Part shown: positions 1 to 49,806 of the stretch, one piece after another
Layout of the letters: the number at the start of each line of letters is the position of its first letter
Position numbering within the stretch: the first letter of the stretch is position 1
Assembly: GCA_022560615.1 (NCBI GenBank)
Contig: JADFSR010000031.1
Location: 1-49,806, forward strand
Direction of reading: 5' to 3'
Length of the DNA: 49,806 nucleotides
DNA from: Gemmatimonadota bacterium
GTDB taxonomy: Bacteria > Gemmatimonadota > Gemmatimonadetes > Longimicrobiales > Gaopeijiaceae
Notes under the pieces: model-generated
The model's database searches: none
The model's input: the letters and a program-made list of their open reading frames with translations, nothing else
What the model was told of the DNA's origin: nothing
Position numbers and translations under genes: made by a program

Positions 1-549
1 ACGGACGAGCTCGTGCTCGAGATGTTCCCCGAGGACGAGCACCTCTGCCGATGGATTCGCCTCGCGCACGACAAGGTCGCGTTCCAGGGGCTTCCGTCTC
101 GGATTTGCTGGCTAGGGCAGGGGGCACGTGCCCGCTTCGGTAAGGCCATCAACGACCTGGTCGCGGCGGGCGAGATCAGCGCGCCGATCGTCATCGGGCG
201 CGACCACCTGGACACGGGTTCGGTCGCGTCTCCCAACCGAGAGACCGAGGGGATGAAGGACGGCACCGACGCGGTCGCCGACTGGCCGATCTTGAACGCG
301 CTTCTCAACACTGCGTCCGGCGCGAGTTGGGTCTCGTTCCACCACGGCGGAGGCGTCGGCATCGGCAACTCGCTGCACGCCGGCCAGGTCGTCGTCGCAG
401 ACGGCACACCGGAGATGGGTGAGCGCATCGAGCGGGTGCTCACGAACGATCCAGGCATCGGAGTAGCGCGACACGTGGACGCGGGCTATGACACCGCGGT
501 GAAGACCGCCAAGGCCGCAGGGCTCAAGATCCCGATGATGGACGGGTAG
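1..549 (+). CDS. hutU: Urocanate hydratase, C-terminal part (5' end outside window)
   Basis: This is the C-terminal third of urocanate hydratase, which converts urocanate to 4-imidazolone-5-propionate with a tightly bound NAD+ in the second step of histidine degradation. The frame is open from base 1, so the start lies upstream of the window. About 182 residues remain of a protein normally near 550. The stretch [20 protein letters not shown] and the following [19 protein letters not shown] are hallmark HutU sequences. The gene ends in TAG and faces the stop of hutF 17 bases away. With hutF and hutI next to it, this is a hut locus; hutH is not in the window and may lie to the left. The function is established for the family and the match is strong. 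Confidence 0.96.
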
Positions 550-566
550 CTGCTCCGCCCATTGAG

Positions 567-1940
567 TCAGCCCCTGAGCCGCTCGGCGACTGCGCGGTAG
601 CGAGTCGCGACTTCTTCTTCTTGATCGTGTCGGCCGTCCCTCACCACCCACGACCCCCCGACCATCACGTGTCGCACAGGCGTCGCCTCACCGCTGAAGA
701 TCCAGGAGTCCAGGACCTCGTCGCCGCGTCGGCCCACGAGCGACGGATGCTCACCGTCCAGCACCACGATATCGGCTCTGGCACCCGCAGAGATCGACCC
801 GATCTTCTGACCGCACGCCTGGGCACCACCGGCCCAGGCACCTTCGAGAAGCGCGCGACCGGTGGAACGATCCGTCTGACCCGCCGCGATGTTGCGCTCT
901 CGAGTGGCCAGCCTCTGGCTGTATTCGAGCATTCGCAGATCTGCGACCGGGCTGACACTGACATGCGAGTCCGTGCCGACGCCCCAAGCGCCGTGTCCGG
1001 CCGTGTAGTCGGCGAACGAGAAAACTCCGTCGCCGAGGTTAGCTTCGGTCGTGGGGCAGAGACCAGCCACGGCGCCGCTCGCTGCCAACGCGAGGGTCTC
1101 TGCGCTCGTCATGTGCGTCGCGTGGATCGCGCACCAACGCTCATCGACCGCGGCGTGCGCCAAGAGCCACTCGACCGGGCGGGCGCCGAAGCAGGCAAGA
1201 CACGCCTCGACCTCACGGCGCTGCTCTGCGATGTGGATGTGAATCGGCGCGGTCCCGTCCACATCCTGGAAGGCGCTCAACGCCATCTGCAGCTCCTCGC
1301 TGGGCACTGCCCTCAGCGAGTGGAGCGCCATCCCGACACGCTGGACGGTGTGGTCTGACGCGTCCTTGTGAAGGGTTGATATGTCGTTGAGAAGTTCTTC
1401 GACAGTCGCCACGAAGCGCCGCTGTCCGTGCGTTGGCGGCACGCCTCCGAAGTCGGACGTGCGGTACACGACAGGCAAGAGCGTGAGGCCGATGCCGGTC
1501 AACTCCGCCGCGGCCAGAACCCGGCGCGCCATTTCCACCGGGTCTGCGTAGGGGCTCCCGTCGGGAGTGTTCCGCAAGTAGTGGAATTCAGCGACACACG
1601 TATAGCCGTTGCGCAGCAGCTCTATCTGGAGCTGCGCCGCGACCGCCTCCACGTCGTCCGGATCGAGACGTTCCAAGAAGGCGTACATGCGCTCCCGCCA
1701 TCCCCAGAACGAGTCTCCTCGCTCTGAGCTCCGTTCCGCGAGGCCCGCCATCGCGCGCTGGAACGCGTGCGAGTGGAGATTGGGTACCCCTGGCACGGCG
1801 ATCCCGGTCACGAGTTCGCAACCGTCGGCGTCGCTGCCGCGTGTCACGCTCTCGATCGAACCGTCGGCGGCGATCGACACGCGAACGGACGCCGCCCACC
1901 CGTCGGGAAGAAGAACGTCGGAGAAGAAGAGGTCGGCCAT
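567..1940 (-). CDS. hutF: Formimidoylglutamate deiminase
   Basis: HutF is a zinc-dependent amidohydrolase that deiminates N-formimino-L-glutamate to N-formyl-L-glutamate, releasing ammonia, in the five-step branch of histidine degradation. The 457-residue product has the amidohydrolase landmarks in order: LHSHAFQ (about 55-61, metal His pair), HIHIAEQ (234-240), CAIHATHM (270-277) and GTDSH (322-326, metal Asp). ATG at 1940 is chosen because MADLFFSDVLLPDG fits the short N-terminal beta strand of the family; the frame stays open further upstream but would then cover hutI. It is divergent from hutI with about 50-100 bases between them, and convergent with hutU. The next enzyme, N-formylglutamate deformylase (HutG), is not in the window. 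Confidence 0.93.
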   Translation of the reverse strand: MADLFFSDVLLPDGWAASVRVSIAADGSIESVTRGSDADGCELVTGIAVPGVPNLHSHAFQRAMAGLAERSSERGDSFWGWRERMYAFLERLDPDDVEAVAAQLQIELLRNGYTCVAEFHYLRNTPDGSPYADPVEMARRVLAAAELTGIGLTLLPVVYRTSDFGGVPPTHGQRRFVATVEELLNDISTLHKDASDHTVQRVGMALHSLRAVPSEELQMALSAFQDVDGTAPIHIHIAEQRREVEACLACFGARPVEWLLAHAAVDERWCAIHATHMTSAETLALAASGAVAGLCPTTEANLGDGVFSFADYTAGHGAWGVGTDSHVSVSPVADLRMLEYSQRLATRERNIAAGQTDRSTGRALLEGAWAGGAQACGQKIGSISAGARADIVVLDGEHPSLVGRRGDEVLDSWIFSGEATPVRHVMVGGSWVVRDGRHDQEEEVATRYRAVAERLRG

Positions 1941-2036
1941 TTGCGCCAGAGTGTAGATTGCCGGCGAAGATCGCGTCAATGAGGAGGGTTCCTGGCCAGC
2001 TGCGACCTGCTGATCACCAACGTCCACCTCGCGACC

Positions 2037-3224
2037 ATGGTCGCGGGCGAAGAACCGTATGGCGCGATACCCGATGCCGTGCTCGTCACCCGCGAGGGCC
2101 GTATCGAGTGGCTGGGAGAGGCCGCGGACGCTCCCTCGGAACTCGTCGCGGACCCTGCGGAGACCTTGGATGCAGCGGGAGGATGGGCGACCCCCGGGCT
2201 CATCGATTGCCACACGCACCTGGTGTTCGGGGGCGACCGGGCTCGCGAATTCGAGCTGCGGCTCCAGGGCGCGTCATACGAAGAGATCGCGCGCGCGGGG
2301 GGTGGCATTCTCTCCACTGTGAAGGCGACCCGCGCGGCGTCCGAAGACGACCTCTTCGCTTCCGCGGGCGAGCGGCTGTCGACCTTGCTCGCACATGGTG
2401 TCACGAGCGTCGAGGTCAAGTCGGGGTACGGGCTCGATCTCGAGAGCGAGCTACGCATGCTGCGCGTCGCACGACGCCTCGCAGACGAATATCCGATCCG
2501 CGTGAGCACCACTCTGCTCGGAGCCCATGCGTTGCCACCCGAGTTCGAGACCGATCGCAACGCTTATCTGAGCCTCGTATGTGACCAGATGATCCCGACA
2601 GCGGCTGCAGAGGGACTCGCGGACGCGGTGGACGCCTTCTCGGAAGGCATCGCCTTCACACGCGAAGAGTGCGCACGCGTCTTCGAAGCCGGAGCCCGAC
2701 ACGGGCTCGCCGTTCGCCTTCATGCCGACCAGTTCTCGGACCTCGGAGGTGCGGCGCTCGCCTCCGAACACGCTGCCCGCTCGGCGGACCACCTCGAGTA
2801 CGCGTCGGAGGCAGGGGTCCAGGCGATGGCCGAGGCGGGCGTCACCGCCGTCGTGCTGCCCGGCGCGTTCTACTTTCTGAGGGGCACCCAGGCGCCGCCC
2901 ATCGAGGCGTTCCGTCGGAACGGGGTTCCGATCGCCGTGGCGACCGATCTCAATCCTGGCTCGTCACCCGTCGGCTCACCGTTGGCGGCGATGAACATGG
3001 CGTGCGTGCTGTTTGGCCTCACGCCGGAGGAAGCTCTCGCAGGCATGACGCGGAACGCGGCCCCCGTGCTTGGCGCCGCCGGGGAGCTGGGCACGCTCGA
3101 GGTCGGTGCCCGAGCCGACGTCTCGGTCTGGTCCGTTCGACGCCCGGCCGAACTATCGTATTGGGTCGGGTCGAATCCGTGCAGCGCGGTGGTTCAGAAC
3201 GGGCTGCTGACGCGTCCGGAGTAG
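2037..3224 (+). CDS. hutI: Imidazolonepropionase
   Basis: HutI hydrolyses 4-imidazolone-5-propionate to N-formimino-L-glutamate, the substrate of HutF. The metal-binding HTH of DCHTHLVFGGDR sits at about residues 59-61, followed by VEVKSGYGLD, the HADQFSDLGGAALA active-site segment and ATDLNPGSSPVGS. From ATG 2037 the product has 395 residues. The frame is open upstream to a TGA at 1980-1982, and those 18 codons read like the missing family N-terminus (CDLLITNVHLATM). A CTG at 1992, preceded by GAGGAGG at 1981-1987, may therefore be the true start, giving 410 residues. The coordinate given is the first ATG. The gene faces hutF back to back, so one short spacer probably holds both promoters. 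Confidence 0.94.
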   Translation: MVAGEEPYGAIPDAVLVTREGRIEWLGEAADAPSELVADPAETLDAAGGWATPGLIDCHTHLVFGGDRAREFELRLQGASYEEIARAGGGILSTVKATRAASEDDLFASAGERLSTLLAHGVTSVEVKSGYGLDLESELRMLRVARRLADEYPIRVSTTLLGAHALPPEFETDRNAYLSLVCDQMIPTAAAEGLADAVDAFSEGIAFTREECARVFEAGARHGLAVRLHADQFSDLGGAALASEHAARSADHLEYASEAGVQAMAEAGVTAVVLPGAFYFLRGTQAPPIEAFRRNGVPIAVATDLNPGSSPVGSPLAAMNMACVLFGLTPEEALAGMTRNAAPVLGAAGELGTLEVGARADVSVWSVRRPAELSYWVGSNPCSAVVQNGLLTRPE

Positions 3225-3257
3225 TTCCGCCCGTGGCAGAAGTACAGCGGGCCGCGT

Positions 3258-4865
3258 TCAGCCGCCGCGCCGACGGGTCGCCGGTCGGCTGGAGCCCCCT
3301 CGAGACGAGCGCGCTGGCGGCTTCACCTGTGCCCGCGGCGCCGAACGCGCCACCGAACGCGTCGACGGAGCCCGCGAGGGTGTCGACCTCATGCTGGGCG
3401 CCCGGGACGGCGCTGACCTCGTTCTCGGCGCGCGGGACGGCGCTGACCGCGTACTTGGCGCGCGAGATGGAGCTGACCTCGCGGTTGGCGTGCGGGACGG
3501 CGCTGACCTCGCGCTGGGCGCGCGAGACGGTGCTGACCGCGTACTAGGCGCGCGAGACGGTGTGGACCTCGTACTTGGCGCACGAGACGGCGCCGCTCTC
3601 GCGCTTCCTCGCGACGGCTGTGCTGAACGGGTCGTGGGCGTTCTGGACGGCGCCGAGCGCGTCGTCGGTGCCCGCGCGGGCGTGCGACGCGTCGACGGAG
3701 TCGTCCTCGGAGTCGTCCTCGGAGTCGCCCTTGCGCCGGGCCGGTCTGCGCCCGAACTCGCCCGCGGTGACGGAGAGCGTGTGGCAGTCGGACGTGCCGT
3801 CGCAGGATTGCGAGACGGCAGCTGGGAAGACGGCCGCGCACGGGTCGACGTGCCTTCGGCCCTCGGCGCGGAACGAGGGGCCGAAGCACGGGTCGATGGG
3901 CGCGCGTCGTCGAGCCGAGGCGTCGGCGCCCGCGTAGCTGTGCGCCCCGTCAGACGGTCGGAGGGCCGGCCGCCGGCCGGCGTGCCACCTACCCGTCGCG
4001 GCGGTGCCGCAGCTGGACCACCGAGCCGAGCCGTCCTCGTCCCCGGGCGACCGGCCGTGGGAGCACTCGAGGGCCGAGCTCGCCGACCGGTATCGGCTCC
4101 GGCTTGCGCCGGAGTCCGTGCGGGGGCAGCGGCGGTTGTGGTAGTCCCGGAACGTCGCGTGGCCGTTCGGCCTGTAGCTGTCCGAGGATTCTCCTTGTAC
4201 CCAGAGCCGGCGCCGATCAGCGGCGAAGGGCGATTGACGACGACGGTCGTGCGGCCGCCGTATCCATAGATCGTGCGCACGCCACCGTAGTAGCCGCCAT
4301 GGTGGCCGCCATAGTACGCGCCGTAGCCGCCACCGGTGTAGTAGACGCCACCACCCCAGTAGCCGCCCCAGGGATCGTAGTCCCAATAGGGTCCCCAGAG
4401 ACTCGCGAAGGGGTCACGGATGAATACGAAGGCGCTGCGGGAGCCATAGTAGCCGCCCCTCCGACTGAACCAGCTCCGAGTGCGGAAGGAGTTGTACCGC
4501 CACGGGCTATACGCTACGCAGTCGTAGAACCAGTCGCTGTACGGGTCCCAGTAGCTGTCCCAGTAGTAGTCCCAGCACGAATAGGAGGACCGACGTCCGC
4601 GATAGCCTCGGCCCCAGCCGTCATACGACTCGGAATAAAGCCCGTACGCGTAATCGTTGTACGGGGAGTGGTGGCCCAATCCCAACCTAATGCCCGCGTA
4701 CAGCGAGCCCGGTGCGTAGTAACCTCCACCGATCCCGAACCCGACGCCGGCAAACAACGGACCGACGCCCACGGAGAACGACAGATGAGCCTGCCCACGG
4801 GTCTCGTTCGCCGAAAAGGCGGTCAAGGCAGCGAGCACCAGCGTCACTCTAGCGGCGGTACGCAC
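3258..4865 (-). CDS. Secreted low-complexity protein: aromatic/glycine-rich N-half, Arg-Ser-Pro repeat C-half
   Basis: No known family is recognised. The 535-residue product starts with a likely signal peptide (RVTLVLAALTAFSANETRGQAH, cleavage probably near the Gln-Ala). Residues about 30-220 are very rich in Tyr, Trp and Gly (for example YYWDSYWDPYSDWFYD and GGGYGAYYGGHHGGYYGG). From about 225 on, the chain is almost only Arg, Ser, Thr, Ala and Pro, with about nine tandem ten-residue units of the type RSAPSRAPST, and should be strongly basic and disordered. The start is GTG 4865 with GGGAGGG five bases upstream (plus-strand 4871-4877). A surface or matrix role, binding polyanions or DNA, is only a guess from composition. 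The antisense strand is also open over most of the gene because of the repeat composition. Confidence 0.7.
   Translation of the reverse strand: MRTAARVTLVLAALTAFSANETRGQAHLSFSVGVGPLFAGVGFGIGGGYYAPGSLYAGIRLGLGHHSPYNDYAYGLYSESYDGWGRGYRGRRSSYSCWDYYWDSYWDPYSDWFYDCVAYSPWRYNSFRTRSWFSRRGGYYGSRSAFVFIRDPFASLWGPYWDYDPWGGYWGGGVYYTGGGYGAYYGGHHGGYYGGVRTIYGYGGRTTVVVNRPSPLIGAGSGYKENPRTATGRTATRRSGTTTTAAAPARTPAQAGADTGRRARPSSAPTAGRPGTRTARLGGPAAAPPRRVGGTPAGGRPSDRLTGRTATRAPTPRLDDARPSTRASAPRSAPRAEGTSTRARPSSQLPSRNPATARPTATRSPSPRASSGADRPGARATPRTTPRTTPSTRRTPARAPTTRSAPSRTPTTRSAQPSRGSARAAPSRAPSTRSTPSRAPSTRSAPSRAPSARSAPSRTPTARSAPSRAPSTRSAPSRAPRTRSAPSRAPSMRSTPSRAPSTRSVARSAPRAQVKPPARSSRGGSSRPATRRRGG
3390..3650. repeat. 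30-bp tandem repeats inside a coding region
   Basis: On the plus strand, units such as GGACGGCGCTGACCTCG recur about every 30 bases with point differences. On the coding (minus) strand each unit encodes ten residues, RSxPSRxPxx. Spacing is in frame and there are no unique spacers between units, so this is a coding minisatellite and not a CRISPR array. Copy number is likely to vary between strains, as in-frame repeats of this kind usually do. Confidence 0.75.
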
Positions 4866-4877
4866 GATATCCCTCCC

Positions 4878-5475
4878 ATCAGATAATAACTACCAGCGAC
4901 GAACATTGCACGGGCCATGCCACGATCCATGTAAACTCCTAATCTATTGTACTACAGCGACTTATAGTCACGATTTCATGTGTCGTCGCAGAGTCGTGGC
5001 TGTCCCGGGTCTGGGACACCATGCTCGAAGCGAGAGGACACCGAATCTTCAAGCGCCGCGCACCACTAGAGCGAGAAGGTACTGGTCACGCGGTCTTCGG
5101 ACTGCGGATACGCTGTCTGCACGAAACGTGAGCCTTGCCATCGACGATGCGAGCGCCGCATCGAGGGCTTGCGCATATGCCAGGATCGGACCCCCCACGG
5201 CACCCGCAGCGAGGGCCCTGAGAAACCCTCGGCGGCTCGAACGAGCATCATCATTCGTGTCCTCACGGGTAGGGTATTTGACAGCCGCCTTGATCCGCGG
5301 CGTCGATGATGGAAGATTGATGGTGTCCGGTCGATGCTGTTGCGTCGGCGCCAGAACGGCCTCCTGGCCGGCTGGAGAGGATAGGTCCATGACTCCGTTG
5401 GTACGGAGTTCATTCAAAGGCATCCGTGAGCAGTTGTCTCGAATCGGATGTCGACTCCGCAACATGGGTTAAGAC
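4878..5475. other. Spacer between the secreted repeat protein and rho
   Basis: About 600 bases lie between the divergently placed repeat protein and rho. The part at 4880-4980 is clearly more AT-rich than its surroundings and is the likely promoter zone for one or both neighbours, but no pair of -35 and -10 hexamers with proper spacing was found. The part at 5049-5390 carries a minus-strand frame with a twin-arginine motif, listed separately. A plus-strand frame at 4906-5472 is in phase with rho but ends in TAA just before it and does not resemble a Rho N-terminus. Confidence 0.5.
5049..5390 (-). CDS. Possible small Tat-exported protein or remnant of one
   Basis: The family is not recognised. 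The reading frame contains SSRRGFLRALAAGAVGG followed by PILAYAQAL, which looks like a complete twin-arginine signal: SRRGFLR motif, hydrophobic stretch, then a small-residue region ending near Ala-Gln-Ala. Only about 45 residues follow before the stop, and they show no domain. The region before the motif is unusually long for a Tat signal, so the start is uncertain; ATG 5390 is one option and later codons are possible. It may be a truncated gene left over from a Tat-secreted oxidoreductase subunit, or a chance frame. Proteomics or conservation of the frame in relatives would decide. Confidence 0.3.
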   Translation of the reverse strand: MDLSSPAGQEAVLAPTQQHRPDTINLPSSTPRIKAAVKYPTREDTNDDARSSRRGFLRALAAGAVGGPILAYAQALDAALASSMARLTFRADSVSAVRRPRDQYLLALVVRGA

Positions 5476-6780
5476 GTGCCCGAATCGCCAGAGAAACCAC
5501 AGGGCGAGGGAGACCGTGACAAGCTGCCGCGCAACAAGCGCCGGCGCCGCGGCCGCCGCCGTCGTTCGCCAGGTCAGGAACGACAGCACGAGCCGACGGA
5601 ACAGGAACTCCTCGCACAACTCCCCGACGATCCTGCAGAACTGGAAGCAGAATCGAGACCGTTGGGCCTCCTTGAGGTTCTGGGTAGCGGCTCCGGATTC
5701 GTTCGGCGTCGGGAGTCCGGGTACACTCCCGGAAACGACGATATCTACGTGGGCTCCCGCATGATCCAGAAGTTCGGCCTCCGTACCGGAGACGAGCTCG
5801 TGGGTATCGTGGGTCATGCGCGGAACGGAAAGAGCCCCCCGCTCGCGCATCTGCAACGCGTGAACGACAAGCCGCCGGAGGACATGGTGGGGCGGCCCGA
5901 GTTCCAACGGTTGAGTGCAACGCACCCGAACGAGCAGCTCGTGCTCGAGTGCGGCCGAACGCTGCTTGGACAGCCAGACTACACCAACCGGGTCATCGAT
6001 CTCATCTGCCCGTTCGGCAAGGGGCAGCGCGCGATGATCGTGGCGCCTGCCAAGGCCGGAAAGACCACCATTCTCCAGGCCGTGGCCCAGGGCATCGTCA
6101 CGAACAATCCGGAATGCCACCTCATCATCCTCTTGGTGGACGAACGCCCTGAGGAAGTCACCGAGATGGAGCAGTGCGGGTTCGGGGAAGTCGTCGCTTC
6201 GACGTTCGACCAACCCGCCGCGCGGCATGTCCAGGTAGCAGAGATTACGCTGGAGCGTGCGCGTCGTCGGGTGGAGCAGGGTGAAGACGTCGTCATCATC
6301 CTCGACTCGATCACCCGGTTGGCGCGCGCACACAACACGATCAAGGGGGGCAGCGGACGCACGATGTCCGGTGGACTGGACGCCAACTCGCTCGAGAAGC
6401 CGAAGCGCTTCCTGGGTAGCGCCCGTAAGATCTCGGATACGCAGGGTGGTGGATCGCTGACGATCATCGCGACCGCGCTCGTGGATACCGGATCTCGAAT
6501 GGACCAGGTCATCTTCGAAGAGTTTAAGGGTACGGGGAACAGCGAACTGGTTCTGTCGCGGGAGCTGGCTGACCGCAGAATCTACCCGGCGATCGACCTT
6601 CCCCTTTCCGCGACGCGGAAGGAGGAGCTGCTACTCGACGAGGACGCGCTCTGGCTGTCACACGCCATGCGCCGTCAGTTCTCCGGAGCTGGCCCCTCGG
6701 ACGGAATGATGGAGTTGCTGGGTGCCATGAAGAAGACCGAGACGAATCGGGATCTGATCAACTGGGCTCGTAACCAGTAG
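5476..6780 (+). CDS. rho: Transcription termination factor Rho
   Basis: Rho is the hexameric RNA-dependent ATPase/helicase that ends transcription at unstructured C-rich sites. The 434-residue product has a cold-shock-like RNA-binding region from about residue 60 (LGLLEVLGSGSGFVR), the Walker A loop APAKAGKTT near 190, the Walker B and Q/R-loop region (VVIILDSITRLARAHN) and the GGGSLTIIATALVDTG segment. The first about 55 residues are very basic then acidic (KRRRRGRRRR), and the usual N-terminal Rho_N helical bundle is not visible. The start is GTG 5476, because an in-frame TAA lies at 5470-5472; no clear ribosome-binding site precedes it. Its 3' end overlaps the convergent SRPBCC gene by 23 bases. 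Many gene ends here lack U-tract terminators, which fits wide Rho use, as an inference. Confidence 0.97.
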   Translation: MPESPEKPQGEGDRDKLPRNKRRRRGRRRRSPGQERQHEPTEQELLAQLPDDPAELEAESRPLGLLEVLGSGSGFVRRRESGYTPGNDDIYVGSRMIQKFGLRTGDELVGIVGHARNGKSPPLAHLQRVNDKPPEDMVGRPEFQRLSATHPNEQLVLECGRTLLGQPDYTNRVIDLICPFGKGQRAMIVAPAKAGKTTILQAVAQGIVTNNPECHLIILLVDERPEEVTEMEQCGFGEVVASTFDQPAARHVQVAEITLERARRRVEQGEDVVIILDSITRLARAHNTIKGGSGRTMSGGLDANSLEKPKRFLGSARKISDTQGGGSLTIIATALVDTGSRMDQVIFEEFKGTGNSELVLSRELADRRIYPAIDLPLSATRKEELLLDEDALWLSHAMRRQFSGAGPSDGMMELLGAMKKTETNRDLINWARNQ

Positions 6781-7354
6781 AGTCGGGAGCTGCAGTCACG
6801 ATCGAGTCGACCGCCATGGCGCCTGCCGAGTCGGCGAGCAATACCGCTAGGCGGTCCAGGCTTTTCTGAAGCTCTTCGCTCTGGGCGCGATCCATTGAGA
6901 GCGCCCAGTATCCCATGAGCGGATTGCGGCCCAGGTCGCCTTCCTCGCGCCAGCGCACGCGCGTCCCCGTCCCCTCTGGGGTTAGCTCCAGCGTGCCGAG
7001 TGTCCACATCCTCCCATCGTTGACCTCGACTCTGTAGCTCACATGCGTCGGGGCGTCGGCCTGGACGATCGTAAAGGTCCCGCTGCCGAATTCGGGATCG
7101 TCCCAGCGCAGCGTCGCTCCGGCTCCCCTCTCGGGTCCCGAGACCGTGCTGCTGTCTGGCCACGGCGTCCAAGCTAGCCAACCCTCCGGAGAGTCGAGGT
7201 ACCGAAACGCGGCGTCCGGTGTTGCCCGCAGGAGCCCCCTCGCTTCGGCCTCCCAGGTAGCCGGCAGCGCGAAGCCCAGCCCGAGCAATGTAAAAAGGAA
7301 CAGTGCGCCGGTCCCGAGGATTTTCGTCCCGAAGCTGAACGGACTCTGGCTCAT
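6758..7354 (-). CDS. Membrane-anchored SRPBCC (START-like) domain protein
   Basis: The 198-residue product has one N-terminal membrane helix (TKILGTGALFLFTLLGLGFAL, about residues 10-30) followed by an SRPBCC/polyketide-cyclase-like fold: RGLLRATPDAAFRYL, WLAWTPWPDSS, a beta-rich middle and a final amphipathic helix (EELQKSLDRLAVLL). This superfamily binds hydrophobic ligands in a deep pocket; the ligand here is unknown. The helix would place the domain outside the cytoplasmic membrane if it acts as a signal anchor. ATG 7354 overlaps the stop of the upstream tesA-like gene (ATGA), so the two are translated together. The 3' end runs 23 bases into rho on the other strand. Confidence 0.75.
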   Translation of the reverse strand: MSQSPFSFGTKILGTGALFLFTLLGLGFALPATWEAEARGLLRATPDAAFRYLDSPEGWLAWTPWPDSSTVSGPERGAGATLRWDDPEFGSGTFTIVQADAPTHVSYRVEVNDGRMWTLGTLELTPEGTGTRVRWREEGDLGRNPLMGYWALSMDRAQSEELQKSLDRLAVLLADSAGAMAVDSIVTAAPDSTGYEPS

Positions 7355-8061
7355 CGTGACCCTTCTAGCTCCCGCAAGACGCCCTCTAGGACGGTCCATA
7401 CGTTCCGTGCCACGCGCTCGTGGCCCTCAGCAGTGGGGTGGATGCGATCGTCCTGGTTGAGTTCGGGGACGCCGGCGACGCCCTCGAGCAAGAAGGGGAT
7501 GAGTGCCGAGCCGGTGTCTTCCGCCACGGTCGCAAAGATCTCACGAAACCTATCCGTGTACGTATGCCCGAAATTGGGGGGTGCCTCCATCCCGGCGATC
7601 ACCACCCGCGTGCCTGGGTACCGTGCGCGGGTACGATCGACGATCGTGCGGAGGTTGTCTTCGAGCGTCGCTGGATCGTGACCTCGAAGGCCGTCGTAGG
7701 CGCCGAGCTCCAGGACGAGCACAGCGAGAGGTTCACGCAGGACCCAATCCAGACGTCGCACGCCCCCTGCGCTCGTCTCTCCGGAAACTCCGGCGTTCAC
7801 GGGCCGGAACGGCAAGCCTGCCGAATCGGCCAGTTCCGCCAGACGGGCGACGTAGCTATCCTCGTCGCTGACTAGACCGAGTCCGGCGGTGAGGCTCGTG
7901 CCGAGAAAGACGACGGTCGGTCGCTCGTCCGGAGGCGTCGCTCCCGCCTGTCGGTGAGCGGAGGCGGCCTCCCCGACATCCGGCGTGCCGGAAGCTGGGT
8001 CATCGGGCTGCGCGCAAGTGGCACAGGCTAGCATCGAGATGATGAAGAGGAAGCGTCGCAT
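7351..8061 (-). CDS. tesA: GDSL/SGNH-type arylesterase or acyl-thioesterase I-like protein
   Basis: The 236-residue product is an SGNH hydrolase of the TesA type, hydrolysing esters or thioesters of acyl chains in the cell envelope. A hydrophobic leader (RRFLFIISMLACATCA) could be a signal peptide or a poor lipobox with Cys13. Block I is FLGTSLTAGLG with Ser56, block II NAGVSGETSAGG, and block V DDRIHPT with Asp205 and His208. Block III reads LELGAYDGLRG: the Asn expected in GxND is Tyr122 (codon TAC, one base from AAC). In the family that Asn helps form the oxyanion hole, so activity may be altered. The start codon directly abuts that of the divergent ABC ATPase, the same tesA/ybbA divergence known from Escherichia coli. 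The SRPBCC gene overlaps its stop. Confidence 0.85.
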   Translation of the reverse strand: MRRFLFIISMLACATCAQPDDPASGTPDVGEAASAHRQAGATPPDERPTVVFLGTSLTAGLGLVSDEDSYVARLAELADSAGLPFRPVNAGVSGETSAGGVRRLDWVLREPLAVLVLELGAYDGLRGHDPATLEDNLRTIVDRTRARYPGTRVVIAGMEAPPNFGHTYTDRFREIFATVAEDTGSALIPFLLEGVAGVPELNQDDRIHPTAEGHERVARNVWTVLEGVLRELEGSR

Positions 8062-8748
8062 ATGATGATCGTGGCCCAGGGCCTCGAGAAAACCTACATG
8101 AGCGGAGGCCGGCCCTTGCCGGTGCTGACCTCCATCGATCTCGAAATCGAGCCCGAGTCCTTCGTGGCCGTCGTCGGCCCCTCGGGGAGCGGCAAGACGA
8201 CGCTCTTGGGCCTCCTGGCCGGACTCGACGAGCCGACCCGTGGTCGCGTATACCTCGACGGCGAAGACATTTTCGCGCTTACCGAAGACGGTCGAGCCGA
8301 ATTTCGGGTCCAACAGGTCGGTTTCGTGTTTCAAACGTTTTATCTGTTTCCGACGTTGACCGCGCTGGAGAACGTGCTGGTGCCCCTGGAGCTCCGAGGC
8401 ACCGCCAAGGGCCTGCGCAACGAGGCTACGGCCCTCCTGGAGCGCGTAGGCCTCGGTGACCGGCTCGACCACTTTCCCGCTCAACTCTCCGGCGGAGAAC
8501 AGCAAAGAGTAGCTCTGGCACGCGCCTTCGCCAATCGCCCGAAGATCTTGTTCGCCGACGAGCCGACCGGGAATCTCGACCAGGAGACCGGTGAAGGCAT
8601 CGTCGACATCCTCGAAGAGTTGAATCGCGACGCGTGTACGACTCTCGTCATGGTGACGCACGACCTCTCGCTCGCGGCACGGGCACACAGAATCGTGTCG
8701 CTGGCGGGGGGCCGGATCGTCTCGGACCGGGCAGGGCATACAGCTTGA
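8062..8748 (+). CDS. ybbA: ABC transporter ATP-binding protein, YbbA/LolD type
   Basis: This 228-residue ATPase belongs to the MacB/LolD/YbbA group that powers FtsX-fold permeases. It has Walker A GPSGSGKTT (near residue 40), a Q-loop in VGFVFQTFYLFP, signature LSGGEQQRVALARA, Walker B ILFADEPTGNLD and a switch His in MVTHD. ATG 8062 directly follows the complement of the tesA start codon; ATG 8065 is an alternative. The only ribosome-binding-like sequence, AGAGGA at 8046-8051, lies inside the tesA reading frame. The permease gene starts within its last codons. The substrate is not known; a role in envelope lipid or lipoprotein handling is suggested by family and by the tesA neighbour. Confidence 0.92.
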   Translation: MMIVAQGLEKTYMSGGRPLPVLTSIDLEIEPESFVAVVGPSGSGKTTLLGLLAGLDEPTRGRVYLDGEDIFALTEDGRAEFRVQQVGFVFQTFYLFPTLTALENVLVPLELRGTAKGLRNEATALLERVGLGDRLDHFPAQLSGGEQQRVALARAFANRPKILFADEPTGNLDQETGEGIVDILEELNRDACTTLVMVTHDLSLAARAHRIVSLAGGRIVSDRAGHTA

Positions 8749-11327
8749 GAAGCAGGCTACGCCTCGGTTTCGCCGTGCGCTTCGCGATGCGGGAGAGCCG
8801 ACACAGCCTCCGCCGCGTGGGCGTATACATGGCGTCGATCACGCTGGGAGTGGCAGCTCTGGTCTCCATCCACTCTTTCCGAGACGACGTAGCACGCTCG
8901 ATTCAGGAAGAGGCGGACGTGCTCATGGGGGCCAACGCACGCCTTACCGCCGGCCGAGTACTCCCGGATTCCATCAACACGCTCCTGGATTCGCTAAGCC
9001 GGGCCGGCGTCGAGATCGCTCGAGTGACGACGACCGGCTCAATGGTGCTCGCGCCGGTCTCGGGCACGGTTCGCCTTATGCAGGTGAGGGCGGTGAGCGG
9101 GGGCTACCCCTTCTACGGCGCCGTCTCGACGGAGCCGGCAGGTCGCTGGACCGGGGGCATCGGCCCGGGCGAAGTCCTGGTCGATCCCGCCGTGCTCACG
9201 CAGCTCGACACGCGCGTGGGTGACACGCTCGTGGTGGGCCGCGCTCGCCTGGTGATTGCGGCGACCGTGGCTGACCTGCCGACGGACCTCGGTTTCAATT
9301 TCGCTATCGGACCTCGGGTTTACCTCTCGCAGGAAGCCATGACCCGGGCCGGGTTGCTCGGCTTTGCTTCGCTGGCCCGCTATGAGGTCTTCCTTCGGTT
9401 GCCGGAACGAGACGACCGCTTCGCGCTGCGGGAACGGTACGGAGACCTCTTCTCGGCCACCCAGGTGCGCTACACCACCGCGGAGGAACAGGCGCAGAGC
9501 CTCTCCAACGGGATCCGATTCCTCGGGCGCTTTCTGGCGCTCGTGGGGCTGGCGGCCCTCCTGCTCGGCGGGGTCGGGGTCGCGAGCTCGATCCACGTGT
9601 ACGTGCGCGAGAAGCGACCGGGAGTGGCGGTGCTCCGGTGCATGGGAGCGAGCCAATGGACCGCGTTCCTCGCCTACCTGATCCAGGCTGGAGCCATGGG
9701 GCTCGTGGGTTCATTGGCGGGGGTGGCGCTCGGAGTCCTGGTGCAGGAGACGCTCCCCCTCGTCCTGACCGATTTCTTACCGGTGGAGGTCAGCACGCGC
9801 TTCTCCCTCGGTTCCGCGCTCACCGGCCTCGGAATCGGCGTGTGGGTCGCGCTAATCTTCGCGTTGATCCCGTTGCTCGGGGTGAAGGACGTGTCCCCAC
9901 TGCAAGCGCTGCGTCAGGACTTCGAGCCCGCACGTCGACGCGCTGACCCGCTGACGATCGGTGCCTACGCGCTGCTCGCGGCAAGCGTGCTGATCCTGTG
10001 CATCATCGAGGCGCCCGAGGCGACGCTCGGACTCGGCTTCGCCGGTGCTCTCGCTGTCGCGGTCGGCGTGCTGACCCTCGTGGGCTGGTCGCTGACTCGC
10101 CTGACCCGCCGTTTCTTTCCGCGAGGCGCCTCGTACCCGATCCGACAGGGCGTGTCGAACCTCTTTCGCCCTCGAAACCAGACGGTGGCCGTCACGCTCG
10201 CATTGGGCTTCGGAGCGTTCGTCATCGGCACAGTCGTCGAGGTCGAGGGCAATATTCGCAACGACCTCAGGGTGTCGTTTGGCGAGGGACAACCCAACGT
10301 TCTGTTCTTCGACGTCCAGACGGACCAGGTCCAGGGCGTGATCGACCTGCTGCCCGAACCAGCCCGGAGCAGCGCAGAAGTGGCACCGCTGGTCCCGTCC
10401 AAGATCGTGGCGATCAACGGAAGGGGCCCGGACGAGTTGCGCGCTGACACCGTACGAGAACGGCGCCCCGATGGCTGGGCTCTGAGAAGGGAATACCGGA
10501 ACAGCTACCGCGCCGAGCTCGGGCGCGCGGAGACGTTGGTGCACGGCCGCTGGTGGGACGGGACTCCAGGGGAGGAAGACGGCGAAGAGGTCGATGCCGG
10601 GGGCCTTACTCGGCTCTCGCTCGAGTTGGGGGTCGCCGAGAGCCTCAAGGTCCGCCTCGGCGATACCATCACGTGGGATATCTCGGGGATGCGCGTCCCA
10701 TCCGTGGTGACGAACCTCCGGCGAGTGGATTGGAACCGCATGGAGCCGAACTTCTATGCGATTCTGGAGCCGGGGGGGCTCGAGGACGCACCGCAGACCG
10801 TCATGATCGTGGCGCGGCTTGCGGACCCTGGCGCGCGAGCTGCAGTGCAGCGAGATCTGGTCCGGGCGTTTCCGAACGTGTCGGCGCTCGACTTCTCACG
10901 GGTCCAAGAGGCGATCGACTCAGTTCTCTCTCGCGTCCGGCAGGCGGTCGGCTTCCTAGGGGCGTTCAGCGCGCTCGCAGGTGTGCTGGTGCTGATCAGC
11001 GCGCTCGCCACGTCCCGTGTTCAACGCCTCCGCGAGGGTGCGCTGCTCAAGATACTCGGCGCCAGCCGAAAGCAGGTGCTGACGGTCCTATTTGCCGAGT
11101 ATTTGGCGCTCGGCACACTGGCCAGCGCCAGCGGCCTGCTCTTGGCGGTAGTCGCCGGCGCGGTCGTCGTACCGAACGTATTTGAACTCACCTACGCCCC
11201 ACGCGTGATGCCGCTCATCGCGATCTGGGCGGTTGTGGCCGGCCTTACCGTCCTCGTGGGGCTCCTCGGCAGTCGAAGCCTGCTGACAAAGCCTCCCCTC
11301 CCCGTGTTGCGGGAGGCGCCCGAATAG
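8745..11327 (+). CDS. ybbP: ABC transporter permease, YbbP/FtsX-fold
   Basis: The partner permease of the preceding ATPase is about 860 residues. It has an N-terminal membrane helix (VGVYMASITLGVAALVSI), a large periplasmic domain, a first FtsX core of several helices (near FLALVGLAALLLGGVGVASS), a second half repeating the pattern (AVTLALGFGAFVIGTVVEVEG, a second periplasmic domain, then FLGAFSALAGVLVLISALAT and two more helices). This duplicated FtsX layout is typical of YbbP. TTG 8745 is proposed as start because it overlaps the ATPase stop (TTGA) and gives a basic N-terminus (RSRLRLGFAVRFAMRE); ATG 8787 is an alternative. The gene ends at TAG 11327 with no base between it and the stop of the convergent next gene. 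Confidence 0.9.
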   Translation: MRSRLRLGFAVRFAMRESRHSLRRVGVYMASITLGVAALVSIHSFRDDVARSIQEEADVLMGANARLTAGRVLPDSINTLLDSLSRAGVEIARVTTTGSMVLAPVSGTVRLMQVRAVSGGYPFYGAVSTEPAGRWTGGIGPGEVLVDPAVLTQLDTRVGDTLVVGRARLVIAATVADLPTDLGFNFAIGPRVYLSQEAMTRAGLLGFASLARYEVFLRLPERDDRFALRERYGDLFSATQVRYTTAEEQAQSLSNGIRFLGRFLALVGLAALLLGGVGVASSIHVYVREKRPGVAVLRCMGASQWTAFLAYLIQAGAMGLVGSLAGVALGVLVQETLPLVLTDFLPVEVSTRFSLGSALTGLGIGVWVALIFALIPLLGVKDVSPLQALRQDFEPARRRADPLTIGAYALLAASVLILCIIEAPEATLGLGFAGALAVAVGVLTLVGWSLTRLTRRFFPRGASYPIRQGVSNLFRPRNQTVAVTLALGFGAFVIGTVVEVEGNIRNDLRVSFGEGQPNVLFFDVQTDQVQGVIDLLPEPARSSAEVAPLVPSKIVAINGRGPDELRADTVRERRPDGWALRREYRNSYRAELGRAETLVHGRWWDGTPGEEDGEEVDAGGLTRLSLELGVAESLKVRLGDTITWDISGMRVPSVVTNLRRVDWNRMEPNFYAILEPGGLEDAPQTVMIVARLADPGARAAVQRDLVRAFPNVSALDFSRVQEAIDSVLSRVRQAVGFLGAFSALAGVLVLISALATSRVQRLREGALLKILGASRKQVLTVLFAEYLALGTLASASGLLLAVVAGAVVVPNVFELTYAPRVMPLIAIWAVVAGLTVLVGLLGSRSLLTKPPLPVLREAPE

Positions 11328-11744
11328 TCAGTCCGTCATGGCGGCGGCCAGCGTCTCGGCGGGGACTTTCAAGGAGGCCTGATGGTGACACCCCTCACAC
11401 GTGATCGGGTGTGGTGTGCGAAGCCGGGTGCGTTTCACCCTGAGGGGCTCGTCACAGTTGGGGCACGTGCCCTCTAGGGCGATCAGGGTGAATCGTTCGA
11501 TCATGCGTCGTCGCGCCAGGATGATGCCAACTGCGAGCGCACCGATCCCCCAAGGGGCGTGGGGTGGGACGATGGCCGCGACCGGCGCGATCACGAGGAA
11601 GATGCCCATCGTTCTGGCGGCTCCGCCGACGCGCCAACGACGTCCGCGCGGTCGGATGGACGCAAGCGCCTCGGTTGGCTCGAACCCGAATAGTGTGACC
11701 CGAGCAGTAGTGCGAATAAGACCGTCTCGCTCAGGGGCGCGCAA
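11328..11744 (-). CDS. Small membrane protein with C-terminal zinc ribbon
   Basis: No named family is recognised. The 138-residue product has two probable membrane helices (TMGIFLVIAPVAAIV and WGIGALAVGIILA, about residues 45-80) and then a four-cysteine ribbon: CPNC, about 20 residues, then CEGC followed by a His. The ribbon probably binds zinc in the cytoplasm. TTG 11744 would overlap the 3' end of the aminotransferase gene by 14 bases and suggests translational coupling; the first 40 residues look weak, so a later start is possible. It is the third gene of the 14945 to 11328 operon and meets ybbP end to end. Confidence 0.6.
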   Translation of the reverse strand: MRAPERDGLIRTTARVTLFGFEPTEALASIRPRGRRWRVGGAARTMGIFLVIAPVAAIVPPHAPWGIGALAVGIILARRRMIERFTLIALEGTCPNCDEPLRVKRTRLRTPHPITCEGCHHQASLKVPAETLAAAMTD

Positions 11745-12903
11745 AGGCTCTCAGTCGTTCCGCAGCGGCATGCAGTGTCTCGAGGCGCTTGCAAAAGACG
11801 AAGCGCACGACAGAGCGCCCCCCCTCAGGAGCGCTGTAGAAGCTTGAGCCCGGGACGGGGGCGACACCGCCCTCGCTCGTCAATCGCTTCGAGAAGGTGG
11901 TGTCGTCCTCATCGGAGATCCCGCTGAAGTCCGCCAGCACGTAATACGCACCTTGGGGCGTCGTGCAGCCGAATCCTGCGCTCTGCAGCGCTGAGACGAG
12001 CACGCCACGCCGCTCCCTGTAGGCCTCGACCATCTGAGTGTAGTAGTCTTCGCCGAGCTCACGAATGCCGACCGCGCATGCCTCCTGCAGCGGAGCAGGG
12101 GCGCCCACTGTGAGGAAGTCGTGCACCTTCCGGATCGCCTCCGTGAGATGCGGCGGAGCCACGATCGTTCCCACGCGCCAACCTGTCACGCTGAACGTCT
12201 TGGAGAGCCCACTCACGGTGATCGTACGGTCGCGCATTCCCTCGAAGGCCGCGAGCATGAGATGCTCACCCTCGTAGTAGATGTGCTCGTAAATCTCGTC
12301 GGTGATCGCGAGGATGTCGTGCTCCCGGCAGATATCCGCGATCGCCTGGAGTTCCTCCCGGTCGAACACACGTCCAGTCGGGTTGTTCGGCGTATTGATG
12401 ACGATGGCACGCGTCTTCGGCGTCACGACTGCCTCGAGTCGCGCGCGCTCCAGCCGATAGTCGGGCGCCTCCAATGGGAGAAACACCGGACTCGCCTGCG
12501 ATAGCACGGCGTCGGGGCCGTAGTTCTCGTAGAAAGGCTCGAAGATGATGACCTCCTCGCCGGGATCGATCGTTGCGAGCATGACTGCGGCCATCGCCTC
12601 GGTCGCCCCGCAAGTCACCGTGATCTCACGCTCCGGGTCGAACTCGAGGTCGTACATCGCGCCGTATTTCTCCGAGAGCGCATGCCGTAGGTTCGCGGTG
12701 CCCCAGGTGATCGCGTACTGGTTCACGTCGTTCTGGATCGCCGCACACGCGGCGTCCTTGAGCAGCTTGGGCGCGGGAAAGTCCGGAAACCCTTGCGCGA
12801 GGTTGATTGCATCGTGTTCCTGAGCGACCCGTGTCATCTGCCGGATCACGGACTCCGAAAACGCGTGCGTGCGCTTTGCGGTGCGTAGCATGAGGTCGGT
12901 CAT
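11731..12903 (-). CDS. PLP-dependent class I/II aminotransferase (methionine/kynurenine aminotransferase type)
   Basis: The 390-residue fold-type I aminotransferase shows INLAQGFPDFPAP near the N-terminus, VTCGATEAM, VINTPNNPTGRVF with the substrate/PLP Asn, ITDEIYEH with the PLP Asp-Tyr, and SGLSKTFSVTGWRVG with the Schiff-base Lys. The C-terminus has a VVRFVFCK segment with the carboxylate-binding Arg. Among subgroups it is closest in wording to YbdL methionine aminotransferase and kynurenine aminotransferase; the substrate cannot be fixed from sequence alone. ATG 12903 overlaps the stop of the upstream GGDEF/HD-GYP gene (ATGA). The two cellular roles are not obviously linked. Confidence 0.9.
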   Translation of the reverse strand: MTDLMLRTAKRTHAFSESVIRQMTRVAQEHDAINLAQGFPDFPAPKLLKDAACAAIQNDVNQYAITWGTANLRHALSEKYGAMYDLEFDPEREITVTCGATEAMAAVMLATIDPGEEVIIFEPFYENYGPDAVLSQASPVFLPLEAPDYRLERARLEAVVTPKTRAIVINTPNNPTGRVFDREELQAIADICREHDILAITDEIYEHIYYEGEHLMLAAFEGMRDRTITVSGLSKTFSVTGWRVGTIVAPPHLTEAIRKVHDFLTVGAPAPLQEACAVGIRELGEDYYTQMVEAYRERRGVLVSALQSAGFGCTTPQGAYYVLADFSGISDEDDTTFSKRLTSEGGVAPVPGSSFYSAPEGGRSVVRFVFCKRLETLHAAAERLRAFARP

Positions 12904-14945
12904 TCTGGCCCCGTGTCGCTGTGGGACTTCATGAAAATCGCGTGAAGATCCTCCGCGCATGCACGTACTGCCGTGACGACGTCGGGATCGTACCAGGTGC
13001 CACTCATATCACCGATCTTGGCGATCGCGTCGGCCCAACCGATTGCCGGCCGATGGGCGCGGTCACTCGTCATGGCATCCAGGGCATCGCACACCGCCAC
13101 CAGACGCGGCGCGAGCGGGATGGCGGCGCCGGCCAGCCCATCGGGGTAACCCTTTCCATCCCAGCGTTCGTGGTGCCAACCGACGACCGCCAGCGCGACC
13201 TCGTCGTCCAGAAGCGGTCGCAGTAGGGCGCGCCCGGTGCTGGGATGCCGCTCCACCGACTCTCGTTCGTGTGGCTCGTGGTGGTCCTTCTTGTTCAGCA
13301 CTCGGTCGGAAAGACCGAGGTTGCCGATATCGTGCAGCCGGCACCCGAGCATGAGTCCTTCCCGATCGATGAGACTCTCGTCGGGGTCGAGCTTCGTCGC
13401 CACGCGCATGGCGAACTCCGCGACACGTGCCGCGTGCTGAGCCGTGAACGGATCTCTGGCCTCGACCGCCCGGATCAGCGAGGCGGTCCCTTCCAGCACC
13501 GCCTTCCTCACCGCGGTCTGGCGCCCGAGCGCGTCCTCACTCAGCTCGGCGGACTTGGCGTTGCGCTCTGCGATGCGGTCACGACGATTCAAGGAATCGA
13601 TCAAGTGACTCCGCATTTCCAGCATTCCGAAAGGCTTGAACAGGTAGCGATCGGCGCCCGCGCTCAAAGCTTCAGCCGCGACCCTGGGGTCGTGCGGGCT
13701 CGTGATCACCAGGATCTGAGTCATAGGCCAACGCGACTTCGCGGCGGCGATGAGTTCGGTGCCGTGCGTCGCGGGCAGCCGTAGGTCCGTGATGATGACG
13801 TCGTACTCCTTGGAGAGGGCGTGGATTCCCGTGGGCACGTCGACCCCCTGATGGACTTCGAAGCCTTCGCTCTTCAGATAGTTGCTGACGAGACTGCGGA
13901 CTTGATAGTCGTCCTCGACGACCAGCACACGGCGGCCCTTCCCGAACCCCGTGATCTGGTGAGGAAGCAGCGTCAGCGGCGGCCTACTCTTTCCTACGTC
14001 GGCACCGGCACGCGCGCAGTCTTCCGGTTCTTCGCCCACCCGCTCCAGTAGCTCCTCAGGCGCGTCGTGTGCGGCCAGCACCGACCCCGTCATTCCGTGG
14101 CCAAAGAGCCGCAAGCAGTTCCGACCCGCGTTCTTCGCCTCGTAGAGTGCGTGGTCCGCGGCGGCCAGCAACTCGTCCGGTGAACGCATACTGCGATCGT
14201 ATGTGGCGACACCTGCGCTCACGGTCAGCCGATCTCCGTGTCTGAGGTCGGTCTCGGAGAGCACGGCGCGGATGCGGTCGCCGAAGATCAGTGCGCCTTC
14301 GGTGTCCGTCGAGGTCAGGATTGAAAGGAATTCCTCGCCCCCGAAACGAGCAGACAGGTCCATCCGACGTGTCGTGCGCTCGAGGATGTCGCCGAATTCC
14401 CGAAGTGCGACGTCACCGGCCGCGTGTCCAAACCTGTCGTTGAATTTCTTGAAGTCGTCGAGGTCGAAGAGCACGAGAGAGAGTCGCTGCCCGCGTTCGG
14501 CGGCGGCGAACGTGTTCTCGAGGAAGAGGTGGGCATTACGGCGGTTCGGCAGCTCGGTCAGCAGATCGGTGAACGCCATGTCCTCGACCACGGCGCGCTC
14601 CTGGTGGAGCGATTCGGCTAGCCATCCGACGCAAAGTGAGATCGCGACATAGGAGATCACGACCCCGAGAAGCATGTCAGGCACCTGTCGCCCGGCCAGC
14701 AATACCGCGGCCTGGGTCACGGAGAGCGTCGCTATCCCGGCCGCCAACGCGGTGGCGATTCCCCGCCAAGCGCCGTAGTAGGCCAGCATGAATACGGGCA
14801 GGAGCGCAGTGAGCCACAACAACGCGCCGTAGTCGCCGAGTTGCTCCGGGAACTGGAGCGCCCCGATGACGGGAACCGTCAAGGCGGCGATTGAAAGGAC
14901 GAGCGCGGGAGGTGGAATGGTCCCGCCGATGAAGTCGATCCTCAT
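12900..14945 (-). CDS. Membrane GGDEF - receiver - HD-GYP protein (cyclic-di-GMP turnover)
   Basis: This 681-residue protein joins both directions of cyclic-di-GMP metabolism. Residues 10-110 hold four or so membrane helices. A GGDEF domain follows with FDLDDFKKFND, an inhibitory-site RxxD (Arg193-Asp196) and the active GGEEF at 202-206, so cyclase activity is likely. A receiver domain (VLVVEDD near 340-346, phosphoacceptor Asp387, Lys437) sits in the middle. The C-terminus is an HD-GYP phosphodiesterase with HDIGNLGLSD (His538-Asp539), HHERWDGKGYPDGL and GYP at 599-601. The receiver between the two enzymes suggests a switch set by an unknown kinase; the hybrid kinase at 46306 is a possible partner only by inference. 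It heads a three-gene operon. Confidence 0.92.
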   Translation of the reverse strand: MRIDFIGGTIPPPALVLSIAALTVPVIGALQFPEQLGDYGALLWLTALLPVFMLAYYGAWRGIATALAAGIATLSVTQAAVLLAGRQVPDMLLGVVISYVAISLCVGWLAESLHQERAVVEDMAFTDLLTELPNRRNAHLFLENTFAAAERGQRLSLVLFDLDDFKKFNDRFGHAAGDVALREFGDILERTTRRMDLSARFGGEEFLSILTSTDTEGALIFGDRIRAVLSETDLRHGDRLTVSAGVATYDRSMRSPDELLAAADHALYEAKNAGRNCLRLFGHGMTGSVLAAHDAPEELLERVGEEPEDCARAGADVGKSRPPLTLLPHQITGFGKGRRVLVVEDDYQVRSLVSNYLKSEGFEVHQGVDVPTGIHALSKEYDVIITDLRLPATHGTELIAAAKSRWPMTQILVITSPHDPRVAAEALSAGADRYLFKPFGMLEMRSHLIDSLNRRDRIAERNAKSAELSEDALGRQTAVRKAVLEGTASLIRAVEARDPFTAQHAARVAEFAMRVATKLDPDESLIDREGLMLGCRLHDIGNLGLSDRVLNKKDHHEPHERESVERHPSTGRALLRPLLDDEVALAVVGWHHERWDGKGYPDGLAGAAIPLAPRLVAVCDALDAMTSDRAHRPAIGWADAIAKIGDMSGTWYDPDVVTAVRACAEDLHAIFMKSHSDTGPE

Positions 14946-15102
14946 TTCGAAATGTGTCCCTCACCAGGCAGGGGGGTCAACAGGGACCGAATCTGCGGGT
15001 GGCTGAGGGGACTGCCAACACGAGAGGCTGGTACGAGCGGGTGCGACCGACGTAGGTTGCCGTGGGCTGGTGACCCGAACTCAGTCGGAAGGAGGGAGGA
15101 TG

Positions 15103-15654
15103 ATGAACAAAGGAGCCGTATTGTCCCTGTTGGTCGCGGGGCTGATCACCGGCAGCTATCTCGAGTTCCGGATGAACCAGAGCGACGGCGTTGCTGATAC
15201 GCAGGTCGTCGAGGCGGAGTGGCGTGACGACGTCCCACAGACTCCAGTCGAGCCGGTGGAGCCGTCCTCACCGCTGGTCGAGGAGTTGGTGCCGCCTCCG
15301 CCCCCACAACCACCTGCGCCGCTCGAGCGTCAAGACATCAGGGAGGCGCCGACCTTCACACCGTACACCGTAGCTCCTTCTATCACGAATCGGCAGGACG
15401 TCGTCCGGGCGATGGAAGAGGCGTATCCTCCGCTCCTGCGGGACGCCGGGATCGGGGGCACCATTCGGGTCTATTTCTTCATCGAGGCGGACGGTACCGT
15501 CGGAAGCGTGCAGATCGACCAGTCGTCCGGCCACGCCGCGCTCGATGATGCGGCGCTGCGTGTCGCAGACGTATACCGGTTCAGCCCGGCGATGAACCGC
15601 GACGAGGCGGTTCCGGTGTGGGTGAGCTTCGCGATCACGTTCCAGGTTCGGTAG
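15103..15654 (+). CDS. TonB C-terminal domain protein (energy transducer-like)
   Basis: The 183-residue product has an N-terminal membrane anchor (GAVLSLLVAGLITGSYLEF), a proline-rich linker (PVEPVEPSS then PPPPPQPPAPLE) that can span the periplasm, and a C-terminal TonB fold: YPPLLRDAGIGGTIRVYFFI, DGTVGSVQIDQSSGH and VPVWVSFAITFQV. TonB passes proton-motive energy from ExbB-ExbD to outer-membrane receptors, but exbB and exbD are not nearby. AAGGAGG at 15089-15095 lies seven bases before ATG 15103; ATG 15100 directly precedes it and is an alternative. Two hairpins follow the stop. Confidence 0.85.
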   Translation: MNKGAVLSLLVAGLITGSYLEFRMNQSDGVADTQVVEAEWRDDVPQTPVEPVEPSSPLVEELVPPPPPQPPAPLERQDIREAPTFTPYTVAPSITNRQDVVRAMEEAYPPLLRDAGIGGTIRVYFFIEADGTVGSVQIDQSSGHAALDDAALRVADVYRFSPAMNRDEAVPVWVSFAITFQVR

Positions 15655-15711
15655 CGCGCCTCGGGTAGGCGCCCGCCGGGGTTGACGTCTTGATCGGAGA
15701 GACACCTCCGC

Positions 15712-15740
15712 CGCCCCCGTGCCCACGCAGCACGGGGGCG
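15712..15740 (+). terminator. Perfect 11-bp GC-rich hairpin after the TonB-type gene
   Basis: CGCCCCCGTGC (15712-15722) and GCACGGGGGCG (15730-15740) pair perfectly around a seven-base loop. No T tract follows on either strand, so it is not a classical intrinsic terminator; it may block 3' decay after Rho-dependent termination or act as a bidirectional stop. Confidence 0.5.
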
Positions 15741-15835
15741 CCCCCGAGTCCGCGCCAACATTGAAGAAACTGCCAAGAAGCCAACGGTAAGGCGCACAGA
15801 GAAGTTCGTTTCAGAACGTCCGCTCTGGTCTCGTT

Positions 15836-15945
15836 TCAGGGGGTCACGTCACTCGCGATGCGAACGGCGGTGTCGGCGGCTTCGGCCATCTCTCGTCCGA
15901 GGTACCGACGATTTCGATGACTTTGGCGACTGAATGGTTTCCCAT
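15836..15945 (-). pseudogene. Frameshifted and truncated dodecin-like gene
   Basis: Dodecins are about 68-residue flavin-storage proteins. From ATG 15945, with AGGAG at plus-strand 15955-15959 in good position, the frame reads GNHSVAKVIEIVGTSDE, which matches the dodecin N-terminal strand and its VGTS turn. The frame then drifts into Arg/Pro-rich text. In the next frame, starting near 15892, the sequence continues as MAEAADTAVRIASDV, which fits the dodecin helix, and stops at TGA 15836-15838. A single lost base between 15889 and 15892 would join the two. Even so, the last about 25 residues, including the flavin-binding Trp-Phe strand, are missing. It is therefore a remnant, unless the sequence has an error here. 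Confidence 0.6.
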
Positions 15946-16152
15946 CTTCGAGGTCTCCTGTCGGCGTGGCGCGACGGTTCGCGCGGGGGTGACTCACACG
16001 ATAGACTGGGCTCGAGGACTGAAGTTACATCGGCCCAGTACGGGATGCTCCGGTGGTCGGGAGCCCTCGCCATGTGAGTTTTGGGCCGGGCTCCTGCCTG
16101 ACGCGTCGTGCGACCCGTCAATCGGGCCATTAGCTAGAAAGGAGCCGGACCG

Positions 16153-17637
16153 ATGCAAGAGAGTCTTAATCAGATGCTCGAAACCGCTTGGACCTATTTG
16201 CCGAACCTGGCAGCCGCGACGGCCATTCTTGTCGGCGGCTGGCTGGTCGCCCGCATTTTGGCTGCGGTCGTTCGCAGAGTCCTGAATCGTACCGAGCTGG
16301 ACAACCGCCTGGCGGCTTGGATCGGGGGAGAACGTGGAGCGGCACTCCCGATCGAGAACATATTCGGGAAGGCAGTCTTCTATCTCGTCATGCTCTTCGT
16401 ACTGGTCGCGTTCTTTCAGGCGCTTAAGCTGGACCTCATCACCGAGCCGCTGAACGCGCTGCTTACGCAGCTCTCCGAGTTCGCACCGCGGGTCCTCGGC
16501 GCGGCAGGTCTTCTGATCCTGGCATGGGTGGTCGCCACCGCACTCCGTCGCGTCGTGTCCGGAGCCATGTCGGCCGCGAACCTCGACGTGAGGTTGGGCG
16601 AGAGAACGCTCGAGGAGGGCGGTAGCCTACCCCTCAGCCGTACTCTCGCAGACGCCGTGTATTGGCTGGTTTTTCTCCTCTTCCTTCCGGCGTTTCTGGG
16701 CGCGCTGGCCATCGAGGGGCTCCTCGCACCCGTACAGGGCCTCACAGATCAGATTCTGTCTTTCCTGCCCAATCTCCTGGCCGCTGGCCTGATCTTCGCC
16801 ATCGGTTGGTTCGTCGCCCGTCTGGTGCAGCGCATCGTCACGAACCTGCTCGCCGCCGCACGGGCGGACTCGCTGCCCGAGCGACTCGGTATCGAGGGCA
16901 TGGGGAGCTTGAAGGTCTCGAACCTCGTCGGACTCGTGCTCTACGTCCTGATTCTGATCCCGGTCGTGATCTCGTCTCTCAACGCGCTTCAGCTCGACGC
17001 GATCACGAACCCGGCGAGCGCCATGCTGGCCAGCATCTTGAACACGGTTCCAGGCCTGTTTGCGGCGGCTCTGGTGCTCCTCATCGCTTACGTAGCGGGC
17101 AAGCTCGTGAGCGGACTCATTACGAATGTGCTGGCCAGTGCTGGATTCGACGGCGTTTTGGCAAAGCTCGGTTTCAAGGGCGCCGACCGGCCGGGCGGAC
17201 GTTCGCTCTCGGAGATCGCCGGCTCGCTGACGCTGGTGGCCATCATGGTCTTGGCCACCGTCGAAGCGGCCAACATGATCGGTTTCGTGTCTTTGAACGA
17301 GGTTCTGAGGGGTTTAATCGAGTTCGGCGGCCAGGTGCTGCTTGGTCTCCTGATCTTCGGGATCGGCCTTTGGCTCTCCGGCCTGGCGGCCACGACTGTA
17401 AGGGACAGCGGCGTCGGGCAGGCCGATACACTCGCGATCGCGTCGCGGGTCTCGATCCTGGTGCTTGCCGGCGCAATGGCTCTCAGGCAGATGGGGCTGG
17501 GCGAGCGGATCATCGAGCTCGCGTTCGGTCTCTCGCTCGGCGCCGTCGCGGTCTCAGTCGCGCTGGCTTTCGGGCTCGGCAGCCGGGACATCGCCGCTGA
17601 ACAGGTGCGACGCTGGAGGGACGGCGCTCGGAGCTGA
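16153..17637 (+). CDS. Multi-repeat membrane protein of the mechanosensitive-channel-related 'conserved TM helix' type
   Basis: The 494-residue protein carries five copies of an amphipathic membrane helix: PNLAAATAILVGGWLVARI, PRVLGAAGLLILAWVVATAL, PNLLAAGLIFAIGWFVARLV, PGLFAAALVLLIAYVAGKLV and a more divergent GGQVLLGLLIFGIGLWLSGL, near residues 17, 111, 206, 299 and 394, so about 95 residues apart. Each is followed by at least one further hydrophobic helix. The helix resembles the pore-lining element of the MscS family (TM_helix repeat, as in CmpX), but no MscS beta or C-terminal cage domain follows. AAAGGAG stands before ATG 16153. A channel or envelope-stress role is inferred from the helix type only. 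Confidence 0.85.
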   Translation: MQESLNQMLETAWTYLPNLAAATAILVGGWLVARILAAVVRRVLNRTELDNRLAAWIGGERGAALPIENIFGKAVFYLVMLFVLVAFFQALKLDLITEPLNALLTQLSEFAPRVLGAAGLLILAWVVATALRRVVSGAMSAANLDVRLGERTLEEGGSLPLSRTLADAVYWLVFLLFLPAFLGALAIEGLLAPVQGLTDQILSFLPNLLAAGLIFAIGWFVARLVQRIVTNLLAAARADSLPERLGIEGMGSLKVSNLVGLVLYVLILIPVVISSLNALQLDAITNPASAMLASILNTVPGLFAAALVLLIAYVAGKLVSGLITNVLASAGFDGVLAKLGFKGADRPGGRSLSEIAGSLTLVAIMVLATVEAANMIGFVSLNEVLRGLIEFGGQVLLGLLIFGIGLWLSGLAATTVRDSGVGQADTLAIASRVSILVLAGAMALRQMGLGERIIELAFGLSLGAVAVSVALAFGLGSRDIAAEQVRRWRDGARS

Positions 17638-17661
17638 GGGCCCATGACGTGCCAATGCCCT

Positions 17662-18837
17662 TCAATCCCGACGGACGGTGGCAAGGATGGGACGATGATC
17701 CGAGCCCACGTCTCTTCCCAGCTCCGCCCCGATGACAATCCAGTCGTCGTCTACCAGAATGTGGTCGATGCGAGCCCGGATCCATCCGTTCAAGCGCGTG
17801 CCTCCCAGTCCGTGGCCCAACAGCGAGAACGAGTTTTGCCAATCGGACCACACCTCTCTGTAGATCGTACTCTCGGCCGGGGTGTTGAAGTCGCCCACCA
17901 CCAGGCTCGGACCGACGAACTGGCCTACCCAGCCGCGTGCGGCCCGAAGCTCGATTGCACGCAGAGCCGACTTCTCGCTCATCCGGTCGATCCCACGTTC
18001 GAGGTCGCCCTCACGCATCAGGGTGAGTCCAGCCCGGGGGGTCTCGAGGTGGAGGTTGGTCAGGTAGACCTCCTCCCCCTCGATGTCCAGAACGTACGTC
18101 ATCACGAGGGCCGAGCCCCCTGCCAGTCGGAAGCTCTCTCGCTCCATCTGCCGCACCTCGAGGATCTCGAAGCGGCTGACGAGGCAGAGGTCGTTTCGCA
18201 CGTCCGTATGGAAGTCGGATAGGAACGAAACGGCCTCCCGAAACGCCCCCCGGCACTCCTGAAAGGCCGCGAGATCGGTGTCCCATTCCAGCATGAGTGC
18301 CGTCGGCCCTTTAGTGATCGACTCGCCGCCGGCGACGTTGAAGCTCGCCACCCGGAGATCTCCGGCCGGGTCTTCCGACCGGAGCAGATCGCGCCAACCC
18401 GTCCGAAGCCCCACCACCGGCCCGAGCAGCAAGACTCCGATGACCGCGAGGGGTACGGTGATGGCCCGATCCCGGCGCAACGCCAAAGGCACCAATCCCA
18501 TCAAAGGAACCAGCAGGACCCACCGAGGGCCAAACAGCAGGGTGGTCGCCGGCCACCAGAGATCACTCCACAGCCAGATCATCGCTAGCGCCAAGAGCGT
18601 CACGCCCGAGTAGACCGCCGTGCCCCACCAGAGGCCACGATCTATCGTGGACCGGCTCGCCGGCCTTCGAAGATTCGCGGTCCAACGAACCAGTCGGTGC
18701 CGCCTCGTCGGGTCCACCGGGGACCTACAGACCGGGCAGCGCGCCGAACGCCAAAAACGCCGCCCACGTCCCAGACGGACGCGGTGTCCCTGAACGCAGG
18801 GGACGACGACGTCGCGCGGTTTTGCGTTAGCTGCCAT
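17662..18837 (-). CDS. Membrane-anchored endonuclease/exonuclease/phosphatase-family protein
   Basis: The 391-residue product starts with a possible metal-binding segment (CVQGH at about 14-18 and CPVC near 34-37), then three to four membrane helices at about 70-145, and a C-terminal EEP domain. EEP landmarks are LRVASFNVAGG, AFQECRG (metal Glu), YLTNLHLETPRAG, LVVGDFNTP (Asp and Asn) and GSDHRPILA (catalytic His with Asp). Family members cleave phosphodiesters in DNA, RNA, lipids or inositol phosphates; membrane-bound forms are often nucleases or phospholipases, and the substrate here is open. ATG 18837 is used. It ends 24 bases from the convergent repeat membrane protein. Confidence 0.82.
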   Translation of the reverse strand: MAANAKPRDVVVPCVQGHRVRLGRGRRFWRSARCPVCRSPVDPTRRHRLVRWTANLRRPASRSTIDRGLWWGTAVYSGVTLLALAMIWLWSDLWWPATTLLFGPRWVLLVPLMGLVPLALRRDRAITVPLAVIGVLLLGPVVGLRTGWRDLLRSEDPAGDLRVASFNVAGGESITKGPTALMLEWDTDLAAFQECRGAFREAVSFLSDFHTDVRNDLCLVSRFEILEVRQMERESFRLAGGSALVMTYVLDIEGEEVYLTNLHLETPRAGLTLMREGDLERGIDRMSEKSALRAIELRAARGWVGQFVGPSLVVGDFNTPAESTIYREVWSDWQNSFSLLGHGLGGTRLNGWIRARIDHILVDDDWIVIGAELGRDVGSDHRPILATVRRD

Positions 18838-19059
18838 GTGGCCCCTCGATCCGGGCGGTCTACCCCAATTGACTCGGGTAGCACGGTTGGCGCCACCACC
18901 TCATATGCCGGGGGAAGAGCAGCGTGCCGGTCTCCACCCTCGAGTGCGAGGTGGGAACTGAATGCGGCGGACGGGTAGCCTGCTCGCTGGCGCCCACCTA
19001 ATCTGGGGCGGGGTCGGCCCGCGTGGGTCGGCCGCTTCGAGATACACAGGAGTCGTTTC

Positions 19060-22000
19060 ATGAAGCCCGGCCGCATTATTGCCTTCGTAACCCTGGCAAT
19101 GACCGCGCTCCCACTGGGCGCGCAAGATTCTTCGGATCCGTTTGCCGCCATGCGCGCCCGCGAAATCGGGCCCGCTGGCATGAGCGGTCGCGTAGCGGAT
19201 GTCGAGGTCGTGCTCAGCGACCCCAACATCATCTACGTGGGCTCGTCCACGGGTGGACTCTTCAAATCCGACGATGGCGGGATCGCCTGGAACCCCGTGT
19301 TCGACGAGCAAGACGTGCTGGGCATCGGCGCGATCGCGCTCTTCCAGCCCAATCCAGACATCGTGTGGGTCGGTACGGGCGAGGGGAATCCCCGCAACAG
19401 CGCCGGCGTCGGGCGGGGCCTCTTCAAGTCGATCGATGGCGGCCGCTCGTGGCGGTCGATGGGGCTCGAGCGGTCGGAGCGCATCCACCGGATCCTGACG
19501 CACCCGACGGACCCGGACATCGTGTACGTCGGCGTCATGGGACCCGCGTGGTCGGACGGTCAGGAACGCGGGCTGTACCGTACGCGCGACGGCGGCCGCA
19601 CCTGGGATCGCGTGCTGTGGCAGAACGAGCGTACCGGCATCGCGGATCTGGTCATGGACCCGTCGAACCCGGACAAGCTCTTCGCGGCGATGTGGGAGTT
19701 CAGGCGCACTCCTTGGGACCTCAAGTCGGGTGGCCCTGGCTCAGGGCTCTTCGTGACCTACAACGGCGGAGACTCCTGGAGGCAGCTGTCTGCCGACGAC
19801 GGGCTCCCCGAGGGTGAGTTAGGGCGGATCGGCATAGCGATCTCGCGGTCGAACCCGGATGTGGTCTACGCGATCATCGAGGCGACCCGGTCCGAGCTCG
19901 TACGATCGGCGGACGGGGGACGCACGTGGAGCACGATCGATGACGGGCCCAGGGTGAACCCGCGCCCCTTCTACTACGCGGATCTGCGCATCGACCCGAG
20001 GAACGAGAACCGGCTGTACCGGTTGCAGTCTTCGATCGACGTAAGTGAGGACCAGGGACGCAACTGGAGGACGCTGGTGTCCAGCCAGATCGTGCACGGG
20101 GACGTGCATGAACTGTGGATCGATCCGGCAGATCCGCGTCGCATGATACTCGGCGAGGACGGCGGTATCGCGCTCAGCTACGACCGCGGAGACAGCTGGC
20201 GCTTCGTAGAGAACCTCGCCCTGGGTCAGTTCTACCACGTCACCGTCGACGATGCGGTGCCGTTCAACATCTATGGAGGCCTCCAGGACAACGGTTCCTG
20301 GTACGGTCCGAGCACGGTATGGGAGAACAAGGGCATCCTGAACGCCCACTGGCGGCGCGTAGGCAGCGGTGACGGCTTCAGCGTGATGCCCGATCGTGGA
20401 GACCCCGACAACTTCGGGTACTCGATGTCCCAGGGCGGGAACCTGCAGCACTTCAACAAGAATACCGGCGCGCGACGTGGCATTCGGCCGGTGCACCCCG
20501 ACGGTACCGCGCTCCGCTTCAACTGGAACGCAGGCCTCACATGGGACCCGCTCGACCTGGAGACCATCTTCCTGGGAAGCCAATTCCTTCACACCAGCAG
20601 CGATCAGGGTCGGAGCTGGCAGATCATTTCGCCCGATCTGACTACGGATGACCCGCTCAAGCAGCGGGCGGAGGTGAGCGGTGGGCTCACCATCGATGCA
20701 TCGGGCGCGGAGATGCACACCACGATCATCTCGATCGGCCCGAGCACGCTCGAGCGAGGCCTGATCTGGGTCGGCACCGACGACGGTAACGTTCAGATCA
20801 CGCGAGACGGTGGAGAGAACTGGCAAAACGTGCGGGACAACATCGTGGGACTCCCGCACGGCATCTGGATCCCGGACGTGCAACCATCCAAGCACGAGCC
20901 GGGTCGCGCATACGTGGTGGCAGAGGACCACCGGCGCGGGGACTGGACACCGCACGTGTATGTGACCGAGGACTACGGGGCGACGTGGACGTCACTGAGC
21001 TCACCCGCTATAGCCGGCTTCGTGCACGCCATCGAGGAGGATCCGGAGAACCCGAACCTACTCTTCCTGGGCACCGAGTTCGGGCTGCGCGTGAGCTTCG
21101 ACCGAGGGCAAAGCTGGGAGAAATACACTTCGGGCGTGCCCGCCGTCCCCATTCGCGACCTGGTAGTGCATCCGCGCGACGCCGACCTAGTGCTGGGGAC
21201 GCACGGCCGAGCGCTGATCGTGCTGGACGACATTCGGCCGCTGCGTGAGTTGGCGGAGGACCCCTCGATCCGTGGCGCCACGGTGCACGTGTTCGGCCCG
21301 CCGCCGGCGTATGACCTGAGCATCGCGGACGCGATCGGCTACCGCTCCACCGGGCACGCCATGCAGCAGGCGGAGACTCGGGCGAACGGCGCGATCCTCA
21401 CGTTTTGGACCGCCGAGGGTGGAGATGCCGATGTGGCGATCAGCAACGACGAGGGGATGCTCGTCTACTCGCGCTCCCTATCAGCAACCGCTGGGGCGAA
21501 CCGCCTCGTATGGGACCTGCGTCCGGGAGGAGACTCGGACGAGGCGGTATTTCCACGCCAGATGTCGGTTTTCCCGGGCACGTATCAGGTCGCTGTGACC
21601 GTCGGAGACCTGACCTCCGTGACCGGTCTCATAGTGATGGGCGACCCGCGGAACCCAGTCAGCACGGCCGACCTGGTCGCGAAGCGAAACGCGTTGCTCG
21701 ATATGTCGGCGATCAGCCAACGAGAGGACGACGCGCGTCAGGAGCTCACGCGTCTACTGAGCGCCGTCGAGACCGTGCTCGAGACGCTCGAAGAGGACGC
21801 CGACGCGCTGCGCGAGCAGGGTGAAACGCTGCAAGGCGAGCTCCAGGCGCTGAACGAGAGGCTCTTTACCGGTCCCGAGTGTCAGGGTCGGTGCGGTGGG
21901 GACGTCGTGGCCGACTTGATCGGCCGGCCGATGGGACGCATCACGGGTGAGACGGGTGGGCCCTCTCCGAACACCATCCACATGATGAACCAGGCCAGCG

Positions 22001-22110
22001 CAGCCGCGGACACCATCGAAAACGAGCTCGCGGCGATCTCGGACGGACCCGTCGCCGCCTACAAGGCAGCGCTACAGGCGGCGGGTTACACACCGTTCGG
22101 AGGTAACTGA
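19060..22110 (+). CDS. Large secreted Asp-box (BNR/sortilin-like) beta-propeller protein
   Basis: The 1016-residue product has a signal peptide (IIAFVTLAMTALPLGAQ) and about eleven Asp-box motifs of the S-x-D-x-G-x-x-W kind, for example SDDGGIAW, SIDGGRSW, TRDGGRTW, SADGGRTW, SYDRGDSW, SSDQGRSW, TEDYGATW and SFDRGQSW. These mark one or two large beta-propellers at about 30-720, as in sortilin VPS10 and sialidase-like proteins. The C-terminal 300 residues include a beta-sandwich region and a helical segment (VETVLETLEEDADALREQGE) with a Cys pair (CQGRC). Such proteins are often annotated as glycosyl hydrolases, but no catalytic set is visible. AGGAG stands ahead of ATG 19060. The proline dehydrogenase gene starts five bases after the stop. 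Confidence 0.88.
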   Translation: MKPGRIIAFVTLAMTALPLGAQDSSDPFAAMRAREIGPAGMSGRVADVEVVLSDPNIIYVGSSTGGLFKSDDGGIAWNPVFDEQDVLGIGAIALFQPNPDIVWVGTGEGNPRNSAGVGRGLFKSIDGGRSWRSMGLERSERIHRILTHPTDPDIVYVGVMGPAWSDGQERGLYRTRDGGRTWDRVLWQNERTGIADLVMDPSNPDKLFAAMWEFRRTPWDLKSGGPGSGLFVTYNGGDSWRQLSADDGLPEGELGRIGIAISRSNPDVVYAIIEATRSELVRSADGGRTWSTIDDGPRVNPRPFYYADLRIDPRNENRLYRLQSSIDVSEDQGRNWRTLVSSQIVHGDVHELWIDPADPRRMILGEDGGIALSYDRGDSWRFVENLALGQFYHVTVDDAVPFNIYGGLQDNGSWYGPSTVWENKGILNAHWRRVGSGDGFSVMPDRGDPDNFGYSMSQGGNLQHFNKNTGARRGIRPVHPDGTALRFNWNAGLTWDPLDLETIFLGSQFLHTSSDQGRSWQIISPDLTTDDPLKQRAEVSGGLTIDASGAEMHTTIISIGPSTLERGLIWVGTDDGNVQITRDGGENWQNVRDNIVGLPHGIWIPDVQPSKHEPGRAYVVAEDHRRGDWTPHVYVTEDYGATWTSLSSPAIAGFVHAIEEDPENPNLLFLGTEFGLRVSFDRGQSWEKYTSGVPAVPIRDLVVHPRDADLVLGTHGRALIVLDDIRPLRELAEDPSIRGATVHVFGPPPAYDLSIADAIGYRSTGHAMQQAETRANGAILTFWTAEGGDADVAISNDEGMLVYSRSLSATAGANRLVWDLRPGGDSDEAVFPRQMSVFPGTYQVAVTVGDLTSVTGLIVMGDPRNPVSTADLVAKRNALLDMSAISQREDDARQELTRLLSAVETVLETLEEDADALREQGETLQGELQALNERLFTGPECQGRCGGDVVADLIGRPMGRITGETGGPSPNTIHMMNQASAAADTIENELAAISDGPVAAYKAALQAAGYTPFGGN

Positions 22111-22115
22111 AGTCG

Positions 22116-23030
22116 ATGATCGGTAAAGCGCTGCTCTGGGCTTCCACGAACCCTCTGCTCGCGGAACGGCTCCCGCAATACGCCTTCGTACGACGTGCGA
22201 CCCGGCGCTTCCTGGCAGGTGAGACGCTGGACGAAGCGCTGAACGAGGCGGCCCGACTCGCCGACAGTTCGATCACTGGCACGGCGACGCTGCTCGGCGA
22301 GGACGTCGAGACCGAAGAAGAAGCCGACGCGGTCCTCGAGCACTACCTCGGGGCCCTGAGGGCCATCAGCGAGCGCGGCCTCGATGTGGAGATCTCCGTC
22401 AAGCCGACGCAGCTCGGGCTCGACTTCAGCGTAGACCGGACACAGGAGCGGATCGTTCGGCTTCTGGAGGCGTCTACGGCACCCGTGTGGATCGACATGG
22501 AGAGATCCGGTCGTGTAGACGCAACGCTCGACATCTTCAAGAGCGTCCTCCCGAAACACCGCGACGTCGGGCTTTGCCTCCAGTCGTATCTCCACCGCAC
22601 GAGGGGAGACCTGGAAGCGCTATTGCCGCTCGACCCCTCGATTCGGCTGGTGAAGGGCGCCTACGACGAACCCGCCAGCGTCGCCTATCCCCAAAAAACG
22701 GATGTCGACCAGAACTTCGTCCGACTCACCGGCATGCTCCTGCGCGCTCGAGCGAGCGGAGGGAAGGGACGTCCCGTCATCGGTACGCACGACCCGCGCA
22801 TCGTCGGTGAAGCGACTCGGCTGGCGTATGAGCTCAACCTGAAGAAGGGCAGCTACGAGTTCGCGATGCTCTACGGCATCGATCGGGCTCAGCAGGGGCG
22901 ACTGGCACGCGGGGGGCACGCCATGCGCGTGCTGCTCAGCTACGGCTCCGGGTGGTTCCCGTGGTATATGCGTCGTCTGGCTGAACGGCCCGCGAACGTG
23001 TTCTTCGTCTTGAAGCAGCTCATCCGGTAG
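22116..23030 (+). CDS. Proline dehydrogenase (monofunctional, FAD-dependent)
   Basis: This 304-residue TIM-barrel flavoenzyme oxidises L-proline to 1-pyrroline-5-carboxylate and passes electrons to quinones. Recognisable segments are EISVKPTQLGLD, VWIDMERS, GLCLQSYLHRTRGDLE, RLVKGAYDEP (substrate/FAD Lys and the GAY turn), PVIGTHDPRI and YEFAMLYGIDRAQQ, followed by the C-terminal helix. The length fits single-domain bacterial and Thermus-type enzymes rather than bifunctional PutA. The 1-pyrroline-5-carboxylate dehydrogenase is not in the window. The next gene, an MFS transporter, starts in its last codons, so proline or another amino acid may be the transported substrate, as an inference. Confidence 0.93.
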   Translation: MIGKALLWASTNPLLAERLPQYAFVRRATRRFLAGETLDEALNEAARLADSSITGTATLLGEDVETEEEADAVLEHYLGALRAISERGLDVEISVKPTQLGLDFSVDRTQERIVRLLEASTAPVWIDMERSGRVDATLDIFKSVLPKHRDVGLCLQSYLHRTRGDLEALLPLDPSIRLVKGAYDEPASVAYPQKTDVDQNFVRLTGMLLRARASGGKGRPVIGTHDPRIVGEATRLAYELNLKKGSYEFAMLYGIDRAQQGRLARGGHAMRVLLSYGSGWFPWYMRRLAERPANVFFVLKQLIR

Positions 23031-24277
23031 TGGCAACGAGCTCCACGGAATCTTCGATGTCGCTCACCGACGCCGACCCCCGGCGTTGGCGCACGCTCGT
23101 GCTGGTCTCGGTGGCGATGATGCTTTCGCTATCGGCGTGGATGACCGCGACCGCTTTAGGCCCCGAGCTCCAGCAGCGTTGGGGACTCACCGCGAGTCAG
23201 GTGGGGTGGCTCACCACCGTCGTGCAGCTCGGCTTCGTAGCCGGCACCGCGGTCGGTGCGCTCCTGAACCTCGCCGACGTACTCTCCTCGCGGGCCTACT
23301 TCGCTACGTCGGCACTGCTCGCCGCCGCAGCAAATGCCCTCCTTCTCGTGGTGCCGGGCTACGGCTTGGCGCTTGCGGCACGCTTCGCGACCGGTTTCTT
23401 CCTCGCCGGCGTGTATCCACCGGGCATGAAGATGATCTCCACGTGGTTCCGATCGGCACGCGGCTTCGCCATCGGGACGGTTGTGGGGGCTCTCACGGTG
23501 GGGAAGGCGACCCCGTACCTGCTGAAGGCTCTCGGCGGGCCGACCGTGACCGCGGTGGTCGCGGGCGCGTCGATCGCCGGGCTTGCCGCCGCCGTTCTTA
23601 TGGCGGTCGGCTACCGGGACGGGCCGTATCCGTTCCCGCGGCGCGCCTTCGAATGGACACGCGTAGCCCGCCTGCTCAGGCACCGTCCGACGATGCTCGC
23701 GACCGGTGGCTATCTAGGTCACATGTGGGAGTTGTACGCCATGTGGACATGGGTCCCGGCCTTCCTGGTGGCGGCGGCCGGAGCCGGCGTCTCCCAGCCC
23801 GCCATTGACCTGGTCGCCTTCGGCGCGATCGCGGCCGGCGGCCTCGGCTGCGTCTGGGGCGGGGTTGCCGCGGACAAGGTGGGTCGACCCCGTGTCGTGA
23901 ACTTTGCGATGACGGTCAGCGGGGTCTGCTGCGTCGTCGCGGGCTTCGCTTTCGACGGCCCGTTCGTCCTGCTCGCGCTGCTGACCTGGGTCTGGGGCTT
24001 CTTCGTGGTCGCCGATTCGGCTCAATTCAGCGCCATGGTCACGGAGGTCGCGCCGCCCGACTCCGTCGGCACCGCTCTGATGCTTCAGACCTCCGCAGGC
24101 TTTCTGCTGACCATGGTCACGATCCAGGCCGTGCCGGCCATGGTCGAGGTCGTCGAATGGCGGTGGGCCTTCGCCTTTCTCGCCCTCGGCCCGGTCGTCG
24201 GTATCATGAGCATCCTTCGACTCGTCCGCGTGCAACCTTCGCCCACACATCGTACTGACCGATGCTCCATATCCTGA
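23030..24277 (+). CDS. MFS transporter
   Basis: The 415-residue protein has about twelve hydrophobic helices in the two-lobe pattern of the major facilitator superfamily. GPELQQRWGLTASQVGWLTT precedes helix 2, and the motif between helices 2 and 3 is degenerate (LNLADVLSSR). The second lobe shows GGVAADKVGRPRVV, the repeat of that motif. GTG 23030 shares one base with the stop of proline dehydrogenase; ATG 23057 is an alternative without the extra nine residues. It overlaps the following symporter by 16 bases. The substrate cannot be told; the operon suggests amino or organic acids. Confidence 0.9.
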   Translation: MATSSTESSMSLTDADPRRWRTLVLVSVAMMLSLSAWMTATALGPELQQRWGLTASQVGWLTTVVQLGFVAGTAVGALLNLADVLSSRAYFATSALLAAAANALLLVVPGYGLALAARFATGFFLAGVYPPGMKMISTWFRSARGFAIGTVVGALTVGKATPYLLKALGGPTVTAVVAGASIAGLAAAVLMAVGYRDGPYPFPRRAFEWTRVARLLRHRPTMLATGGYLGHMWELYAMWTWVPAFLVAAAGAGVSQPAIDLVAFGAIAAGGLGCVWGGVAADKVGRPRVVNFAMTVSGVCCVVAGFAFDGPFVLLALLTWVWGFFVVADSAQFSAMVTEVAPPDSVGTALMLQTSAGFLLTMVTIQAVPAMVEVVEWRWAFAFLALGPVVGIMSILRLVRVQPSPTHRTDRCSIS

Positions 24278-25491
24278 TCGCTCTGGGCCTGGCTCTCGGA
24301 CTCGGAACAGGCCTGCTCGCCGCGGCGACCGGTTCGGAACTCCTGATGGCGATCGCCGCCGGCTCGGCGCCGCTCGGCACCGCATTCATGAACGCGATCC
24401 GGATGGTCGTGATTCCGCTAGTGATGGCCGTCATCTTCACCGGCGTAGCGGGACTGGGAGATCCCCGAAAGTTGGGGAGGCTCGGCGGCTTCACGCTCGG
24501 TTTCTTTTGGATCACGGTCCTCCCGGCGATCGTGATCGGGATGGGGACCATGTGGTTTGGGCTCCGCTTCGCGCCAGACATAGCCGCACCCGCGGTGGCC
24601 GCGCAGGAAACGGCGGAGCTGCCGAGCTTCGTGGACTTCCTGGTGAACCTCATCCCCAGCAACCCCTTCGCGGCGGCGAGCGCCGGCCAACTGCTCCCGC
24701 TCATCGTCTTCACCGCGCTCTTCGCGGCAGCCACGGGCGCGTTGAGCGACGAGCATCGCAGTACGCTGGTGAAGCTTGCCGACGCCGTGAGCGCGGCGCT
24801 CATCAAGCTCGTGTGGTGGATCCTCTGGCTCGCCCCCATCGGGGTGTTCGGTCTGGCCGCCCCGGTGACCGCCCAGCTAGGGTGGGGCCTCGTGCAAAGC
24901 CTGGCGGTCTTCGTGGTGAGCGTGATCGTCGGCCTCGCGATCTACATCACGCTTCTGTATCTGCCCCTCCTATATGTCGTCGGAGGCGTCAGCCCTGTGA
25001 AGTTCGTGACGAGCGCGTTCGGCGCTGCGTCGATCGCGTTCTCGACCACGAGCACCGTCGCGGCGCTGCCGGTGACGCTCGACGAGGCCAAGAGCAACCT
25101 GAGAGTCTCGGATGCCGTGGCGGATCTCGTCCTTCCCTTGGGCGCGTCGATGTACCGGGCGGGAAGCGCGCTCTTCCAGGGGACGGCGATCGTCTTCCTA
25201 GCCCACCTCTACGAGGTGCCTTTCCCCCTGACCGCCGTGGGCGGTGCCATCCTGGCCACGTTCCTGGTTTCCTTGACCGTCGCGCCGGTACCCTCGTCCG
25301 GGGTGATGACCCTGGCACCCGCGCTCGACGCGGTGGGCATCCCGCTGTCGGGTCTGGCGATCCTGCTCGGCATCGATCGAATCCCCGACATGTTCAGGAG
25401 CACCACGAACCTCCTGGGTCAGGTCACGACGTCGGTGTTGGTGGACCGTTGGGTTGGAGAGGGCGGCGGAGCTTCCACACGCCGAGGGTGA
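24262..25491 (+). CDS. Dicarboxylate/amino-acid symporter (DAACS/GltP fold) with altered cation sites
   Basis: The 409-residue protein has the glutamate-transporter fold. The hairpin-1 serine-rich stretch reads AFSTTSTVAALPV. The helix-7 sequence PLGASMYRAGSAL stands where the family has PLGATINMDGTAL, so the Asn-Met-Asp-Gly-Thr sodium motif is replaced by Tyr-Arg-Ala-Gly-Ser. In helix 8, GIDRIPDMFRSTTNLLGQ keeps the substrate Asp, Arg and Asn (DMxRxxxN), but the final Asp of the NxxGD motif is Gln. By comparison with the archaeal GltPh, both acidic sodium ligands (D312 and D405 equivalents) are gone. It may use protons or act uncoupled. It lies in an operon with proline dehydrogenase and overlaps the convergent YkvI gene by 68 bases. 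Confidence 0.9.
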   Translation: MLHILIALGLALGLGTGLLAAATGSELLMAIAAGSAPLGTAFMNAIRMVVIPLVMAVIFTGVAGLGDPRKLGRLGGFTLGFFWITVLPAIVIGMGTMWFGLRFAPDIAAPAVAAQETAELPSFVDFLVNLIPSNPFAAASAGQLLPLIVFTALFAAATGALSDEHRSTLVKLADAVSAALIKLVWWILWLAPIGVFGLAAPVTAQLGWGLVQSLAVFVVSVIVGLAIYITLLYLPLLYVVGGVSPVKFVTSAFGAASIAFSTTSTVAALPVTLDEAKSNLRVSDAVADLVLPLGASMYRAGSALFQGTAIVFLAHLYEVPFPLTAVGGAILATFLVSLTVAPVPSSGVMTLAPALDAVGIPLSGLAILLGIDRIPDMFRSTTNLLGQVTTSVLVDRWVGEGGGASTRRG

Positions 25492-26539
25492 GCACCGGCA
25501 CGACGTACACCGCGATGAATCCGATCGTGAGCGTCCCGTACCCTCGCGCGATCAGGTCGATCAGACCGAATCGGCTGATGAACGTGCCCAACGCGAGTAG
25601 GCCGAGTGCCACGGCGGGCCGGACCCAGCGGGGCAGCTCGGCGCCCGCGTCGGACCGATATCCGGAGAGGCGCTCGTTGAACGCATGGATCAGACCCGCC
25701 CCCGTCTCGACCAGGGTGCCGAAGAGCACGACCTGGAACGCAACCTGGAAGGCCCGGGACCCGAGGAGCTCGAGCAGCACGTTGGCAGGCACCGTCGCGT
25801 CCAAGATGGAAGGGTACTGACCCACCGTAGCGAGGAAGAAGAGCAGACCGGGGATCATCGCAATGGGTCCGGTAAGCGCTCCCGCGATGAAAGTCTCCTT
25901 GCGGCTCTCGTGCAGCCTCAGCGTCGCCAGAACCGGAGGGATAACGGCGAGGTTATAGCCCGCGTAGCTGAGTCCGGCCCAGAGCCACCGAGTGCCGAGG
26001 GGCTCCGCGGTCAGGTTCGCGGAAATGAGCGGCCCGAAGCGCTGGAAGCACCAGAAGAGCAGCACCAGGTAAAGGGCGTACAGCACGAACGACCACGCAG
26101 TGAAGAAGCGCTCAATGGCATCGTTGCCGCCGAAGACCAGCGCTCCCACGGCCAGCATCACGGCACCGACCCCGATCCAGTAGGACAGACCGAACGTCTG
26201 CTCGATGATCGCGCCCGAGGCGGCCGCGACGACCGCGAGCACGATCAGCAGCAGACCGATGTAGCAGACCTCGAAGAGCCACCAGCCGCGCCCGAGCAGC
26301 CCCTGGAAGAAGCGGCGGTAGTCGAATGCGCCCCACATGCGGGCGAGCTCGAAGGTCACCATCGAGACCGCGCTCCAGATCACAGTGGTGACGCCGATCC
26401 CGTAAAGCCCTGCGAGCGGCCCCTCGCTCAGGAAGAACTCGACGAGCTCACGGCCGGTCCCGTATCCACCCGCGATCACGACCGACTGGAAGACGAACCC
26501 GGGAAGGAGATAGCGACGAAACGCCTTACGCATGTTCAT
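25424..26539 (-). CDS. YkvI-type (LeuT-fold) membrane protein
   Basis: The 371-residue protein has about ten membrane helices and resembles the YkvI/COG3949 group, related to the amino acid-polyamine-cation fold. The first helix contains VFQSVVIAGGYGTGRELVEFFL, whose unwound GGYGTGRE is a family mark. Later segments include FGGNDAIERFF, WLWAGLSYAGYNLAVIPPVL and VETGAGLIHAFNERLSGY. The substrate is unknown. ATG 26539 is used; ATG 26533 is two codons later. Its last 68 bases overlap the end of the symporter gene on the other strand. Confidence 0.82.
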   Translation of the reverse strand: MNMRKAFRRYLLPGFVFQSVVIAGGYGTGRELVEFFLSEGPLAGLYGIGVTTVIWSAVSMVTFELARMWGAFDYRRFFQGLLGRGWWLFEVCYIGLLLIVLAVVAAASGAIIEQTFGLSYWIGVGAVMLAVGALVFGGNDAIERFFTAWSFVLYALYLVLLFWCFQRFGPLISANLTAEPLGTRWLWAGLSYAGYNLAVIPPVLATLRLHESRKETFIAGALTGPIAMIPGLLFFLATVGQYPSILDATVPANVLLELLGSRAFQVAFQVVLFGTLVETGAGLIHAFNERLSGYRSDAGAELPRWVRPAVALGLLALGTFISRFGLIDLIARGYGTLTIGFIAVYVVPVLTLGVWKLRRPLQPNGPPTPTS

Positions 26540-26753
26540 GGCGGCGATGATACGCGCGACGTCGAGCGAACGGCAACGTGTGTCAGCGACCTAGCTTGAC
26601 CGCGCCCCCGCTCTCTCCGATCCTCGCATCGTCACCGATCTCCACGCAAGAGAACCTATGCGTCGCGCGATCGTGGTCGCGCCATCCTGAAGGGACCCAC
26701 ACCGGTGCTCGCCCGGGTCATGTACTGTACGGGGCTGGGAAGGAGAACAGGCG

Positions 26754-27956
26754 ATGAGAACACATGCTCGCTTCGGCACCTCGCTCGTGGCGTTCGGCGT
26801 CGCGGCTGTCGCGACCGCAATGGCGCTGCCGACCTCCGCGGACGCCCAGATCGCTCCGCCGGCCGGGCCCGAGCTCGCGCGCGTCATTGCTGCGCTGGAG
26901 CCCGAGATCCGGCGTGCGATGCTCGATGGATCGATCCCTTCGATCGCGATCGCGCTCACCGACCGGGACGGAGAGCTCTGGAGCGCGGCCTACGGGGAGT
27001 CGAACCTCTGGGCGCGCACGCCCGCGTCGACGAACACCGTCTACCTCATCGGCTCGACCTTCAAGGCTCAGTCGACGGTCGCGTTGCTCCAGCAGATGGA
27101 GGCGGGCAAGTTCGAGTTGGACGACCCGGTACGGTTCCATTTGGGCGGCATGGAGATCCGCGGGGAAGACGCGAGCGACCCGGTCACGTTCCGCCACCTG
27201 CTGACGCACACCTCGGGACTGCCAGGAGACTTCGGACCCCATCTGGTGTGGGGCGAGACGGCGCCGCTGCCGCTCGAGACGTATCTGACGGACTCGCTGC
27301 GCGCGGCAACGCCGCCCCTACGGGCCGTCGTCTACTCGAACATGGCGTACTCGCTCGTCGCCTACCTCGTCGAGAAGCACAGCGGGGTGCCGTACAAGGA
27401 ATACATCCGACAGAACGTGTGGGGTGCGCTCGGCATGGGCAGCACCGCGTTCGATCTCCCTCCGGAGATGGAAGAGCGGCTCGCTATTCCCTATGTGCTG
27501 GATTCCTCGACCGGGCGGAACGTCGCCACCGAGCGCCTCAAGGCGAACGTCTGGCCCGCCGGCATCGTGTACGGCACGGTCCACGACCAGGCGAAGTGGG
27601 TGCGCTTCAACCTCGGGGACGGCTCCTGGCGTGGGACACGGATCCTTCAGCCGCGGACGCTCGACGAGATGCATACGCTCCAGTACGAGCAATTCGCGGG
27701 TCAGGGCATGGGTGGTGGCTGGGGCTACGAGAAGCCCGGGTACGGCCTGACCTGGTGGACGTCCACGAGCGGCGATGAGGCGTACTTCGCGCACTCGGGC
27801 AGCGTGCCGGGGTACACCGCGTTCGTGTCCGGAAACCGCACGCGGGGGCTCGGCATCGCGCTGCTCACCAATGGAAACCGCGCGCATGCGCATCTCGTCC
27901 GAATCACGACACTGGCGCTCGATCTCATGGCCGAGCACCTGGGCGAGTCTCGCTGA
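26754..27956 (+). CDS. Secreted serine hydrolase, beta-lactamase/class C (AmpC-like) fold
   Basis: The 400-residue product has a signal peptide (SLVAFGVAAVATAMALPTSADAQ with cleavage likely after the Ala-Asp-Ala) and the three motifs of serine beta-lactamase-like hydrolases: STFK (nucleophile Ser and Lys, near 105), YSN (near 198) and HSGSVPGY (the KTG-equivalent H-x-G, near 345). The family includes beta-lactamases, D-alanyl-D-alanine peptidases and esterases, so resistance should not be assumed. AAGGAG at 26741-26746 precedes ATG 26754. It stands alone with about 210 bases ahead of it, and the next gene starts 27 bases after. Confidence 0.88.
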   Translation: MRTHARFGTSLVAFGVAAVATAMALPTSADAQIAPPAGPELARVIAALEPEIRRAMLDGSIPSIAIALTDRDGELWSAAYGESNLWARTPASTNTVYLIGSTFKAQSTVALLQQMEAGKFELDDPVRFHLGGMEIRGEDASDPVTFRHLLTHTSGLPGDFGPHLVWGETAPLPLETYLTDSLRAATPPLRAVVYSNMAYSLVAYLVEKHSGVPYKEYIRQNVWGALGMGSTAFDLPPEMEERLAIPYVLDSSTGRNVATERLKANVWPAGIVYGTVHDQAKWVRFNLGDGSWRGTRILQPRTLDEMHTLQYEQFAGQGMGGGWGYEKPGYGLTWWTSTSGDEAYFAHSGSVPGYTAFVSGNRTRGLGIALLTNGNRAHAHLVRITTLALDLMAEHLGESR

Positions 27957-27983
27957 TCCGACCTACCGCACGGAGGACGAAAA

Positions 27984-29258
27984 ATGGCCGGCCTTCCAGA
28001 CAACTGGCTGAGCTTGATTGCAGGTCTCCTGATCCTCGTCGCAGTCATGGGACTCTCCGATTGGCTCACGACGAGGATCATCCAGGGTACCGTGCGCCGG
28101 GTCGCCGCTCGCACCAAGTCGACGTGGGACGACCGGATCATCGAGAGGAAGGTCTTCGCCCGGATCGCGCACGCAGTGCCCGCGGTCATTGCGTACTACG
28201 GGATCCGCCTGGCGGTGGGCGTCACGTCGGCCGACATCGCGAGCGTTACGGACCCTGACATCCTCACCACGACGCCAGCCACTCTCATCCTCTTGGCGAC
28301 GCTGGTGCAGCGCATCTCGATCGCGTTCATCGTCGTGACGGGTGCGGTGGCCTTCGCCTCGCTCCTGGAGGCCGCGAACGACATCTACAACGAGTCGTAC
28401 TCGGAGTCGAAGAGCCGCCCGATCAAGGGCTACTTGCAGGTCGTCAGCCTGGTCTCGTACATCGCCGCCGGAGTGGTGGTCATCTCCGTGCTCGCACAAG
28501 TTTCGCCCGTTGCCTTCCTCTCCGGGCTCGGCGCGCTCACTGCGGTACTCATGCTCGTGTTCAAGGACACGATCCTCTCGCTGGTGGCGAGCATCCAAAT
28601 CATGTCGAACGACATGATCCGGATCGGGGACTGGGTCGAAGTACCACAGTCGAATGCCGACGGCGACATCATCGACATCGCGTTGCACACGGTCAAGATC
28701 CAGAACTGGGACAAGACGATCTCGACCGTCCCCACGTACAAGTTCATCGGGGAGTCGTTCAAGAACTGGCGAGGCATGAGCGAGTCCGGTGGGCGGCGCA
28801 TCAAGCGTGCGATCAACCTCGACGTCAACACGGTCCATTTCCTCACAGACGAGGAGATCGAGCATCTGTCGCGCTACGAAGTGCTGCGTGACTACATGAA
28901 GCAAAAGCGGCGGACGCTCGCGGAACATGCGGCGTCCAAAGAGGGCGAGGATCCCGACTCGATTCCGGAGAGACGCAGGCTCACCAACATCGGGACGTTC
29001 CGCGCGTACGTGCTCAACTATCTGAAGGCGCACCCGATGATCCACGACGGCATGACGCTGATCGTGCGCCAACTCGCGCCGAGTTCCCAGGGCATCCCGA
29101 TCGAGCTCTACTGCTTCTCGACCGACACCGCATGGGCGAACTACGAAGCGCTGCAGAGCGATATCTTCGATCACCTCTTCGCGCTCTTGCCCGAATTCGG
29201 GCTGCGTGCCTTCCAGGAGCCGGCAGGCAGCGATTTCGCGAAGCTGGGCGAGCGCTAG
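27984..29258 (+). CDS. MscS-family mechanosensitive channel, YbdG type
   Basis: This 424-residue protein has four to five N-terminal membrane helices, the pore helix region VAFLSGLGALTAVLMLVFKDTILSL, and the MscS beta domain beginning with IRIGDWVEVP, then DGDIIDIALHTVKIQNWDKT and TVPTYKFIGESFKNW. The extra 130-residue C-terminal part with IPIELYCFSTDTAWANYEAL and DHLFALLPEFGL is as in YbdG, a low-conductance (MscM) channel. It releases solutes on osmotic down-shock. GGAGG at 27971-27975 lies eight bases before ATG 27984. Its TAG shares the palindrome CTAG with the stop of the convergent gene. Confidence 0.93.
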   Translation: MAGLPDNWLSLIAGLLILVAVMGLSDWLTTRIIQGTVRRVAARTKSTWDDRIIERKVFARIAHAVPAVIAYYGIRLAVGVTSADIASVTDPDILTTTPATLILLATLVQRISIAFIVVTGAVAFASLLEAANDIYNESYSESKSRPIKGYLQVVSLVSYIAAGVVVISVLAQVSPVAFLSGLGALTAVLMLVFKDTILSLVASIQIMSNDMIRIGDWVEVPQSNADGDIIDIALHTVKIQNWDKTISTVPTYKFIGESFKNWRGMSESGGRRIKRAINLDVNTVHFLTDEEIEHLSRYEVLRDYMKQKRRTLAEHAASKEGEDPDSIPERRRLTNIGTFRAYVLNYLKAHPMIHDGMTLIVRQLAPSSQGIPIELYCFSTDTAWANYEALQSDIFDHLFALLPEFGLRAFQEPAGSDFAKLGER

Positions 29259-30829
29259 CCCAGCCCCCGAGGCGTCACCGAGCGTTCGGCGACGCTCAAC
29301 GCGCCATCCACGAGTAGAGCCAATACGGCCGCTGGGATGGCGCCGGAGAGGATCATGTGCGTGTTCGAGAGCGCCAGCCCGGCCACGATCGGATCACCGA
29401 GTCCCCCGGCACCGATGAAGGCGGCCAACGTCGCCGTGCCGACGTTGATCACCGCCGCGGTCCGAACGCCTGCCATGATTACGGGCGCCGCGAGCGGGAG
29501 CCGGACGTATCGGAGCAGCTGAAGCTCGCTCATGCCGAGGGCGCGAGCCGATGCCACCGCGGCCGGGTCGGCATCCCGGACGCCAGTGTAGGTGTTCCGG
29601 ACCATCGGGAGGAGCGAGTACAGGAAGAGCGCCGCCACGGCCGGTGCCACGCCGATGCCGAGGAACGGGATCATGAACGCCAGCAGCGCGATGCTCGGGA
29701 TCGTCTGCAGCAGCCCGACCGCCCGGATCGTACCCTCCGCCGCTGCGCGCACCCGCTCCAGGAACAGCGCGAGCGGCACCGCCACCAGGATGCCCGCGAT
29801 CATCGATAGCGCGACCAGCAGCAGATGTCTCCGGGCCTGCCCAGCGGTCTCGGCTCGTCGGGACCAGAGGTAAGCGAGCAGCGAACCGTCTCGTCCCACC
29901 GAACCGGACTCCACCCTGCCCCCAGGGCCGACCAGCCCAAGCACCGAAAGCGCATCATGCGCGACGGCGCCGACATCCTCACCGTCGACCTCGACGCGGC
30001 GGTTCAGTTCCCTCATCGTCGCCTCGTCGAGACGGCCCGAAAGCTCGGTCAGCGCGGCGAGGGCCGCCGGCCGTTCCTCGGCCAGGCTCGAGCCGACGAG
30101 CGCCGCGGCGTCGTAGGGCGGGAAGAACTGGCGGTCGTCTCGCAGAACGGTGAAGCCGTAGCGCGCGATCTGTCCGTCCGTTCCGTATCCGTCTATGACG
30201 TCGACTTCCGCTGCCTCCAGCGCCTGATATTTCACGGCCTGCAGGAGCGCTCTCACCTCCCGCGGCTCGAAGCCGTACTCGGCTCGCAGTCCAGGAAGGC
30301 CGTCCGCCCGGCCAATGAAGTCCGGACTGAAGCCAGCGATCAACACTCCCCCTTCCCGGGCCAGGTCCGAGAGCGTGGACAAGCCCAGCGAGTCGGCGGT
30401 CGAGCTTCGTACCGCGATCGCGTATGTGTTCTCGAACCCGAGCGGCGGCAGCCAGCGCACGCCCCATCGGGCGCGGAAGGCTTCGGCGACGCGTCTGTAC
30501 GCCTCTTCACCCGTGGGTGGCGGGTTTTCCCCCAGGATCGCGAGCAACCCGGTGCCGGTATATTCGGGATACACGTCGATGTCACCCCGGCGTAGCGCGT
30601 CGAAAGCGATTTGGGTCGCGCCGAGGCCCGGTCGTCGCTCCACAGCGAAGCCCCGCGCTTCCAGCAGCTGGGCAAACATCTCACCGAGGATGAACGACTC
30701 CGCGAACGGCTTCGTGGCCACCACGATGGAGCGATCCGTCTGGGCCCCGAGCGCGCGCACAGCACCCGGGAAGAAAGACACAGCCATCAGCCATGTGCAG
30801 ACGAGCCGAGCACGCATGCCTCGCTTCAT
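29255..30829 (-). CDS. OpuB/ProX-type ABC importer: substrate-binding domain fused to permease
   Basis: The 524-residue protein starts with a signal-like helix, then a ProX/OpuC-type binding domain (about 32-300) with VATKPFAESFILGEM, GDIDVYPEYTGTGL and VDVIDGYGTDGQIA. A permease domain follows (about 330-520) with five or six helices and LLQTIPSIALLAFM and the EAA-like loop ASARALGMSELQLLRYVRLPLAAP. Known substrates of this family are glycine betaine, choline and other quaternary ammonium compounds. Binding domain first, permease second, is the reverse of the order in Lactococcus OpuABC. Its start overlaps the stop of the ATPase gene upstream (ATGA). The leader of that operon has a thiamine-pyrophosphate-riboswitch-like core, so thiamine or a precursor is an alternative substrate. 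Confidence 0.9.
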   Translation of the reverse strand: MKRGMRARLVCTWLMAVSFFPGAVRALGAQTDRSIVVATKPFAESFILGEMFAQLLEARGFAVERRPGLGATQIAFDALRRGDIDVYPEYTGTGLLAILGENPPPTGEEAYRRVAEAFRARWGVRWLPPLGFENTYAIAVRSSTADSLGLSTLSDLAREGGVLIAGFSPDFIGRADGLPGLRAEYGFEPREVRALLQAVKYQALEAAEVDVIDGYGTDGQIARYGFTVLRDDRQFFPPYDAAALVGSSLAEERPAALAALTELSGRLDEATMRELNRRVEVDGEDVGAVAHDALSVLGLVGPGGRVESGSVGRDGSLLAYLWSRRAETAGQARRHLLLVALSMIAGILVAVPLALFLERVRAAAEGTIRAVGLLQTIPSIALLAFMIPFLGIGVAPAVAALFLYSLLPMVRNTYTGVRDADPAAVASARALGMSELQLLRYVRLPLAAPVIMAGVRTAAVINVGTATLAAFIGAGGLGDPIVAGLALSNTHMILSGAIPAAVLALLVDGALSVAERSVTPRGLG

Positions 30830-31566
30830 GCCACCCCCGCCTTTTCGAGCAGCTCACGGACGTACGGCGTTGCGGGGGTCGCGCGCAGCTCGGCCGGTGT
30901 CGCGACCTGTTCGATCCGGCCGGCGCGCATCACCGCGACTTCGTCGGCGAGCTCGAAGGCCTCACGCAGGTCGTGCGTCACGAGCAGCACCGTGATCCGC
31001 ATCTCCTCTCGCAGACGGGCGAAAGTCCGCTGCACGTCGACGCGGGTGATCGCGTCGAGCGCCCCGAAAGGCTCATCGAGCAGAAGAGTGCCAGGCTCGC
31101 CGGCGAGAGCCCGGGCGAACGCCGCGCGTTGTCGCTCACCCCCCGAGAGTTCTCGCGGCCACCGGTCTCCGAAGTCCTCGACGGGCAAGCCAACCATGTC
31201 CAGAGCTCGAGACGCAACAGCGTCGGCCTCCGTACGGCCGCACAGCCACGGCACCATCGCCACGTTGCGCAGCACGCTCCAGTGCGGCAGCAATCCGGCG
31301 TCCTGCTGCACGTAGCCGAGCGAGCGGCGGAGCTCACCCGTGTCGCGGGCCGAGACGTCGGTGCCGCCCACGACGACGCGCCCCGAATCCGGCTCCACCA
31401 TGCGGTTGAAGCAGCGGAGTAGCGTCGTCTTGCCCGAGCCGCTCTCACCGACCAGTGCGACGCACGAACCGGTAGCCACGATCAGCGACACGCCGGCGAG
31501 CGCCGGCACGTCACCGTAACATTTGCTGACGTCGTGGGCTTCGAGTGCCGCAGTGGTTTCGACCAT
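30826..31566 (-). CDS. OpuB/ProV-type ABC transporter ATP-binding protein
   Basis: This 246-residue ATPase energises the fused importer encoded just downstream. It has Walker A VGESGSGKTT, Q-loop LGYVQQDAGLLPH, signature LSGGERQRAAFARAL, Walker B LLLDEPFGALD and switch His in LVTHDLREAF. It lacks the C-terminal CBS domains found in ionic-strength-gated OpuA/ProV, which end here after ELLEKAGVA. ATG 31566 has no good ribosome-binding site; an 11-base inverted repeat (CTGCCAGGCAG on its strand, plus 31570-31580) lies three bases upstream and may control access. It is divergent from egtB with 95 bases between. Confidence 0.92.
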   Translation of the reverse strand: MVETTAALEAHDVSKCYGDVPALAGVSLIVATGSCVALVGESGSGKTTLLRCFNRMVEPDSGRVVVGGTDVSARDTGELRRSLGYVQQDAGLLPHWSVLRNVAMVPWLCGRTEADAVASRALDMVGLPVEDFGDRWPRELSGGERQRAAFARALAGEPGTLLLDEPFGALDAITRVDVQRTFARLREEMRITVLLVTHDLREAFELADEVAVMRAGRIEQVATPAELRATPATPYVRELLEKAGVA

Positions 31567-31582
31567 CGTCTGCCTGGCAGGG

Positions 31583-31660
31583 GCTTCGCTACAACTGGGA
31601 ACCAGATCAGGTTGGGGATCGTTAGCTTATCCCGTCCCGCGCACTTCCTCCATACATCGT
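31583..31660 (-). promoter_or_regulatory. Possible degenerate thiamine pyrophosphate riboswitch upstream of the ABC importer
   Basis: Reading the minus strand, AACCTGATCTGGTT (plus 31600-31613) is identical to the most conserved part of the TPP riboswitch. It is followed by CCAG, closing a CTGG/CCAG stem, and GTAGCGAAG, one mismatch from the consensus GTAGGGAAG. Upstream, GGA-AGTGC and TCC could form a short version of stem P2 with its conserved TGC. The TGAGA box reads TAAGC, and no P1 closing stem is seen, so this may be a decayed or divergent element, or chance. If real it would regulate the importer by thiamine pyrophosphate. Confidence 0.33.
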
Positions 31661-31661
31661 C

Positions 31662-32984
31662 ATGGATCTCCACGTCGGCCGCCGACTCACGAGTGCCGAG
31701 ATCTCGAGCCTCCTCTCCGAAGCCCGCAGCCGCACACTCCTGCTCACGGGCGTGCTCTCGGACGAAGACCTGCGTCTTCAGCACGACACGCTCATGAGCC
31801 CGATCGTCTGGGACCTGGGACATATCGGACACTTCGAAGAGGTGTGGCTCGTCGAGAACATGGTGAACGGGAGTACTGGCTCCGAGGGACTGCGCGGGAT
31901 CTACGATCCGTTCGAGAATCCGCGTGCGCTCCGGAATGAGCTGCCCATGCCGAGCCGGTCCGAGTGTCTCGGTTACCTGGACACGGTGCGCCGAACGGTC
32001 TTGGAACGCTTGGCCTCGATCGACCTCGGGGCCGACGCACCGTTGCTCCGTGACTCGTTCGTATACCGGATGGTCCTGCAGCACGAGTACCAGCACAACG
32101 AGACGATCCTGCAGACGCTTCAGCTCAAGCGGGGCGATCCGTATGCTGCCCCGGGGCGCGGCGAGGCTCCGGCGGTAGAGACCGACGCGCCGCTCCCGGG
32201 CACCATGGTGCGCTTCCCCGGCGGCACTGTCGTGCTGGGTACTGACGATCGGTCGCTCGCATACGACAACGAACGGCCCGAGCACGAGGTCACGCTCGAA
32301 GCGTTCTGGATCGACGTGCATTCCCTCACCAACGGAGAGTACTTGGGCTTCCTCGAGGACGGGGGCTACGAACGTCGCGAGTTCTGGTCCGGCGCGGGGT
32401 GGGCGTGGAAGCGAGAGGCGGACTTGGTCGCGCCCGCGTACTGGCTGCGACGGGGCGATGACTGGTACGAGCGCTTCATGGAGCAAACGATATGCCTCGC
32501 GCCCACGAGCCCGGTCTGTCACATCTGCTACTGGGAGGCCGAGGCGTACGCGACGTGGGCGGGCAGGCGTCTCCCGACCGAAGCGGAATGGGAGGCCGCA
32601 TCCTCGTGGGACCCGGGGACCGGCACGAAGCGGCTCTACCCATGGGGCGACGTAGTGCCGAGTAGAGAGAGAGCGAACCTCGATGCGCTGCTCTTCCAAC
32701 CGGCGAAGGTGGGCAGCTATCCTCAGGGGGTCTCGCCGATCGGATGCTGGGGGATGATCGGCGACGTCTGGGAATGGACGTCGACGGACTTTCGCCCATA
32801 CCCGGGCTACGAGACGTTCCCGTACCCCGAATATTCGGAGGTCTTCTTCGGCAACGAGTACAAGGTGCTGAGGGGCGGAGCGTGGGCGACGCGCTTCGGG
32901 GCGATTCGGAACACGTTCCGCAATTGGGACTACCCCATCCGCAGGCAGATCTTCAGCGGAGTGCGGTGTGCGCGAGACGACTGA
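31662..32984 (+). CDS. egtB: Ergothioneine biosynthesis hercynine oxygenase EgtB
   Basis: EgtB is a non-haem iron enzyme that joins hercynine to a cysteine donor with O2 to give a sulfoxide. The 440-residue protein has an N-terminal DinB-like four-helix domain with iron ligands His54 (in WDLGHIGHFEE), His141 and His145 (in HEYQHNE), and a C-terminal FGE-sulfatase domain (FWIDVHSLTNGEYLGFLE, RLPTEAEWEAA, VLRGGAWATR). The C-terminal NWDYPIRRQIFSG contains an Asp-x3-Arg pair that matches the residues of Mycolicibacterium EgtB binding gamma-glutamylcysteine. This fits the presence of egtC in the window; egtA is not seen. It overlaps egtD by 17 bases. Confidence 0.95.
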   Translation: MDLHVGRRLTSAEISSLLSEARSRTLLLTGVLSDEDLRLQHDTLMSPIVWDLGHIGHFEEVWLVENMVNGSTGSEGLRGIYDPFENPRALRNELPMPSRSECLGYLDTVRRTVLERLASIDLGADAPLLRDSFVYRMVLQHEYQHNETILQTLQLKRGDPYAAPGRGEAPAVETDAPLPGTMVRFPGGTVVLGTDDRSLAYDNERPEHEVTLEAFWIDVHSLTNGEYLGFLEDGGYERREFWSGAGWAWKREADLVAPAYWLRRGDDWYERFMEQTICLAPTSPVCHICYWEAEAYATWAGRRLPTEAEWEAASSWDPGTGTKRLYPWGDVVPSRERANLDALLFQPAKVGSYPQGVSPIGCWGMIGDVWEWTSTDFRPYPGYETFPYPEYSEVFFGNEYKVLRGGAWATRFGAIRNTFRNWDYPIRRQIFSGVRCARDD

Positions 32985-34038
32985 TTCGGTGTTGACCGAG
33001 ACCCGGGGAAGCGTGGAGGTGCCGCGCGACCCTCATGATCGCTCGGTGATGCTCGCCGACGTGCTCGCCGGTCTACGTCTTCCTCAGAAAGAGCTGTCCC
33101 CGAAGTACTTCTACGATACGCGGGGCTCGGAACTCTTCGAGCAGATCACTCGCCTGGACGAGTACTACCCGACGCGGATGGAGCGCTCCCTGCTAGAGCA
33201 ATGGATGCCGATCTGGGTGGATGAGTTTCGCCCGGCCGCGCTCGTTGAACTGGGAGCCGGCAGTGCGGAGAAGTCGAGGATCGTTCTCGACGCGATGAGC
33301 GCATACGAGACCGGGAAGCTGTACGTGCCGGTCGACGTCAGCGGTGAGTTCTTGCACGACACCGCGCGGCGCCTGCGAGTCGAATATGACGGCCTGCAGG
33401 TCGAGCCGGAGGTCGCGGATATCACCGAGACGCTCGAGATCTCGGTGCCGCTGCCTCGACCGTCCTGGCTGGCTCTGCTGGGCAGCACCATCGGGAATTT
33501 CGATCCCGTCGGCGCCGTGCGACTCCTGTGCAGGGTCGCTCGTCAGCTGCGGCCCGGTGACCGATTCCTCATGGGCGCCGACCTCCGACCAGGTAGCAGA
33601 AAGACCGTGCAGAGGGTCGAGCTGGCCTACAACGATGCGGCCGGCGTCACGGCAGAATTCAACCTCAACGTGCTTCGTGTCCTCAATCGCGAGCTCGGAG
33701 CCGACTTCGATCTCGACGCCTTCGAGCACCGAGCCTTCTACGCCGCCGATCATAGCCGCATCGAGATGCACCTCGAGGCGCGCAGCCGACAAGTCGTGAA
33801 GTTCCCCAACGGCGCTGGATCGGTTCGCATCGCACGCGGCGAGTCGATCCGAACCGAGATCAGCTGCAAGTACGATCGCCCCACCATCGAATGCCTTTTC
33901 TCCGACGCCGGACTCTCCGTGGAGCGTTGGGTGGAGGACTCACAGGGCTTCTTCGCGCTGATCTTGGCGACGCGGGCGAAGCCTGGCCCGGTCGAACCGT
34001 TCCGTGCCCCAACCGGTCTGGTTCGGGATGGGATTTGA
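32968..34038 (+). CDS. egtD: L-histidine N-alpha-methyltransferase EgtD
   Basis: EgtD trimethylates histidine with S-adenosylmethionine to hercynine, the substrate of EgtB. The 356-residue protein has KELSPKYFYDTRGSELFEQI near the N-terminus, the SAM-binding LVELGAGSAEKSR, PVDVSGEFL, LGSTIGNFDP and the C-terminal half with FNLNVLRVLNRELGADF and SIRTEISCKY, all typical of EgtD. GTG 32968 lies inside the end of egtB, showing a two-gene operon. The last bases, including the TGA stop, form part of the inverted repeat that serves the toxin-antitoxin promoter downstream. Confidence 0.95.
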   Translation: MRETTDSVLTETRGSVEVPRDPHDRSVMLADVLAGLRLPQKELSPKYFYDTRGSELFEQITRLDEYYPTRMERSLLEQWMPIWVDEFRPAALVELGAGSAEKSRIVLDAMSAYETGKLYVPVDVSGEFLHDTARRLRVEYDGLQVEPEVADITETLEISVPLPRPSWLALLGSTIGNFDPVGAVRLLCRVARQLRPGDRFLMGADLRPGSRKTVQRVELAYNDAAGVTAEFNLNVLRVLNRELGADFDLDAFEHRAFYAADHSRIEMHLEARSRQVVKFPNGAGSVRIARGESIRTEISCKYDRPTIECLFSDAGLSVERWVEDSQGFFALILATRAKPGPVEPFRAPTGLVRDGI

Positions 34039-34054
34039 CCACATTGGTCAAATC
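34032..34054. promoter_or_regulatory. Perfect inverted repeat, likely toxin-antitoxin operator
   Basis: GATTTGACCA (34032-34041) and TGGTCAAATC (34045-34054) form a perfect 10-bp inverted repeat around CAT. It covers the egtD stop codon and the -35 hexamer of the predicted antitoxin promoter. Phd/YefM antitoxins bind palindromes at their own promoters, alone or with the toxin, so this is the probable autoregulatory operator. Confidence 0.7.
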
Positions 34055-34063
34055 GACTACGGT
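34035..34063 (+). promoter_or_regulatory. Predicted promoter of the toxin-antitoxin pair
   Basis: TTGACC (34035-34040), 17 bases, then TACGGT (34058-34063) form a fair sigma-70 pair; the -35 lies in the operator palindrome. Transcription would start near 34069-34071, that is at the ATG of the antitoxin, so the mRNA may have no leader. No ribosome-binding site is visible before that ATG, which agrees. Confidence 0.5.
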
Positions 34064-34068
34064 TGCGT

Positions 34069-34344
34069 ATGGTCAAGGACAAGAAGAAGCATCTGGTGGT
34101 TCGTGAGACCGTGAGCCTCTACGACGCGAAGACACATCTCTCGTCGCTCGTCGAGCGGGCCGCCGCCGGAGAAGAGATCGTAATCACCAAGTCAGGAAAG
34201 CCGAAGGCTCGTCTCGTCCCGATGGACGACGTCCGCGCTCTCCGCGAGCCCGGGCGGGGTCGAGGTCAGTGGCGTATCTGCGATGACTTCGATGATCCGC
34301 TTCCGGACGACCTCATCGCCCTCTTCGGGGGCGGCGACGAGTGA
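34069..34344 (+). CDS. Type II antitoxin, Phd/YefM family
   Basis: The 91-residue protein has the Phd/YefM N-terminal DNA-binding fold: VSLYDAKTHLSSLVERAAAGEEIVITKSGKPKARLVPM, split over about residues 14-51. Its acidic tail (ICDDFDDPLPDDLIALF) would wrap and block the toxin. In this family the N-terminal half dimerises on operator DNA, here most likely the palindrome just upstream. ATG 34069 is chosen; TTG 34063 is in frame but less likely. The toxin start overlaps its stop (GTGA), as usual for such pairs. Confidence 0.92.
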   Translation: MVKDKKKHLVVRETVSLYDAKTHLSSLVERAAAGEEIVITKSGKPKARLVPMDDVRALREPGRGRGQWRICDDFDDPLPDDLIALFGGGDE

Positions 34345-34712
34345 GGCTCCTGCTGGACACCCATGTGCTCATCTGGTGGGATGAGGGAGCACGGCTTTCA
34401 GACAAGGCGGACGGCGCGATCCGAGCAGCGCAGCAGGTCTATGTAAGCTCGGTAACGGGATGGGAGATCGCGATCAAGAGCTCCCTGGGGCGGCTCGAGA
34501 CGACACGAAGCGTGGTGGACGCCGCGAGAGAGTCCGGATTCGAGGAGTTGCCAGTGCGGCTCGTCCACACGGAGATGCTGCGGGCGCTGCCGCTGCATCA
34601 TCGGGATCCATTCGATCGGATGCTCGTAGCGCAGGCCCGCGTTGAGGGACTCACCCTCGTGAGCCGCGATCGCGCGCTGCGAGAATACGATGTGAAGGTG
34701 CTCCTGGCGTAG
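34341..34712 (+). CDS. PIN-domain toxin (VapC-like ribonuclease)
   Basis: This 123-residue protein is a PIN ribonuclease with the acidic residues in order: Asp6 in LLLDTHVLIWW, Glu42 in SSVTGWEIAIKSSLG, Asp92 in HHRDPFDRMLVAQA and Asp110 in VSRDRAL. The family cleaves tRNA or rRNA with Mg2+ when freed from its antitoxin. It is of the COG3744 type usually paired with Phd-like antitoxins, as here. GTG 34341 overlaps the antitoxin stop. The pair sits between the ergothioneine genes egtBD and the convergent egtC, which suggests insertion as a cassette. All four acidic residues are present, so it should be active. Confidence 0.93.
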   Translation: MRLLLDTHVLIWWDEGARLSDKADGAIRAAQQVYVSSVTGWEIAIKSSLGRLETTRSVVDAARESGFEELPVRLVHTEMLRALPLHHRDPFDRMLVAQARVEGLTLVSRDRALREYDVKVLLA

Positions 34713-34845
34713 CCCGGTCGACGAAGTATTCCTCGTCCACGAGTCCCCTACGTATCTTCTGCTCTCGCACATACGTATGCCCCCCCCGGCAGGCCCGACT
34801 GCCCATGCCGTAGACTTATGCGGTCCGTGAGCGTTGGGGACGCCT

Positions 34846-35625
34846 CTAGAAAAACAGACCCTCGCCGCGCACTTCGAGGTCCGGACCGATCTCGATCCAA
34901 CTGTGTCCGTCAACGGCTTCCCACACTGCGCCCGGATCGAGACGCTCCGAGGCGAGCACTATGCCGTTGGGCGCGAACGGCGGGCGCTTCGCGACGTACA
35001 GGGAGTTCGTCTCCAGCACCGTCCCGCTGCGCACTGCGGCGATTCTGTTCCCGTCGCTCAGCACCATGTTCATCTGAGCTTCGGTCTCTCGCCCTACGCG
35101 GTCGTAGACCACCTTCGCCGCGCGTTGAAGTGCCTCGGGAAGCGTCGCGCCCCCGCGAACGGCCGCCACCGCCAACAGGAAGAGCGTCTCCGAGTCCGAG
35201 CAACCCCGCAATTCGGAATACAGGTCGTCCGGGAGCTCGGCGCGCAGTGCACGCATGTGCCGCGAGCGGAACTCCGGCACGAAGCCGTTCAAGACGAAAC
35301 TCCACTTGTCGAATACGAGCGGCGGCACCCCCGAGCGGTCGAGCGGCGTTCCCGGCGTAGCATTTCGTAGTCCTGCCAGCACACAGCTCGAGGACAGTGA
35401 CGACAGCGTGGTGCGCAGGTCGGTGTCGTACCAGATGGGACGCAGCTCGGCCAACCGGGCGGGTCGTCCCTCGGTGTACCAGACGACCCCGTACCCGTCC
35501 GCGTTGATGGTACCGGAGAGCAGTTCTTGGGGCGCCCAGCTCTGCTCGTAGAGCGAGTGCGATCCATCGAAGACGAGGTGCGCGGGCGTCACTGGCGCAC
35601 CGAGATAGGCGACGAGCCTACACAT
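34846..35625 (-). CDS. egtC: Gamma-glutamyl-hercynylcysteine sulfoxide hydrolase EgtC
   Basis: EgtC is a class II (Ntn) glutamine amidotransferase-like enzyme that removes glutamate from gamma-glutamyl-hercynylcysteine sulfoxide in ergothioneine synthesis. The 259-residue product begins with MCRLVAYLG, where Cys2 is the nucleophile after Met removal, and has SGTINADGYGVVWYT, LAGLRNATPGTP, WSFVLNGFVPEF (oxyanion Asn-Gly), SDSETLFLLAV and VLASERLDP. The ATG lies eight bases inside the end of the dehydratase gene. It is on the opposite strand from egtB and egtD, with the toxin-antitoxin pair between. Confidence 0.92.
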   Translation of the reverse strand: MCRLVAYLGAPVTPAHLVFDGSHSLYEQSWAPQELLSGTINADGYGVVWYTEGRPARLAELRPIWYDTDLRTTLSSLSSSCVLAGLRNATPGTPLDRSGVPPLVFDKWSFVLNGFVPEFRSRHMRALRAELPDDLYSELRGCSDSETLFLLAVAAVRGGATLPEALQRAAKVVYDRVGRETEAQMNMVLSDGNRIAAVRSGTVLETNSLYVAKRPPFAPNGIVLASERLDPGAVWEAVDGHSWIEIGPDLEVRGEGLFF

Positions 35626-36601
35626 CGAGTCGATTCCCTTCAGACAAGAGCTCGCCGAGCGAAGCGAGGTCGACGTTGCCGCCGCTCAGCACGGCGACGA
35701 CGGGTTGCTCTGGCTCCACCGGAATGCGGCCTTCGAGGAGTGCTGCGACAGCCGCGGCCCCCGACGGTTCGACGAGCAGCTTGGTCCGCTCGAGGATCAC
35801 TCTCAGCGCGCTGATGATCTCCTCGTCGCTCACCAGCACGACGCCCTGAGCGTGCGCGGCCAGAAGCGCGTGGTTCAGGACACCGGCCATCGGCGGAGCC
35901 AGCCCATCGGCGACGGTACTGACCGACTGCAAATGGATCGCCTCACCCGCCTCCAATGAACGGTGCATGCTCGGGGCCCCCTCTGGCTCGACGCCCCAAA
36001 CCGCGACGCCCGGCTTGGCGGCCGCGACAGACGCCGCGATCGCGGAGGAGAGCCCACCGCCCCCGACCGGTACCACGATGGTATGAACGTCCGGGAGCTG
36101 GTCGACGATCTCCAAGCCGCAGCTACCGTGTCCGGCCACCACTTCTTCGTCGTCGAAGGGGTGCACGAACGTCATCCCCCGCTCCTCCGAAAGCTCGAGG
36201 ACCTTCGTGAAGGCGGCCTGTGCGTCGCCGTGCAAGATCACTTCGGCGCCGTACTCACGGCTGGCCTGCACCTTGGTTCGAGACGCCTTCTCCGGCATCA
36301 CGACGAGGCTGCGAATGCCTACCGCTGTCGCTGCCCATGCAACGGCTTGGGCGTGGTTACCCGCCGAGATCGTCGCCACCCCGCGCGCCCGCTGCTCGTC
36401 GCTGAGGCGCAGCAGACGGTGAAGAGCACCCCGAACCTTGAAGGCACCTGTCTTCTGCAGGTTTTCGCACTTCAGATACACGGGCGCACCGACGCGGTCG
36501 GACAACGTCTGTGACCGCAGCATCGGCGTCCTGTGGACCGCCGAGACGATGCGGGCGTGGGCCTGCGCGAAGCGGGCTAGGTCGAAGCGCGGTGCGTTCA
36601 T
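35618..36601 (-). CDS. Threonine/serine dehydratase (PLP fold-type II), short form
   Basis: The 327-residue enzyme has the PLP lysine in LKCENLQKTGAFKVRGA, SAGNHAQAVAW (phosphate/substrate loop), the glycine-rich PLP-phosphate site VPVGGGGLSS, and VLSGGNVD near the end. The length and the lack of a C-terminal ACT domain point to the catabolic threonine dehydratase/serine racemase group rather than feedback-inhibited IlvA. It makes 2-oxobutyrate from threonine or pyruvate from serine. ATG 36601 is used. It is co-transcribed with egtC and divergent from the thioredoxin operon. Confidence 0.92.
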   Translation of the reverse strand: MNAPRFDLARFAQAHARIVSAVHRTPMLRSQTLSDRVGAPVYLKCENLQKTGAFKVRGALHRLLRLSDEQRARGVATISAGNHAQAVAWAATAVGIRSLVVMPEKASRTKVQASREYGAEVILHGDAQAAFTKVLELSEERGMTFVHPFDDEEVVAGHGSCGLEIVDQLPDVHTIVVPVGGGGLSSAIAASVAAAKPGVAVWGVEPEGAPSMHRSLEAGEAIHLQSVSTVADGLAPPMAGVLNHALLAAHAQGVVLVSDEEIISALRVILERTKLLVEPSGAAAVAALLEGRIPVEPEQPVVAVLSGGNVDLASLGELLSEGNRLDV

Positions 36602-36674
36602 TACGGCGGCATGATGGGGATTGTCATACGCTACCGCCACCCTATGGTCGCCCCCGTGGAAACGCCGAAAGTCG

Positions 36675-36703
36675 TTGGCGAGCACGACGAATCGGGGTAT
36701 AGT
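36675..36703 (+). promoter_or_regulatory. Predicted sigma-70 promoter of the thioredoxin-argR operon
   Basis: TTGGCG (36675-36680), 17 bases, then TATAGT (36698-36703) give a good promoter for this GC-rich genome. Transcription should start near 36710, leaving a leader of about 23 bases before the thioredoxin ATG. Confidence 0.6.
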
Positions 36704-36732
36704 TTCGCGCAACGAATTCTCGCGGAGTGTCC

Positions 36733-37182
36733 ATGACTACGACCGAAGCCAAGAGCCCCGTCACAATACGCTGCGCCTTCTGTGACACGAAGAATCGCGT
36801 GGACTTCGCGCGCGCTGCTGACCGTCCGAGCTGCGGTGAATGCAGCAAGCCGATGCTACTCGACCGGCCAGTGAAGGTCACGCAAGACGACTTCGACGAT
36901 ACCGTTCTGAAGGCGTCCGTGCCCGTCCTAGTCGACTTCTACGCGGACTGGTGCGGGCCCTGCAAGATGGTCGCACCGCTGGTGGACGAGATCGCGCACC
37001 AGCACATCGGCAAGATCCTGGTCGCCAAGGTCGACACCGATCGGGCCCCTGAGGTCGCCGCAAAGTATGGCATCCGGAGCATCCCTACTCTGATCATCTT
37101 TCGGGATGGTGCGGAAGTAGAGCGCAGCACTGGCTTCGAGCCCGAGCGCGTACGTACCCTCGCCGAAGAGGCGGTGAGGTGA
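36733..37182 (+). CDS. trxC: Thioredoxin 2-type, with N-terminal zinc finger
   Basis: The 149-residue protein has an N-terminal four-Cys zinc site (CAFC at about 14-17, CGEC at 34-37) followed by a thioredoxin fold with the active site DWCGPCKM (Cys74, Cys77), [20 protein letters not shown] with cis-Pro, and [10 protein letters not shown]. This arrangement is that of thioredoxin 2 (TrxC), a reductase-dependent disulfide reductant often tied to oxidative stress. ATG 36733 is chosen; GTG 36727 is two codons earlier. The argR start overlaps its TGA (GTGA), so reductant and arginine control are made together. Confidence 0.93.
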
Positions 37183-37634
37183 GCAAGCGTCACCGTCACG
37201 CGCAGATCCTCGAGGTGCTCAAGAGCCATCGGGTCACGAGCCAGGAGTCGCTGCGAGGGCTGCTGCAAGAGCAGGGTACCGACGTGACCCAGGCCACGCT
37301 TTCCCGCGATATCCGTGAGTTGCGCCTCGTGAAGGTGCCCGGTGCCGACGGTACGCCGCACTATTCCGTGCCGGAGGAGTGGGAGAGCACCCCGTCGTTG
37401 GAATCTCTGCTTCCCACGCTCTTCCAGTCCGCCGAGGGGGTCGACCACCTCCTGGTGGTGCATACCATGAAGGGCGGCGCGCAGACCGTCGCGGCCGGCA
37501 TCGACTGGGAAGAGTGGCACGAGGTCCTGGGCACGCTCGCCGGGGACGACACCATTCTCATCATTCTGCGCCAGCCCGCATTCCTCCCGGCCGTTCAGGC
37601 CCGCCTCGAACAGATGGCACGCCCCTTCGCCTAA
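37179..37634 (+). CDS. argR: Arginine repressor ArgR
   Basis: The 151-residue protein has an N-terminal winged helix-turn-helix ([20 protein letters not shown] and [15 protein letters not shown], with the conserved SRD/E DNA-contact motif) and a C-terminal oligomerisation/arginine-binding domain ([29 protein letters not shown] with the Asp-Asp arginine site). It represses biosynthesis genes when arginine is bound to the hexamer. An excellent ARG box lies 27 bases downstream of its stop at the argG promoter, so argG-argH is its obvious target. GTG 37179 overlaps the thioredoxin stop. Confidence 0.95.
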
Positions 37635-37642
37635 CATCTGTC

Positions 37643-37672
37643 TTGACATAATGCATACACGATGAATATTTA
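37643..37672 (+). promoter_or_regulatory. Predicted argG promoter
   Basis: A perfect -35 hexamer TTGACA (37643-37648) is followed after 18 bases by TATTTA (37667-37672). AATATT at 37665 with 16-base spacing is an alternative -10. The -10 lies inside the ARG box, so bound ArgR would block RNA polymerase. The transcript would carry a leader of about 160 bases before argG. Confidence 0.6.
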
Positions 37673-37678
37673 TTCTTC
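37661..37678. promoter_or_regulatory. ARG box (ArgR operator)
   Basis: GATGAATATTTATTCTTC matches the ArgR consensus WNTGAATWWWWATTCANW with the final arm A changed to T. The TGAAT and ATTC arms and the all-AT centre are intact. A much weaker box may lie just upstream at 37642-37659. The stretch stands out as AT-rich within GC-rich surroundings. Confidence 0.75.
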
Positions 37679-37718
37679 GTGACCGACACTGTCGGGCATG
37701 CTAGCCTGAAGATAAAAA

Positions 37719-37806
37719 GGGGACCGGGGGCGGCAGTGAGGGGCAGGTGCCCCCCAGAGCTTTGGCGGGAAGCGACTGGTCTTCCGACCCCCGGCCCTGG
37801 TTTTTT
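37719..37806 (+). terminator. Leader terminator-like fold upstream of argG (possible attenuator)
   Basis: Bases 37719-37733 and 37784-37798 can pair into a GC-rich stem of about 13-14 bp with single-base bulges (core CCGGGGG 37724-37730 with CCCCCGG 37788-37794). GG and then TTTTTT (37801-37806) follow. The enclosed 50 bases can form a smaller hairpin (GGGGC 37740-37744 with GCCCC 37749-37753). The fold lies between the argG promoter and the argG start, so it would act by premature termination. The effector and any antiterminator are not evident. Confidence 0.45.
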
Positions 37807-37842
37807 ACTCGCGCGACCGATGCGCGGTCTGAGGAAATCATC

Positions 37843-39099
37843 ATGAAGGTCGTTCTCGGGTACTCCGGCGGGCTCGACACCTCCGTCATCGTGCCTTGGC
37901 TCACGGAGAACTACGGAGCCGAAGTCATCTGCATGGCCGGCGACGTCGGCCAGCGAGGCGGGCTGGACGGCCTCGAGGCCAAGGCCCTCGCGACCGGAGC
38001 GAGCGGCTTCTACGGTGAGGACCTGCGTCAGCCATTCGTCGAGGACTTCGTCTGGCCCACGCTGAAGATGGGCGCCGTGTACGGCCGTAAGTACTTGCTG
38101 GGCACGGCGATGGCGCGGCCGATTCTCGGACGACGTCAGGTCGAGATCGCCAGGCTGGTCGGTGCGGATGCGCTTGCGCACGGGTGCACCGGCAAAGGAA
38201 ACGACCAGGTCCGCTTCGAGCTCAGCTACGCGGCGCTCGCCCCTGATCTGAAGGTCATCGCGCCGTGGCGGGAATGGGATCTGAAGTCCCGTGAGGACGC
38301 GCTTGCGTATGCGCACGAGCGCGACATCCCTCTCGAGGGCCTCGACGAGACCAAGCTCTTTTCGAGGGACGAGAACCTCTGGCACGTCTCGCACGAGGGT
38401 GGCCCCCTCGAGGACCCGGCATTCGAGCCGGAGGAGTCGATGTTCCTTTGGACTCTGGCGCCGGAGCTGGCACCGGACAAAGCCGAGTACGTCGAGATCG
38501 CCTTCGAAGGTGGCGTCCCGGTGTCGGTGAACGGCGAGCCGATGGGCGCGGTCCAGCTGCTCGAGACACTCAACGAAGTCGGCGCACGGCACGGTGTCGG
38601 GCGGGCCGATCTGGTCGAGAACCGTCTCGTCGGCATGAAGTCGCGCGGGGTGTACGAGACGCCGGGCGGGACCTTGCTGTATGCGGCCATCAAGGACCTC
38701 GAGTCGATCACCCTGGACCGCCGCACCGAAGGCCTCAAGGACGAGATCGCTCAGCGGTGGGCCGACATGCTCTACGAGGGCCGCTGGTGGACGCCGGAGC
38801 GTGAAGCGATGCAGGCCATGTCCGACGTTCTGTCGAAGAACGTGACGGGCTCGGTGAAGCTCAAGCTCTTCAAGGGCTCATGCGCAGTGACCTCCAGGAA
38901 GAGCCCGGTGTCGCTGTACCGCGAAGACCTCGCGAGCTTTGGCCATGCCGACGCGTACGATCACGCAGACGCGGCCGGCTTCATCCGACTCTTCGGTCTG
39001 CCCATTCGTGCCGCCGCGGGCCTGGCGGGCCAGGACGCGACCGGTGAACAGGCCGTCTCCAAGCTGATCGCAGAGGTCGTCGAGGCCGGGGCGCTTTAG
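37843..39099 (+). CDS. argG: Argininosuccinate synthase
   Basis: ArgG condenses citrulline and aspartate with ATP to argininosuccinate. The 418-residue protein begins with KVVLGYSGGLDTSVIVPWL, the ATP pyrophosphatase P-loop, and shows GATGKGND-equivalent GCTGKGNDQVRFEL, EGGPLEDP and VENRLVGMKSRGVYETPGG. ATG 37843 is chosen over an open upstream extension because GAGGA at 37831-37835 lies seven bases before it and the protein then starts as in the family. It is preceded by the ArgR box, promoter and structured leader. argH follows 64 bases later. Confidence 0.96.
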   Translation: MKVVLGYSGGLDTSVIVPWLTENYGAEVICMAGDVGQRGGLDGLEAKALATGASGFYGEDLRQPFVEDFVWPTLKMGAVYGRKYLLGTAMARPILGRRQVEIARLVGADALAHGCTGKGNDQVRFELSYAALAPDLKVIAPWREWDLKSREDALAYAHERDIPLEGLDETKLFSRDENLWHVSHEGGPLEDPAFEPEESMFLWTLAPELAPDKAEYVEIAFEGGVPVSVNGEPMGAVQLLETLNEVGARHGVGRADLVENRLVGMKSRGVYETPGGTLLYAAIKDLESITLDRRTEGLKDEIAQRWADMLYEGRWWTPEREAMQAMSDVLSKNVTGSVKLKLFKGSCAVTSRKSPVSLYREDLASFGHADAYDHADAAGFIRLFGLPIRAAAGLAGQDATGEQAVSKLIAEVVEAGAL

Positions 39100-39163
39100 C
39101 CGGTTCGCGGCCACCCGGCAGGCGTTGTTGAGGGTGCCGGGGCTAGGTATCCTCCTGCGCACC

Positions 39164-40609
39164 ATGAGCGACGCTACCGAAGTCCCGAACGGCGGGCAGA
39201 CCGAAGCAATCCCCGCTCCCCGAGTCCCCGCTTCCCTGTGGGGGGGGCGCTTCCGGGGCGGGATGGCACGCGAGATGGTCCCGCTCAACCTCAGTTTGCC
39301 TGTCGACCAGCGCCTGTGGCGCGAGGACATCCGCGGAAGCAAGGCATGGGCACGCGCGCTAGCTGGGGCCGAAGTCCTGACGGACGCGGAGGTCGAGGCC
39401 ATCCTTTCCGGTCTGGACGCCGTGGAAGCCCGGATCGCCGAACACGGCCTGGGGGACGCGCAGGAAGAAGATATCCACTCGGTTATCGAGCGCATGCTCG
39501 GGGAAGAAGCCGGTGATGTCGCCGGCAAGCTCCACACGGGACGCTCCCGAAACGATCAGTCCTCCACGGGAGTCAGAGCGTACGGCATGACCGCCGCCAA
39601 GCGCATCGAAGGCCACTTGAGAGGACTGTGCCGGGCGCTTCATACGCTCGCGGAGAAAGGCATCGACTTGGTGATGCCGGGGTACACTCACCTCCAGCAA
39701 GCGCAGCCGATCCGCGCCGCACACTGGGCGCTCGCGCACGTGTTTGCGTTCCTGCGCGACATCGAGAGAGTGCAGCGCGCTGGGCACGCCGCGGCCGTAT
39801 TGCCGCTGGGCTCGGGTGCACTCGCCGGCTGCCCGTTTCCTGTGGACCGTGAAGCGCTGCGAATGGAGCTCGGCTTCGATCGCGTGAGCGAGAACTCCAT
39901 CGATGCCGTCGGGGATCGGGACTGGATCTGTGACCTGTTGTACGCGGGCGCGATGATCGGAGTCCACCTTTCGCGCCTCTCCGAGGACCTAGTGCTCTTT
40001 TCGAGCGTAGAGTTCGGTTTTGTCCGGCTGTCAGACGGCTACAGCACTGGCTCGAGTCTCATGCCCCAGAAGCGGAATCCCGACGTCGCGGAGCTCGCGC
40101 GGGGGAAGTCGGCCCGCCTCGCAGGCAACCTGACGACGATGATCACGCTGCTGAAGGGCCTTCCGATGGGATACAACCGGGATCTGCAGGAGGACAAGGA
40201 GGCGCTCTTCGACACCGTGGATACCCTGGACCTCACGTTGCCTCCGGTCGCAGGCGCCGTGGAGACCACCACGTTTGTTCCGGAGCGCATGCGCGAGGTC
40301 ATGAGCGCGCAACTCCTTGCCACGGATCTGGCGGACTATCTGGTTCGTCGGGGCGTGCCGTTCCGAACCACGCACGAGATCGTGGGACGTCTGGTCCGCA
40401 AATCAGAGGAGTTGCGTGTCTCTCTCTCGGAGCTTCCGCTCGACGCGCTGAAAGCGGAGCACGACGCCTTCGAGGAAGACGTGAGCGATGTCTTCGACTG
40501 GCTTCGGTCCACCGACGCACGTGACTCCGACGGTGGCACGTCACTGCGCGCCGTGCGCGATCAGCTCGATGAAGTAACCGCTCGCCTCGCCGAACTCGAA
40601 ACGCCCTGA
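39164..40609 (+). CDS. argH: Argininosuccinate lyase
   Basis: ArgH splits argininosuccinate to arginine and fumarate. The 481-residue protein shows SLWGGRFRGG, EDIHSVIERML, KLHTGRSRNDQ, MPGYTHLQQAQP and the superfamily signature GSSLMPQKRNPD, whose Ser is the general base. About 20 residues before SLWGGRF look like a variable extension; ATG 39164 is used and an in-frame start at 39125 is unlikely. It is co-transcribed with argG. The next gene starts 14 bases after its stop and may belong to the same transcript. Confidence 0.96.
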   Translation: MSDATEVPNGGQTEAIPAPRVPASLWGGRFRGGMAREMVPLNLSLPVDQRLWREDIRGSKAWARALAGAEVLTDAEVEAILSGLDAVEARIAEHGLGDAQEEDIHSVIERMLGEEAGDVAGKLHTGRSRNDQSSTGVRAYGMTAAKRIEGHLRGLCRALHTLAEKGIDLVMPGYTHLQQAQPIRAAHWALAHVFAFLRDIERVQRAGHAAAVLPLGSGALAGCPFPVDREALRMELGFDRVSENSIDAVGDRDWICDLLYAGAMIGVHLSRLSEDLVLFSSVEFGFVRLSDGYSTGSSLMPQKRNPDVAELARGKSARLAGNLTTMITLLKGLPMGYNRDLQEDKEALFDTVDTLDLTLPPVAGAVETTTFVPERMREVMSAQLLATDLADYLVRRGVPFRTTHEIVGRLVRKSEELRVSLSELPLDALKAEHDAFEEDVSDVFDWLRSTDARDSDGGTSLRAVRDQLDEVTARLAELETP

Positions 40610-40623
40610 CACTTCCCACATAC

Positions 40624-42867
40624 ATGACCCCGATCCTCGCGACCGTGGCCCGCGTTCTCCTTCTTCTGGCGCTCGGGCTCGCGATCGGTGCGCCCGTTCT
40701 ACTCGTGGCCCAAAACAGCGCACCGGTTGCGAACGCCACCCGCGTGGAAGAAGCGCCGACGATCGATGGCATATTGGACGACGCCTCGTGGACGGGAGCG
40801 AGTCGGCTCGGGGACTTCGTACAGCGTGATCCGTTCGAGGGAGAACCTGTCAGCGAGCGGACCGACGTGCGGGTCATCTACGACGACGAGGCCGTCTATA
40901 TCGGAGCCTGGCTCTTCGATCGGGACCCAGATGGCATCGTGTACGGGGAGGCCCGCCGAGATGCCGATCTGAGGGACTCGGACGCGCTGTTGCTGCTCTT
41001 CGACACGTATCTGGATCGGCAAAACGGCTTCCTCTTCGCCACGACACCCGCCGGCATCGAGTACGACGGACAGATCACGCGTGAGGGGCAGGGCGGAAGG
41101 GGCCGGGGAGGAGGGAACCGGCAACAGACGGGCTCCGGAGCTGGCTTCAACGTCAACTGGGACGGCAGCTGGCAGGTGGCGACGACCCGTGACGGCGAGG
41201 GCTGGTACGCCGAGTTCCGCATTCCGTTCTCTACACTTCGCTACGGCTCCGGCGGTGCGCAGAGGTGGGGCTTCAACGTGGCGCGCCGGATCCGGCGCAA
41301 GAGCGAAGAAGCCTTCTGGTCGCCGGTGGCACGGCAGTTCAACGTCTTCCGCGTCTCGAGCGCCGGCGTACTCGAGGGGTTCGACGCTCCCGCCCGTAGA
41401 ACGGCCACGTTCACACCCTACCTGCTCGGTTCCGGGCGCCGAGACTACACGGTCTCCCCAGACCCCCAAGACGACCTCGACGGTGATGTCGGCTTCGACG
41501 TCAAGCTCGTAGCCGCTTCGAGCCTCACGCTCGACCTCACATACAACACCGACTTCGCACAAGTCGAGGTGGACGAACGAGAGATCAACCTGACGCGCTT
41601 CAGTCTTTTCTTCCCCGAGAAGAGGCCCTTCTTCCTGGAGAACGCTGGCACTTTCGCCGTCGGGACTCCGCAGAGCAACGAGATCTTCTTCAGCCGACGC
41701 ATCGGGATCGCAGGCGGTCAGGCAGTCCCGATTCTGGGCGGTGGCCGTCTTACGGGCCGCGTGGGCGGCTTCACCGTCGGCTTGCTCGACATCCAGACAA
41801 AGTCCGTCGAAGGCACCGCCCCCGCGAACAACTTCGGCGTCGCACGAATCATAAAGGAGCTGCCCAATCGGACCCGGATCGGCGCGGCGTTCGTGAGCCG
41901 CTACAACACAGACGACACGGACGACTACAACTTCACGACGGCGCTGGACGGACGGCTCGGTATCGGAGAAGCGCTCACCTTCGATGCGTATGTCGCCGCG
42001 AGTACCACACCCGGTATCGAGAATGACCAGACTTCTCTTGCACTGACTGGCTCGTGGACCTCACGCGACTGGGACTTCGGGGCCTCATATCGACGTGTCG
42101 GCGAGGGTTTCAACCCGGAGGTCGGTTTCTCGCCGCGGGGTGAGCATCAGTTCCAGAGCGTCCGCGCGTTGCGTCGCATCCGCGTCGACGGCGTGGAGTG
42201 GTTCAAGGAGCTCCGGCCCCACTTCTCCTACATGGAGCACTTTTCGCTGGACGGCTTCAGCGAGACGCGCACTTGGCATATCGACTCCCACTTCGAGTTC
42301 GCCAACGGAGCGTTCTTCCAGCTTCCAGGCATCAACTTCCGCCGAGAGGGCCTGCGGGAGTCCTTCGAGATCTCCGAGGGCATCTTCATTCCGGCAGGGA
42401 CGTACGACAACCCCGACTGGGGCTTCCGCTACAACACGAACCAGAGTGCGCCACTCTCCGTGCAAGGCAATATTGACATCGGCGGCTTCTACAACGGCAC
42501 TCGCTTCGGGACCGGGACGACCGTAACCGCGAGGGTGAGCGACACCTTCGTGGCGAGCCTGCGCTTCAACTGGTTCGACGTCAATCTGGACCAAGGCGAC
42601 TTCCAAACATCACTGATCAGCTTGAAGGCGGCGTATGCCTTCACGCCGAGCATCTATCTGCAGTCGCTACTTCAGTACAGCGATCAAGCGGACTCCTTCT
42701 CCGGCAACATCCGCTTCGGCTGGCTCAACACGGCCGGCACCGGGTTCTTCCTCGTATACAACGACCTGCGCCACACGGGGTCGTTTCTCGAGACCGGCAT
42801 CCCGAGGGGTCCGCTCGATCGTTCCTTCGTGGTCAAGTTCACGCGGCTTCTGAACCTCGGCGGGTAG
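40624..42867 (+). CDS. CBM9-like/DUF5916-type outer-membrane protein
   Basis: The 747-residue product has a signal peptide ([19 protein letters not shown]), a CBM9/DOMON-like beta-sandwich at about 35-230 ([46 protein letters not shown]) and a long C-terminal part built of alternating beta strands ([51 protein letters not shown]) that ends in a hydrophobic strand ([14 protein letters not shown]), as in outer-membrane barrels. This domain pair is common in Gemmatimonadota and Bacteroidota and its function is not established. A Gly/Arg-rich loop (GGRGRGGGN) sits near 160. Its last 29 bases overlap the convergent DAHP synthase. Confidence 0.85.
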
Positions 42868-43879
42868 CTATTCCGCGGCCTGCCGCCGCCACGAAGGGAC
42901 GGAGACCGTCCATGAACGCATCGAACTCCGCGAAGTCGAGCGACTGATCCCCGTCCGAGGTGGCGGTTTCCGGATCCGGGTGGACCTCGACGATCAACCC
43001 ATCGGCGCCGGCGGCGATCGCCGCGTACGAGAGCGGAGCGACTAGATGGCGGCGGCCACCGGCGTGCGAGGGGTCTGCGATGACCGGGAGGTGCGTCTCC
43101 CGCTTCAGGACCGGAATCGCCGCCAGATCGAACGTATTCCGAGTCTCGGTGGCAAAGGTTCTGATCCCACGCTCGCACAGGATGATGTTCGAGTTGCCTT
43201 GGCTCATCACGTACTCGGCGGCGAGCAGCAGGTCCTTGAGCGTGGCCGCCATTCCACGCTTTAAGAGCACCGGGCGCCGGAGCCGACCTACTTCGGTCAA
43301 CAGCGCGTAATTCTGCATATTGCGCGCCCCGATCTGAAGCACATCCGCGTACGAGGCGACCAGGTCGACCTGACGGGTGTCCATGACCTCGGTGACAACC
43401 GGTAGGCCCGTCTCGCTACGCACATCCGCAAGCATCTTGAGGCCGTCCTCGCCCATTCCCTGGAACGAGTACGGGGACGAGCGGGGCTTGAACGCCCCAC
43501 CGCGCAGCGCCCGGGCGCCGGCCGCGTGTACGTGCAGCGCTGTGGCGGTCAGCATGTCGATGCCTTCCACGGAACAGGGTCCGGCGATGACCACGATGTC
43601 GTTTCCACCCATCGTGGTGTCGCCGAGCGTTACCTGGGTGGGCTCCGCCGAAAACTCCTTAGAGGCGAGCTTGTACGGCTTGAGCACCTCGTGCACGGCC
43701 TCGACCCCGGGGATCGAGAGCAGCGGTACGTGCTCGAGCACGGACTCGTCGCCCACACACCCGATGACGGTCCGATGTTCGCCCCGAGAGATATGCGTGC
43801 GCAGTCCGAGCGACTCGATGCGCTCTCGAATGTGATCGATCTCGTCTTGTGTTACGCCCTTCTTGGTCACGATGATCAT
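42839..43879 (-). CDS. aroF: 3-Deoxy-7-phosphoheptulonate (DAHP) synthase, type I-beta with N-terminal regulatory domain
   Basis: This enzyme joins phosphoenolpyruvate and erythrose-4-phosphate as first step of the shikimate pathway. The 346-residue protein has a ferredoxin-like N-terminal domain of about 90 residues ([20 protein letters not shown]), as in the Thermotoga enzyme where it binds Tyr/Phe, then the barrel with [56 protein letters not shown] and [14 protein letters not shown] 43879 is preceded by AGAGGA. Upstream lie a terminator hairpin and a leader peptide rich in aromatic residues, so expression seems controlled by attenuation on top of allosteric control. Its end overlaps the outer-membrane protein gene by 29 bases. 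Confidence 0.95.
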
Positions 43880-43898
43880 TCTGGTCGTCCTCTGAAAC

Positions 43899-43929
43899 AA
43901 AAAAAGGCCCCCGACGGGTGTCGGGAGCC
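43899..43929 (-). terminator. Intrinsic terminator (attenuator) in the aroF leader
   Basis: On the minus strand GGCTCCCGAC (43929-43920) pairs over ten positions, one of them G-T, with GTCGGGGGCC (43915-43906) around a four-base loop, and seven T's follow at 43905-43899. The T run ends 20 bases before the aroF ATG and the aroF ribosome-binding site lies in that gap. As a terminator placed between promoter and gene, it can only work as an attenuator. Confidence 0.85.
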
Positions 43930-43957
43930 TCGGTCGCCGCTCGTGTCTGCTCAGTCG

Positions 43958-44032
43958 CTACGCGCGCGGACTCCGGGCCCCCCTCCTGGGAGCAAACCAG
44001 CAATACCGATATCCGCGCGCGTGCCTGTCCAT
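43958..44032 (-). CDS. Aromatic-rich leader peptide of aroF (attenuation)
   Basis: A 24-codon frame, ATG 44032 to TAG 43958, reads MDRHARGYRYCWFAPRRGAR then SPRA. Codons 8-13 are Tyr-Arg-Tyr-Cys-Trp-Phe, so all three products of the shikimate pathway are needed in six codons. A segment after these codons, GGGGGGCC (plus 43976-43983), can pair with GGCTCCC of the terminator 5' arm, giving an antiterminator when the ribosome stalls on the Tyr codons. No ribosome-binding site precedes the ATG, but the predicted transcription start coincides with it, so the leader may be translated from a leaderless mRNA. The peptide itself probably has no function. Confidence 0.75.
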   Translation of the reverse strand: MDRHARGYRYCWFAPRRGARSPRA

Positions 44033-44038
44033 AACGCA

Positions 44039-44067
44039 ATGTTCGCAGGGGCCACCGGGGGTGTCAA
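44039..44067 (-). promoter_or_regulatory. Predicted promoter of the aroF attenuator transcript
   Basis: On the minus strand a perfect TTGACA (44067-44062) is followed after 17 bases by GAACAT (44044-44039), which keeps the conserved A2 and T6 of the -10 element. The start would fall near 44032, the first base of the leader peptide ATG. Confidence 0.55.
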
Positions 44068-44140
44068 CCACGCCTGGTAACGGCACTCGGCGGTCCGTAC
44101 ATTGCGGCGACTTTTTCGCCGGAGGGATACGGGAAGCGAG

Positions 44141-44845
44141 ATGGAACTCACGCCAGAGGAATCACTGAAGCGTCAGGCGGCCGAGCGAGCGCTCGATTAC
44201 GTCGAGAGTGGGATGGTTCTGGGCCTGGGTACCGGGAGCACCGTGGCACATTTCCTCGATCTGCTTGCGGCGAAGCTCTCCCGGGGTGCGCTCTCGGACA
44301 TCGTGGGGGTGCCCACGTCCATTTGGACCGGTCGCGAAGCGCGGAAGGCTGGAATCGAACTCATCGGCCTTGCCGACAGGGAGAAGGTCGACCTGACCGT
44401 GGACGGGGCCGACGAGGTGTCGCCCGATCTGGACCTCATCAAGGGAATGGGGGGGGCGCTACTCCGCGAGAAGATGGTCGCGCAGGCCTCGAACCACGTG
44501 GTGATCATCGCGGACGGAAGCAAGGCCGTAGACCGTCTCGGTACCGTGTCACCGCTCCCGGTGGAGGTCGTCGAGTGGGCCCCGGGAACGCACGCCAAAT
44601 TCCTGGAGGGCCTGGGTGCAGAGGTCCGGACGCGAAGGTCGGATGATGGCCTTCCGCTCCGAAGCGAGAACGGGAACATCGTGTTGGACTGTCGATTCCC
44701 CGACGGTATCGATGATCCGGCAGCACTGGACGCGGCGCTTCAGAGTAGAGCAGGAGTCGTTGAGACGGGCTTCTTCCTCGGGCTCGCCGACGTCGCGATC
44801 CTCGCCTTCGCCGACGGCATCGAGCTCCGGGAGCGCCACGCATGA
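44141..44845 (+). CDS. rpiA: Ribose-5-phosphate isomerase A
   Basis: RpiA interconverts ribose 5-phosphate and ribulose 5-phosphate. The 234-residue protein shows VLGLGTGSTVAHFLD (phosphate loop), GVPTSIWTGREA, LTVDGADEVSPDL (catalytic Asp pair), LIKGMGGALLREKM (catalytic Glu and Lys) and the C-terminal VVETGFFLGLADVAI. ATG 44141 is chosen because the family begins with a Lys/Ala-rich helix such as ESLKRQAAERALDYV; GGAGGG at 44121-44126 is somewhat distant. A TACATT at 44098-44103 may be its -10. It overlaps rpe by four bases and is divergent from the aroF leader. Confidence 0.94.
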   Translation: MELTPEESLKRQAAERALDYVESGMVLGLGTGSTVAHFLDLLAAKLSRGALSDIVGVPTSIWTGREARKAGIELIGLADREKVDLTVDGADEVSPDLDLIKGMGGALLREKMVAQASNHVVIIADGSKAVDRLGTVSPLPVEVVEWAPGTHAKFLEGLGAEVRTRRSDDGLPLRSENGNIVLDCRFPDGIDDPAALDAALQSRAGVVETGFFLGLADVAILAFADGIELRERHA

Positions 44846-45504
44846 AGATTGCGCCATCCATCCTTGCCTGTGACTTCTCACGCCTGGCGGACGAAATCCA
44901 GGCGGTCGAATCGGGGGGAGCCGACTGGATTCATGTCGATGTGATGGACGGCCACTTCGTGCCGAACATCACGATCGGTCCCGTTATCACCGCGGGTGCC
45001 CGTAAGGCGACCGATCTTCCGCTCGACGTTCACCTGATGATCGAGCAGCCCGATCGTTACCTCGAGGCCTTTGTCAGCGCCGGCGCAGACTGGCTGACCG
45101 TCCACGCGGAGGCGTGCACACACCTCCATCGAACCGTTCAACGAATCCGTGAGTTAGGTGCTCGACCAGGCGTCGCGATCAACCCAGCCACCCCGCTCGC
45201 TTCGGTGACCGACGTTGTTCCGTACATCGACCTGTTGCTCGTGCTATCCGTGAATCCGGGCTTCGGGGGGCAGTCCTACATCACCACGAGCACCGCGAAA
45301 GTTCAGAACGCGCGCGCGCTCCTGGATGAGATGGGGAGCGGCGCCGAACTGGAGGTCGATGGTGGCGTGGATCCCGGAAACGTAGGGGAAATTCAGGCGG
45401 CCGGCGCTACTGTGGTAGTCGCCGGATCAGCGGTATATGGACACGTCGAGGGTGCGGGGGCCGGTGTTCGATCCATCCGTGACGCGCTGAGCGGCAAGGC
45501 GTAG
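44842..45504 (+). CDS. rpe: Ribulose-phosphate 3-epimerase
   Basis: Rpe interconverts ribulose 5-phosphate and xylulose 5-phosphate by a metal-dependent TIM barrel. The 220-residue protein has IAPSILACDFSRLADE, IHVDVMDGHFVPNITIGP (metal His and Asp), LDVHLMIEQPDRY, LVLSVNPGFGGQSYI (phosphate loop) and LEVDGGVDPGN (catalytic Asp). ATG 44842 overlaps the rpiA stop (ATGA), so the two pentose-phosphate enzymes are translated together. Their product flow leads to erythrose 4-phosphate, the DAHP synthase substrate made by the neighbour on the other strand. Confidence 0.96.
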   Translation: MKIAPSILACDFSRLADEIQAVESGGADWIHVDVMDGHFVPNITIGPVITAGARKATDLPLDVHLMIEQPDRYLEAFVSAGADWLTVHAEACTHLHRTVQRIRELGARPGVAINPATPLASVTDVVPYIDLLLVLSVNPGFGGQSYITTSTAKVQNARALLDEMGSGAELEVDGGVDPGNVGEIQAAGATVVVAGSAVYGHVEGAGAGVRSIRDALSGKA

Positions 45505-45590
45505 CGACAGACCCGCGCGCAAGCTAGACTGTGAGCGATTTCCGCCCGTCCTCCCAGCGGCGTGGGGATGGCGACTCGCACCTCCTGACG

Positions 45591-45956
45591 ATGACCGCTT
45601 CGACAAGCCTGGATCCGGCTGCGCTGGCGCGCCTCCGCAAGTGGGGTGGTGACAAGCTCGCGGGCCAAATGGTCAGGCTTTTTCTCGACAATTCGGGGAG
45701 GCGCATGGACCAGATCCGCGCCGGCGCCGCCGGAGGTGATGCCTGCGAGGCGGAGACGGGCTCCCACTCTCTCAAGTCGAGCGCGGCCAACGTTGGCGCC
45801 CACGTGGTGCGAGGGCTGGCCTGCGAGATAGAAAGCGCCGCGGCAAGCGGAGACATGGGCGCAGTCAGAACGATCGTGCCGGGGTTGGAGGACGCCTACA
45901 GCCAGGCGATCGCAGATCTCGAAACCATCATGGACGGAATTGAGGCAACTGAATGA
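45591..45956 (+). CDS. Histidine phosphotransfer (Hpt) protein
   Basis: The 121-residue protein is an Hpt four-helix bundle with the phosphoacceptor His in GSHSLKSSAANVGAHVV, preceded by LARLRKWGGDKLAGQMVRLFLD and followed by two helices with LACEIESAAASGDM. It would relay phosphate between the hybrid kinase and the receiver protein encoded just downstream. ATG 45591 is chosen since the domain begins soon after; GTG 45531 would add 20 residues without homology. Its stop overlaps the receiver gene start (ATGA). Confidence 0.88.
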   Translation: MTASTSLDPAALARLRKWGGDKLAGQMVRLFLDNSGRRMDQIRAGAAGGDACEAETGSHSLKSSAANVGAHVVRGLACEIESAAASGDMGAVRTIVPGLEDAYSQAIADLETIMDGIEATE

Positions 45957-46324
45957 CCTACAAGATCGCCGTCGTCGAGGATAACCCGGACAACCGGATG
46001 CTCGTGCAGGCCCTTCTCGAGGACACGTACGAGATCTCCGAGTACGAGACCGGGGTCGACGCGATAAACGGACTAGGAAACGACATTCCCGATCTGATTC
46101 TGCTCGACATCTCTCTCCCAGAGATGGACGGGACGGAGGTCTTGGCGTGGATACGAGATCAGGACGCGCTCAAAGACATTCCTGTGATCGCGCTCACCGC
46201 CCATGCGATGTCGGGCGACCGTGAGAAGTACCTCGCGTTGGGCTTCAACGGCTACGTCACGAAACCGATCATCGACGAGGACGTCCTCTTCGGGGCCATT
46301 GAGCGTTGCCTGCCGACGGACTGA
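45953..46324 (+). CDS. Single-domain response regulator (receiver only)
   Basis: The 123-residue protein is one receiver domain: acidic pair in IAVVEDNPDN, phosphoacceptor Asp in LILLDISLPEMDG, Thr/Ser switch in VIALTAHAM and Lys in YVTKPI. There is no output domain, so it acts as a phosphate shuttle or by binding other proteins, like CheY, Spo0F or DivK. It overlaps the Hpt gene by four bases and the kinase gene by 19, which ties all three into one phosphorelay operon. Confidence 0.93.
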   Translation: MTYKIAVVEDNPDNRMLVQALLEDTYEISEYETGVDAINGLGNDIPDLILLDISLPEMDGTEVLAWIRDQDALKDIPVIALTAHAMSGDREKYLALGFNGYVTKPIIDEDVLFGAIERCLPTD

Positions 46325-49300
46325 TTCCCGAGCCCGAGCCTTCGGGAGAGTCGACGACGGCCCAGAGCGAAGCGCGTGCGAGGGCTTCCCTCGGCATCAG
46401 GACGGAGGACGAGTTAGCGGGGCCCGACCGTTCCGCGCAACGGGTCACGATCTACTGCATCGTGTTCCTCTTGCTGCTCGGCGGATCACTTCTCAGGGGG
46501 AACGATTTCCTGTGGACGACGAACGCCTCCATCCACACGATGATGGAGGCGATCGCCACGTTGCTGGCGTTCATCATCGGCGCGCTGGCGTTGGTTCGCT
46601 TCTACAGCCGCAAGCGGGTCACTTTCTTGTACATCGGCACCGGCTTCATCGGTGCTGGCCTGCTGGACCTCAATCACGCGTTGCTCACCAGCGACTACTT
46701 CATGGGCTTGGACGTCAACGCCCCGAACCTGTTCGCTTGGAGCTGGACGTCCGAGCGGGTCTTCTTGTCGCTCTTCCTCGCGGTCAGCGTGCTGGCGTGG
46801 CACCAGGAAGCACGCGGCGAGACCGAACGGATCGGGGAGTTATCCGTCTTCCTGTCCGCTCTCGTGCTGACGCTGATCAACCTCCTCTTCTTCGAATACG
46901 TTCCGCTGACTCGCGCAAGCTTCCCGGGGCTCCCAATCAGCCGTCCCGCCGAGCTCCTGCCAGCCATCTTCTTCGCGTTGGCAGCCTTCGGCTTCATCTA
47001 CAAAGGAGGGTGGCGTCGCGACGTTTTCGAGCACTGGCTCGTGATCTCGCTTGTGATCTCCGTGCTCTGCCACGTCTCGTTCATGGCGCGCTCAGGACAA
47101 CCGCACGACGCGATGTTCGACATCGCGCATATGCTCAAGATCGCGAGCTACTTTGCGATCCTGACCGGCCTCCTCTCCAGTGTATACCTGACCTTCACAC
47201 GTGAGGGACGGGTACTCGAGGCGCTCACGGACAGCAACGAGGCGCTCGCTCATGAGATCGAGGTACGCACTCAAACAGAGCAGGCGGTGAAGGAGAGCAG
47301 CGACCGCCTGCAGGATTTCCTCGACAACGCGAACGACCTGATCCAGAGCGTCGATCCGACCGGCAAGTTCCTGTACGTGAACAGCTCTTGGAAACGGGTT
47401 CTCGGGTACGCGGATGACGACCTCGACGACCTGAACTTCTTCGACATCCTGAACCCGGTGGAACGGCCGCGTCTCGAGGAAGAGTTTAGACGAGCGCTCG
47501 CGGGCGAGGCGGCCCAGCGGTTCAACGTGGAGTATGTCGCGTCCGACGGGCGTATCGTGGTCCTGTCAGGGAGCGTACAGGCACAGTACGTACGCGGCAC
47601 CGCCGTCGCGACTCAGGGCATCTTCAGGGACGTTACGGAGCAGAGAATCGCCGAGCGGCAACTCGCTGAATCTCGCGCAAATTTGGGCGCGCTCGTCGAG
47701 AGCACGGGCGACACGATCTGGTCGGTGGACCGGGATCAACGACTCATCACCTTCAACTCGGCCTTCGCGCTCACGGTCGAGGCGCAATCCGGCAAGGAGC
47801 CCAAGGTGGGCGGTCTAGCCGCCGACATGCATCGGCCGGAGGACGTCGCGTGGTACCGGGACCTCTATTCGAAGACGTTGGGCGGTGAGCGTCACGTCGT
47901 GCTACGCACTGACCAGAGCGAGGGCCAGGAGCGCTACATCGAGGTGTACGCGAACCCGATTCAGGCCTTCGAGGGAGTGTCTGGCGCGGTCTTCTTCGGG
48001 AAAGACGTCACGCCTCGCGTGCGCGCCGAGGAAGCTCTGCGGGTCGCCAAGGAAGAAGCAGTCGCAGCCAACAAGGCGAAGAGCGACTTCCTCGCGAACA
48101 TGAGCCACGAACTGCGCACGCCGCTCAATTCGATCATCGGATTCACGAATATCCTGCTCAAGAACAAGGGCGAGCGGCTGAACGAAAAGGACCTCGGCTT
48201 TCTCACGCGGGTGACATCCAATGGCAGACACCTGCTCGCGTTGATCAACGAGGTGCTGGACCTGGCGAAGGTAGAGTCAGGCAGGATGGAGTTGATCATC
48301 GAGGATATCGATCTCGCGCACCTCTGTGTCGAGACCGTTCAGCAGCTCGAGGGTCAGGCGAAAGCGAAGGACGGCGCCATTGCTCTGATCGTCGATGTAC
48401 CCAAGGAGGTCGCACTCGTCGAGACGGACTCCGCCAAGCTCAAGCAGGTGATCATCAACCTCGTCGGCAACGCGCTCAAGTTCACGCACGAGGGGTCGGT
48501 CACTGTCCGCCTCGAAACCGGTTCGGACGGGAGGACTCCCACCGCGATCTCTGTGGTCGATACGGGTATCGGCATTCCGGCAGATCGACTCGTGGCGATC
48601 TTCGAGGCATTCCAACAGGCTGAAGCCGGTACGTCCCGAAAATATGGGGGTACCGGCCTCGGACTGGCATTATCTCGCTCGATTTGCGTGCTCATGGGCT
48701 ACGAGCTGATCGTGGAGTCCGAGGAAGGGAAGGGCTCGACGTTCAAGATCGTAATCGGCGAGCGCGCGAAGCCACCCGAGAAGGCAGACGTGGCGGGCAG
48801 CGACGCACTGACGGAGACAGCGGAACCAACGACGACCGCCCAGGCGTCTTGGGTGGCGGGGGCTGCCGACAGCGTCAGCCCCGGAGCGGCGCCCGGGGAC
48901 GGAGGGGTCGTTGAGCCCAAAACGGGCGTCGCGGCCACCCTGAGAGACTTCCAGGTCCTGGTAGTCGACGATGAGAAGGACTCCCGTGTCCTCATGGCCC
49001 ACTACCTCGAGGAGTTTGGCTGTCGGGTCATCACCGCCAAGGGTGGCGAGCAAGGCATCGCCGCGGCCCACAAGCACAAGCCGGACCTCATTACGCTCGA
49101 CCTCATCATGCCCGGCATGACCGGATGGGAGGTGCTCGAGCGACTCAAGGCGGATCCGGAGCTCAAGCACATCCCCGTCGTGATCGTCTCGATCGTGGCG
49201 GGCGAGGGTCGCGGTCGATTGCTCGGTGCGGTGGATCTCGTGACCAAGCCGTTCGAGCGTGAGGACCTGTTGCGTGTGCTGTGGCGCAACCTCATCCGAA

Positions 49301-49689
49301 AGAGAGGCGGCCGGGTGCTCGTCGTGGACGACGAGGCCGATATGCGCACCAAGCTCGCTGAATACCTCGCCGGCCTCGGTCTCGAAGCCGTCGCCGCGGC
49401 CGATGGGAAAGATGCGCTGGAAAAAGTGCGTACCGAGGCCCCAGACGCGGTCATCCTCGACCTGATGATGCCGGTAATGGACGGTCTGGAATTCCTGACG
49501 AAGCTCCGGAAGGATCCCTTGCATGCGGGGCTGCCCGTCTTCGTGCTGACGGACAAGGTGGTCACCGACGCCGAATCCGAGATTCTCGGTGAGCTGGCCT
49601 CCGCCGTGCTTCTCAAGCGAGACGCTCCCGAGCTGCTCGGCCAACTCCTCGGATCGATCTTCAACCTCGCGGACGCCGCAGAAGGGTGA
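46306..49689 (+). CDS. Membrane hybrid histidine kinase: MASE3-like sensor, two PAS, HisKA, HATPase, two receivers
   Basis: The 1127-residue protein has seven or so membrane helices at about 48-290 that resemble the MASE3 sensor domain (SIHTMMEAIATLLAF and GTGFIGAGLLDLNHALL). Two PAS domains follow at about 325-455 and 460-575. HisKA has the phosphoacceptor His601 in FLANMSHELRTPLNS. The ATPase domain shows VGNALKFT, VVDTGIGIP and YGGTGLGLALS. After a low-complexity linker come two receivers, with VLVVDDEKDSR near 883 (Asp in LDLIMPG) and VLVVDDEADMR near 1003 (Asp in LDLMMPVMDG). In the second receiver TDKVVTD replaces the usual Thr/Lys region, so it may be less active. TTG 46306 is the earliest start and overlaps the receiver gene; the exact start is uncertain. 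Confidence 0.92.
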   Translation: MPADGLIPEPEPSGESTTAQSEARARASLGIRTEDELAGPDRSAQRVTIYCIVFLLLLGGSLLRGNDFLWTTNASIHTMMEAIATLLAFIIGALALVRFYSRKRVTFLYIGTGFIGAGLLDLNHALLTSDYFMGLDVNAPNLFAWSWTSERVFLSLFLAVSVLAWHQEARGETERIGELSVFLSALVLTLINLLFFEYVPLTRASFPGLPISRPAELLPAIFFALAAFGFIYKGGWRRDVFEHWLVISLVISVLCHVSFMARSGQPHDAMFDIAHMLKIASYFAILTGLLSSVYLTFTREGRVLEALTDSNEALAHEIEVRTQTEQAVKESSDRLQDFLDNANDLIQSVDPTGKFLYVNSSWKRVLGYADDDLDDLNFFDILNPVERPRLEEEFRRALAGEAAQRFNVEYVASDGRIVVLSGSVQAQYVRGTAVATQGIFRDVTEQRIAERQLAESRANLGALVESTGDTIWSVDRDQRLITFNSAFALTVEAQSGKEPKVGGLAADMHRPEDVAWYRDLYSKTLGGERHVVLRTDQSEGQERYIEVYANPIQAFEGVSGAVFFGKDVTPRVRAEEALRVAKEEAVAANKAKSDFLANMSHELRTPLNSIIGFTNILLKNKGERLNEKDLGFLTRVTSNGRHLLALINEVLDLAKVESGRMELIIEDIDLAHLCVETVQQLEGQAKAKDGAIALIVDVPKEVALVETDSAKLKQVIINLVGNALKFTHEGSVTVRLETGSDGRTPTAISVVDTGIGIPADRLVAIFEAFQQAEAGTSRKYGGTGLGLALSRSICVLMGYELIVESEEGKGSTFKIVIGERAKPPEKADVAGSDALTETAEPTTTAQASWVAGAADSVSPGAAPGDGGVVEPKTGVAATLRDFQVLVVDDEKDSRVLMAHYLEEFGCRVITAKGGEQGIAAAHKHKPDLITLDLIMPGMTGWEVLERLKADPELKHIPVVIVSIVAGEGRGRLLGAVDLVTKPFEREDLLRVLWRNLIRKRGGRVLVVDDEADMRTKLAEYLAGLGLEAVAAADGKDALEKVRTEAPDAVILDLMMPVMDGLEFLTKLRKDPLHAGLPVFVLTDKVVTDAESEILGELASAVLLKRDAPELLGQLLGSIFNLADAAEG

Positions 49690-49708
49690 TCGGAAAGGGG
49701 GGTGGGCC

Positions 49709-49806
49709 GCGCACATGGTGCTTGCGCGCGTTCAGGCAAGGAACGACGAGGAGTCGTAGCCGAGCGGGCACCGCCGCCGAAGGCGGTGGTCCGACGAGGA
49801 GAGACG
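49709..49806. other. Structured sequence at the window edge, gene not recognised
   Basis: Behind the kinase gene come three short inverted repeats: GCGCA/TGCGC (49709-49727), ACGAC/GTCGT (49743-49757) and CACCGCC/GGCGGTG (49769-49788). CGACGAGGAG occurs twice, at 49744-49753 and 49792-49801. It may be the beginning of a structured RNA, a repeat array or a composite terminator; the window ends before this can be told. Confidence 0.35.

Follow-up and report, generated by a model that had tools for sequence, protein, structure and literature searches.

The stand-alone DAHP synthase gene aroF of the Gemmatimonadota genome studied here is preceded by what sequence comparison and modelling indicate, with a probability of about 0.93, to be a ribosome-mediated (leader-peptide) transcription attenuator. 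An open reading frame (ORF) rich in codons for the products of the pathway, and predicted to be translated, lies upstream of the gene, an intrinsic terminator separates the two, an antiterminator segment competes with that terminator, and the product codons are placed where a stalled ribosome would tip the competition. The anatomy of the element, its conservation, the partner-specific pairing of its segments 2 and 3 and the coincidence of its aromatic codons with the switch point were all computed.

The aroF locus

The window, that is, the whole stretch of DNA that was analysed (49,806 nt), corresponds to one complete contig (G000:C31) of a 105-contig, 4.5-Mb assembly, and the named relatives retrieved in protein searches belong to the Gemmatimonadota. 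The aroF gene (42839–43879, minus strand; start ATG at 43879) encodes a type Ib DAHP synthase (3-deoxy-7-phosphoheptulonate synthase) of 346 aa, which matches the NCBIfam models PRK08673 (484.8 bits) and TIGR01361 (381.3 bits) above their cut-offs and, over its full length, the PDB entries 4grs (6e-112) and 1rzm (1e-110). The enzyme carries out the first step of aromatic amino acid synthesis, which is common to all three end products. The upstream neighbour, rpiA, is divergently oriented, and therefore the aroF-proximal terminator ends no other gene. A second DAHP synthase, ~50% identical to the aroF type and located in an operon, is present in the same genomes; in the assembly studied here (L298, G000:C19:68000-80000), this paralogue is found in a string of genes, named by eye, encoding SMC, metallo-hydrolase, DAHP synthase, dnaX and recR, unusual company for an enzyme of aromatic synthesis.

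Anatomy of the leader

All components of the element reside on the minus strand. The leader ORF (43958–44032) encodes MDRHARGYRYCWFAPRRGARSPRA*, 24 codons followed by TAG, and its aromatic codons, Y8, Y10, W12 and F13, occupy positions 44011–43994 within the run Y8 R9 Y10 C11 W12 F13, exactly as a first-pass annotation of this DNA had read it (Tyr-Arg-Tyr-Cys-Trp-Phe at codons 8–13 of a 24-codon frame). Directly past the last aromatic codon lies segment 1, the inner protector GCTCCC (43988–43993), which mimics the terminator 5′ arm and, in the predicted fold, pairs with GGGGGC of segment 2. The latter, the antiterminator GGGGGGCCCGG (43973–43983), is predicted to form a duplex with segment 3 through GGGGGCC:GGCTCCC and CGG:CCG, more stably with its native than with swapped partners; its sequence GGGGGCCCGG is able to pair with the terminator 5′ arm, and the stretch GGGGGGCC (43976–43983) with GGCTCCC of that arm. 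RNA folding further predicts an outer protector stem, in which ACGCGCGCGGA (44012–44022) pairs with TCCGCGCGCGT (43960–43970); this stem is also visible by eye in the leader of a member of the same genus (L002) and is not generally conserved.

Segment 3, the terminator 5′ arm GAGGCTCCCGAC (43920–43931), and segment 4, the 3′ arm GTCGGGGGCCTT (43904–43915), were recovered by both terminator scan and folding, and the complete hairpin, GAGGCTCCCGAC-ACCC-GTCGGGGGCCTT (43931–43904), was called independently by the scan. It is followed by a run of seven T residues (43899–43905), the Shine-Dalgarno motif AGAGGA of aroF (43888–43893) and the aroF start codon, in the order already recorded in the first-pass annotation, except that the terminator measures 12 pairs instead of 10 bp. 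The earlier suggestion that a segment past the aromatic codons, including 43976–43983, can pair with the 5′ arm of the terminator was borne out by the duplex predictions and by the swap tests described below.

The ribosome-free RNA of the window is predicted to fold into the protector hairpin and the terminator, such that termination would ensue without translation. A 1:2 protector hairpin is clear in the window but is not general, as segment 3 stays paired (0.71) in most ribosome-free leaders. The energies in the window are close, at −20.7 kcal/mol for the segment 2:3 pairing versus −22.7 kcal/mol for the terminator, and therefore the outcome hangs on the order of folding, which is only approximated by simulation.

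Promoter and predicted leaderless start

The promoter proposed in the first-pass annotation, TTGACA-17-GAACAT, is present as described, with the −35 element at 44062–44067, the −10 element at 44039–44044 and a 17-nt spacer, but its −10 element is weak, matching the consensus at 3 of 6 positions, and the consensus promoter scan does not call it. Nevertheless, the position of the −10 element is conserved in relatives, and 41 of the 53 Gemmatimonadota leaders have a TTGAC-like −35 element 35–39 nt ahead of their start codon. Because only 6 nt separate GAACAT from the leader ATG (44032), we infer that transcription probably starts close to, or exactly at, this codon; the fixed spacing of the −35 element in the relatives likewise points to a transcription start at, or a few bases from, the start codon. 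The leader ORF is thus probably leaderless, to judge from the position of the promoter. Leaderless leader peptides have been documented in Streptomyces lividans, and, as appears to be the case here, the leader ORFs of S. lividans and Corynebacterium glutamicum are translated from transcripts with the start codon at their very 5′ end (PMC8079986), although the present leaders come from unrelated phyla and their leaderless state is deduced from promoter position.

Conservation and distribution

The comparison drew on the DNA ahead of orthologous genes in 59 relatives and in 150 genomes of the phylum, many of the assemblies being metagenome-derived, together with loci from other phyla. At every level from genus through family and order to class, orthologues retain a Tyr/Phe/Trp-rich leader ORF (for instance, MCARGYRYYWFAPRRGARNPRV, MNGNGRWYRFYAYAPPTGARRPRAL, MRKFGGRFYRWWYFYPSLSGGGGGAGV and MNVTTRAYGYYYYGLPSGSPGFVARG), the stop codon of which lies ~20–35 nt upstream of a terminator, while the rest of the sequence drifts, the pattern that the first-pass annotation had proposed to look for by aligning aroF leaders from related genomes. 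No attenuator was found in the 27 regions upstream of the operonic paralogue that served as the control set. The attenuator was called automatically in 56 of the 92 Gemmatimonadota regions upstream of the aroF-type gene, and approximately eight additional regions contain a leader recognizable by eye (e.g., L013, L027, L030 and L174), with a terminator missed by the T-run rule. The first-pass annotation had held that relatives without the leader frame or the hairpin would speak against attenuation: aromatic leaders recur in about two thirds of the orthologues, but ~30% of the Gemmatimonadota orthologues examined, including the whole genera g12 and g25, are devoid of the element. In four close relatives (L151, L012, L015 and L031), the promoter and/or the terminator are kept and the aromatic codons are lost, which looks like decay of the attenuator through deletion but might also result from an assembly error. 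The clustering of aromatic codons surpasses that in shuffled sequences at p ≤ 0.05 in 51/53 leaders of Gemmatimonadota, 24/26 of Planctomycetota and 6/6 of Calditrichota.

The latter two phyla display the same arrangement upstream of DAHP synthase genes (Planctomycetota, MTTLRSYYFYFWFFFTLAGRGEEGAM and MKRSWFRYFWFFYFTGLCPGAGGIS; Calditrichota, MKSLKNTFYYYGYYYYFGGWCSDSQ). Runs of Tyr, Phe and Trp codons together with a terminator were found in the planctomycetotal leaders L046, L052, L062, L065, L069, L071, L076, L083, L087, L090, L091, L101 and L109, and the leaders from Calditrichota comprise L039, L040, L078 and L244–L251. The layout of L040 is different, in that the segment CTCAGTAGATTGAG, which follows the stop codon, is perfectly complementary to CTCAATCTACTGAG, a stretch spanning the terminator hairpin. 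A Photobacterium leader (FFSWWWHF; L106:1305-1399) matches the Rfam family Trp_leader (RF00513) with 52.8 bits, yet precedes a DAHP synthase gene.

Partner specificity of the antiterminator

Pairing between the antiterminator and the terminator was assessed in 87 leaders by a swap test, in which the duplex energy of the post-aromatic segment with the terminator 5′ arm is compared between native and between-species combinations; this test was preferred to column-wise covariation because choosing the best helix for each sequence would bias a covariation count. The native segment 2:segment 3 pairing is stronger than the swapped ones, with z of −9.7 in Gemmatimonadota (n = 53) and −7.9 in Planctomycetota (n = 26), versus z between −1.3 and 0.3 for control regions taken from the 5′ part of the ORF, upstream and downstream. 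The native combination remains superior when swaps are confined to members of the same family (z −4.1, −4.2 and −5.1), and in one leader (L006) an altered antiterminator, GAGCCGAGAGCTT, matches a correspondingly altered terminator, AGGCTCTCGGCTT, over 13 pairs. With the regions used, the test was not significant in Calditrichota (n = 6), probably because segment 2 pairs there with the whole terminator hairpin, as seen by eye in L040, which falls outside the region definition.

Simulated ribosome stalling

A ribosome was placed in silico at each codon, and the pairing of the terminator 5′ arm before the 3′ arm is made was scored; this simulation ignores the RNA behind the ribosome and assumes both the footprint and the order of folding. 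In Gemmatimonadota, segment 3 is paired at 0.81 with the ribosome at the aromatic codons versus 0.50 at the stop codon, being higher at the former in 52/53 leaders, and the respective values for Planctomycetota are 0.72 and 0.35 (26/26 leaders). The steepest loss of pairing coincides with the last aromatic codon (median offset of 0 with a 13-nt leading footprint and 1 with 10 nt), more tightly than for permuted positions. For the leader of the window, pairing amounts to 0.67–0.70 with stalls at Y8, Y10, W12 and F13 and subsequently drops to ~0.2–0.5. Under the assumptions of the model, the regulatory codons are placed where stalling of the ribosome would tip folding towards the antiterminator.

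These results suggest the following course of events. Transcription would start at or beside the leader ATG, and the ribosome would trail the polymerase through the short ORF with its Tyr-Tyr-Trp-Phe run. A shortage of charged tRNA-Tyr, -Trp or -Phe would make the ribosome stall at the aromatic run and cover the protector strands ACGCGCGCGGA and GCTCCC, leaving segment 2 (GGGGGCCCGG) to pair with the emerging terminator 5′ arm, with read-through into aroF as the predicted consequence. A ribosome that has moved past the aromatic codons would instead cover segment 2, and in the window the protector hairpin may re-form behind it, so that the terminator would form and transcription would stop just before aroF. 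The proposal of the first-pass annotation that ribosomes stalling at aromatic codons attenuate aroF is strongly supported by four comparative tests, namely conservation, partner swaps, stall simulation and the position of the −35 element.

Which amino acids may be sensed

In the called set of leaders, which were chosen partly by their aromatic content, the clusters consist of 46% Tyr, 20% Phe and 8.6% Trp in Gemmatimonadota and, in the same order, 24%, 39% and 11% in Planctomycetota. Outside the clusters of the same leaders, each aromatic residue accounts for about 1–2%, in Gemmatimonadota about 1%. Tyr is invariant in the gemmatimonadotal clusters (53/53), with Phe present in 34/53 and Trp in 24/53; the corresponding counts for the family of the window are 15/15 for Tyr, 9/15 for Phe and 13/15 for Trp. 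The earlier claim that this leader senses all three amino acids is plausible for the window, where all four aromatic codons fall within the computed stall zone, but does not extend to a fixed rule, only Tyr being universal in Gemmatimonadota.

We tentatively suggest, at slightly less than even odds, that these elements form a broad undescribed class of attenuators, in which a single leaderless peptide monitors how well tRNA-Tyr, -Trp and -Phe are charged, all three together, and adjusts at DAHP synthase how much of the common precursor is supplied. Such a class would span Gemmatimonadota, Planctomycetota and Calditrichota, include the first ribosome-mediated attenuators truly answering to tyrosine, and replace separate trp and phe attenuators. 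Possible as well, though on the whole doubtful, is that the same attenuator responds in essence to a single amino acid (Tyr in Gemmatimonadota, with a weight towards Phe in Planctomycetota), the other aromatic codons being tolerated or minor. The universality of Tyr and its share of the gemmatimonadotal cluster fit this possibility, as does the Phe-Tyr-Phe leader of C. glutamicum aroF, which is reported to respond to Phe and not to Tyr (PMC11802643), so that codon content is no proof of sensing. However, Trp is enriched in the gemmatimonadotal clusters (8.6% versus 1.0% outside) and kept in most of the window's family, the antiterminator of the window leader holds whether the simulated stall falls on a Tyr, a Trp or a Phe codon, and all three aromatic amino acids are represented in 18/26 planctomycetotal leaders, observations that speak against a single input. 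In 12 related genomes, neither trpE nor the gene for prephenate dehydratase was seen to be preceded by an attenuator, in keeping with regulation at the shared step.

The leader clusters of the window and its relatives prefer TAT (0.44) and TTT (0.62), although TAC and TTC predominate in the gene itself in these genomes (T-ending, 0.12). Theory gives codon choice a role in attenuators (PMC1183508), but the preference could also reflect avoidance of G+C pairing.

Alternative mechanisms and known attenuators

Riboswitches, T-boxes and protein-controlled attenuators regulate aromatic genes in other phyla, and one of these might have taken the place of ribosome stalling here. This is very improbable: none of the 4227 Rfam models searched, including T-box and the known riboswitches, matches the window, no Rfam match was obtained in the searched loci of Gemmatimonadota and Planctomycetota, and the leader is short, mostly coding and variable in sequence, with aromatic codons persisting at the switch point. 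More improbable still is that the hairpin merely terminates a short RNA or converging transcription downstream of a fortuitous ORF, for although intergenic intrinsic terminators are common and the aromatic run alone is only modestly unlikely (p = 0.017 in 2000 dinucleotide shuffles of a 320-nt region), rpiA points away and no gene ends at the hairpin, and this reading is already contradicted by the aromatic leaders in about two thirds of the orthologues and by the partner-specific segment 2:3 pairing. The fold of the whole leader has z = −3.43, with none of 200 shuffles equally stable, and the terminator scan finds a terminator where shuffles average 0.3; the leader peptide by itself is modestly improbable, and it is conservation that settles the case for the attenuator.

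The Rfam families Trp_leader (RF00513) and Phe_leader (RF01859) gave no match in the window at gathering score, and the leader L078 of Calditrichota reached 31.1 bits (E = 0.25) against RF01859, under its gathering score of 55. The window shares with RF00513 and Escherichia coli trpL the four-segment, ribosome-mediated design but has codons for three amino acids instead of Trp alone, a segment 2 inside the ORF and, probably, a leaderless transcript. The leaders of pheA and pheST (RF01859) likewise combine a run of aromatic codons with competing hairpins, but carry Phe only and precede other genes. Leaders of the ilvL and thrL type, like that of the window, combine codons for several end products of one branched pathway, although theirs are the branched-chain amino acids or Thr and Ile, whereas the window has the aromatic trio; ilvL is known from Streptomyces (PMC8079986), and an aroF RNA has been predicted in Shewanella (PMC2659441). 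A close parallel is aroR of C. glutamicum, a leader peptide with several aromatic codons (Phe-Tyr-Phe) that attenuates a DAHP synthase operon and is reported to answer to Phe and not to Tyr (Neshat et al., 2014, via PMC11802643 and PMC4046766). It belongs to another phylum, and no Trp codon is reported for it, whereas the leaders of Gemmatimonadota are weighted towards Tyr and those of the window's family usually contain Trp; given the different phylum, the resemblance is likely due to convergence. The first-pass annotation did not know such a logic to be described for this type of organism; with attenuated DAHP synthase genes and leaders sensing several amino acids (ilv, thr) already known, to call the logic itself new is too strong. 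What appears to be new are the hosts, namely Gemmatimonadota, Planctomycetota and Calditrichota, the Trp codons and the Tyr-weighted leader, for which no prior description was found in a partial coverage of the literature; the same coverage yielded nothing relevant on attenuators in Gemmatimonadota or Planctomycetota.

Implications

In a 2010 survey, leader-peptide attenuators were known only from Proteobacteria and Actinobacteria, to which Firmicutes were then added (PMC2965389). The leaders described here would widen the known range of classical leader-peptide attenuation by three phyla, none with an earlier report that we could find, and may represent a natural sensor with three inputs where the aromatic pathway begins. 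The Tyr-, Phe- and Trp-weighted variants provide a natural series for exploring how the content and position of codons set sensing, and many small ORFs preceding DAHP synthase genes could now be annotated.
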